From the IMG/VR virus record IMGVR_UViG_3300031758_000378, positions 1 to 30,424 of that record: a DNA stretch of 30,424 nucleotides; one strand, written 5' to 3'. The translations under genes were made by a program, and so were the position numbers. This DNA is from a virus. Each line of letters starts with the position of its first letter. Within the stretch, counting starts at the first letter, position 1. The notes beneath the pieces were generated by a model. That model had not been told where the DNA came from and ran no database searches. It saw nothing but the letters and a program-made list of their open reading frames with translations. Of the stretch, positions 1 through 30,424 are shown piece by piece.

Positions 1-946
1 AAGCGATTGAAGAACCTGATTCGATTCTGTATAGTGCCTCTTCACGGTAGCGAGCAAATCCTAATACGCCGTACCAACCCATTGGGCGGTGACGCATCAA
101 GCGGTCAACTACTGGTCCGATAACTACGTGTGGCTCTTCTGCCACTGCCTCAGCAAGTGCTTGCTGTCCGCAAACGATTGTGCGGTATACACGAGCAGAT
201 GAAGCACCATCTGTTGCGTTGTATAGACGTGCGGATTCTACGAAGTATGCACCCTCGTATGTTCCGATTTCTCCTGCCCAAATGCGGTCTTGTGAAGAAC
301 CGTATTGGTTAGGTAGTAACCATCCTGCTGAACCTGTCTCAGCACGTAGGTCGTGGGATACTTCTGGGTGAATACCTGTCCAGTATAGTGAACCCTTGCG
401 ACCAACAGCCTTGTTAGCACGTAACTTGGCTACAGCCTTGCGTAGATTTGCAGATGAAAGTGTTGCAGCAGCAGTAACTGTTGCTGTTGATGTTGCAGTT
501 GAACCTGAGTAGATTACGTTTGAACCGCCACGCAATGTTGTCATTGCTACGGAGTCAATAGAATCTGCCAAGTTGAACGCAATAATGTTTGCAATTGCAG
601 GGTCAACATCTGCAAGAGAGAATAACTCTAATGCACGTGTTACCAATACTGAGTTACCGTACTCGTTAAGAGTAATGGTTACTGAGGTTGGTGTTGACAT
701 TGCTACTGCATCTGGGTCAGTTGTCTCTGTCAGAGCAGTTGTTGCTGCTGAAAGGTCAACATAGCGTTGTAGAACAACGGTTGAGCCAGGGATTGCTTGA
801 CGTGCTGGACGCTTATCTGCGACTGAACGAATTAGTGGTTCAGAACGGAGAGCGAACTCTAGAAGACGGTCATACGCCTTCTGGACTAGACCAGCACCAC
901 CAGCGGTTCCTCCGAGATTGTCAGAGGCTGTTGATACATATGCCAT
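1..946 (-). CDS. Major capsid protein, N4-gp56 family (3' end cut by window edge)
   Basis: Open from an ATG at 946 to the window edge with no stop, so about 315 N-terminal residues are visible and the C-terminus is missing. The start has a strong ribosome site (GGAGGTGA, 951-958). I read the protein as an N4-gp56-type capsid subunit, which assembles the icosahedral shell. Support: a beginning MAYVSTASDNLGG, a central RKAVAKLRANKA helix, the stretch TGIHPEVSHDLRAETG, and the late block GWYGVLGFARYREEALYRIE, which is typical of this family. It follows a scaffold-like gene by about 30 bp, the usual scaffold-capsid order. Family assignment is from remembered motifs, not a search. Confidence 0.85.
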   Translation of the reverse strand, partial: MAYVSTASDNLGGTAGGAGLVQKAYDRLLEFALRSEPLIRSVADKRPARQAIPGSTVVLQRYVDLSAATTALTETTDPDAVAMSTPTSVTITLNEYGNSVLVTRALELFSLADVDPAIANIIAFNLADSIDSVAMTTLRGGSNVIYSGSTATSTATVTAAATLSSANLRKAVAKLRANKAVGRKGSLYWTGIHPEVSHDLRAETGSAGWLLPNQYGSSQDRIWAGEIGTYEGAYFVESARLYNATDGASSARVYRTIVCGQQALAEAVAEEPHVVIGPVVDRLMRHRPMGWYGVLGFARYREEALYRIESGSSIA

Positions 947-978
947 ATTTCGTCACCTCCAAGTGACTATGAACGGAA

Positions 979-1455
979 TTATTGTGAGCGAAGTACATCC
1001 AACAATGCATCCATTGAATCTGCATTATCGATGCGAAGATTTAGGTCTTCTGCTCGGTCTGGGGTCATAGCATTTTGAGTGATTACATCTTGCTGCCTTA
1101 AGGCTGCTTTATCTATATCACTTACTCTAGGCTCTTCTTTGTCAACTTTTATTCCAAATAAATCAGCGTTATCATCGAGCCAGTTACTCACTGTCTCCTC
1201 GTTAACGTCATCTAAGTCTTTAAGGACAAGTCTTGCAGCCTTTGCATTGACACCCTTTTTTTCTAGGACTTCTTTGACAACTCTCTCACGCTGCGCCTTG
1301 GATAATCCCTCAAGTTGCTCAGTAAGTTCCTTGATACGTTTCTCATCTGCACGTTTGGCTTTTCGTAACTTTTTAAGTAAGTCACTTCCATCCATCTGTG
1401 TATCTGTTTCTGTATCTAGGTCGTCGTCTTCGTCTTCCCAGTAATTGTTGCTCAT
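979..1455 (-). CDS. Probable capsid scaffolding protein (158 aa)
   Basis: The start at 1455 (MSNNYWEDEDDD) is chosen over an upstream in-frame start at 1548 because AAAGGGTGG precedes it at good spacing. The N-terminus is very acidic (about residues 5-18). It is followed by a highly charged helical, coiled-coil-like region (about 24-75, rich in K, R and E) and a second helical part ending in LDVLRSQ. Small size, acidic/helical composition and position directly before the capsid gene match scaffolding proteins of tailed phages. Those proteins guide procapsid assembly and are then lost. No catalytic motif is visible. The role is inferred from position and composition. Confidence 0.6.
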   Translation of the reverse strand: MSNNYWEDEDDDLDTETDTQMDGSDLLKKLRKAKRADEKRIKELTEQLEGLSKAQRERVVKEVLEKKGVNAKAARLVLKDLDDVNEETVSNWLDDNADLFGIKVDKEEPRVSDIDKAALRQQDVITQNAMTPDRAEDLNLRIDNADSMDALLDVLRSQ

Positions 1456-1526
1456 AGCAACCACCCTTTCTATTCGTTGATTAGTCGCAAGCCTCAAGTC
1501 AATTCGGGGAAATTGGTTGGCTCTTG

Positions 1527-1559
1527 CTATCGGTCTTATACGCTGCACGGGGCCGATAG
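1527..1559. repeat. 7-bp inverted repeat in the gap before the scaffold gene
   Basis: CTATCGG (1527-1533) and CCGATAG (1553-1559) face each other across 19 nt in the 124-bp gap between two minus-strand structural genes. It could fold in the mRNA as a processing or partial-termination hairpin ahead of the highly expressed scaffold and capsid genes. No T-tract follows it on the minus strand, so a classic terminator is unlikely. Confidence 0.35.
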
Positions 1560-1579
1560 GTCCGTATCAGGATTCTACT

Positions 1580-2845
1580 TTAGTACTGGCCTTTACCTGT
1601 TTCGGTTAGGCTTGTTTTAGTTAGACCAGATTGTCCTCTGAATCTAGCCTCTTCTTGTGCGGTTAAAGACTCTCTTGCTCTTTTAGCAGATGCTAGACCA
1701 AGGAATGCTTCTTGTTCTGCTTGAAGTCTTGTGTAATCTTCTCCACCTGAAATACTTGATAGGAACTCTGCACGAGGTGTAATGCTTGCCACCGTTTGAT
1801 AACCTTTACGTGCTTCCTCTTGAGTAATACCAAAGGAGGCTAGTGCTTCAGCACCTAATGCTCCAGTAGTTACATTCTCAAATTGTTTAGATTTTTCGGT
1901 TGTTGTTGCAAGACCAGTCTTTAGGCCTTGCAGGGAAGCGGCTCCACCAATTTCAGCAAGTTGTACCTTACGCTTAAGTGCTGGTAAACCTTCTTCTGGG
2001 TTCAATAATGCAGAAACAATATCGGTTTGGTTAAGTGAAGGATAATACTCTGCTAACGCTGCTTTTGTAAATGGGTCAGCATTCTTAACTCTATCTATCG
2101 CTAAACCAACTCTGTCTGCAACTTCTGCTGCAGATATATCATTTGCAATAAAGCCACTCATGGAACTTTTTGTTGCTAAAGTTCCTACACCGTAAGATTG
2201 CAATACTTGAGCGTATGTTCTTTCGGCTGCTAAATATTCGCCAGGGCTTAATATTGGCTTGCCTGCTGCTGCTCTTACTTTGTTGGCAGAAAATCTAGTC
2301 TGAAATGCAACCGCTAATGGGTCTTTACTATTAGGGTCCTGCATAATTAATTGAATAGTGTCGTTTGAATAACCCTTTTGTACGGCTTCCGTTACGGCGC
2401 CACTTAAATCACCCAAACCATATGAAGACAATAACGCACTAATTGCTGCTATTGCGTCAATTTTTTGAGTGCTAGTAGTAGGGGTAGTACTTAATACATC
2501 TTTTTTAGCATCCGCAGCAGAACCTTTATCATCTTTTGCTGCTGCAGGAGTAAGTGCTAAAGTCACTGGGTCAACATTAAACCCCGTTGCTGCTGCTTGA
2601 GTTTTCAATTTTTCTGTTTGAGCATCAGCGGCAGCAAAAACTTTTTCAAATTGTGCTTTAATTTTAGGGTCTTGAATTTGAGCCAAACTTGCTTTTGCTT
2701 CTTCGTAAGTGTTAACTCTAGTTGGAGGATTAACAATATTTTGTACAGCCTGAACTGGACTTGGTTGTGCGTTCAACGCTGCAAGTTGACGTTCTAAATC
2801 AGCAGCCAGTAAGTCTGCTGCTGTTGGTTTTCTTTTTGTCGCCAT
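1580..2845 (-). CDS. Virion structural protein, function unknown (421 aa)
   Basis: Starts with ATG at 2845 in a TAATG overlap with the preceding gene, so translation is coupled. The first ~130 residues are low-complexity (Ala, Lys, Gln, Pro, Thr). From about residue 135 a compact helical domain begins with SSYGLGDLSGAVTEAVQKG. It carries a pattern that I associate with structural proteins of actinophages: YLAAERTYAQVLQSYG, FIANDISAAEVADRV, NPEEGLPALKRKVQLAEIGG, and a GQY C-terminus. Position between the giant protein and the scaffold makes it a head or head-tail component. No enzymatic motif is seen and I cannot name its role in the particle. Confidence 0.6.
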   Translation of the reverse strand: MATKRKPTAADLLAADLERQLAALNAQPSPVQAVQNIVNPPTRVNTYEEAKASLAQIQDPKIKAQFEKVFAAADAQTEKLKTQAAATGFNVDPVTLALTPAAAKDDKGSAADAKKDVLSTTPTTSTQKIDAIAAISALLSSYGLGDLSGAVTEAVQKGYSNDTIQLIMQDPNSKDPLAVAFQTRFSANKVRAAAGKPILSPGEYLAAERTYAQVLQSYGVGTLATKSSMSGFIANDISAAEVADRVGLAIDRVKNADPFTKAALAEYYPSLNQTDIVSALLNPEEGLPALKRKVQLAEIGGAASLQGLKTGLATTTEKSKQFENVTTGALGAEALASFGITQEEARKGYQTVASITPRAEFLSSISGGEDYTRLQAEQEAFLGLASAKRARESLTAQEEARFRGQSGLTKTSLTETGKGQY

Positions 2846-3765
2846 TAACCAGCCAATCCAAACATTTTGGTCAAATCTCTCGCTAAGCCACCAAGAGAAT
2901 CTTGGGCATTTTTAGTAAATCTCCATTTAGGGTCTTTACGTAAAGAAATTTCGTAATCATACAGTCCAACTAAGCCCTTTGGGTCTTTAGCAACAGATTG
3001 TAATTCTTTAAGGTCAATAGCATCTGCATCTTCTTCAAGTATGTTTGCACGAGTTTGCAGATAGGGACTAAGTAATTGTTTTACTGTGTAGCCTTTATCA
3101 ATTTTGTCTGCCAATGCAGGAAAATATGTCTTAGCCTGTAAGTTAATTAAATTAAGATTACCTTTTAATCTGTCTGGATTAATTGCAGACTCAATGGTAA
3201 GTTTTGAGAGAGAATCGGCATTAAATGGGACCCCATTATCTGCATACGCATTTTTTAGCGTAGTATAAGTAAGTCCAAAATTACCACGTTGGAATATTGC
3301 GGCAGCCTTAGCATCTCCAGCACCAGCAGCATTTGTTATGCTTTTAGCATATACAGTAAGGTACTTATCAAGAATGTTTTTGCGTTCCTGAGGTGACACA
3401 CCTTGGTAAACAATATTCTCATCCTTGCCATATCGCTTTGTTGAGCGTGACATTTGAAGCGATTGAAGTTCTTTGGTAAATGCATTAATTAATTCTTTGG
3501 GCGCATTTACTCCAAATAGATTTGTAAAAGCAGTTGTGAACTCAGCGGTTGTTTCCCCAACAGTAGAAACACTTGCATAAGGTTTGCTTTCTGGAAAAAC
3601 CATTTGGTCGGTTTGACCAGCAGGCTTTTCTGCAGGTTTATCCTGTTCTACGGATTCTACCTTTGATGGGTCTTGCCCAGCAGGGGGCTTTTCGTTTGGC
3701 ATATTAGGGTCTGGATACCAAGCAACTAAATCGTCTTCATCTTTATCTAAATAATCACCAGGCAC
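2845..3765 (-). CDS. Virion structural protein, function unknown (306 aa)
   Basis: The start is a GTG at 3765 (reads MPGDYLDKDEDD) with GGAG seven bases upstream, overlapping the end region of the giant gene. Residues 1-60 are acidic and Pro-rich, probably disordered. From about residue 65 it is helical, with ...FTTAFTNLFGVNAPKELINAF. Order and coupling with the 421-aa gene suggest the two products act together, perhaps as a minor head or connector pair. I do not recognise a family; the assignment as structural rests on location only. Confidence 0.5.
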   Translation of the reverse strand: MPGDYLDKDEDDLVAWYPDPNMPNEKPPAGQDPSKVESVEQDKPAEKPAGQTDQMVFPESKPYASVSTVGETTAEFTTAFTNLFGVNAPKELINAFTKELQSLQMSRSTKRYGKDENIVYQGVSPQERKNILDKYLTVYAKSITNAAGAGDAKAAAIFQRGNFGLTYTTLKNAYADNGVPFNADSLSKLTIESAINPDRLKGNLNLINLQAKTYFPALADKIDKGYTVKQLLSPYLQTRANILEEDADAIDLKELQSVAKDPKGLVGLYDYEISLRKDPKWRFTKNAQDSLGGLARDLTKMFGLAG

Positions 3766-3767
3766 TG

Positions 3768-6700
3768 CTAATCTCCAATCAAAGGACTAAGAATCGAGTT
3801 AAAAAATATTGTTGCATTTTCATTATTTTGAGATAACTTGGCTATAAGTTCTTTAGCATCAGCCCTAGTGTCTCGTTTTAATGCATCTGCTTTATCTGAA
3901 GAACCTTGTATTCTACTAAGTGTAGATTTCATGTCATCATATGCTGAAATCATGGCGGCAAATGTTTCGCCAAGTTCCTTGTTAGGGGCCTTGTTGTCTC
4001 TAAGTAAAGCCTTCATATCGTCAATTACTTCGACTCTACGTGCATTACTTTCCGCTGTAGGACTTATCTGAGTCTCTAAAAGTGGATATGCAATCTTTAA
4101 GCCTTTTTGACGACTAGCCAATTGCTCTCTGTAATAACGTTTTTCATTAGGATTAGTTGCTGCTTGAATTTTAGGATTATACTCATCATTTAAAGCATAG
4201 TAGGCCATTCTAGCAGCAGTAGTAGCAGCCTCACGAATAAAGTTTTCTTTGCCATCTGCTACCGCTGGGTTTAATGGCTGGTTAGATATGTAACCTTTAC
4301 TCTTCAAATAAGAGTACGAACTTAAATCAGTAGTTCCGCTTACTGGAATAAAGAATGAACCAGCATCTCTATGGTCAATAAGGAACTTCTCGTTCTTGCG
4401 AACAAAGTTTTCCGCCTCAATAGTTTTACGGAATGATGCAAACCCTACTGTGTCTCTAGCAAAGTTAGTATAGGCTAACTTAGATGGGTAAAGTTTAGCA
4501 AAAGAAACCAAAGCCTTACTTAAGGCCTTTGGGTCTCCTTCGTATTTTTTCATCATCTTTTGAAATTCAGAATCCCAAGTGAATACACCAGCATCGATAA
4601 GTTCCTTTGGAACATCCTTAGTGCTAAATGCTTGGATAGAAGCAATAGTACCTTGACCCATTATTAATTTAACGGCATCAATATTTCTGGCCTGAATTGC
4701 TACCTTTTCAAAAAATCCTTGAAGTTCGCTTGCATTAGTTGGACCATTGCCAGTAGATACTAATAATTTGATTGATTTGACAGCAGATGAAAATCTTGAC
4801 TCACTATTTTCGGTTGAGCCAGCAAGAAAATTGTAAGCACGTCTAATATTTGCAGGCATTACTTTTTCCCAGGCTGGAGCATCTGGATTTAATGTACCAG
4901 TTATGCTTGACTCATAACCCTTTATATAGGGACCAATAAATGGTAGGTTAGTCATTGCGTCTACAGCAAGTGAAGCGAGTGGGTTTGAAAGAGTAGGATT
5001 CCAAAACTCTGGGTCTAAAGATGGAGTTAACATCTTTACATACCCACCAAAGTTAACTGGCATTGGAGTATGAGATGTTAGACCCATCATTGAAAGAGTT
5101 CTTGTAATTGCACCTGCAAACAAGTCATCGCCTGGATAGGTAAAGTACTTTTGACCCCTATCATCTTCGTGAATAAATCCAGAATCTTCAAAGGATTGGT
5201 TAAGAATTGCAAGACGTACTAATCCACGCTTTTCATACTTAACTAAACGTCCAGCACGGCGATAAAAATCTTCAGTTGCACGATAGTAACGGCCAAATGT
5301 ACGTAGACTAAAAGCCAAGTTTGTGCGAACATCACCATTATCAACAAAACTTAAAGTTCTATTACGAGCAAGATTCATCGCAGCCTCATGAGCAGAAGCA
5401 CGTGCTATAGAATCAGCACCCTCTTCGGATAGACCGTTTGCCATAAGACTTTTTTTAGTATTTTGTTCTGTCTTTACTAATTTCTTACGGAATGTTATGT
5501 AATTGGCAAGAGTAATTGGCTCTCTGTCAAGTAGCGCAATTTGCTTACCCATCCAGCCATAACCAGAATTGATTATTCTATACATAACCTCTGAAGGGCT
5601 TTTTCCGACCAGCGGAACAATTTCTTTACCCATAAGGGTTTCTGGGCGGGCATAAGGTTTATCTAGTTTTACTAAATCATCCATGCCAAAGTTATCCATA
5701 CCACCTTTATTACGGATGGCGGTTACTAAATCCATGTTAATGCGACCAGAGTAATCACGCAGTGCATATGATGCATCAGCGTATATGTGCGCTGCTAATC
5801 CCTCGGCACCTTGTTCAGAATATATTGCAAACTTTTTAGCAATATCGTTTCCTGGACCCTCAATGTAATCAACAAGTTTTTTTATTACTACATCTTGTTT
5901 TTTGCCAATATTCCATAAAACAATATTTCCAAATTGACCATTAGGTCGCCCGACGGTATTGTTTAATTCAAAAAGCCAGTGAAAAACTGCTTTATCATTC
6001 ATGCTCGAAAATTCACTAAATTCGCCTTTGAAGGTTAATCCCTTCAGCGCTTCTTGATTTTGAACATTAAATCTTACGGATGGACCAAATTCTTTTAGCG
6101 ATTTTGTCATTTCTTCTGCTTCAGAATACGGACGTTCTGCCTTAACGGTAGCGCCATTAAGTTCATCAAGAACTTTATGGCCTTCAAACTCTGCAAAATC
6201 TCCAGCCCAACCTGCTTCTTGCTTGGTTATGTTGTTAAATTTACCTTTAACCAAAGAAGTTGCTACGGCTTTATTGAGTGCTACTGAGTCATCGACCATT
6301 TTAATTTTTTCTTGCTGGTCGTAATGTTTTCCAGTAATTTTATAAACTGTATTGTAAATGAATCCTAGGTTTCTGTCTTCTTTTTCGTTTCCAAAAACAG
6401 TTGTTTTTACTCCAGCGGGTCTCGCTGTGCGAATAGCACGAGACATTGCACGTGCCTTTATGTAATTACCAAAACCTTCTGCTCCAGCAATTACGCCAAA
6501 CATACCAAGTTCTTCTACTGAAGAACGAAGTCCAAGGCGTGGATAAAGGTTTAAGAAAGACCAACCATCAGCAATTCCTCTGCTCCAAACGCTGTTAGTG
6601 GCACGGCCAAATACTGAAGTAAGAACTCCGCCACGTTGGGCTATTTCTCGCCATTCTTGAAAATCAGGTAATGAACGGTAGTCACTTAGTTGATACTGAC

Positions 6701-9059
6701 GAATAGCACGAGGCGTACCATCTAGAGTTTGACCAGCATTAAATCTATCAATAAACATTCCATCAACGTCGGCTTCATCAAGTTGTTTAACTTCAATTTC
6801 TTTGATTTTACCTTTTAATTCTTTCTTGCTTTTTAACTCTCTACCAAGTCTTGCTTTAACAATTTTAAGTTCATCATCAATTGCGTTGACACGGTCTAAG
6901 TCTCCTACCGCAAGCGCATCCGCCCTGTCGGCTTTAAGTGCTTTTGAACGTTGAGTATGTTCCGCAATTTTTGCATTTACAGAAGCAATAAGGCGAACAG
7001 CCTTGCCTTCTGCATTTGCAGTTGTCAATGCTTCCTGTACTTTTTTGCGAACACCTGCAGGTTGAGTAAGGGCAGAACCACCTTTTACTGTTCTAAGAAC
7101 ATCAGCAAGGTCGCCCACATCAACTGCACTCTGACTTGGAGAATACAATTCTTTTGACATCTCGTCAAGTTTAGAAAGAGCAAGTCTTCCTTCGGCAGAT
7201 AGATTTAGTCCCATACCATTGCCTAGTGTTTTTAGCAAACCTTTAAGCATAAGAAGGCGGTCACCTTCACTGGCATTTAACCAAACTGCACGGAATGTTC
7301 CAGAGGATGTTTTATCAAGAACTGTGCGTGCTAATTTAAAAATTTGATTTGCGCTAGAACCATCACTAATACTAATGATACGTTCATTTTTAGGAGCAAT
7401 TGAAAATGCACGAACCACTCTATCGATTCTAGCAAGTCTTGATTGGTCCCTTGCTGCTAATATACCTGGAACAGCAGTCTTTTCAAAACCAACTTTTTTG
7501 CTCCAAAATAATGGGTCAAGTGAAAATTGTTTGACAAACTCATCTTGGGTTTTTGCTACATCAAGTGCTGAGTAACGTTCTGTTCCTAAAGTTTTGGCAA
7601 TTAAATCTTTAAATTTATTAGTTGCTGTACGAGTAGCGGTTATGCGTGGTATAAGTGTATCTTTGCCCGCTATTCCAGCATTGCCAGATAAAATCTCTGT
7701 AAAACGTTTACCGTTGTCAAAGTACATTAATGCATCATCAGCGTTACGAACATCAGCCTTAGCCAAGTCATTAACTACATTGATATTAATTTCAGGAAAT
7801 CTGTCTTGTAAGCGGTTTAGGGCTTGAGCCTTAGTAGGTAAATCTCCATTACGGAAATTTTCAATTAATTTACCTGCTTCGTCCCAGTATGCACGGACTC
7901 TTGGTCTGGTAAAGGCTTTTTCAAGAGAAATACTACCTTCGCCAACTTTAAAAAATCCATATTTTGCAACTAATAAACCACGATTAATTTTACCACCAAT
8001 AATAAGTGGGTCGAGAGCAAAAGTTACTGTAAAATCTATTGGAGCAGATATGGCAGAAAATAACGCTCTTGCTTTTCCGTCACCCAAAACTGCTTGCTCG
8101 TATTCGTGTGGAAGCAATGAAATTACTGCACGAGCAGTATCACGTCCAGGACTGAATTTAGATTTTTCAAACCTTGCTACAGCGTTGCTAACTTCTTTAA
8201 GCGCAGCCTCGTCGCCACTTACATAGCGATTAACTAAATCTATAACACCAGGACTATCTTGATATCTTTCAAAATTTTCAATTAAGTCTTCTTTAGATGC
8301 AAGTAATCTACCTACATATGAGGCAGCGGGAGTTAGTTCATTATTAAATTGAGCAACTGCTTTTTCGTCAAATACTCTATTTGGAGCAGCAGCCTGTTCC
8401 CAGTATTTTTTCCATGTTGTAGAATCATCTGTTGGAAGAGCATCTTCCCCACCAGGAAGTAATTCTTTAAATCCTTCTATTGTATATCTAAGTTGCGCTT
8501 TAAGAGCATTCTCGCCCTCGGCTGCAGCCAAACTAGCAGCCATGTAAGGTTGCTTAACAAGTTTTTCTTGAGGACGTACTAAAAGTTCTAGTCCCTTTTC
8601 AACTTTAGTTGCAGTTTTTCCGCCAACTTCAGTTTCTGTAAACTCTTCAATTACACCTTTACCAGCACCAAGAATAGCATTACCAAGAGTTTGAAGGCCA
8701 ATATTTGGGCTAAATGATGAAAGGTTTTTAACAGCATCTATTGCTGTAGTTCCGCCACCATACCATACAGCACTTTTAACTGATGATAAAATATTACCAA
8801 AAAAACTTTTATCTTCTTTGGCATATTTAGGACTAAAGGTTGATGTTAATGCATCCCGAGTTACTTTATCAAAAGATTGAAATCTTTTATAAGCATCTGC
8901 TTGTGAAAGCGAAGTAAGTTCATTGTGCATATTACGCAACTGAACCATAGCAGCAAGTTGATTTTTTTCATTCTTTGGCAAATTTTGCTGTGCCATAGCA
9001 GTTGCAAGCCCAGGTGAAGACTCAGCAATTTTACTTAGTGGTTTGTCCTTCTCGGCCAT
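3768..9059 (-). CDS. Giant virion-associated protein (1763 aa), possible ejection/internal protein
   Basis: One uninterrupted frame of 5.3 kb, starting at ATG 9059 in a TAATG overlap with the Pro/Gly-rich gene. The protein is largely helical and charged. It contains a Gly/Ala-rich segment near residues 100-140 (GGGTTAIDAV, LGNAILGAGKG), a strongly charged coiled-coil-like region around 690-760 (KAEHTQRSK-type, many K/D/R/E), and a C-terminus rich in charged helices ending PLIGD. Proteins of this size encoded inside the head gene block are usually carried in the virion and injected with the DNA (for example internal proteins of T7- and N4-like phages). I could not find RNA-polymerase, lysozyme or MuF motifs, so a specific activity is not claimed. 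It sits between portal and capsid, not in the tail block where a tape measure would be expected. Confidence 0.55.
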   Translation of the reverse strand: MAEKDKPLSKIAESSPGLATAMAQQNLPKNEKNQLAAMVQLRNMHNELTSLSQADAYKRFQSFDKVTRDALTSTFSPKYAKEDKSFFGNILSSVKSAVWYGGGTTAIDAVKNLSSFSPNIGLQTLGNAILGAGKGVIEEFTETEVGGKTATKVEKGLELLVRPQEKLVKQPYMAASLAAAEGENALKAQLRYTIEGFKELLPGGEDALPTDDSTTWKKYWEQAAAPNRVFDEKAVAQFNNELTPAASYVGRLLASKEDLIENFERYQDSPGVIDLVNRYVSGDEAALKEVSNAVARFEKSKFSPGRDTARAVISLLPHEYEQAVLGDGKARALFSAISAPIDFTVTFALDPLIIGGKINRGLLVAKYGFFKVGEGSISLEKAFTRPRVRAYWDEAGKLIENFRNGDLPTKAQALNRLQDRFPEININVVNDLAKADVRNADDALMYFDNGKRFTEILSGNAGIAGKDTLIPRITATRTATNKFKDLIAKTLGTERYSALDVAKTQDEFVKQFSLDPLFWSKKVGFEKTAVPGILAARDQSRLARIDRVVRAFSIAPKNERIISISDGSSANQIFKLARTVLDKTSSGTFRAVWLNASEGDRLLMLKGLLKTLGNGMGLNLSAEGRLALSKLDEMSKELYSPSQSAVDVGDLADVLRTVKGGSALTQPAGVRKKVQEALTTANAEGKAVRLIASVNAKIAEHTQRSKALKADRADALAVGDLDRVNAIDDELKIVKARLGRELKSKKELKGKIKEIEVKQLDEADVDGMFIDRFNAGQTLDGTPRAIRQYQLSDYRSLPDFQEWREIAQRGGVLTSVFGRATNSVWSRGIADGWSFLNLYPRLGLRSSVEELGMFGVIAGAEGFGNYIKARAMSRAIRTARPAGVKTTVFGNEKEDRNLGFIYNTVYKITGKHYDQQEKIKMVDDSVALNKAVATSLVKGKFNNITKQEAGWAGDFAEFEGHKVLDELNGATVKAERPYSEAEEMTKSLKEFGPSVRFNVQNQEALKGLTFKGEFSEFSSMNDKAVFHWLFELNNTVGRPNGQFGNIVLWNIGKKQDVVIKKLVDYIEGPGNDIAKKFAIYSEQGAEGLAAHIYADASYALRDYSGRINMDLVTAIRNKGGMDNFGMDDLVKLDKPYARPETLMGKEIVPLVGKSPSEVMYRIINSGYGWMGKQIALLDREPITLANYITFRKKLVKTEQNTKKSLMANGLSEEGADSIARASAHEAAMNLARNRTLSFVDNGDVRTNLAFSLRTFGRYYRATEDFYRRAGRLVKYEKRGLVRLAILNQSFEDSGFIHEDDRGQKYFTYPGDDLFAGAITRTLSMMGLTSHTPMPVNFGGYVKMLTPSLDPEFWNPTLSNPLASLAVDAMTNLPFIGPYIKGYESSITGTLNPDAPAWEKVMPANIRRAYNFLAGSTENSESRFSSAVKSIKLLVSTGNGPTNASELQGFFEKVAIQARNIDAVKLIMGQGTIASIQAFSTKDVPKELIDAGVFTWDSEFQKMMKKYEGDPKALSKALVSFAKLYPSKLAYTNFARDTVGFASFRKTIEAENFVRKNEKFLIDHRDAGSFFIPVSGTTDLSSYSYLKSKGYISNQPLNPAVADGKENFIREAATTAARMAYYALNDEYNPKIQAATNPNEKRYYREQLASRQKGLKIAYPLLETQISPTAESNARRVEVIDDMKALLRDNKAPNKELGETFAAMISAYDDMKSTLSRIQGSSDKADALKRDTRADAKELIAKLSQNNENATIFFNSILSPLIGD

Positions 9060-9490
9060 TAAAGACCTCGTGAGACAACAAAGTTATAAAGGTCTTGTAC
9101 TTCTCCAGTAGGGTCAATTTCAATCATTGACGCAAGAACCTCAGACAATGAACGTTCACGAGGTAGGTTAAGTGCTTCACTTCCTGGTCCTGCACCAAAA
9201 TCCATACCAGCGGTTATTGGTTCATCTGCTCGCTCAGTAGGAGCGGTTAAAGGTGTTAATGGTGGCAACATCGCAGCAAGAGGATTTGCATTAGATGAAG
9301 CAGGTCTGTTAGGTCCAGCCATAGGTGCTGCTTGTTGCTGCGCCATAGTTGTCTGTCCCTCACCAAATGGAAGTCCTGAAATGTAACGTGCAGGTTGAGT
9401 TCCTGATTGACCTGCTCCGCCAGTTCCTGAAATGTTGGCAGGATTATTCTGTGGTGCAGTTGGACGCATTCCGCCACGATTCTCAGCCAT
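9059..9490 (-). CDS. Pro/Gly/Gln-rich small structural-region protein (143 aa)
   Basis: ATG at 9490 is preceded by a textbook AGGAGG. Residues 1-90 are low-complexity (Asn, Gly, Pro, Gln, Ala; likely disordered). Only the last ~45 residues look folded, with a helix SLSEVLASMIEID and an end QDLYNFVVSRGL. It lies between the protease and giant-protein genes and ends in a TAATG overlap with the latter. It may be a linker, a protease substrate or an accessory head protein; no family is recognised. Confidence 0.5.
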   Translation of the reverse strand: MAENRGGMRPTAPQNNPANISGTGGAGQSGTQPARYISGLPFGEGQTTMAQQQAAPMAGPNRPASSNANPLAAMLPPLTPLTAPTERADEPITAGMDFGAGPGSEALNLPRERSLSEVLASMIEIDPTGEVQDLYNFVVSRGL

Positions 9491-9498
9491 GATTCCTC

Positions 9499-10041
9499 CT
9501 ACTTAATTTTTCTTGGTTGCTCTTTTGATATATATGGGCCTGCTGTAAATGCAGTTAACTTAGATGCAATCTCCATTGCTTCATATGCATCTGCTCCTGC
9601 ATGTATCGCACCTAGTGCGTATGCGGCGCCTGAACCTGCAGCATATACTCCATCTGCAGATTTGCTTATAGACAACTCTTGGTCGATATCAAATATCTCG
9701 CCACCAATAGCCATTATAAACTGAAATCTAGTTTCTTTAGTATCTTCTTCAAAGTTATAACCATTCTCTGTTAAACATTTACGAAGAGATGGCATTGCTT
9801 TGGTAATCATAAAACGATATAAATCTTCTTTGTCTTGCTTAGTAGGAATAGGTGCTTCCCAAATATGTTGTGCTATATCGCAAGGTAATGTTTCGCCAGA
9901 GCCTGCAATTAAAAAAGAACCATTTTCTGAAATCTTTTTAACTTCAGGATGAGAATAAATTTTTCCATCTGCATCTGTAGTTCTACTATCAGCAACTAAG
10001 AAACAACGGTCTTTATGCTCTAAACCAATTATTGTTGTCAT
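9499..10041 (-). CDS. Proteasome-beta/HslV-like Ntn-hydrolase protease, probable capsid maturation protease (180 aa)
   Basis: After removal of Met1 the protein begins TTIIG, exposing Thr2 as the N-terminal nucleophile, as in 20S proteasome beta and HslV subunits. Numbered from that Thr, Asp17 falls in ADSRTT (compare DSRAT in proteasome beta). A VKKI block at residues 34-37 matches the VKK motif carrying catalytic Lys33, and Ser137 in GSGAAYALGA matches the conserved GSG near Ser129. The length suits an HslV-type subunit without a propeptide. Ribosome site: AGGGGACA before ATG 10041. It lies just after the portal gene, where tailed phages usually encode the prohead protease, and no S78, S14 or S49 protease is seen. 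It probably forms a ring and cleaves scaffold or head proteins (inferred). It could instead act on host proteins. Confidence 0.75.
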   Translation of the reverse strand: MTTIIGLEHKDRCFLVADSRTTDADGKIYSHPEVKKISENGSFLIAGSGETLPCDIAQHIWEAPIPTKQDKEDLYRFMITKAMPSLRKCLTENGYNFEEDTKETRFQFIMAIGGEIFDIDQELSISKSADGVYAAGSGAAYALGAIHAGADAYEAMEIASKLTAFTAGPYISKEQPRKIK

Positions 10042-10055
10042 TGTCCCCTACTTAG

Positions 10056-11825
10056 TTATGCTCTAGTTACTACTCTTCCGCCTGCTTTACCAGAGGCGGT
10101 TAAACTTGAAAGAATTGTTTGAATATCTGGCGGTGCCGTAGGTGTTTCTATTGGTGCTTCTGGAGAAGGACCTCCTACTGGAACGCCAGCGGGAGCAGGG
10201 GACGTTTGCTCTACCTGAGAAGGGGCGCCAGCAGGAGGAACTTGTTGCTGTGGAGCAAAGGTTGCCTCAATAGCATCTTCCAATGCTTGTCCCTTTTGGC
10301 GAGCCTTGATTACTGCAGCAATTTTTCTTACTACCTCAGATGCATCTTGTCCTTGTGTAGCCATCTGTGGAATTGCTTGTGTGTATGCAGTTAGTGAGCC
10401 AAGTAGCGCAGTACGCATATCCTCGATTTCAATTTTTTCTAACTCTTGAGTTACGTTAACTGTAAATGGCAACTCACGCATAGCCATATCTTTAGAGATT
10501 AACTTACCGCCAAGTGCTTGTAACATAAAGATAAGACCTTGGGCTGGGTTAAGACCAGCAAGCATACCATAACGAACATCGGCTGAGTAATCGCCCTTGA
10601 TGTCTTTGTTAGGCTTGTAAGTAACTTCGTATGGTGAACCTGAGTCAACGCCACGAATAGTTTTTTCTTCTGGATAAATTACTTCATCTACCTCAAAACA
10701 TAGACGAATAACATCACGTAGTGCTGCGGCAAAGATAGCCTGAGCAGATTTAACCTGTGTATCAAAGGCTCCCATAAGAGCCTGTACACCCTGACCTGTA
10801 ACGATAGATGCATCAATGTTACCAGTACGTCCTTCTGGATAACGAGCACCAACTCTAAGTTCTTGATTTAATAATTGTTGTTCTGTAAATGCACCCTGTG
10901 GTAGGGTAAGTTCTACACGGCGTACACCAGCAGGGTTGGCTGTGCGGATAACTGCGTCGCCACCAAGTTGCAACTCTTGTACATCTTGTGGTAGCACAAT
11001 TGGGGCTTGTACAGATTTCTCTGCAGCCTCCATTGCCAATAAAGCAAAACGGTTACGAAGTAATTGGATGCCAAGTACATCGTCAAATTGTCCACGCAAT
11101 TCACTATCAATAGATGGTTTACGTGCTACAATTACCATCATCTTATTAAGAGGATTTTTTACTCTTGATAAAACTAAATTATCTTTTGCGGGAATATAAA
11201 TGATTGATTGGTCTTCGTCATAATAACGAATCATTTCAACCTGACCATTTAGGTCTTGTTTATAACCCATTCCACCTAGAAGTATATTATCATACTCTGG
11301 GAACTGGCTAACCAACTCACCAAGTGTTAATGTGTATCTTTTAGCAAATGCAACGCAACGACCAAATCTATCAAACTCAGGATAAGAGCCAATAGGATTT
11401 TCAATACGAATACGAGGTAACTTGTTTTCCTCATCCAGTTCGATAATAAATGGAACGAAACCGTAGGTTATATACCAGTCCGAACCTGAGTACATCTGTA
11501 TGCCCAAGTCAGAATGCGAAAAATAATTACTAGCAATACGAGTACGCTTATCGGCAAAAGAACGAGCACGGTCACTAGTTTGACTAGCGGCTGAGCAGTT
11601 AATCGCTGGAAGAGGTGCCATAACCTCTGAAAGGTCTCGGGCAACGATATCAATAAAATTTGCCACGACATTGGCGTCTACTCCATCTGGAAAGAAGTCT
11701 GGGTAAACTTCTGAAATCTTACCTTTACGTACAGCAAGTACATCTAGGTTGCGAGCATCTCTTTCGCTATTGCGGTAACGCAACGATTGAACTCGTGCTG
11801 CTACCTGCTCAATTGTTAATGCCAT
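10056..11825 (-). CDS. Portal protein (589 aa)
   Basis: The start at 11825 (MALTIEQVAARV) is preferred to an upstream in-frame start inside the TerL gene because AGGA lies just before it. The protein has the size and layout of a portal: a helical N-terminal region, a central mixed region (YITYGFVPFIIELDE, PIGSYPEFDR, AFAKRYTLTLGEL), a long helical section after residue 265 (LLRNRFALLAMEAAEKSV), and a disordered Pro/Ala/Gly-rich tail from about residue 515. It directly follows the large terminase gene, the canonical position. Portals form the dodecameric ring at the DNA-packaging vertex and bind TerL. Assignment rests on context and general features. Confidence 0.75.
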   Translation of the reverse strand: MALTIEQVAARVQSLRYRNSERDARNLDVLAVRKGKISEVYPDFFPDGVDANVVANFIDIVARDLSEVMAPLPAINCSAASQTSDRARSFADKRTRIASNYFSHSDLGIQMYSGSDWYITYGFVPFIIELDEENKLPRIRIENPIGSYPEFDRFGRCVAFAKRYTLTLGELVSQFPEYDNILLGGMGYKQDLNGQVEMIRYYDEDQSIIYIPAKDNLVLSRVKNPLNKMMVIVARKPSIDSELRGQFDDVLGIQLLRNRFALLAMEAAEKSVQAPIVLPQDVQELQLGGDAVIRTANPAGVRRVELTLPQGAFTEQQLLNQELRVGARYPEGRTGNIDASIVTGQGVQALMGAFDTQVKSAQAIFAAALRDVIRLCFEVDEVIYPEEKTIRGVDSGSPYEVTYKPNKDIKGDYSADVRYGMLAGLNPAQGLIFMLQALGGKLISKDMAMRELPFTVNVTQELEKIEIEDMRTALLGSLTAYTQAIPQMATQGQDASEVVRKIAAVIKARQKGQALEDAIEATFAPQQQVPPAGAPSQVEQTSPAPAGVPVGGPSPEAPIETPTAPPDIQTILSSLTASGKAGGRVVTRA

Positions 11826-11832
11826 TGGTATC

Positions 11833-13758
11833 CTAACCGTATGTTTCTTGCCATTGCTCTGCAAAGGCTTCATCTAAATTAAGGGAGCCACGTCCAGCCT
11901 TCTGTGCTCTAGTAGCCCATCTATTTGTTTGATACTGCCCAACTCTGCTTGATGTTTGCATTAGTTCTCTACATCTGATAACTGCAAACCATAAAGCCAT
12001 AACACAGTCTGTTGGGTTCTTGGTGTCTGGCTTCCAAGTAATCAACTGCTGTACTAAAGACTTAAGTCCCTCTGAACCTTCGTTAGAAGGTAACTCTATT
12101 AAATTGTTATCTTGAAATCTACCATCTCGCAGCGAACCAAAAAGGCTGGCCATAGATGCTACACCAAAACTAACGTCCCACTTATTCTTACCAGTAAAGT
12201 GTGAATTTAATTGACAGCCATAAGATGCCAGATAGTTTCTTAAATCTGTATCCATGGCATAATACTTCTGGTGGGCGTTAATCTCAACCCTAAACTCTTG
12301 TGGGTTATATTTTTCTACCCACTCTCTAATGAGAGCATCTTCCTTCTGGGGAGAAGGGTCAACCATGTTGACGCAATCTAAAACATAAATTCTACCATCA
12401 GCCCTGTTGTAAGATACTGCTACGAAAGCAGACCTGCCAGATACGGCTGGGTCAAAACCAATTACGGTGTAGGTTGACTCGACATTCTTCGGGTGTCCTG
12501 CTGTATCTTTTCTAAGCGGTCCACGCTTTCGCATACCGTTAACACATCCAGCAACTGCTGCTGGCGAGAATATGGAGTCGGATTGGACGTCTTCTTGTTG
12601 GTAGACCATAGCCCAGACTGACGGAGCGACCTCAGAGCGTCTAGTAAATAACGAGGGTCCATCCCACTTGGGATATAACCCTTGCTCGTTAGGTTCATCT
12701 ACATCGCCTTCTGCTCTATCCGTCCAAGGCCAGAGTGTCTTCCAGTTTTTTGGGTTCTCATCAAATTCTAATACTGATGGCATAGCCATGTATGTGAAAG
12801 GAGATTTGCCACCTGTCCATTGGTCGCCATCTCGTATCATCTTATATAAATCTATGGGGGCGACACGGGTTCCTACTATAAGTAGTTTTCCGTGCCGTCC
12901 CAAACGGGTGATGACTTCTTTTTGAAGCCATTCAATTTGCTTCTCCCACTCATGGGCATTTGCATTCATCACCACATCGTCAAGGATAATCAGGTCGGCT
13001 CTTGCGCCGTAAATCTGTGACCCGAATCCTAATGCTTGTACAGTAGGGTCCTTTTCGCCAGAATCTCTTCCAGCACCCAAGTAAATCATGTCAGCAGACC
13101 ATGTAGGTGAATCTGCTTTGTAGCCACCATTAGGTCCGAAGGAGACCTGTAACTTAGTCCAGTTAGGATGACTTAATCTTGTCTTTATCGCAGATAGGAA
13201 CTTACGTGCCATACCTTGCGTCTTTGATACAATAATGATTCTGACGTTAGGGTCTATTGCTAAACGGTAGGTAACGTAGTTGATGGTAAGTACGGTTGAC
13301 TTAGCATGCTCAGGTGGTACGTTAATTAAGATACGATTGGTTGCTGCTTGTTCGTAGGTCATGCTAGGGTGGATGAACCTTGGTTCTTTACCCTCTACTA
13401 AATCAATCCAAGACTTGTGATGGTCAAAGAGTTTAGTCTCTAGGAACTGCTCTGAGAACTCTTCAAAGGAAATATCCTTTAGGTTGGCTAAGTCCGCTTT
13501 GACGCCTTTGCCAGATAGGCGAGCCTTGTCCGCTTTGTCCTTAAAGTCAGGGTCTGCCATAGACCATTGACGGAAAGTTACGTCGTTACGTCCTACAGCC
13601 TTCATGGCATCTACTACGGTAGAGCCTTGGGATAGCAGTTCTAGTACTTGCAGTTGGGCAACATCTTTAGGGATGTTTTGTACCCCTGGCTTACGACCCA
13701 AGATTGCCCCCAATAACGCTGATTTAACGGTCTCTATAAACGGGCAGACTATCCCCAA
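11833..13758 (-). CDS. Terminase large subunit with N-terminal TerS-like helix-turn-helix (641 aa)
   Basis: DNA-packaging ATPase and nuclease. Motifs: Walker A-like PPEHAKST (residues 148-155), Walker B DLIILDD (255-261), a coupling block LLIVGTR (292-298), and an RNase H-fold nuclease with Asp436 (GFDPAVSG), Glu492 (RVEIN) and Asp584 (PTDCVMALW). Residues about 32-80 form a helix-turn-helix-like region (LLSQGSTVVDAMKAVG, then VTFRQW) that resembles small-terminase or phBC6A51-type DNA-binding domains, so recognition and motor functions may be fused. The frame opens only at a TTG (13758), since a stop lies just upstream and there is no Shine-Dalgarno. The true start could lie slightly further in. 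Confidence 0.92.
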   Translation of the reverse strand: MGIVCPFIETVKSALLGAILGRKPGVQNIPKDVAQLQVLELLSQGSTVVDAMKAVGRNDVTFRQWSMADPDFKDKADKARLSGKGVKADLANLKDISFEEFSEQFLETKLFDHHKSWIDLVEGKEPRFIHPSMTYEQAATNRILINVPPEHAKSTVLTINYVTYRLAIDPNVRIIIVSKTQGMARKFLSAIKTRLSHPNWTKLQVSFGPNGGYKADSPTWSADMIYLGAGRDSGEKDPTVQALGFGSQIYGARADLIILDDVVMNANAHEWEKQIEWLQKEVITRLGRHGKLLIVGTRVAPIDLYKMIRDGDQWTGGKSPFTYMAMPSVLEFDENPKNWKTLWPWTDRAEGDVDEPNEQGLYPKWDGPSLFTRRSEVAPSVWAMVYQQEDVQSDSIFSPAAVAGCVNGMRKRGPLRKDTAGHPKNVESTYTVIGFDPAVSGRSAFVAVSYNRADGRIYVLDCVNMVDPSPQKEDALIREWVEKYNPQEFRVEINAHQKYYAMDTDLRNYLASYGCQLNSHFTGKNKWDVSFGVASMASLFGSLRDGRFQDNNLIELPSNEGSEGLKSLVQQLITWKPDTKNPTDCVMALWFAVIRCRELMQTSSRVGQYQTNRWATRAQKAGRGSLNLDEAFAEQWQETYG

Positions 13759-13793
13759 TATAATTATAAATTATTAATACTATATAGGAGGAG

Positions 13794-13818
13794 CGGAGTC
13801 TTAAACGGAGCGACTCCG
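13794..13818 (-). other. Hairpin in the leader of the late (TerL) transcript
   Basis: CGGAGTC (13794-13800) and GACTCCG (13812-13818) form a 7-bp stem with an 11-nt loop. With the predicted promoter at 13824-13852 on the minus strand, transcription would begin at about 13817, so this stem would sit at the very 5' end of the late mRNA. It may stabilise the transcript or control its translation. Confidence 0.4.
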
Positions 13819-13823
13819 TATAT

Positions 13824-13852
13824 TATATATATACTATAGATAACCTGTTCAA
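13824..13852 (-). promoter_or_regulatory. Predicted late promoter for TerL and the head genes
   Basis: On the minus strand, TTGAAC (13852-13847) is followed after 17 bp by TATATA (13829-13824), a good sigma-70-type arrangement. It lies about 66 bp before the TTG of the TerL frame and is the only clear promoter before the ~13-kb minus-strand head operon. Confidence 0.5.
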
Positions 13853-13883
13853 AGTACTAAAACCGAACAGATAGGTAATAATA

Positions 13884-13900
13884 ACGCTCATTCTGAGCGT
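13884..13900. other. 7-bp perfect hairpin ACGCTCA-TTC-TGAGCGT
   Basis: A 7-bp stem with a 3-nt loop in the AT-rich control region. On the minus strand it is followed by TTATTATTA, and on the plus strand by AAAATATATATAT, so it is at best a weak terminator. It could insulate the divergent units or bind a regulator. Confidence 0.35.
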
Positions 13901-14200
13901 AAAATATATATATCCCCCCTATATAATATAACAGAAATTTTTAATGGGATAGTACAGTACAACACCGAGCCTCAGTTAATAACCTCTGGGTCAAAATCAC
14001 ACTCTCTCCTATGTCGTCTGTTGGTATCGGTGGCTAAGACTAAGGCTAATAGTGGTGATTAGACTAACTACTAAACATTATTTCAGGGGGTATAAAGTAA
14101 AAATGAAATACAAAAGACTAAAGGACTAAAGGCGTTTATTAAATTAAAAGATTAAAAGATAAAAGACAAAGGACTAAAGACAATTACCCAACACAAACTT

Positions 14201-14244
14201 TTCTCAGCCAATTCTCAGACTATTCTCAGGAAACTATCAGGCAA
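14201..14244 (+). repeat. Four 11-bp phased imperfect repeats (TTCTCAG core)
   Basis: Units start at 14201, 14212, 14223 and 14234: TTCTCAGCCAA, TTCTCAGACTA, TTCTCAGGAAA and CTATCAGGCAA. The exact 11-bp period places the CTCAG/ATCAG cores on one face of the helix. That arrangement suits cooperative binding of a regulator or a replication initiator. Confidence 0.55.
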
Positions 14245-14270
14245 AATCCCGAGCCGAAGGCGAGGGGTTA

Positions 14271-14286
14271 TCGAACAAATGTTCGA
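14271..14286. promoter_or_regulatory. Perfect LexA (SOS) box TCGAACAAATGTTCGA
   Basis: The site fits the actinobacterial/Bacillus-type LexA consensus (GAAC-N4-GTTC), extended to TCGAAC-N4-GTTCGA, with both arms perfect. It lies about 150 bp before the first early gene. Host LexA could therefore repress early transcription until DNA damage. Binding is inferred from the sequence alone. Confidence 0.65.
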
Positions 14287-14375
14287 GGAATTGGTGTGAT
14301 GTAGATAACAAAAAAACTTTAAGAAATATCCCAAATGGGCTTGTAATCCTTCAGGGAAAATGAGAGGATAATCCT

Positions 14376-14391
14376 GTAATCAAATGATTAC
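14376..14391. promoter_or_regulatory. Palindrome GTAATCA-AA-TGATTAC before the first early gene
   Basis: Perfect 7-bp arms around an AA spacer, ending one base before the first 17-bp palindrome. The two form adjacent dyads. Its arm-AA-arm layout resembles the LexA box next to it but with different arms, so it may be a second regulator's site. Confidence 0.4.
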
Positions 14392-14392
14392 C

Positions 14393-14409
14393 TGTATTAA
14401 ATTAATACA
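14393..14409. repeat. 17-bp palindrome copy 1 (TGTATTAAATTAATACA)
   Basis: Perfect 8-bp arms around a central A. It lies 28 nt before the ATG of the 203-aa gene and upstream of its AAAAGG ribosome site. Confidence 0.9.
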
Positions 14410-14437
14410 GTAAATCCGAGAAAAGGAAAAACAAAAA

Positions 14438-15049
14438 ATGGCAACAACAACAAAGGCACCAAAGGCAACAAAAGCAAGCGCAACAATCTCAAGTGTAGTT
14501 GTAGATGCTTATTCTAAATTAGTTAATTTAGAGGGTGAGCAAGGTTTTATCTCACTATGCGTAAAACGCCTAAAGGCAAACACCTCAAGCGTTAGAGATA
14601 TCCAAGCCTCAATCGACAAGGCAGGGGGCACCGCACCTACCATCCGCAAAGCGCATGTCCAGTATTTCATAACCATGCAGGAGATATTGGATACTGTTGC
14701 AGGTGCAAAAACTCAGCCAATCTCAGAGTTGCTTAAAATGGCTCAGAGAGTACAAACCGCAAATGGCAAGGAGAAAGTTGCCGAGGTTTTAGCCGAGGTA
14801 AAAGACTATGCCGAGTTAGTGGCAGAAACCCCAACACTCGACCAAACCCGCACCCGCAAAAATGCCACCGCACCAAAGGCACCTGCAAGTGTCGAGACAA
14901 TTTTTACCAAGACACTTTCAGACTTGAAAGCCTTGAAAGGTGTCGGGTCTTGGGAATTGATAAAGACCTCAGACCTGCAAACCCTTGCAACACTTTCAGA
15001 GTTGCTGAGAGTTATTGCAAAGAACTCAGCACCAGCAAAAACCAAGTAA
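14438..15049 (+). CDS. Early protein of unknown function (203 aa), Ala/Lys/Thr-rich
   Basis: First and longest of the leading early genes, with its own upstream control sites and a strong terminator after it, so it is probably a separate, well expressed transcript. Residues 1-20 are a Lys/Thr/Ala-rich basic tail. The middle (20-115) is helical. A second Lys/Pro/Ala linker (about 135-150) leads to a helical C-terminal part (TLSDLKALKG...LATLSELLRV). The basic low-complexity tail and linkers would suit a nucleic-acid-binding or abundant early protein, but no family is recognised. Its base use is richer in C and A than its neighbours, with preferred codons that suggest high expression. Confidence 0.65.
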   Translation: MATTTKAPKATKASATISSVVVDAYSKLVNLEGEQGFISLCVKRLKANTSSVRDIQASIDKAGGTAPTIRKAHVQYFITMQEILDTVAGAKTQPISELLKMAQRVQTANGKEKVAEVLAEVKDYAELVAETPTLDQTRTRKNATAPKAPASVETIFTKTLSDLKALKGVGSWELIKTSDLQTLATLSELLRVIAKNSAPAKTK

Positions 15050-15064
15050 GAAAAACCAAGATAG

Positions 15065-15092
15065 CCCCCGAGAAATCGGGGGTTATTTTTTT
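15065..15092 (+). terminator. Strong intrinsic terminator after the 203-aa gene
   Basis: Stem CCCCCGA (15065-15071), GAAA tetraloop, TCGGGGG (15076-15082), then TTATTTTTTT. It ends 43 nt after the stop codon region and isolates the first early gene from the next operon. Confidence 0.92.
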
Positions 15093-15133
15093 GCCCAAAA
15101 CGACACGCCCGACCTCGGGGGGAAAAACAAAAA

Positions 15134-15201
15134 CCCAACACAAACTTTCAGGGAGTGCGGGTAGCAAGCGCAAAGACCAACCAAAAAAATCCCAACACAA
15201 A
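15134..15201 (+). repeat. Two CCCAACACAAA repeats
   Basis: CCCAACACAAACTTT at 15134-15148 also occurs exactly at 14187-14201. The shorter CCCAACACAAA recurs at 15191-15201. The copies flank the 203-aa gene and its terminator. Confidence 0.5.
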
Positions 15202-15213
15202 TTTTTGGCGGTT

Positions 15214-15262
15214 GGCGGTGCGTAAGAATTGATGGGCGGTGCGTGTAAATTGGGCGGTGCGT
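15214..15262 (+). repeat. Three GGCGGTGCGT direct repeats
   Basis: Identical 10-mers at 15214-15223, 15235-15244 and 15253-15262, spaced 21 and 18 bp apart, directly upstream of 17-bp palindrome copy 2. They are GC-rich islands in an AT-rich region. They look like protein-binding iterons or an upstream activator array. Confidence 0.55.
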
Positions 15263-15273
15263 GTGCGGATAGG

Positions 15274-15290
15274 TGTATTAAATTAATACA
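15274..15290. repeat. 17-bp palindrome copy 2
   Basis: Exact copy, 19 bp upstream of the -35 of the predicted promoter at 15310. It is the one copy placed before a promoter and not directly before a start codon. Confidence 0.9.
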
Positions 15291-15309
15291 GATTAAAACC
15301 CGAATATGC

Positions 15310-15338
15310 TTGACTTCTTTGGGGTGATAGAGTATTGT
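15310..15338 (+). promoter_or_regulatory. Predicted early promoter (TTGACT - 17 bp - TATTGT)
   Basis: The -35 TTGACT (15310-15315) and -10 TATTGT (15333-15338) are separated by 17 bp. Transcription would start near 15345, so palindrome copy 3 (15370-15386) would lie in the leader RNA and copy 2 upstream of the promoter. Confidence 0.6.
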
Positions 15339-15369
15339 TATCTCATGAGGTTAATTACCGATTACAGAG

Positions 15370-15386
15370 TGTATTAAATTAATACA
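15370..15386. repeat. 17-bp palindrome copy 3
   Basis: Exact copy, ending 22 nt before the ATG at 15409 and followed by the GAAAGG ribosome site. Confidence 0.9.
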
Positions 15387-15408
15387 CCTGCTGAACGAAA
15401 GGTTAGAC

Positions 15409-15558
15409 ATGAGTACAGTTGAGTTAATCAACTCACTTGATGAAGTTGTCGAACTAACTAAACAACTGCTTCATGATGAGATTGAACGCAACAAGCAAGA
15501 GCAAGCAAATCGTAATCGTCCAAACTACGATTATCTGAGAGCATTGGGGCTAATCTAA
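15409..15558 (+). CDS. Small early protein, unknown (49 aa)
   Basis: ATG 15409 follows GAAAGG at good spacing. The product (MSTVELINSLDEVVELTKQL...) is a mostly helical, charged peptide with one long amphipathic helix over about residues 5-32 and an end YDYLRALGLI. Its stop overlaps the next start (TAATG), so the two are translationally coupled. No family recognised. Confidence 0.6.
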   Translation: MSTVELINSLDEVVELTKQLLHDEIERNKQEQANRNRPNYDYLRALGLI

Positions 15559-15701
15559 TGACCCCTGATGATATTGCCCTTGACTTTATGACAGAGCAAG
15601 AGATAGCCGAGATTATGGCAACCGAGGACATATTCCAAGTGGATATGACTAATCTTGACGATTTACTTGAGGATGTTGCTTCGGACTCGGACTACGAATA
15701 G
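15558..15701 (+). CDS. Ultra-acidic small protein (47 aa), possible DNA mimic
   Basis: Starts in a TAATG overlap with the 49-aa gene. The sequence has 16 Asp/Glu in 47 residues and no Lys, Arg or His at all (MTPDDIALDFMTEQEIAEIM, ending SDSDYE). Such a charge profile in a tiny early gene resembles phage DNA-mimic inhibitors of restriction or other DNA-binding host proteins (Ocr/Arn-like in principle, no sequence relation claimed). It may instead be an inhibitor partner of the coupled upstream peptide. Confidence 0.6.
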   Translation: MTPDDIALDFMTEQEIAEIMATEDIFQVDMTNLDDLLEDVASDSDYE

Positions 15702-15711
15702 CAACTGGATA

Positions 15712-15758
15712 GCCCACGCTGGTGCGTGTGAGCATAGGTTCAATTCCTATGGTGGGCA
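15712..15758 (+). other. tRNA-like element: T-arm plus acceptor stem, D and anticodon arms missing or degenerate
   Basis: A canonical T-arm (ATAGG-TTCAATT-CCTAT, 15735-15750 region) is followed by GGTGGGC and discriminator A. GCCCAC at 15712-15717 pairs with GTGGGC to give six of seven acceptor pairs, but only ~16 nt lie between the 5' strand and the T-arm. The intervening CACGC-TGGT-GCGTG could form a small alternative hairpin. An ACTGGATAGC just upstream looks like a D-arm, but no full acceptor can be made from it. Options: a minimal tRNA mimic, a decayed tRNA, or the 3' half of a host tRNA in an attachment site. No integrase is visible nearby. Confidence 0.4.
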
Positions 15759-15762
15759 CGAG

Positions 15763-15779
15763 TGTATTAAATTAATACA
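15763..15779. repeat. 17-bp palindrome copy 4
   Basis: Exact copy, four bases after the tRNA-like element and 22 nt before the ATG at 15802. Confidence 0.9.
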
Positions 15780-15801
15780 CTTAATTAACGAAAGGCAGTA
15801 T

Positions 15802-15930
15802 ATGTACATAGAGGTAAGCGATACGATAGCAATTATTATCGCATTGACTATCAGCACCACGCTGGTAATCACTACTGCGATTAAAAATGCTAAACTCATG
15901 AAGGCTTTGCGTGAGTTAAATGTCAAATAG
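15802..15930 (+). CDS. Small single-span membrane protein (42 aa)
   Basis: The start at 15802 has GAAAGG eight bases upstream; longer upstream reading would run through the tRNA-like element. Residues about 6-27 (TIAIIIALTISTTLVITTAI) form one membrane segment, followed by a basic helix (KNAKLMKALREL). The last 11 bases overlap the next gene. Likely an inner-membrane early peptide; no family recognised. Confidence 0.6.
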   Translation: MYIEVSDTIAIIIALTISTTLVITTAIKNAKLMKALRELNVK

Positions 15931-16141
15931 AGAGGTTGATTTCGCCAACGATATCATCCTTGCATTAACTCGAGATGAGTTGGAGACGATACGGGAAGCG
16001 TTGCGACAATTCTCTATCAATAATAATCGACATGGGTTTGAGGCGAGAGCCAAGCATGCCGATACCTTGCGGGATAAGATTGTGAATATAATTCTTGATA
16101 GTGTCCAGCAAAGACTTGACAAGTCTAAGGAACTAGTGTAA
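15920..16141 (+). CDS. Small helical early protein (73 aa)
   Basis: Overlaps the membrane-peptide gene by 11 nt. The sequence is charged and entirely helical in appearance (LALTRDELETIREALRQF, then RAKHADTLRDKIVNIILDSV). No cysteine cluster, nuclease or clear helix-turn-helix motif is seen. Function unknown. Confidence 0.6.
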   Translation: MSNREVDFANDIILALTRDELETIREALRQFSINNNRHGFEARAKHADTLRDKIVNIILDSVQQRLDKSKELV

Positions 16142-16151
16142 ATTAGTTCTT
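16128..16151 (+). other. Hairpin at the end of the 73-aa gene
   Basis: GAACTA (16130-16135) pairs with TAGTTC (16144-16149), extendable to 8 bp with a wobble pair. No T-run follows, so it is at most an attenuator or RNA-stability element just before palindrome copy 5. Confidence 0.3.
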
Positions 16152-16169
16152 GTAATGAGATGAACCGCT

Positions 16170-16186
16170 TGTATTAAATTAATACA
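16170..16186. repeat. 17-bp palindrome copy 5
   Basis: Exact copy, ending 25 nt before the amidoligase ATG at 16212 and upstream of its GGAAAGG. Confidence 0.9.
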
Positions 16187-16211
16187 GCGAATAGCACGGA
16201 AAGGATAGGTT

Positions 16212-17435
16212 ATGGACACTATTGATGAGGTAGCAGTCAAGTGTTGTATCGCTTGCAATACCGAGTTAGATAGTTCTGATGCGCTTTATACCCGAGATAA
16301 TGACCCTGTCTGTCAAGATTGCATAAGGATATGCGAGTGTTGCGAGGATATTATCTCTATTGATGATGAGTATAATGATGTAGAGGGTAGACTATGGTGT
16401 CAAAGTTGTACCGAAAATGATGCTCATTGGTGCGACTTGGGCGACCACTACTTTACAGGTTATACTTATGGTACGGATGATTGTAGCGATGTCATGTGTG
16501 AGAGGTGTTATGAACGCAACACTTCTTATTGCGAGGATTGCGACGCTACTTATCTAAATGGTTGCGAATATAATCATGATGAGGAGGATGCTAGACTTAT
16601 ACATGATTATTCATATCGACCTGACCCTATATTTCATAGTTCCGAGGATGAGAATACAAGACTATACTTTGGTATAGAAGTTGAGACGGAAATCCGAGGT
16701 AGTGATTATAGTCAGCGTAGAGTATCTGCCGAGTATGCTGGTATCATATTGGAGAGTGAGAAGTTGGCATACTTAAAGCATGATGGCTCGCTTGAGTGTG
16801 GGTTTGAAATAGTGTCGCATCCTATGACCCATAACTATTTCATGAAGGAAGCCAGTACTTTATGGAATGTAATTACTAAACTCAAAACAGATTACAATAT
16901 GATAGCGTGGGGTACTAAAACTTGCGGACTTCATATTCATATATCTCGTGCTGGGTTTAGTGGTGGTTCTCATCAGCATAGGTTCTTGCAGTTAGTCTAT
17001 AATAACAAGGACTTTTATGAGGCTATGGCTGGTAGGTCATCTAGTCATTGGGCTAAGTTTGATGATGTTAATGACCCAGAAACTGGACGCAAGTCCTTTA
17101 AGCACAAGTTAGACCGAAATGGTTCAGATAGATATTCTGCTGTTAATACTAACAATAGAAATACGCTAGAAATGCGTATCTTTAGAGGTAGTCTTAACCA
17201 TAACTATCTCAAAGCATGTATTGACCTAGCGCATGCCAGCGTTGAGTTCACTCGGGTGATGAGTGTGCCCGAGGTTCGTAATCACAAGTTAGACTGTATT
17301 AATTTAATACAGTATGTCCGAGACAGGGCTGAGTTATATCCTGCTCTCAACTCACGATTAGACAGATTGTCTGATGTGATATCTAGGATAGAGAGGAAAG
17401 AGCATGTGTCTGCTAGTAGTAAGTTCTCCGAATAG
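16212..17435 (+). CDS. Amidoligase-family protein with N-terminal zinc-binding domain (407 aa)
   Basis: Residues 1-125 hold repeated CxxC pairs (near 12/15, 34/37, 63/66, 96/99 and 107/110), a LIM/treble-clef-like zinc region. From about 150 the protein matches the ATP-dependent amidoligase family (COOH-NH2 ligase fold related to glutamine synthetase): YFGIEVETE, HDGSLECGFEIVSHPM, CGLHIHIS, and NTLEMRIFRGSLN, which supply the expected Glu, His and Arg active-site positions. Such enzymes form amide or peptide bonds, using a carboxylate and ATP. The next gene, overlapping by 32 nt, is a glutamine amidotransferase, so ammonia may be the amine donor. The target is unknown; cell-wall peptide or a phage or host protein are candidates. 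A copy of the 17-bp palindrome lies inside the gene at 17295. Confidence 0.82.
   Translation: MDTIDEVAVKCCIACNTELDSSDALYTRDNDPVCQDCIRICECCEDIISIDDEYNDVEGRLWCQSCTENDAHWCDLGDHYFTGYTYGTDDCSDVMCERCYERNTSYCEDCDATYLNGCEYNHDEEDARLIHDYSYRPDPIFHSSEDENTRLYFGIEVETEIRGSDYSQRRVSAEYAGIILESEKLAYLKHDGSLECGFEIVSHPMTHNYFMKEASTLWNVITKLKTDYNMIAWGTKTCGLHIHISRAGFSGGSHQHRFLQLVYNNKDFYEAMAGRSSSHWAKFDDVNDPETGRKSFKHKLDRNGSDRYSAVNTNNRNTLEMRIFRGSLNHNYLKACIDLAHASVEFTRVMSVPEVRNHKLDCINLIQYVRDRAELYPALNSRLDRLSDVISRIERKEHVSASSKFSE
17295..17311. repeat. 17-bp palindrome copy 6, inside the amidoligase gene
   Basis: TGTATTAATTTAATACA, the same dyad read from the other strand (central T). It is kept intact while encoding Cys-Ile-Asn-Leu-Ile-Gln, about 110 nt before the amidotransferase start. 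Confidence 0.9.
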
Positions 17436-18237
17436 CACGCCACGCAAGAAGGACTTAGAGTGTGCTTCTTGCAACAATCCGCATGGCTTTGGCTATGCTG
17501 TAATTGCTGGTAATAAAATTATTACTGGCAAGGGTATGTCCTCTAAGAAAATTATCAAAGAGTTCTTAGAAGTGCGTAAGAAGTACCCAAAGAGTTATGC
17601 CATGTTTCATGCTAGGTTTGCTACGCATGGCGTAAAGAATGATGACAACTGCCATCCTTTCAAGGTTGGTGGTAGTGAACTGACATACCTTGCACACAAT
17701 GGTGTGCTAAGTGTGGACATACCTGCCAATGATATGCGTAGTGATACTCGTATCTTTGCCGAGGATATCTTGCCTGCTATGGGTGGTATTACTGCACTAG
17801 ATAATACTAACCTATATCGTATGATAGAAGGCTGGGCTAGTGGTAGCAAGATTGCAGTATTTACGCTAGACCCTAAGGCTGAGTATGACTGCTACATTAT
17901 CAACGAGGACTTAGGTCATTGGGATAATGCTGGCAACTGGTGGTCTAATGATGGCTACAAGCAAAATGCATGGACTAACTTATTCAAGAAGGGCGACGAA
18001 TACTATGACACACTAGACCCAATGGGTGATGATGGCTATGCTTGCATGATGTGTGGCACAGCAGTAAGTGATGATGATAATCCATATTATTGCTTCTCTT
18101 GTGGCTCATGCTTTGATTGCAGTATGATAGTCAATGACAGTTGCCTATGCTGGTCTCCTGAGATGGAGAAGTGGAGTTCCAGCCAACACAAACAATCGAC
18201 GGGAGTATACAATGGACAATATGACTTTGGCTTCTAA
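17404..18237 (+). CDS. Class II glutamine amidotransferase with C-terminal zinc-like cluster (277 aa)
   Basis: Met1 is followed by Cys2, the N-terminal nucleophile of Ntn-type glutaminases. Further class II marks: NPHGFGYAV (25-33), Arg71 and His75 in FHARFATHG, and Asn99-Gly100 in AHNG, at spacings like those in GlmS and PurF. It hydrolyses glutamine to glutamate and ammonia. Residues about 213-255 add a Cys-rich zinc-ribbon-like tail (CMMCG, CFSCGSCFDC), echoing the zinc region of the amidoligase. The start has GAGAGGAAAG and overlaps the amidoligase by 32 nt, so the pair probably forms a complex that uses the released ammonia or remodels glutamine-containing substrates. Confidence 0.85.
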   Translation: MCLLVVSSPNSTPRKKDLECASCNNPHGFGYAVIAGNKIITGKGMSSKKIIKEFLEVRKKYPKSYAMFHARFATHGVKNDDNCHPFKVGGSELTYLAHNGVLSVDIPANDMRSDTRIFAEDILPAMGGITALDNTNLYRMIEGWASGSKIAVFTLDPKAEYDCYIINEDLGHWDNAGNWWSNDGYKQNAWTNLFKKGDEYYDTLDPMGDDGYACMMCGTAVSDDDNPYYCFSCGSCFDCSMIVNDSCLCWSPEMEKWSSSQHKQSTGVYNGQYDFGF

Positions 18238-18349
18238 AGAGGAAGTCAGAAAAATAATTATAGAGTTAATCTCTATCGCCAAAACCATTGACGAGAGAGA
18301 TGACAATATAGTTGCACGAGCAAGACTACTATTGCAAGATTTGCAGTAG
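18212..18349 (+). CDS. Small helical early protein (45 aa)
   Basis: ATG 18212 has GGGAG six bases upstream and lies inside the end of the amidotransferase gene (26-nt overlap). MDNMTLASKEEVRKIIIEL... is one long charged helix to the end (ARARLLLQDLQ). Function unknown; the coupling suggests expression with the amidotransferase. Confidence 0.5.
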   Translation: MDNMTLASKEEVRKIIIELISIAKTIDERDDNIVARARLLLQDLQ

Positions 18350-18366
18350 TGTATTAAATTAATACA
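18350..18366. repeat. 17-bp palindrome copy 7
   Basis: Exact copy starting at the base after the preceding stop codon. Its last bases abut GGAGG, and it ends 10 nt before the ATG at 18377, so a bound protein or RNA fold here would cover the ribosome site. Confidence 0.9.
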
Positions 18367-18376
18367 GGAGGATAGC

Positions 18377-18604
18377 ATGAAGTTAAAAGTACATCATCCT
18401 AGTGGGGATGTAATAGCAGAGGTATATGATTATGCTGCTGGCGCATTACTGATGAGTCTGTACGGAGATGGCTCTTATATTACTTATAAAGGGGCATCAG
18501 TATGGGAGGAAGGCACAGATGGCGAGGGTGCTGAAAGTTATGACACTACAAGTATGGTAATAGACTCTAGATTAATTAGCATGGGGGTGCAAGTTGACGG
18601 CTGA
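18377..18604 (+). CDS. Small early protein, unknown (75 aa)
   Basis: Follows GGAGG directly after palindrome copy 7. The sequence looks beta-rich at first (MKLKVHHPSGDVIAEVYDY) and acidic in the middle. No known motif. It overlaps the next gene by 11 nt. Confidence 0.55.
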   Translation: MKLKVHHPSGDVIAEVYDYAAGALLMSLYGDGSYITYKGASVWEEGTDGEGAESYDTTSMVIDSRLISMGVQVDG

Positions 18605-18854
18605 AGTGACTCGTGAGGAAATATTAAACAAATACATGGTTCAATCAACTGGTATAGCCACAACTGGCTGGACTAAGTATATTAGATTACATACTGGCGC
18701 AATCAATGGCGAGTATACTGGTAGGCTACATTGGGATTCTAATGATGGCTATACAATGTTTTGGGACAATGATAGAGCACCTAAGGAAGCATATCGTCCT
18801 GAGTTTGAATATATATTAGATTCGATTACGGAGGGTAGTAATGCAAATAACTGA
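18594..18854 (+). CDS. Small early protein, unknown (86 aa)
   Basis: The likely start is TTG 18594 with GGGGGTG upstream. The product (MTAEVTREEILNKYMVQSTG...) has Trp/Tyr-rich beta-like segments (GRLHWDSNDGYTMFWD). It has no recognised family. It overlaps both neighbours by a few bases, as expected for a coupled early operon. Confidence 0.5.
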   Translation: MTAEVTREEILNKYMVQSTGIATTGWTKYIRLHTGAINGEYTGRLHWDSNDGYTMFWDNDRAPKEAYRPEFEYILDSITEGSNANN

Positions 18855-18987
18855 TGAAGTACTATGGGAAATAAAAATCAGGAAGTTAGATGTAGGCGAT
18901 ATGGGCGATGAAGAAATCAAAACCCTGCAATCAGAACTCACTAGTGCTGTACAAAGAGTACTTTGGGAGTATAGAATACATAACTAA
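18841..18987 (+). CDS. Small acidic/helical early protein (48 aa)
   Basis: ATG 18841 follows GGAGGG at six bases and overlaps the previous gene by 14 nt. MQITDEVLWEIKIRKLD... is a charged helical peptide ending VLWEYRIHN. It stops just before palindrome copy 8. Function unknown. Confidence 0.5.
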   Translation: MQITDEVLWEIKIRKLDVGDMGDEEIKTLQSELTSAVQRVLWEYRIHN

Positions 18988-18988
18988 C

Positions 18989-19005
18989 TGTATTAAATTA
19001 ATACA
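18989..19005. repeat. 17-bp palindrome copy 8
   Basis: Exact copy in the short gap after the 48-aa gene, 14 nt before the GTG at 19020 and next to its AAGGAGG. Confidence 0.9.
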
Positions 19006-19019
19006 TTAAGGAGGATAGC

Positions 19020-19169
19020 GTGAGAACAAGTAAAGAAGTTAGAGATGAACTTGATGATATCAAGCGCAACTACGGTAGAGATGATACTCAATATACGGAA
19101 GAAGTAGCGGGATGGGTTGAGGCTTTAGAGTGGGTGCTATCCGATTATAAAGGAGATGAGTATGAGTGA
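19020..19169 (+). CDS. Small early protein, GTG start (49 aa)
   Basis: GTG 19020 is supported by AAGGAGG at ideal spacing. The sequence (MRTSKEVRDELDDIKRNYG...) is acidic and helical with two Trp residues in GWVEALEWVL. It overlaps the next gene by 8 nt. No family recognised. Confidence 0.55.
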   Translation: MRTSKEVRDELDDIKRNYGRDDTQYTEEVAGWVEALEWVLSDYKGDEYE

Positions 19170-19287
19170 GCCAATGTATCTAATGGGTGATGATTATGCA
19201 CTTGGTATTAATCAAACCTGTGATGACTGTGATGAAACAAAATGTATATGCTTCGAATCGGATAGGATGTGGGAGGATGATGTATGA
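19162..19287 (+). CDS. Small Cys-motif protein coupled to the WhiB gene (41 aa)
   Basis: ATG 19162 follows AAAGGAG. The short acidic product has CDDC and then C-x-C (CDDCDETKCIC), enough for one zinc or iron site. Its stop overlaps the WhiB start as ATGA. It may be a metal-binding partner or simply a small coupled peptide; unknown. Confidence 0.55.
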   Translation: MSEPMYLMGDDYALGINQTCDDCDETKCICFESDRMWEDDV

Positions 19288-19634
19288 TAGGCAACTGTAC
19301 TAATGATGCTAATCCTGATTGGTGGTTCCCTGAACTACCTCGTAATAGGATTAGTAGAGATAGGCTAGAAGTAATTACTAAACAGACCAAGTATGCGCTA
19401 CAATTATGCTCCTCATGCCCAATTAAAAATGAGTGTTTGGCTGAGGGCATGAAGACTGAAGAGATGCGTGGGACTGTAATTGGTTGGGGTAATCTACCAT
19501 TTGGAATATGGGGTGGTACTATGCCTTATGAAAGACTAGAGAAGGTTGGTATTACCCCTCGCACCAGTAGCGGTGAGGCGGTAAAGAAAGCCTTTGCACT
19601 CAAGAACCAAATGGGACAACTGTTAGGAAGGTAG
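19284..19634 (+). CDS. WhiB-family [4Fe-4S] transcription factor (116 aa)
   Basis: The four cluster cysteines are C5, C42, C45 and C51 (CSSCPIKNEC), and the G-I-W-G-G turn is at 74-78. WWFPE near the N-terminus and the basic C-terminus also suit the family. WhiB-like proteins bind the primary sigma factor and DNA and are confined to actinobacteria and their phages. Phage copies such as TM4 gp49 affect host septation and superinfection. This protein probably redirects host transcription early in infection and is the strongest evidence for an actinobacterial host. Translation is coupled by an ATGA overlap. Confidence 0.93.
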   Translation: MIGNCTNDANPDWWFPELPRNRISRDRLEVITKQTKYALQLCSSCPIKNECLAEGMKTEEMRGTVIGWGNLPFGIWGGTMPYERLEKVGITPRTSSGEAVKKAFALKNQMGQLLGR

Positions 19635-19637
19635 AGC

Positions 19638-20021
19638 ATGAGGAAAAGACTGATACTGTTATTAGTTATATTAATAACTTTATTACACCTTGTACCAACT
19701 AGCAATATAGAGAAAGAAACTAAACGTGAGTGGACTGTCGAGGATAGTAAAAACTATGCTAAGGATAGTTTAGTTGCGTGGCAACAACATCAATGGGAAT
19801 GTTTGGATAAATTGTGGACCAAGGAATCTAACTGGAGACCTGAAGCCTACAATAAGGTTAAGGTGATGGGTAAAAATGCTGGTGGTATTCCGCAGATATT
19901 AGGACTTTCACCCGACACAAACCCACCATCGCAAATTGACCGAGGACTCGCTTATATCACCCATCGATACGGGACTCCATGCATGGCGTGGAAATTCTGG
20001 CAAAAGAATAGGTGGTACTAA
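19638..20021 (+). CDS. Secreted or membrane-anchored lytic-transglycosylase-like protein (127 aa)
   Basis: Residues 1-20 (MRKRLILLLVILITLLHLVP) form a signal peptide or membrane anchor. The remainder resembles actinobacterial SLT-type domains: WECLDKLWTKESNWRPEAYN with likely catalytic Glu63, then AGGIPQI, a QIDRGLAYI helix and RYGTPCMAWKFW ending WY. The two cysteines (55 and about 115) may form a disulfide outside the cell. It would cleave or remodel peptidoglycan from the periplasmic side. It lies among early genes, far from the lysis cassette, so superinfection control, wall weakening or spread of phage products are possible roles. Confidence 0.75.
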   Translation: MRKRLILLLVILITLLHLVPTSNIEKETKREWTVEDSKNYAKDSLVAWQQHQWECLDKLWTKESNWRPEAYNKVKVMGKNAGGIPQILGLSPDTNPPSQIDRGLAYITHRYGTPCMAWKFWQKNRWY

Positions 20022-20197
20022 TGCCCAACTATGAATACAAATGTAGTAGTTGTGGCACATCAGAAGAACATTATAGAAATGTTGATGATAGGGATGATGT
20101 GCCTAATTGCCAATACTGTACAAAGCCAACAATACGAGTAATTAATGCAGTTCCGTTTAAATTAAAAGGGACTGGATTCTATTCAACAGGAGGATAA
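20021..20197 (+). CDS. FmdB-type zinc ribbon protein (58 aa)
   Basis: The start at 20021 (MPNYEYKCSSCG) shares a TAATG overlap with the transglycosylase gene. The protein has CxxCG near the N-terminus and CQYC about 20 residues on. The tail PFKLKGTGFYSTGG is typical of FmdB-like zinc-ribbon proteins. Such proteins bind zinc and are thought to be regulatory; the precise role is unknown. Confidence 0.75.
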   Translation: MPNYEYKCSSCGTSEEHYRNVDDRDDVPNCQYCTKPTIRVINAVPFKLKGTGFYSTGG

Positions 20198-20317
20198 ATG
20201 GACGAATCTAAAGAAGATATGGCACTTAGAGAGCAATTGATTGCTGATATTATGCATTCAATAAGTATTATCAACAGTAATATTGAGGAGTTGAAAAAAG
20301 ATGCAAAAGAATTCTAA
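20198..20317 (+). CDS. Small helical peptide (39 aa)
   Basis: ATG 20198 follows AGGAGG. MDESKEDMALREQLIADIM... forms a single acidic helix. It overlaps the nuclease gene by 17 nt. Function unknown. Confidence 0.5.
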   Translation: MDESKEDMALREQLIADIMHSISIINSNIEELKKDAKEF

Positions 20318-20738
20318 CTGGGATATAGATTTACGTGATGGAGAAGCAGGTGAAAGTAAAATTGCTGACCTGTTGCGTATGGATACTATAGAAGTTAAAA
20401 CAGATAGGCGTTGGATAGAGACAGGCAACTTATTTATCGAGGAGTCTTGTTTTTATCAAGGAAGTGGACAATGGGAACCATCAGGATTATCAGTAAGCAA
20501 GGCTACCCATTGGGCTTTCATAATCGAGGGTAATGTAATCATAGTTCCAAGAGACCATTTGATAAATGTGGTTAGGGACTACGGAAAACCTATTGAGAAT
20601 AAACAACCACCTAATCAATCTAAAGGACACTTGATTACTCCAGCGCAGTTAATTAATTACGTTAGGGTAAAGAATGAGGAGTTCGATAGAGCAGGGGAAG
20701 CATACAAGAACTACATGGAACAGGAGTATCCGATTTGA
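20301..20738 (+). CDS. PD-(D/E)XK-type nuclease candidate (145 aa)
   Basis: An N-terminal helix with GEAGESKIADLL is followed by DTIEVKTDRRWIETGN, which supplies the Asp and Glu-x-Lys of a PD-(D/E)XK active site. LFIEE and the late SKATHWAFI complete the usual core. Such small phage nucleases act on DNA ends, junctions or host DNA. It is the last plus-strand gene and converges on the sigma-like gene 11 bp away. The family is inferred from motif order. Confidence 0.65.
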   Translation: MQKNSNWDIDLRDGEAGESKIADLLRMDTIEVKTDRRWIETGNLFIEESCFYQGSGQWEPSGLSVSKATHWAFIIEGNVIIVPRDHLINVVRDYGKPIENKQPPNQSKGHLITPAQLINYVRVKNEEFDRAGEAYKNYMEQEYPI

Positions 20739-20749
20739 TTGAGAAGATT

Positions 20750-21463
20750 TTAATCATCTTCAAGCCTATCGTTGTTCCTCTCCTCATTATCATGTTCACC
20801 ATCTACGGCTGGATTCTCGCTGTTGGTATCTTCAACTTTTTCTTCGATGTCTTTGTCTAACCAAGGACGGAAACCACCAACTCGATTAATTAATTTCTTT
20901 ATAGCACGGTTGTGACGCATGCGAGCAGCGTCTTCGCTACCTAAACTCATCTCAGTAGCGATGGCGTTGTAGTCAAAAGACTCGGCGTACTTATAAAACA
21001 GTACAGTCCTATCCTCTGTATTGAGTTTATTGTACGCCTTGTCTATTTCAATCATCATCACCATCATATTACCACCCTCGGCAGGGGCAGGTGGCTTGCC
21101 TGGACCAGCAAGATTTAACTTATGAGCAACGCCTATCTCGCCACGAATTACTGCTGGCAATAAAGCCTCAATCATGGCGGCATCATAATAAAATACATCT
21201 GATGTTTCATAGCCAACTGACTTGGCTTTCCATTTCTGGCAATAATCTAATGCATCATTACGTAAAGAGCGATAGATTAAATTCTTAGCATCTTTTTCCC
21301 CAATAGATTCCCACTCATTTAATTTGTTAGGATGTTCCACAAACCATTGGTAGAGGGATTGTCTTATATCATCCAACTCTACCATGTCATACTTCTTGTG
21401 GTACTCAGTAGATACTGCTTGTACAATGTAGTCCCACTTCTTAATTTTTTCCCACTCCATCAT
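20750..21463 (-). CDS. Sigma-70-like / sigma-factor-type DNA-binding protein (237 aa)
   Basis: The start at 21463 uses an ATGA overlap with the phosphoesterase gene. The N-terminal part has helices with aromatic and acidic content (VELDDIRQSLYQWFVEH, LIYRSLRNDALDYCQKW) like sigma region 2. The C-terminal half has a region 4 helix-turn-helix (RTVLFYKYAESFDYNAIATEM...RMRHNRAIKKLI). The last ~45 residues are very acidic and probably disordered. It may direct host RNA polymerase to phage middle or late promoters, or act as a regulator only. It is the last gene of the replication operon. Confidence 0.7.
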   Translation of the reverse strand: MMEWEKIKKWDYIVQAVSTEYHKKYDMVELDDIRQSLYQWFVEHPNKLNEWESIGEKDAKNLIYRSLRNDALDYCQKWKAKSVGYETSDVFYYDAAMIEALLPAVIRGEIGVAHKLNLAGPGKPPAPAEGGNMMVMMIEIDKAYNKLNTEDRTVLFYKYAESFDYNAIATEMSLGSEDAARMRHNRAIKKLINRVGGFRPWLDKDIEEKVEDTNSENPAVDGEHDNEERNNDRLEDD

Positions 21464-22200
21464 TTCCAAACCTTTCCGTCAAATACAAATGAGCCATCCA
21501 TATTGACTGGAACAAGGTGAGGTACAACTTTATTGCCATCAACATACAAGACTCCAAAGCCTTTATGCCATGTGAATAGTCCGCCACGAATATACTTAGC
21601 GAACTTAAAGTCCATTAAACAGCCGACTTCCATACCCCAAATCGTTCTAGGATTACCGCCAAAATATGACTGTGTGTAATGAGTCAAGCCCATACGGTGC
21701 GTGTGTCCACAGACTACGCTAAGTCCTGCACGTTTTGCTAGACCCAATGCGGTAGCACCAGAGGTGGGCTGCACGTTACCTTCATCACCATGCAGTAGCA
21801 ACCAATTAGGTGCTAGTTCGTATGGCTTCTCATGATAGGTGATACCTAAGTTATCTAACTTCAAGAAATTCTTTAACTCAAGTTCGGGCAGACCAGCAAG
21901 CCCTGGTGCTCTCATTTTAATGGTGTTAAATAATCTATCTGTGTGATTACTGCGAATCATATGTTTAATCTTTAATGACTCAAGCACACGATAGGTTTCA
22001 TCTCTATCGTTACCAATAGATTTTTCGTGTTCTAACTCGGTGCCTTTACTCCATTTTGAAATCGTCTGCATATCCATTTCATCTCCCACCGATACGACTT
22101 CATCAGGCTTGTAAGATTTAATGAAGCGAGACAATACAGAGACTGCCTTTTTATCGTGATAAGGTACTTGTAAATCTGACACACAGACTATGATTTTCAT
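21460..22200 (-). CDS. Calcineurin-like metallophosphoesterase (246 aa)
   Basis: Metal-binding motifs in order: SDLQVPYHD (residues 8-16), GDEMD (about 39), SNHTD (about 84), LLLHGDEG and CGHTH. These give the two-metal site of the family. Substrate is unknown; nucleic-acid ends or nucleotides are plausible given neighbours. ATGA overlaps join it to the HNH gene before and the sigma-like gene after. Confidence 0.88.
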   Translation of the reverse strand: MKIIVCVSDLQVPYHDKKAVSVLSRFIKSYKPDEVVSVGDEMDMQTISKWSKGTELEHEKSIGNDRDETYRVLESLKIKHMIRSNHTDRLFNTIKMRAPGLAGLPELELKNFLKLDNLGITYHEKPYELAPNWLLLHGDEGNVQPTSGATALGLAKRAGLSVVCGHTHRMGLTHYTQSYFGGNPRTIWGMEVGCLMDFKFAKYIRGGLFTWHKGFGVLYVDGNKVVPHLVPVNMDGSFVFDGKVWK

Positions 22201-22478
22201 TTCTTTTTGGCTCGTCTCTTATTCTCTAGACCTACGTTCTTCTTTTTAGATAGAACTCTTAGGTTGGATATTTTATCGTTGCCTTTACGACCACCATTAT
22301 CTTTATGGTCAACTTCTTGATTGCGTTTTAACTTCTTACCAGTAGCCTTCTTGTAATCAAGACGTGCCTTGTTGGTAGATGTAGTCTCAGTTGTTCCATC
22401 CTTTTTCTTACGCTTGATAACGTAGATTGGACGGCCACCGTTTTGTTTACTACCTTTATATGGTCCAAATATTTTCAT
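22197..22478 (-). CDS. HNH endonuclease (93 aa)
   Basis: The start at 22478 is set by an ATGA overlap with the DUF1599 gene. The protein is very basic. The HNH core is VDHKDN, then NDKISNLRVLSKKKN, with the His and two Asn positions present. A beta-rich N-terminal portion (RPIYVIKRKKKDG) may bind DNA. It may be a homing-type or a packaging/replication-linked nuclease; it lies in a replication operon, not near terminase. Confidence 0.8.
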   Translation of the reverse strand: MKIFGPYKGSKQNGGRPIYVIKRKKKDGTTETTSTNKARLDYKKATGKKLKRNQEVDHKDNGGRKGNDKISNLRVLSKKKNVGLENKRRAKKK

Positions 22479-22846
22479 CGGTCCCACTTTCCTCTCAGTA
22501 CTAGCAACCCAATGATTGCGTAGTTTGCCATATCCTTGAAGGAGTCTTCAAAGGATTCGTGTTCAGGTGCCATATCCCTGATGCTGTCATATAAGTTATT
22601 TATACGTGCTAACTTATCATGCATACGAACCCTAAGTCCGTTGATTGCACCACCTGGCGCATCGGATATATTCTTTGGTCCGTAATCCTTATGTTTAGAT
22701 AAGAGTAAGTCTAATAGTTCTTGGAAGGTCTGACCTACTTCATACTCAAAAGAGGTACTTCTATTACCAATATTAATGACTTGTTCTCTATCGTCTTCTT
22801 GGTTATATGGAAACCTTGCATTTCCAAGTGGGTTATAATCTGCCAT
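22475..22846 (-). CDS. DUF1599 / nucleotide-modification-associated domain protein (123 aa)
   Basis: Matches the small alpha-helical DUF1599 pattern: FQELLDLLLSKHKDYGPKN, GAINGLRVRMHDKLARINNL, and the terminal DSFKDMANYAIIGLLVL. This family is MazG-like and is often found in phages with nucleotide-metabolism or modified-base genes. It may act on nucleotides. No thymidylate synthase or base-modifying gene is seen beside it. Confidence 0.75.
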   Translation of the reverse strand: MADYNPLGNARFPYNQEDDREQVINIGNRSTSFEYEVGQTFQELLDLLLSKHKDYGPKNISDAPGGAINGLRVRMHDKLARINNLYDSIRDMAPEHESFEDSFKDMANYAIIGLLVLRGKWDR

Positions 22847-22852
22847 GCTTCT

Positions 22853-23224
22853 TCACTCTCCATCTTCTTCATTGTGTTTGGTCTCTTCTTCTAATAGTTC
22901 ATGCAAGTCTTTATCAAAACTATTCATATGTTCACGAACTATCATATCCTCGATAAAGTGTTTCACTTGTCCAGGATTCTTTTCGGCTGCATATAAAGTT
23001 GCATAGGTAGATTGGGTAATACTTTTGACTTCCTCTGGCTTATCAGCATATGCGTATATGCATCTTAGTAGAGAACCTATCATTAATGTATACCCATTAG
23101 GTAATATTAACTTAGGGTCAAATGCTTCTTCGCCTATGTCATCTAGCAAATGGTCTGTTGCTTCAAATATGTTATCAAATTGTTGACCGCACATTTTGCA
23201 TTTAGGTATCTTATTAAATTTCAT
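22853..23224 (-). CDS. Zinc-finger-like protein of unknown function (123 aa)
   Basis: Begins MKFNKIPKCKMCGQQF, a CxxC knuckle, with a His about 20 residues on (EATDHLLDD), consistent with a C2H2-like finger. The remainder is acidic and helical. It overlaps the TOPRIM gene end by 11 nt. Its position beside the primase suggests a replication accessory role. Confidence 0.6.
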   Translation of the reverse strand: MKFNKIPKCKMCGQQFDNIFEATDHLLDDIGEEAFDPKLILPNGYTLMIGSLLRCIYAYADKPEEVKSITQSTYATLYAAEKNPGQVKHFIEDMIVREHMNSFDKDLHELLEEETKHNEEDGE

Positions 23225-23840
23225 TTAGTCCCATTTTCCCTTTAATGTAATTTGCACCGTGCTTGACATAAGTTGAATTGACATCTTCTCCATCTTCCAT
23301 TGATATGACAGTGACAGGTAACTCTCTAGATAGAGACGTTGCAAATTCTTTTCCTGGTTGGTCTCCGTCGGCAAAGACAAAGACTCTTTCGAAATCGGCA
23401 AGCAATCTGGTGTAATGCCTCTTCCAAGAGTTTGCTCCAGGAACTCCGATACAGGGAATTCCGACCATGCCAGAAAGGGTAAGTGTGTCAATTTCTCCTT
23501 CACATACTCCAATGAAATCCCCTGCTTTCTCTATGTCCAATACGTTATACATTTTGGTTTCTGCCCCTGTCATTCCCATGTACTTAGGTTCAATAGCAGG
23601 ATGAAGAGCACGAAAACGAATATCGACAACACCAGTCTTGGTAATATACGGTATGGATAATCTTCCTCTGAATGCTTCATGTCCAACCTCAGGCTCCTCT
23701 ACTACGCCTAATCGAGCCAGACGTGCTGCTTCCCTTGTTATTCCCCTGCTTACGAGGTAATCTTCCGCCAGAAAGATGTTTGCTGCGTACTTCGCCGTAG
23801 CCAAGTCCAGCAATTCCCTCTGCAAATGATTTTGCTTCAC
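23214..23840 (-). CDS. TOPRIM-containing primase half (208 aa)
   Basis: TOPRIM motifs VCEGEIDTLTL (about 110) and FVFADGDQPG (about 155) supply the acidic metal site. An N-terminal region AEDYLVSRGITREAARLARLG is typical of DnaG-type primases between zinc and catalytic domains. I choose GTG 23840 because GAAAGGG lies nine bases upstream; a TTG at 23849 is also possible. The frame overlaps the CHC2 gene by about 150 nt, so the primase is encoded as two proteins or joined by recoding. Confidence 0.82.
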   Translation of the reverse strand: MKQNHLQRELLDLATAKYAANIFLAEDYLVSRGITREAARLARLGVVEEPEVGHEAFRGRLSIPYITKTGVVDIRFRALHPAIEPKYMGMTGAETKMYNVLDIEKAGDFIGVCEGEIDTLTLSGMVGIPCIGVPGANSWKRHYTRLLADFERVFVFADGDQPGKEFATSLSRELPVTVISMEDGEDVNSTYVKHGANYIKGKMGLNEI

Positions 23841-24063
23841 GAATATCAACCCTTTCTTGCTTTGCTATTATCTGTAAACTATTACCACTCATACCACAAG
23901 CAAAACAATTAAATATGTTTTCCTTAGTATTAAAACTTGCTGAACTGTGTGTGTCGTCATGGAACGGACACTTGATATTAACTTGTCCAGATGTTCTAGT
24001 AAAGTTGGCTCCGTAATGCTTGAGCACAGCCACTATATCTGGTAAATCATCAACTAAAGACAT
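23689..24063 (-). CDS. CHC2 zinc-finger primase half (124 aa)
   Basis: ATG 24063 follows GAGG. The CHC2 zinc finger is clear: KCPFHDD (about 33), then NCFACG (about 53). This domain recognises template DNA in DnaG-type primases. After IREAKSFAEG the sequence becomes basic, low-complexity and ends SIRRSRGA, because the catalytic continuation lies in the +1 frame of the overlapping TOPRIM gene. Confidence 0.82.
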   Translation of the reverse strand: MSLVDDLPDIVAVLKHYGANFTRTSGQVNIKCPFHDDTHSSASFNTKENIFNCFACGMSGNSLQIIAKQERVDIREAKSFAEGIAGLGYGEVRSKHLSGGRLPRKQGNNKGSSTSGSIRRSRGA

Positions 24064-24415
24064 CACCTAACCTCAATACTAAATAAGAGTCTGCTATTGA
24101 TTTCCCTCTGGCTTTGATGATGACCGCAGGAAGAACTGCCTCCCTTTTAATGCCTCTTGCTTTCGCATAATTTGTTGCTTCGACCTGAGCCTCTTTCGTC
24201 CAACCAGATAAGTCAATGCGACCTGATTGACCTGGGGCTTTGGCTTCGATAACGCCGATGGATGCGAAGAAATCTTGGCGGACAACAACGTCTCCCTCAT
24301 CTCTTGCACCTGTTCTTGCAAGTCTCTCACTATCAAGTCCAATTCGTCTAAAATAGTCTCGTAAGTCGGTTTCAAATGTTGCTCCTCTAGCCTTGTGTGA
24401 TTTTCTAGTTGTCAT
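24050..24415 (-). CDS. Holliday-junction-resolvase-like (Hjc-type) nuclease (121 aa)
   Basis: Motifs in order: RGATFETDLRDYFRRIG, RTGARDEGDVVV (catalytic Asp), and GVIEAKA (Glu-x-Lys). These match small Hjc-like PD-(D/E)XK resolvases that cut four-way junctions during recombination or packaging. The start overlaps the DnaB-like gene end as ATGA. Confidence 0.82.
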   Translation of the reverse strand: MTTRKSHKARGATFETDLRDYFRRIGLDSERLARTGARDEGDVVVRQDFFASIGVIEAKAPGQSGRIDLSGWTKEAQVEATNYAKARGIKREAVLPAVIIKARGKSIADSYLVLRLGDVFS

Positions 24416-25194
24416 GAGTTCTCAGGTATATCCTCTACATACATGTATTCAGGATTAAATGCTAACCATGTCATTAGCGTACCCCCAGCATCCGCTCTAC
24501 CGTATCTATTCTTGACTGACGCCACGCCCAAAGATGTGCCAACAGTACCAAGTGTACAAATAAGGGCGGGTAGTTGCGATACTTTACCTTGGATTGCAGA
24601 GCGAGGTTGACAAGGGTTCCCAGGAATTGCCTCAGACGTATGGTGTAATACAACAATCGCAGAGTTAGTTGCCCTTGCAAGATACTTCAACTCCTTCATA
24701 ATTGCCCTCATTGAGGCAAACTCTTCACCACCATCTGTGGCTACATCCATTAAGTTATCTAGAACTATTAGAGTTGGTGGGCATCCCCATAACTCTTCAA
24801 ACGCTTGAACTTCTTCATCAATATCTTGTAGGGTTGGGGATGATTCGAAGGACCAGATTATATGACTGCCTTTTTGTAAGACTGCTTTAGTCCATCCAAC
24901 ATCAGTATTAAGTTTATGCTCAACATCTGTTTGATTCTTACCAGATATCATTGACGCTAGGCGCATAGCCATAGTATGTGCATTGGTATCAGCGGAGATG
25001 TAAAGAGTCGGAACATTTGTTTTTAATGCTAGTGCTAGTGCAAGTGTTGATTTACCTGCACCTGGAGCACCAGCAAACATAGAAACTTCTGAACGCCGTA
25101 TAATAATCTTGGACGCTTCGAATGACTTAAAACAAGAAGGCAGGGGTTCCCCCCCAATAGATGCTTTACCTACAGACCTAACTAGTGTACGCAT
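24412..25194 (-). CDS. DnaB/RepA-like RecA-fold helicase ATPase (260 aa)
   Basis: Walker A GAPGAGKST (residues 42-50), Walker B LIVLDNL, a VVLHHTSE sensor block and a late KNRYGRAD with a possible arginine finger. It lacks a DnaB N-terminal domain, and is the size of a helicase core alone. With the adjacent primase halves it probably drives replication forks. Ribosome site AGGGG lies upstream of ATG 25194. Confidence 0.85.
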   Translation of the reverse strand: MRTLVRSVGKASIGGEPLPSCFKSFEASKIIIRRSEVSMFAGAPGAGKSTLALALALKTNVPTLYISADTNAHTMAMRLASMISGKNQTDVEHKLNTDVGWTKAVLQKGSHIIWSFESSPTLQDIDEEVQAFEELWGCPPTLIVLDNLMDVATDGGEEFASMRAIMKELKYLARATNSAIVVLHHTSEAIPGNPCQPRSAIQGKVSQLPALICTLGTVGTSLGVASVKNRYGRADAGGTLMTWLAFNPEYMYVEDIPENS

Positions 25195-25238
25195 TTATCA
25201 GCCCCTGCCTAATTGTTAAAACGGAAATTGTTCGTCGA

Positions 25239-25622
25239 TTAATTTACTGGCTTGCATTGGTCGGCTCCCTGTGGCATTGGACAAACCCACATTGCGTATG
25301 GATTTCCCGTCTTGCTGGAGATTCCCGACTTGTACTTCCTCGCTCCGTGCTGGCACGTTGGTGCTGATGTAGCGGATGGAGCCGATGCCTGGGGCGGAGT
25401 TGAGGACTGCGGAGGCCTTGTGTTTGTAGTGGTAGTTGGCGTCGATAAAGGGGCGGAGTTACTCGCACCCACCACCAACTTACCAACTGAAGCAATTTGA
25501 GTCGAGTAATCCCCAATGCCCTCTAATAAAACACTTAATTCATCAGCAGTATTTGCCCTGATGTTAATCATATCTCCATTAGGAGTTTTATATGATACTT
25601 GTAACTTCCATTCTTCTGCCAT
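25239..25622 (-). CDS. Two-part protein with C-terminal zinc-ribbon-like domain (127 aa)
   Basis: Residues 1-50 form a small folded region (WKLQVSYKTPNGDMINIRA). A Pro/Ser/Thr/Ala linker (55-90) leads to a C-terminal block with CQHGARKYKSG, TGNPYAMWVCP and a final Cys, likely a metal ribbon. Position between the nuclease and helicase suggests a DNA-binding role such as a single-strand-binding adapter, not proven. AAGGAT precedes ATG. Confidence 0.6.
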   Translation of the reverse strand: MAEEWKLQVSYKTPNGDMINIRANTADELSVLLEGIGDYSTQIASVGKLVVGASNSAPLSTPTTTTNTRPPQSSTPPQASAPSATSAPTCQHGARKYKSGISSKTGNPYAMWVCPMPQGADQCKPVN

Positions 25623-26243
25623 TTATCCTTCTTTCTTTACAGAGAATTGACAATGAGCGGTTAATCCGCACATGTACTGACAAGAGTTTGTGTTGGGCAG
25701 AAATACACCCGCTTTCCTAGCCTTGTCAAAACCTTTAACTAGGAACTCCATCTTGTCGTACGTGTATTCCGACAAGTTAACCATCTCTACAATGTTACTT
25801 GCACGAGACATGTAGTAATTACCCCATATAGTTTGCTCATAGATTTCTTGACCGTAAGTAACTTCTAATCCTACTTTATAGAAACCAAGTTGCAACGTAC
25901 TTGTAGGTGTGTTTTTTGATGTCTTTAAATCAACTATTACTAATTGACCATTAACATCAAAAATTCTATCGATAACCATCTTGATTGGAACATCAGCAAC
26001 TACTGGCATAAGTTCCAACTCAATAGCAGGGCGTCCATCAGGCGTAATCCAAATCTTCCAATCAGGATTAGCCTTGCGCCAGTTAATATAATCCTCTACC
26101 CATATCGGTCCAGCAGTATGCCAAAACTTTACGTCTTCCTTATTGGGAGACATTTTGGTAACCTTACCGCCTATGCGAGCATTAGTTAAATCTATACCTT
26201 CAGATTCCTTAGCCCATGCTTGGTCCCACAGATATTGGCTCAT
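25623..26243 (-). CDS. RecB/Cas4-like PD-(D/E)XK nuclease, catalytic part (206 aa)
   Basis: Carries the catalytic Asp and Asp-x-Lys (DRIFDVNGQLVIVDLKTSKN) and the QLGFYKVGLE motif of RecB-family nucleases. It ends with a Cys cluster (CQYMCGLTAHC) that may hold an Fe-S cluster. The N-terminal motif of the family is in the preceding 63-aa gene, with which it shares an ATGA overlap. Probably an exonuclease for replication or recombination. Confidence 0.75.
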   Translation of the reverse strand: MSQYLWDQAWAKESEGIDLTNARIGGKVTKMSPNKEDVKFWHTAGPIWVEDYINWRKANPDWKIWITPDGRPAIELELMPVVADVPIKMVIDRIFDVNGQLVIVDLKTSKNTPTSTLQLGFYKVGLEVTYGQEIYEQTIWGNYYMSRASNIVEMVNLSEYTYDKMEFLVKGFDKARKAGVFLPNTNSCQYMCGLTAHCQFSVKKEG

Positions 26244-26431
26244 AGGTTTTCCCTATCATATATCTCTGTTGCCAAATGGAATGCAGAACCACCAACTGAC
26301 CAAACAGATGGTTCTTCTTTTTTCTCCAATAACCTACCTAGATAATACTGATATCCACAGGTTAGGTAAGTGCTGAAAGCACTATAGGAAATGTGCTCGG
26401 GTAATGTATATTCTTCGAGTTCTATTGACAT
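26240..26431 (-). CDS. RecB/Cas4-like nuclease, N-terminal part (63 aa)
   Basis: Holds the N-terminal RecB-family pattern: ISYSAFSTYLTCGYQYYLG, with one Cys of the possible Fe-S site, and GGSAFHLATE with the conserved His and Glu. It ends where the catalytic part begins (ATGA). No Shine-Dalgarno precedes ATG 26431, and the predicted -10 at 26440-26445 would give an almost leaderless mRNA, common in actinobacteria. Confidence 0.7.
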   Translation of the reverse strand: MSIELEEYTLPEHISYSAFSTYLTCGYQYYLGRLLEKKEEPSVWSVGGSAFHLATEIYDRENL

Positions 26432-26439
26432 GCGATAAG

Positions 26440-26467
26440 TGTATAGGATTGATTGAGGATATGTAAG
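26440..26467 (-). promoter_or_regulatory. Predicted leaderless promoter of the replication operon
   Basis: On the minus strand, CTTACA (26467-26462) and TATACA (26445-26440) are 16 bp apart. The start would fall around 26433, two bases before the ATG at 26431, which lacks a ribosome site. The -35 lies within one arm of an inverted repeat. Confidence 0.45.
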
Positions 26468-26484
26468 TTGTTAAGTACTTACAT
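26461..26484. promoter_or_regulatory. Operator candidate: ATGTAAGT / ACTTACAT inverted repeat
   Basis: Perfect 8-bp arms (26461-26468 and 26477-26484) around 8 nt. It overlaps the predicted -35 of the replication operon, as a repressor site would. It differs from the 17-bp palindrome, so another protein is implied. Confidence 0.5.
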
Positions 26485-26529
26485 GTATTGGTATCTATGT
26501 GTATACTTGAATATAATATATAATATATA

Positions 26530-26546
26530 AGACCCCGAAGGGGTCT
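26530..26546. terminator. Hairpin AGACCCC-GAA-GGGGTCT in the divergent gap
   Basis: Stem of 7 bp with a 3-nt loop, with AT-rich sequence on both sides but no pure T-run. It may stop transcripts leaving the lysis block or read-through between the divergent replication operon and the lone plus-strand gene. Confidence 0.5.
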
Positions 26547-26587
26547 ATTAATATATATAATTAATTATATACTATAATAGGAGAACT

Positions 26588-26755
26588 ATGTCAACTACTT
26601 TCTGGGCAGTATTTCTTGGTGTAATGGCAGCATATGTGGTGGTAACCTTATTTGAAGGTATTGTGGAAGAGATACACGCCAAGCGTATTAGTGGTTACCT
26701 AGAACATCTAGAGGACCAATCAGAAGACTTTTTGGATGAACTAAAAACTCGATAA
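26588..26755 (+). CDS. Lone plus-strand membrane protein (55 aa)
   Basis: ATG 26588 is preceded by AGGAG. One membrane span (about residues 5-23, FWAVFLGVMAAYVVVTLFEG) is followed by a charged, acidic cytoplasmic helix. It is the only rightward gene between two leftward blocks and has its own terminator. It may be a moron-like gene or a lysis/exclusion regulator; no family is recognised. Confidence 0.65.
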   Translation: MSTTFWAVFLGVMAAYVVVTLFEGIVEEIHAKRISGYLEHLEDQSEDFLDELKTR

Positions 26756-26762
26756 AAACGAC

Positions 26763-26806
26763 AAAAGACCCCCTTCCTGAGGTAAGTACCTCAAGTTGGG
26801 GGTTTT
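26763..26806. terminator. Bidirectional terminator between converging genes
   Basis: CCCCC (26769-26773) pairs with GGGGG (26798-26802). Within it TGAGGTA and TACCTCA pair around AG. AAAA on the left and TTTT on the right make it work both ways, ending the lone plus gene and the minus lysis operon. Confidence 0.85.
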
Positions 26807-26845
26807 CGTGTCTCTAAAGGGCGTTTAAAGCCCGATTAGGGGTAT

Positions 26846-27058
26846 TTAATTAGAACCTGCACCGTATTCTTTTTCAGTCTTATCTGCCCATTTAGCCAAA
26901 GGACCCGCAATAGAACCGATTAGGATAGCATACTCAGGGGCAAGGTCAGCAGCAAGTGCAAGACCCATAGTTACTGCTGATGCTAATACTGCCCGTAGGT
27001 AAGACTTAAATGCAGCCTTAGTCTTTGGGTCTTTTAACTTAGCGATTATGTTTTTCAT
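26846..27058 (-). CDS. Holin candidate (70 aa)
   Basis: The start at 27058 is supported by AGGAG. A basic amphipathic N-terminus (MKNIIAKLKDPKTKAAFKS) leads to one or two membrane segments over about 25-58 (AVLASAVTMGLALAADLAPEY, ILIGSIAGPLA) and a charged tail. Its place immediately after the endolysin and last in the operon suits a holin, which permeabilises the membrane for lysis. The assignment is from topology and context. Confidence 0.65.
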   Translation of the reverse strand: MKNIIAKLKDPKTKAAFKSYLRAVLASAVTMGLALAADLAPEYAILIGSIAGPLAKWADKTEKEYGAGSN

Positions 27059-27470
27059 TGTTTCTCCTATTTTTTTTAGGTACTGCACCCATCCAACTGA
27101 ACCAGTTAGAATCGTCTTTAGCATACTCTGTCTTAATTGAAATATGTAAATGTTTATTATGTTGGTTGCTACCTTTGTAGGTGTGCTCCCCTTTTTCTTT
27201 GCTCCAAATTTTACCTTTAAATATTAGATACTTAACTCTAACATCATTTTGTAATTTAATATAAATATCTTTGCAGTCTACCCCATTGGCTGGGTCATCT
27301 GTTAAGTCAACTGCTAGTCCAGTATTGTGGTCTGAGTTAGGACTCTGCTTTAAATGAGCAGCAGATGGTAGCAGACCATCGCTTGCTTTCTTTCTCTTGG
27401 GCCAAATGGCTGTCGCTTGGCGCAATACAGCAATCGCAGCAGGTGTGGCTTTCTTGGCTACAGTTGTCAT
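27039..27470 (-). CDS. Endolysin, M15-type D,D-/L,D-peptidase (143 aa)
   Basis: The start at 27470 is fixed by an ATGA overlap with the 38-aa gene. The zinc-site motifs are SDHNTGLAVDL (His and Asp) and HLHIS (His), preceded by SAAHLKQSPN. These are typical of small M15/VanY-like phage peptidases that cut peptide stems of peptidoglycan. The C-terminus is basic. It overlaps the holin candidate by 20 nt. There is no signal peptide, so export depends on a holin. Confidence 0.85.
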   Translation of the reverse strand: MTTVAKKATPAAIAVLRQATAIWPKRKKASDGLLPSAAHLKQSPNSDHNTGLAVDLTDDPANGVDCKDIYIKLQNDVRVKYLIFKGKIWSKEKGEHTYKGSNQHNKHLHISIKTEYAKDDSNWFSWMGAVPKKNRRNNEKHNR

Positions 27471-27583
27471 ATTGACATCCATCCTTCGTACTCTGCATTT
27501 GGGTTATCCTTAAGCCATTGTTCTCTTAATTGATTCTGGTACTCCCAGTCAATATCATTGCTAACTATTTTTTCCTTATCCAT
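27467..27583 (-). CDS. Small acidic protein upstream of the endolysin (38 aa)
   Basis: ATG 27583 follows AAGGGATGG, and its TGA overlaps the endolysin start (ATGA). MDKEKIVSNDIDWEYQNQL... is helical and Trp-rich (REQWLKDNPNAEYEGW). It may be a coupled peptide of the lysis operon; function unknown. Confidence 0.6.
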   Translation of the reverse strand: MDKEKIVSNDIDWEYQNQLREQWLKDNPNAEYEGWMSI

Positions 27584-28143
27584 ACTTGCCATCCCTTGCG
27601 TAGTATTTCAATATCATCTTTATGTTTATTTAGCCAAGCATTTATTGCTGGCTTTGGATTCTTATCTGTACCATCTGGATGGTCCCACTCATAATCATCA
27701 AAGGCCATAACACCACCAGGCTTGAGTAAGTCCCAAGATAGGCCAGCATCTAAGGTTACTGATTCAGGTAGATGGTCACCATCAATGTAGATAAAATCAT
27801 ATTTAACTTCACGGTTATTCTTTAGCCAGTCCCCACTAAATGCTTTATGTGATTGAACTTTCTTACCGTGTGGTTCTACTTGTTCTTTGTATGCTAACTG
27901 TATATCTGCCCAATTATATACTGACTCGTGAGGTAGGTTACCACACCAAGGGTCTACATCTACCAACAATGATGATGGGTCTGTAAGTATATTCTCTAGT
28001 AGCCAAGCAGATGCGTTGCCAGTAAAGACACCTATCTGTAGAAACTTAAGATTCTTTTTACCTTTAAACTCTACTAGTCCTGCTTCAAAGTCGGCAATAG
28101 TATTGTTGTCATAGAACCATTTAGGAAATTTGTCAGCCTTCAT
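27565..28143 (-). CDS. Class I SAM-dependent methyltransferase (192 aa)
   Basis: Motif I FLQIGVFTGNASAWLLEN, the acidic strand LLVDVDPW, IYIDGDH, and LKPGGVMAFDDYEWD match a Rossmann methyltransferase of the Methyltransf_24 type. Such enzymes often modify sugars or small molecules. Its location between tail and lysis genes could mean modification of virion glycans or of the host surface; substrate unknown. Confidence 0.8.
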   Translation of the reverse strand: MKADKFPKWFYDNNTIADFEAGLVEFKGKKNLKFLQIGVFTGNASAWLLENILTDPSSLLVDVDPWCGNLPHESVYNWADIQLAYKEQVEPHGKKVQSHKAFSGDWLKNNREVKYDFIYIDGDHLPESVTLDAGLSWDLLKPGGVMAFDDYEWDHPDGTDKNPKPAINAWLNKHKDDIEILRKGWQVWIRKK

Positions 28144-28193
28144 TTAATAATTAACTTTTTCTTCGTGCCATTATAACTCTTTATTAAAATTAA

Positions 28194-28475
28194 TTACCGT
28201 GAATCTCTATATTTTTCAGCAAGTCTTTCTGCTGGAGTCTTTTTTCTATACATTTCTGCACGTTGTTGTCTAGCCAAATCTTCCCATTGTTTTTTTTCTT
28301 CTTTGGCTTTTCTTTTTGCTTCTTTCATTGCTTCTGATTCTTGAGGCTTAATAGTTTTAGGCTTTATGTTGCCACTACCAGTATACATTGTACCTTGAGG
28401 CTTGTAAACTTGACCAACATTTTCTCCGCCAGGGTTATATATACCACCACTTGTTCTTGTTCTTCCTGTTGCCAT
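28194..28475 (-). CDS. Basic small late protein (93 aa)
   Basis: AAAGGAG precedes ATG 28475. The first ~45 residues are Gly/Thr/Asn/Pro-rich (TGRTRTSGGIYNPGG), and the remainder is a strongly charged helix (KEAKRKAKEEKKQWEDLARQ). No motif. It may be a virion or lysis accessory protein. Confidence 0.55.
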   Translation of the reverse strand: MATGRTRTSGGIYNPGGENVGQVYKPQGTMYTGSGNIKPKTIKPQESEAMKEAKRKAKEEKKQWEDLARQQRAEMYRKKTPAERLAEKYRDSR

Positions 28476-28493
28476 TTTATTTCTCCTTTGGAT

Positions 28494-28697
28494 TTATTTA
28501 GCGATTATTTGTTTCATTAACTCTGTTAAAAACTCTACTTTTTCCTCTAACCTATTGACTTGGTCCTTGACACTAGACCCTCCATTGGGGCGAAGTTCTG
28601 ACAAATAGTGTTTAACTAAGTGTCTTACTCCAAGTGCTAGTGCCCCTATAAGGGAAGTGATGGCAACAGCAAATGCTGCCCAGTCATTAGGTGTCAT
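28494..28697 (-). CDS. Membrane protein with coiled-coil tail, second holin candidate (67 aa)
   Basis: The start at 28697 (MTPNDWAAFAVAITSLIGAL) is preferred to 28727, which lies in the tail gene. One span covers about residues 6-25, then VRHLVKHYLSELRPNGGSS and a coiled coil (VNRLEEKVEFLTELMKQI). It directly follows the tail gene and precedes the lysis genes. A holin, antiholin or XhlA-like role are possible. Confidence 0.6.
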   Translation of the reverse strand: MTPNDWAAFAVAITSLIGALALGVRHLVKHYLSELRPNGGSSVKDQVNRLEEKVEFLTELMKQIIAK

Positions 28698-28701
28698 AGT
28701 A

Positions 28702-30424
28702 TTATACCGTTCTAAGTGTGACTTCAATTACTCCACCGAAACCATCAAACCTTTTGTCTGGTGGAGTCATACGAGTAAATGAGATTTGCTCAATAATTAC
28801 TTGGCGACTTTCGCCAGTAGTAAGGTCTTGCCAGGTAACAACATCGCCACCTTCTTCTATACTTTCAAGCAGTTGTAATCTTTGTAACGCTTTGCCTTCA
28901 TATCCAGACACTACATTATATCTATCTGTTTCAATATCAAAGCAGTAGACTGGAAATCTTATAGCCCTTTGTCTAGGTGTAGCAATAGTAGCCTTGGCTT
29001 GGTAGCCCTTGAATATAGGACCTGTACTTGTGGTAGTTGCATCACGGATAAATAAAAACTTATAGGCCACATACTCTTGCGCTGTATCGGGACTGTTAGT
29101 ACCAACCTCAACAGCGGTTACTCCTGCTTCGTAGGTAATGTGGTCATACTCTGTGCCATCTTTATCTACAGTTTCTAATGTTAACGAACCCTTAGAAAAG
29201 TCACCACGAGCAAGTAAACGCTTAAAGTTCTTAGGCTCTAATGTTCCATAGCGGATATAGCCTGTAGTTATATAACCAGTTGATGCTAAGGTAGAGGCTG
29301 ACTCAATATATGAATAGCCAGGCTTACCAACAAAGCCACCAGTTACTGCAGTAGATGCAATAGTTCCTGATGTTGTAGTTGTAAATGTAATTGTATTTGT
29401 AGTTACTGAAGTAATAGTCCAGTTGCCATCTAGGGCAGCATCTACACCTATAATATAGATAGCATCACCAACCACTAACCCGTGAGCAGCAGATGTAATA
29501 GTTGCTGTAGTTGTAGTACGTTCCTTATTGGTTACAGACTTTTGATTAATTGCTTCTGTGCAGAATGCAAGTCTGTCTGTCTCTCCCAAAAATGCACAGG
29601 ATGTAGTATCTACGCCAGATACACCTGTATAGTAAATGTCATTAGCATAAGCAAAGCGCAAGGTTTCAATCTCATTACCTAGGTCAATACGGATAACTCC
29701 AGGCTCACCAGCAACGCTAGTTGCACACCAGACGAATCTGTCTCGTGCAGCAAAGTCATAGCAAGGCTGTGTGGTTTCCACAATAAGTGGACCATAGTTA
29801 ATGGAGCCGTCTTGGTCTGAGACAACTGCTGCACGGATTCCCTTGTTTGTCCCTATCATCATATAGCCTAAGTAGTAGTAAATCTTGTGGATAATTTCAC
29901 CAGCAGGCATCTCTGCTGCGGTAATGGCTGTAGTAAGGGTTGGCATAACACCTGATGTATTAAGAGTAAACTTGTAGATAAATGATTGGATGCCACTATA
30001 TGCTGCTATGTAGATGGCAGGGCCAGATGCTGTGATAGATGTAAAGACTACATCTGTATCTGAGTGTGTATACAAAGCAGTAGGTAATGATGATGCTGAG
30101 GTAGAAAACTCATAGATTTTATTATTAGCACACATAACAATACGGTCTTTAACATATTCCATAACCGCATTAGTTACTGTAATACCTACGGCAGTAAACA
30201 TAACAGTTGCTGCAGTAGTTGAGTCTGCTGTTAGTACCTTCTTGTTAACCTCTAGTTTACCAGCAGGACCAGTATCATTGGTTACCCAGTAGGCACTGCT
30301 ACCATCATCACAGATAGCATAGACTTTATCATCTGCACCAGAGTTGTAATCAACAAAGTGTGTTTCAGTACCAGTTGAATCAATCTTATCTACATCATAT
30401 CCATCGTGTAGTAGTACACCATTG
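28702..30424 (-). CDS. Tail-associated beta-rich protein (5' end cut by window edge, ~573 aa visible)
   Basis: The frame stays open to the right edge with no start needed inside, so the N-terminus lies outside; a shorter reading from ATG 30201 is less likely. The visible part is made of repeated short beta strands (DRIVMCANNKIYEFST, KIYYYLGYMMIGTNKGI), like a beta-propeller. It contains an inserted tail-type domain (TITSAAHGLVVGDAIYIIGV ... WTITSVTTNTITFTT). The late-operon position before the lysis genes suits a tail fibre, adsorption or baseplate component. Confidence 0.7.
   Translation of the reverse strand, partial: NGVLLHDGYDVDKIDSTGTETHFVDYNSGADDKVYAICDDGSSAYWVTNDTGPAGKLEVNKKVLTADSTTAATVMFTAVGITVTNAVMEYVKDRIVMCANNKIYEFSTSASSLPTALYTHSDTDVVFTSITASGPAIYIAAYSGIQSFIYKFTLNTSGVMPTLTTAITAAEMPAGEIIHKIYYYLGYMMIGTNKGIRAAVVSDQDGSINYGPLIVETTQPCYDFAARDRFVWCATSVAGEPGVIRIDLGNEIETLRFAYANDIYYTGVSGVDTTSCAFLGETDRLAFCTEAINQKSVTNKERTTTTATITSAAHGLVVGDAIYIIGVDAALDGNWTITSVTTNTITFTTTTSGTIASTAVTGGFVGKPGYSYIESASTLASTGYITTGYIRYGTLEPKNFKRLLARGDFSKGSLTLETVDKDGTEYDHITYEAGVTAVEVGTNSPDTAQEYVAYKFLFIRDATTTSTGPIFKGYQAKATIATPRQRAIRFPVYCFDIETDRYNVVSGYEGKALQRLQLLESIEEGGDVVTWQDLTTGESRQVIIEQISFTRMTPPDKRFDGFGGVIEVTLRTV

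Follow-up and report, generated by a model that had tools for sequence, protein, structure and literature searches.

The window, the whole 30,424-base stretch that was analysed, is an entire virus record, and it carries a 17-bp palindrome, TGTATTAAATTAATACA, in eight exact copies restricted to one block of 4.6 kb. Judging from their placement and from related phages, these palindromes are most likely operators. We propose, with a probability of about 80%, that the protein binding them is encoded by the phage itself, in gene1, with which the rightward early block begins; it would be homo-oligomeric and act as an autoregulated multi-site repressor of that block. The initial annotation had offered an operator for an early regulator or an mRNA hairpin; the first idea is supported and can be tied to a specific regulator gene by its tracking of the operator class, while the second is disfavoured.

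Palindrome copies and operator classes

The palindrome consists of 8-bp arms around a 1-nt centre and is asymmetric only in its central base, by which the copy at O6 is assigned to the complementary strand (Table 1). Beyond the eight copies, the sole match with up to three mismatches in the record has three and lies at 14135; the chance expectation at this threshold is 0.28 matches, against 17 observed, both strands counted. The sequence particulars given in the initial annotation all hold, including the presence of eight copies and none elsewhere, their excess over chance, the copy upstream of a promoter (O2) and the copy inside the amidoligase gene (O6). Six copies, described there as ending 10-28 nt before start codons, have measured gaps of 28, 22, 22, 25, 10 and 14 nt. 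If sites were placed at random, at least six of eight would fall in the 30 nt preceding one of the 14 starts with a probability of about 2e-5.

Table 1. Sites, promoters and genes of the early block (positions in the window)
Feature	Position	Strand	Remark
Operator O1	14393-14409	+	Exact motif; 28 nt before gene1 start
gene1	14438-15049	+	203 aa; proposed sequence-specific DNA-binding regulator, all-helical, HTH-like at residues 52-86
Operator O2	15274-15290	+	Exact motif; 19 nt upstream of P2 -35
Promoter P2	15310-15338	+	TTGACT-17-TATTGT; between O2 and O3
Operator O3	15370-15386	+	Exact motif; 31 nt downstream of P2 -10; precedes gene2
gene2	15409-15558	+	49-aa protein; differs between two gene1 clades
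Operator O4	15763-15779	+	Exact motif; precedes gene 15802-15930
Amidoligase promoter	16116-16144	+	TTGACA-17-TAAATT; upstream of O5
Operator O5	16170-16186	+	Exact motif; 25 nt before amidoligase start
Amidoligase gene	16212-17435	+	Pfam PF12224 above cut-off; proposed regulon target
Operator O6	17295-17311	-	Exact motif; within amidoligase coding sequence, peptide CINLIQ; strand from central base only
Class II glutamine amidotransferase-like gene	17404-18237	+	Below Pfam cut-off; downstream of O6
Operator O7	18350-18366	+	Exact motif; adjoins ribosome site of gene 18377-18604
Promoter-like element at O8	18948-18977		TGTACA-18-TAGAAT
Operator O8	18989-19005	+	Exact motif; precedes gene 19020-19169

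Related freshwater phages keep the positions and change the palindrome, a change invisible in the single sequence on which the initial annotation was based. About 45 related IMG/VR contigs have a 17-bp odd palindrome at the same positions, typically in 4-10 copies per genome and with a sequence specific to each genome. At least nine operator classes were recognised, among them TGTATTAAATTAATACA, TGTATGAAATTCATACA, TGTCTGAAATTCAGACA and TGCCGTATAATACGGCA, and within each genome all copies switch together between classes. Exact-motif matches in single-copy contigs were counted as chance, except in L027/L207, which carries a class A gene1. A near-identity search among named phages gave no match.

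The switch extends to the site inside the amidoligase gene. Every class A sequence encoding the peptide CINLIQ has the perfect 17-mer, which is missing through synonymous changes in 5/5 class B/C sequences with the same peptide, and class D at this position presents a pattern like that of class A versus B/C. In these sequences, the in-gene site is kept or lost synonymously according to operator class. The switching of the whole multi-site set, including this synonymous in-gene loss, represents a clean case of regulon-wide co-evolution.

An RNA role was also considered, in which hairpins in 5′ leaders govern translation, decay or processing and the DNA palindrome is incidental. The sites do adjoin ribosome sites, and the 17-mers alone can fold, at -2.5 to -8.3 kcal/mol; however, a fold alone would require neither that the copies of a genome be identical nor that they switch together. 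The first flanking pair is complementary at a frequency of 0.43 versus 0.41 by chance, and of 109 departures from consensus 64 break an RNA pair and only 7 are compensatory, so that neither test supported such a role. O2 is upstream of a promoter and outside its transcript, and the operator class follows gene1, which makes the hairpin reading highly improbable. A search of Rfam returned sub-threshold matches only.

Site placement at promoters

The sites follow closely on sigma70-like promoters or stand on both sides of one, and in most classes a TTGAC-type promoter sits between an operator pair. Promoters scoring at least 10/12 precede the amidoligase operator in 18/18 distinct sequences and that of gene 18377 in 11/12, compared with 0.01 for shuffled sequences in both cases. 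Upstream of O7, relatives have TTGACA-17-TATAAT and this record a weaker version. O4 has no recognisable promoter in most genomes and is therefore stoperator-like. A site at the O1 position is present in all class A genomes having gene1 and its upstream region; in one of them (G002) it has one mismatch and lies further upstream. Judged from sequence, this placement at promoters is repressor-like. As a counterpoint, O2, centred near -60, could also serve as an activator site.

The gene1 protein might bind the sites and activate, or both activate and repress, with O2-bound protein helping RNA polymerase at P2 and the downstream sites tuning or limiting expression. CRP-type activators typically bind at positions like that of O2, whose centre lies at about -59 to -64 and whose distance from the -35 element is fixed at 13-15 bp in most classes (19-20 bp in class A). 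On the other hand, the promoters concerned (P2 and those of the amidoligase gene and gene 18377) come close to consensus, so activator help should be unnecessary; most sites are downstream of the promoter, and the class A spacing is off by about half a helical turn. We consider activation unlikely.

gene1 as the candidate regulator

The gene1 and palindrome families were both present in 47 contigs and both absent in 12, with no discordant contig. Of the genes with orthologs in all classes, one follows the class: gene1, which is itself preceded by a site. The Mantel correlation between gene1 identity and operator was 0.69, or 0.70 controlling for amidoligase, which itself gave 0.22; these permutations ignore relatedness, and the tree counts and gene1-only prediction below are independent of them. 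Over 11 consensus types, the by-gene correlation was 0.63 for gene1 and from -0.01 to 0.34 for 17 of the other 19 genes; primase reached 0.47 (14 genomes), and gene2 0.87, a value based on two classes only. Mapped onto trees of 27 genomes, operator class shows 7 changes for gene1, the minimum possible for eight classes, and 11, 12 and 14 for GATase, amidoligase and TerL, respectively. Two genomes (G006 and G020) with amidoligases 92% identical have gene1 proteins only 24% identical and operators differing at 4/8 half-site positions. In addition, a search with gene1 only recovered contigs L214-L221, which carry a new palindrome, TGTATGAAATTCATACA, in 6-10 copies where coverage permits, as predicted from a pairing of gene1 and operator. 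The palindrome is class-specific and covaries with gene1, and by this comparison gene1 and its operators have co-diversified.

These observations bear on two other candidates for the binding protein. Phages can use host regulators, but beyond this general precedent nothing in the data indicates one, and near-identical phage backbones have different operators, a difference that follows a phage gene; a host protein is hardly probable. It is very unlikely, too, that gene2, or a gene1-gene2 complex, sets the binding specificity. The two gene1 clades have different gene2 proteins, and gene2 follows O3, but across classes B, C, E, F and H its correlation with the operator (r 0.41, approximate, some position-based gene2 calls being wrong) is below that of gene1 (0.71), and G002 has class A operators with no recognisable gene2 at that place. 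We judged gene2 the weaker determinant on these values. It nevertheless partly co-varies as well, a counterpoint to a reading by gene1 only, and more speculatively it could be a partner or anti-repressor.

The AF2 model of the gene1 protein is all-helical (pLDDT 82), with a predicted HTH-like segment at about residues 50-86. Within gene1, partial correlation with the operator is strongest in the predicted HTH, reaching about -0.7 to -0.75 over residues 44-72. Classes A, J and D are set apart by single bases in their half-sites and by few residues in the predicted recognition helices. No family match was found in Pfam, PHROG or PDB sequences, Foldseek gave no significant match to a solved fold in the PDB or to viral models, and bacterial genomes had no gene1 relative; the searches used clade profiles, since the gene1 proteins taken together are too diverse for one profile. 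Given no match to any known DNA-binding family or to any solved fold, the HTH is read from a model of medium confidence, a point against the proposed role. If this reading is right, gene1 represents a regulator family without recognised relatives by these searches.

A weak Foldseek match to the ParB DNA-binding domain 6s6h (E 1.2, probability 0.23) would favour centromere or replication repeats, with gene1 as a ParB-like or initiator protein and gene regulation secondary. This match was not significant and was absent with a second model, no ParA-type AAA_31 protein (the only ParA-like family searched) occurred in 13 records, and the sites form no array, being placed at promoters and ribosome sites; there is little chance of such a role. 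Integrase and resolvase families were not detected in 16 records, and a partition or integration module was set aside. No terL relative was found in 84,980 species genomes, nor any prophage; a prophage, if one exists, may be extrachromosomal.

We then infer the following scheme. Each of the eight sites would be contacted by the HTH of the gene1 protein, with one subunit to each 8-bp half-site. From O1 the protein would repress its own gene, and from both sides it would repress P2, the main early promoter, O2 lying upstream and O3 in the first transcribed bases. The amidoligase and later-gene promoters would be repressed at O5, O7 and O8, just downstream of transcription start, and the protein may form a roadblock at the promoterless O4 and O6. 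Together, these effects would turn off the rightward early block in a coordinated way. At least nine specificities would have arisen as protein and site co-diversified, and these would recombine between otherwise similar phages.

The usual purpose of a phage repressor, lysogeny, appears to be missing here, since no integrase or prophage was found, and this counts against the repressor reading. Repression between phages at superinfection may instead drive the diversification. Tentatively, virulent phages of abundant freshwater actinobacteria might carry immunity-group-like specificities, in which phages that share an operator and co-infect or superinfect the cell have their early block silenced by a new family of repressor; competition without lysogeny would drive rapid co-diversification and exchange of regulator-operator sets, and leave a readable HTH recognition code. 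This is possible rather than probable. If the scheme proposed for gene1 is right, these relatives of phages of the abundant freshwater Nanopelagicales would offer, ready-made in nature, at least nine matched pairs of regulator and operator, a protein-DNA recognition code readable from evolution (as in classes A, J and D), a source of orthogonal repressors and a test case for repressor-based exclusion between non-lysogenising phages.

Comparison with known systems

KorB is a multi-site palindromic regulator of several operons, a likeness to the system proposed here; unlike KorB/ParB, gene1 has no significant structural similarity, and no ParA was found. Lambda-type CI/Cro act as dimers on a palindromic operator with autoregulation, and in gal the operators lie on both sides of the promoter. 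The palindromic operator, the proposed autoregulation and the promoter flanked on both sides resemble these systems, from which gene1 differs in having no sequence or fold match; the spacing of the operator pair varies (about 89-107 bp) and so does not imply a fixed loop.

The initial annotation named the extended start-associated sequences of cluster K mycobacteriophages as the nearest parallel in position. The resemblance, both being repeated elements just before start codons, is confined to position. The SAS is an asymmetric 13-bp element, GGGATAGGAGCCC, and the ESAS comprises two imperfect 17-bp inverted repeats around a 4-13 bp spacer, with a consensus differing between subclusters (PMC3203893). 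Here the palindrome is single, and reading of the eight sites revealed no accompanying GGGATAGGAGCCC-type element.

By analogy, the repressor/stoperator system of cluster A mycobacteriophages is the closer parallel (PMC6550527, PMC9283540). In phages such as L5 and Bxb1, a phage repressor acts on many near-identical sites at promoters and short intergenic gaps; the stoperators are 13-bp, asymmetric, oriented with transcription and number 20-30 per genome, and the repressor of these temperate phages is a monomer with two DNA-binding domains (PMC6550527, PMC9283540). In contrast, the sites described here are perfect 17-bp palindromes, eight in one 4.6-kb block of a phage with no integrase detected, and gene1 belongs to an unrelated family, kinship with L5 gp71 being judged by the Pfam, PHROG and PDB searches, all without match. 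What the two systems share is the presence of many copies of one site per genome (eight exact copies here) and its variation among related phages: in cluster A the site varies along with the repressor (PMC6550527, PMC9283540), and here it co-diversifies with the proposed repressor gene, gene1.

Palindromic sites in the window and in related phages

A scan of the complete 30,424-base virus record, which the window covers in full, found eight exact copies of TGTATTAAATTAATACA and no further copy with up to 2 mismatches, which confirms the initial annotation; chance would give 0.28 matches with up to 3 mismatches, and the copy number is indeed beyond it. Six of the eight sites end 10–28 nt upstream of a start codon, as had been noticed (with random placement, P is ~2e-5 that six or more would fall within 30 nt of one of the 14 starts), and the placement of one copy upstream of a promoter and of another within the amidoligase gene also held.

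The scan of related phages proposed in that annotation gave a divided result: the exact motif, class A, occurs in 12 other related contigs, with 6–10 copies apiece, while the amidoligase relatives without it carry a different odd palindrome in its stead. These are classes B (TGCTGTATAATACAGCA), C (TGTCATATWATATGACA), D (TGTCTGAAATTCAGACA), E (CACTATATAATATAGTG), F (TGCCGTATAATACGGCA), H (CGCTATATAATATAGTG) and, added by further searches, I (CATATTATAATAATATG) and J (TGTATGAAATTCATACA), nine in total with A; E, H and I are each based on one to three contigs, and E and H are similar and may form one class. A tenth type, CACTTTATAATAAAGTG, is based on a single contig (G035) without gene1 sequence. 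The copies are the same or nearly the same inside one genome and all switch together between genomes. In most classes a pair of sites ~89–107 bp apart encloses a TTGAC-type promoter, and across classes sites precede orthologous downstream genes. The operator-promoter unit of P2 is tandemly duplicated in five contigs, so that three operators and two promoters follow one another. In class J the rightward block ends in an intrinsic terminator (GGGGCTGGCCAGCAT...GCTGGCTGGCCCTTTTT), which the final operator directly adjoins.

The outcome of in-gene sites is decided by the operator class, as seen in sequences that are mutually related and hence not independent trials. Every class A sequence encoding the amidoligase peptide CINLIQ retains the perfect 17-mer, and five class B/C phages encode this peptide with TGTATTAACCTAATACA or similar, only synonymous codons differing. 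At SCL(N/K)FRQ, class D sites are intact in class D and missing through synonymous changes in class E/F phages that encode this peptide.

Coordinates of the palindromic sites and neighboring features
Feature	Position	Strand	Remark
Sites O1–O8	14393, 15274, 15370, 15763, 16170, 17295, 18350, 18989
Promoter P2	15310-15338		sigma70-like, TTGACT-17-TATTGT; downstream of site 15274
Palindrome GTAATCAAATGATTAC	14376-14391	+	adjoins O1 in class A
tRNA-like minihelix	15711-15759	+	just upstream of O4
CCAACACAAA element	14188, 15135, 15192, 18183	+
CCAACACAAA element	25687	-
Amidoligase and class II glutamine amidotransferase-like genes	16212-18237		adjoining, under the operators
WhiB-like protein	19284-19634	+
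Sigma-factor-like protein	20750-21469	-
Class J operator and terminator	L214:12058-12125		also L215, L216, L217, L219, L220
P2 unit duplication			G002, G003, G005, G011, G012 (loci L039, L041, L043, L051, L052)

Gene1 as the proposed partner of the palindrome

In a table of all window genes against 29 relatives, the proposed regulator gene1 (14438-15049) was conspicuous. Its identity is 77–89% across most of class A but falls to 44% in G002, a distant contig of that class, and to 29–31% in class D; in the other classes it was undetected by BLAST, whereas most other genes stay recognisable across classes. Homologs were found by position and profile in every class with the region present. Among contigs that extend 2.5 kb or more past TerL, gene1 presence matches the palindrome family in 59/59 (47 both, 12 neither), which is supporting evidence only, because some contigs are mutual duplicates and the 12 negatives are other lineages.

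The Mantel correlation between gene1 and half-site (8-bp arm) distances was 0.69, or 0.70 controlling for the amidoligase, which alone gave 0.22. Calculated per gene, it was 0.63 for gene1 (11 consensus types), −0.01 to 0.34 for 17 other genes, 0.47 for the primase (14 genomes) and 0.87 for the 49-aa gene2 (two classes only), with permutation values that ignore relatedness. Independently of these permutations, trees were compared for one set of 27 genomes: the operator class has to change 7 times on the gene1 tree, the minimum possible for eight classes, 11 times on that of the glutamine amidotransferase-like gene, 12 on that of the amidoligase and 14 on that of TerL. In a prediction test, the class A gene1 profile alone led to contigs L214–L221, with gene1 37–46% identical, whose palindrome family is intermediate between classes A and D.

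AlphaFold2 models of two gene1 members are all-helical (pLDDT 82 and 84), and helices 52–62 and 71–86, with a short loop between, are consistent with a predicted helix-turn-helix. Searches of Pfam, PHROGs, PDB sequences and PDB folds gave no match for the family. When gene1 was scanned in a sliding window, with the remainder of the protein controlled for, its partial correlation with the distance between operators peaked at residues 44–72 (about −0.7 to −0.75), was intermediate (−0.4 to −0.5) over ~74–120 and was about zero up to residue 48 and past ~116. Gene1 carries APTIRKAHVQY in class A (with TGTATTAA), APTIKKGHAQY in class J (with TGTATGAA) and, for example, HPVIKSSQVEG in class D (with TGTCTGAA). 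As a working hypothesis, this suggests that half-site base 6 (T/G) may correspond to R/K at position 70, while base 4 (A/C) may go with the H/Q and Q/E changes.

Mode of action and RNA-like elements

A promoter with at least 10/12 matches lies upstream of the amidoligase operator in 18/18 distinct sequences and of the gene 18377 operator in 11/12 (weak in the window), against 0.01 in shuffled sequences; these operators are ~15–35 bp past the expected transcription start. For the gene 15802 operator this holds in 1/29 only. The operator upstream of P2 is 13–15 bp from the −35 element, or 19–20 in class A. Near-consensus promoters with sites just downstream fit repression better than activation, and repression is clearly the more probable, though an activator role would also fit O2 alone. 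For this reason we propose, with a probability of roughly 0.8, that the gene1 product represses the rightward early block, its own gene included, from multiple sites; gene content and host-type promoters suggest that this block is early. Competition between co-infecting phages as the driver of the diversity is a guess, and a rather doubtful one.

The initial annotation offered an operator or an mRNA hairpin. That the class follows gene1 speaks for the operator, and the hairpin is opposed by two tests: across 188 distinct sites complementarity is not raised at the first flanking pair (0.43 vs 0.41) and is slightly raised at pairs 2 and 4; and the 109 deviations from the consensus of a class comprise 64 that break pairs, 38 that leave a wobble and 7 compensatory changes.

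The window has three further elements of note. The minihelix has an acceptor stem (GCCCAC/GTGGGC) and a T-arm with a TTCRATT loop, without an anticodon arm, and ARAGORN called no tRNA there. It is kept across classes, each genome having a single copy at a constant location; 98.9% of cells are paired, and 6/12 pairs show compensatory changes. The early transcript could be processed here by RNase P or RNase Z. The second, distinct palindrome beside O1 has a variable loop length in relatives and a different stem in G011 (GTGAG/CTCAC), which suggests an RNA hairpin of the gene1 leader. The repeated CCAACACAAA element clusters around gene1 and occurs in relatives of several classes.

Relatives of the phage and comparison with known systems

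TerL, portal, major head, WhiB-like and sigma-like proteins are recognisable in the window phage; the last two, encoded in the same region, are possible further regulators. The closest named phages by TerL (76% identity) are Planktophila phages E7 and F5, isolated on a host from 'Ca. Nanopelagicales' (PMC10202952), which have neither gene1 nor a comparable palindrome family. Most named relatives of the amidoligase are in Marvin-like mycobacteriophages, labelled glutamine amidotransferase domain protein. The close relatives are all metagenomic contigs, mostly incomplete. The records searched, including five relatives of ~39–40 kb, yielded no tyrosine integrase, resolvase or AAA_31 ParA family, and a search of 84,980 species genomes of bacteria and archaea gave no relative of TerL or gene1.

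A literature search, confined to an open-access library, turned up no similar palindromic system in actinophages. The cluster K SAS/ESAS (PMC3203893), named earlier as the nearest parallel in position, do likewise precede start codons, but their form differs. In cluster A mycobacteriophages, the distance between repressors correlates with that between site motifs, with heteroimmunity as the outcome (PMC6550527), and a repressor monomer binds the asymmetric sites through two DNA-binding domains (PMC9283540). Here the sites are palindromic, the searches linked gene1 to no such repressor, and the window phage shows no evident lysogeny. The gene1/palindrome system is therefore not a member of the cluster A system; by analogy, it would nevertheless work like those repressor/stoperator systems, the site sequence correlating with the regulator there as here.

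Follow-up and report, generated by a model that had tools for sequence, protein, structure and literature searches.

Phage genes in which an amidoligase is paired with a class II glutaminase have been reported previously. The pair was noted in OM43 phages, with reference to phiEco32 (Iyer 2009) and Marvin (Mageeney 2012), in PMC10580990, and PMC5498523, PMC6256558 and PMC3890496 describe it in LUZ24-like phages and in the RIO-1-type cassette, a set of seven genes that is proposed to change the host peptidoglycan against superinfection. According to the latter papers (PMC3890496, PMC5498523, PMC6256558), the cassette of phiEco32, LUZ24, RIO-1 and PA11 combines Amidoligase_2 with a class II glutaminase, as does the locus described here, and comprises about seven genes, including an ATP-grasp gene, a second amidoligase and a gamma-glutamyl cyclotransferase. 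In the part of the literature covered by our search, the functions given to phage amidoligase-glutaminase pairs since 2009 are all predictions. The original prediction for the present locus, which presented the pair as the best candidate for an undescribed biochemical system, is not supported on this point, because the pair is already in the phage literature with the same cell-wall and superinfection idea.

The stretch of DNA analysed here, referred to as the window, is the 30,424-bp virus record IMGVR_UViG_3300031758_000378 (positions 1 to 30,424), and the features of the locus are listed in Table 1. The genes gp105-gp106 of Marvin (19 similar records) have the same gene order as the window pair and are likewise adjacent and near one genome end, and Marvin shares with the window viruses and Nocardia both the Cys-rich tail of the glutaminase and a well-supported clade (support 97). 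However, the identity is about 31-33%, a 79-bp gap takes the place of the overlap, and the N-terminal Cys region of the Marvin amidoligase is shorter. The Methylophilales phages MEP401/402 also carry an adjacent pair (gp05-gp06, with a 10-bp overlap), although they have neither such an N-terminal zinc module nor the Cys tail and show 24% and 29% identity. No gamma-glutamyl cyclotransferase (GGACT/AIG2) was detected in the window or in twelve relatives, and the search gave no match in the window record or 15 others, which may be incomplete; the control genomes did match. An R2K_2 ATP-grasp gave no match above the cut-off in the window and twelve relatives, and an additional COOH-NH2 ligase gave no match; in both searches the control genomes were equally silent. 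Because the cyclotransferase is missing, the window lineage appears to have a variant that is reduced to two genes and carries zinc-like modules.

Two bacterial systems also require comparison. AsnB/LtsA amidates mDAP by means of a class II glutaminase fused to an asparagine-synthetase domain and contains no Amidoligase_2 enzyme, and, unlike AsnB/LtsA, neither window protein has a Pfam match to an asparagine-synthetase domain. MurT-GatD, which amidates the D-Glu of peptidoglycan, likewise performs a glutamine-dependent, two-component amidation of an acidic group (PMC3267633), but its ligase has the Mur-ligase fold, its glutaminase is of class I, and it has no Amidoligase_2 enzyme. The Pfam and PHROG matches of the window proteins are to Amidoligase_2 and class II glutaminase only and are not of the MurT-GatD type.

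Table 1. Positions of the features of the amidoligase-glutaminase locus in the window.
Feature	Position	Strand	Basis or remark
Fast-evolving gene, 203 aa, cluster v8, first of the plus-strand block	14438-15049	+	preceded by operator
42-aa single-helix membrane peptide, MYIEVSDTIAIIIALTISTTLVITTAIKNAKLMKALRELNVK	15802..15930	+	possible partner of the pair
Predicted helical protein of 73 aa (cluster v9), immediately before the pair	15920..16141	+	gene order
17-bp operator-like palindrome, TGTATTAAATTAATACA	16170..16186	.	25 bp before amidoligase start
Amidoligase (Amidoligase_2 / carboxylate-amine ligase), 407 aa	16212..17435	+	Pfam, PHROG, residues
N-terminal Cys-rich module of amidoligase, aa 12-118	16245..16565	+	predicted multi-zinc treble-clef/LIM-like domain
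Same palindrome inside amidoligase CDS	17295..17311	.	92 bp before glutaminase start
Reading-frame overlap, 32 bp	17404..17435	+	-32 bp also commonest viral spacing
Class II (Ntn) glutamine amidotransferase subunit, 277 aa	17404..18237	+	PHROG, residues, profile
C-terminal Cys-rich tail of glutaminase, aa 214-249, CxxC-x12-CxxCxxCxxC-x7-CxC	18043..18150	+	kept in viral relatives, Marvin
Transglycosylase	19638-20021		phrog_12661, E 1.5e-18; N-terminal membrane/signal segment

The pair belongs to a block of plus-strand genes at 14.4-20.7 kb of the window. To the left of this block lie structural genes (portal, terminase) and to its right genes for replication and regulation (sigma factor, DnaB-like helicase, exonuclease), all on the minus strand, and from this gene layout we infer early expression of the pair. 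An HslV-family peptidase match at 9499-10041, probably a prohead protease, adjoins the portal gene. A WhiB-like regulator (19284-19634) is followed by the short transglycosylase, and both are kept across the lineage. The placement of a transglycosylase in the same gene series as the pair was correctly anticipated, whereas a specific tie between them did not emerge; a functional tie was rejected because nothing was found beyond lineage-wide synteny. The WhiB gene, the GC content (41%) and the clade shared with Nocardia and Marvin suggest that the host is a low-GC actinobacterium. Among the genome contigs of bacteria, the best match reached 34%, and no close relative was found.

The amidoligase scores 33.8 bits against Pfam Amidoligase_2 (PF12224; cut-off 22, E 4e-8) and matches phrog_16683 (E 1e-32). 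In an alignment of 71 viral, Nocardia and clostridial homologues, down to 23% identity, the motifs GxExE, DGS..G.E, GLHxH and ExRxF are kept, and the residues expected in the active site, G154, E156, E158, D191, S193, G197, E199, H241, H243, R246, R275, N312, T318, E320 and R322 are invariant or nearly so. The protein is thus predicted to be an intact Amidoligase_2 enzyme. CxxC pairs follow one another along its N-terminus (C12, C15, C34, C37, C41, C44, C63, C66, C74, C96, C99, C107, C110 and C118), and C74, C96, C99, C107, C110 and C118 are invariant in the 71 sequences. A profile of this module yields weak matches to solved structures of LIM domains (2cup, E 0.0017) and RING fingers, and Pfam LIM falls just under its cut-off on a clostridial homologue (E 6e-4). 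The label "zinc-like" appears to be fair for these Cys modules.

Almost the whole length of the glutaminase is covered by its match to phrog_25883 (E 8e-36), and its family profile matches the solved glutaminase domains of PurF and GlmS. Against Pfam GATase_6, it scores 21.6 bits (E 2e-4), under the cut-off of 27, which a clostridial homologue passes with 46.7 bits; the low score weakens the Pfam label and not the residue-level evidence. The protein begins with MC, and Cys2, which is at the N-terminal nucleophile position, is invariant in 53 homologues, as are H69, R71, T74, G76, H84, N99 and G100, whereas the invariance of D114 refers to a smaller set of 24 sequences. We take Arg71, Asn99-Gly100 and Asp114 to be the equivalents of R73, N98-G99 and D123 of GlmS, the glutamine-binding and oxyanion residues. 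Judged by these residues, the protein should be an intact class II enzyme with residue 2 as its catalytic Cys. In its tail, C214, C217, C230, C233, C236, C239, C247 and C249 are at least 90% conserved in 24 sequences, and a similar spacing occurs in Nocardia. The alignment comparison revealed no such tail in the clostridial, MEP401 and MW202733 glutaminases, and this feature is limited to the actinobacterial branch. The original prediction of an amidoligase of 407 aa with N-terminal CxxC modules (confirmed by its reading frame, Pfam match and conserved Cys) that overlaps a class II glutaminase with a Cys-rich C-terminal tail is borne out, and the catalytic residues are intact across the homologues compared rather than disrupted in most of them.

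For the linkage of the two genes, viral contigs were scanned with the amidoligase and with the glutaminase as seeds, the best 80 matches being taken in each scan, and both directions recovered the pair. At least 162 loci were obtained, many of them on shared contigs, and 90 are distinct by glutaminase sequence. Among these viral matches listed, the amidoligase precedes the glutaminase on the same strand in 158/158 assessable loci, the remaining 4 of the 162 being broken by contig ends, and the spacing ranges from -38 to +37 bp, with -32 bp in 71/158. The 32-bp overlap is likely to provide translational coupling. Among the bacterial matches listed, 75/79 loci have the adjacent pair in the same order; the four others are L202, whose contig breaks off shortly past the amidoligase gene, L236, a bacterial contig without the glutaminase and a real exception, and two short Nocardia contigs. 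Adjacent pairs are also present in the phage records of Marvin and its relatives, MEP401/402, MW202733 and MT839723, and in Rhizobium phage N3_13 the pair is inside a larger cassette that also includes an ATP-grasp gene. Linkage elsewhere is therefore the rule, and the co-occurrence is far stronger than could have been known when a search of other phages and their gene neighbours was suggested. In Clostridioides phage AR1086-1 and Microcoleus phage My-WqHQDG, no glutaminase gene lies within about 5 kb of the amidoligase relative, and these two phages, together with L236, indicate that members of the wider family can occur without a glutaminase partner. In AR1086-1 (5922-6932 of its record), an apparent nucleotidyltransferase gene follows the amidoligase in the place of the glutaminase. 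In Bifidobacterium phage BP677P1 (about 1850-3521), the gene for an amidoligase whose N-terminus is Cys-rich is split over two frames immediately ahead of a 166-aa glutaminase, which may reflect a frameshift, a sequencing error or a programmed shift.

Both genes are under purifying selection, with median dN/dS values of 0.19 for the amidoligase and 0.18 for the glutaminase among 17 close relatives. The distance matrices of the two proteins are correlated (r=0.92 for 54 loci and 0.75 within the viral lineage, with 0/2000 permutations each), which shows co-inheritance but would not suffice to establish a physical complex. Quick trees of both proteins group the window viruses with Nocardia and Marvin, as mentioned above (support 97 for each protein), and set the Clostridia apart; the placement of MEP401 and MW202733 is unsure because of their long branches.

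We believe that the two proteins are probably the subunits of one glutamine-dependent amide synthetase. The intact catalytic residues, the near-obligate pairing in fixed order, the purifying selection and the co-inheritance support this reading, as do the distribution on mobile elements and the small membrane peptides adjoining the pair that are described below. In such an enzyme, the class II glutaminase, with its nucleophile Cys2 exposed by removal of Met, would hydrolyse glutamine and hand the ammonia to the amidoligase, which would activate a carboxylate with ATP and convert it to an amide, and the zinc-finger-like modules would recruit the substrate, join the subunits, or both. The transfer of ammonia, the physical complex and the binding of zinc are presumed.

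In a second reading, one enzyme makes what the other cleaves. The amidoligase may couple a glutamyl group or another amino acid to an amine, from which the class II enzyme would later remove it as a gamma-glutamyl hydrolase, so that the outcome would be a protecting group or a reversible tag and not amidation. Ergothioneine synthesis in actinobacteria offers a precedent, in which EgtA is a glutamate-cysteine ligase-type enzyme and EgtC is a hydrolase with the class II amidotransferase fold, and the kept R71 and D114 suit gamma-glutamyl groups as well as free glutamine. However, the phage pair is not accompanied by a conserved third biosynthetic enzyme, and the strict pairing with overlap or close spacing is better suited to a stoichiometric complex. 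We regard this reading as unlikely.

The surroundings of the pair in bacteria bear on its function. In the gut bacteria Ruminococcus, Butyricicoccus and kin (Ruminococcaceae), a zinc-module amidoligase is followed by a glutaminase on the same strand; compared with the window, these clostridial pairs have DUF960 upstream, often a gap peptide, no Cys tail, and about 30% amidoligase identity. Among the matches listed, the DUF960 gene is near or directly upstream of the pair at 51 loci, with a divergent relaxase gene (both are Pfam matches), and a serine resolvase-like gene downstream and a VirB4-like ATPase gene nearby were read from the sequence. Because of the relaxase, resolvase-like and VirB4-like neighbours, the clostridial pairs look like parts of conjugative or mobilisable elements. 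Several copies of the pair per genome, on separate contigs, are found in Ruminococcus flavefaciens, Butyricicoccus and kin (L174-L245), and three Nocardia loci (L170, L171 and L178) have two to three tandem amidoligase genes in one chromosomal region, most of them with a glutaminase.

Small hydrophobic peptides accompany the pair in both settings. Among the clostridial matches listed, 41 loci have at least 100 bp between the two genes, and the gap contains an open reading frame of 47-75 aa in 36/41 (4.3 expected from shuffled gaps) and a hydrophobic helix in 33 (0.17 expected). These gap peptides are of dissimilar families and resemble membrane anchors, and several have acidic tails. Within 1.3 kb upstream of the viral pair, a small membrane reading frame occurs in 44/52 loci, compared with 47/501 same-strand control windows, and downstream it occurs in 0/52; the viral loci share synteny, so these occurrences are not independent and the association is phylogenetically confounded. 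Dissimilar peptides (clusters v18, v21 and others) occupy this upstream slot. The adjacency of membrane peptides is suggestive of a membrane-proximal role of the pair. The 73-aa protein is at position -1 in 64/90 distinct viral loci among the matches listed, with dN/dS of 0.14 and no convincing Pfam or PHROG family match; as a candidate substrate, it was rejected because some members of the lineage lack it or differ in it.

These neighbours raise the question of protein or peptide tagging, in which the amidoligase would amidate or ligate a ribosomal peptide or a host protein brought by the zinc finger; on the clostridial elements, the gap peptide or the DUF960 protein would be the substrate or an adaptor. 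LIM-like modules bind proteins in eukaryotes, the gap reading frames are frequent and several end in acidic tails, and the C-terminus of the recurrent DUF960 protein (...TMLLAEEY) is strongly conserved. Nevertheless, the phage versions have no homologous peptide or DUF960 gene, the gap peptides are dissimilar and anchor-like, and DUF960 is a common gene of mobile elements that also occurs without the pair. Tagging of this kind seems improbable to us, to about the same degree as the glutamyl transfer and hydrolysis discussed above.

Class II glutaminases and amidoligases occur generally in pathways for small molecules, secondary metabolites and DNA-base chemistry. A role of this type in the service of infection was suggested for Marvin, as quoted in PMC10580990. 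However, no other biosynthetic genes are conserved beside the pair, there is no gamma-glutamyl cyclotransferase, and the DNA-methyltransferase-like gene at 27565 is far from the pair and on the opposite strand; we consider such a role very improbable. That the two genes are decayed or are passengers without function is a reading of almost negligible probability, which was rejected in view of dN/dS <0.2, the invariant catalytic residues and the fixed linkage.

For the amide synthetase, no specific substrate signal was found, PADLOC returned no convincing defence-system match, and NCBIfam returned weak GlmS or YbdK-like matches only. We tentatively propose, with limited confidence, that its target is an acidic group located on or close to the membrane, either on the stem peptide of a peptidoglycan precursor or on an envelope protein. 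Since neither protein has an obvious membrane segment, a wall target would be reached at the precursor level. Peptidoglycan precursors are a published guess, for which MurT/GatD (PMC3267633) and AsnB/LtsA may serve as precedents of stem-peptide amidation, although our results do not favour these precursors over other targets. Both the substrate and the benefit are guesses; an altered cell envelope might profit the mobile element, for example by the exclusion of competing phages. A bolder version, to which we assign only a small chance, is a zinc-finger-guided, membrane-docked split amide synthetase common to phages and conjugative elements, with the small peptide as anchor or substrate and an envelope or host protein as the target of amidation.

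The pair was also said to be preceded by a 17-bp operator, and this palindrome is real. The sequence TGTATTAAWTTAATACA has 8 perfect sites in the 14.4-19.0 kb region (8 sites give 16 both-strand matches, compared with 0.04 expected), mostly just upstream of gene starts, and the sites begin at 14393, 15274, 15370, 15763, 16170, 17295, 18350 and 18989 (span 14393-19005). The intragenic site is also found in L005-L010, L036, L037 and L042. Sister phages (L005-L166) have other repeated palindromes, of about a dozen or more types, including TGCCGTAT-N-ATACGGCA, TGTATGAT-N-ATCATACA and TCCGTTTAAACGGA, whose positions are often kept, and this multi-type arrangement resembles diversified immunity or stoperator systems. 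The product of the first gene of the plus-strand block has no convincing family match. Its coverage-weighted identity is 33.8% between phages with the same operator and 10.3% between phages with different operators at matched amidoligase divergence (0/2000 label shuffles; next best gene tested, 23/2000). Because its similarity tracks the operator type, it is the strongest candidate for a cognate regulator that binds the operator, and a DNA-binding function of this kind is likely as a prediction.

The zinc-finger (LIM-like) subfamily that is common to actinophages, Nocardia and Ruminococcaceae mobile elements and has no cyclotransferase is apparently less known than the cassettes described above; in the part of the literature that we searched, neither the occurrence of this subfamily on mobile elements of clostridia nor the gap peptide was found described. 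That phages, Nocardia islands and clostridial elements all carry the subfamily as a near-obligate unit of two genes indicates that it serves mobile elements in general, and the small membrane peptide represents the first concrete handle on the function of the pair. Furthermore, cultured actinophages of the Marvin group, which infect M. smegmatis mc2 155, carry relatives of the pair, so that the question can be tested in the laboratory. If the membrane-docked version is true, the pair would perform a post-translational modification not yet described in the biology of phages or conjugative elements.
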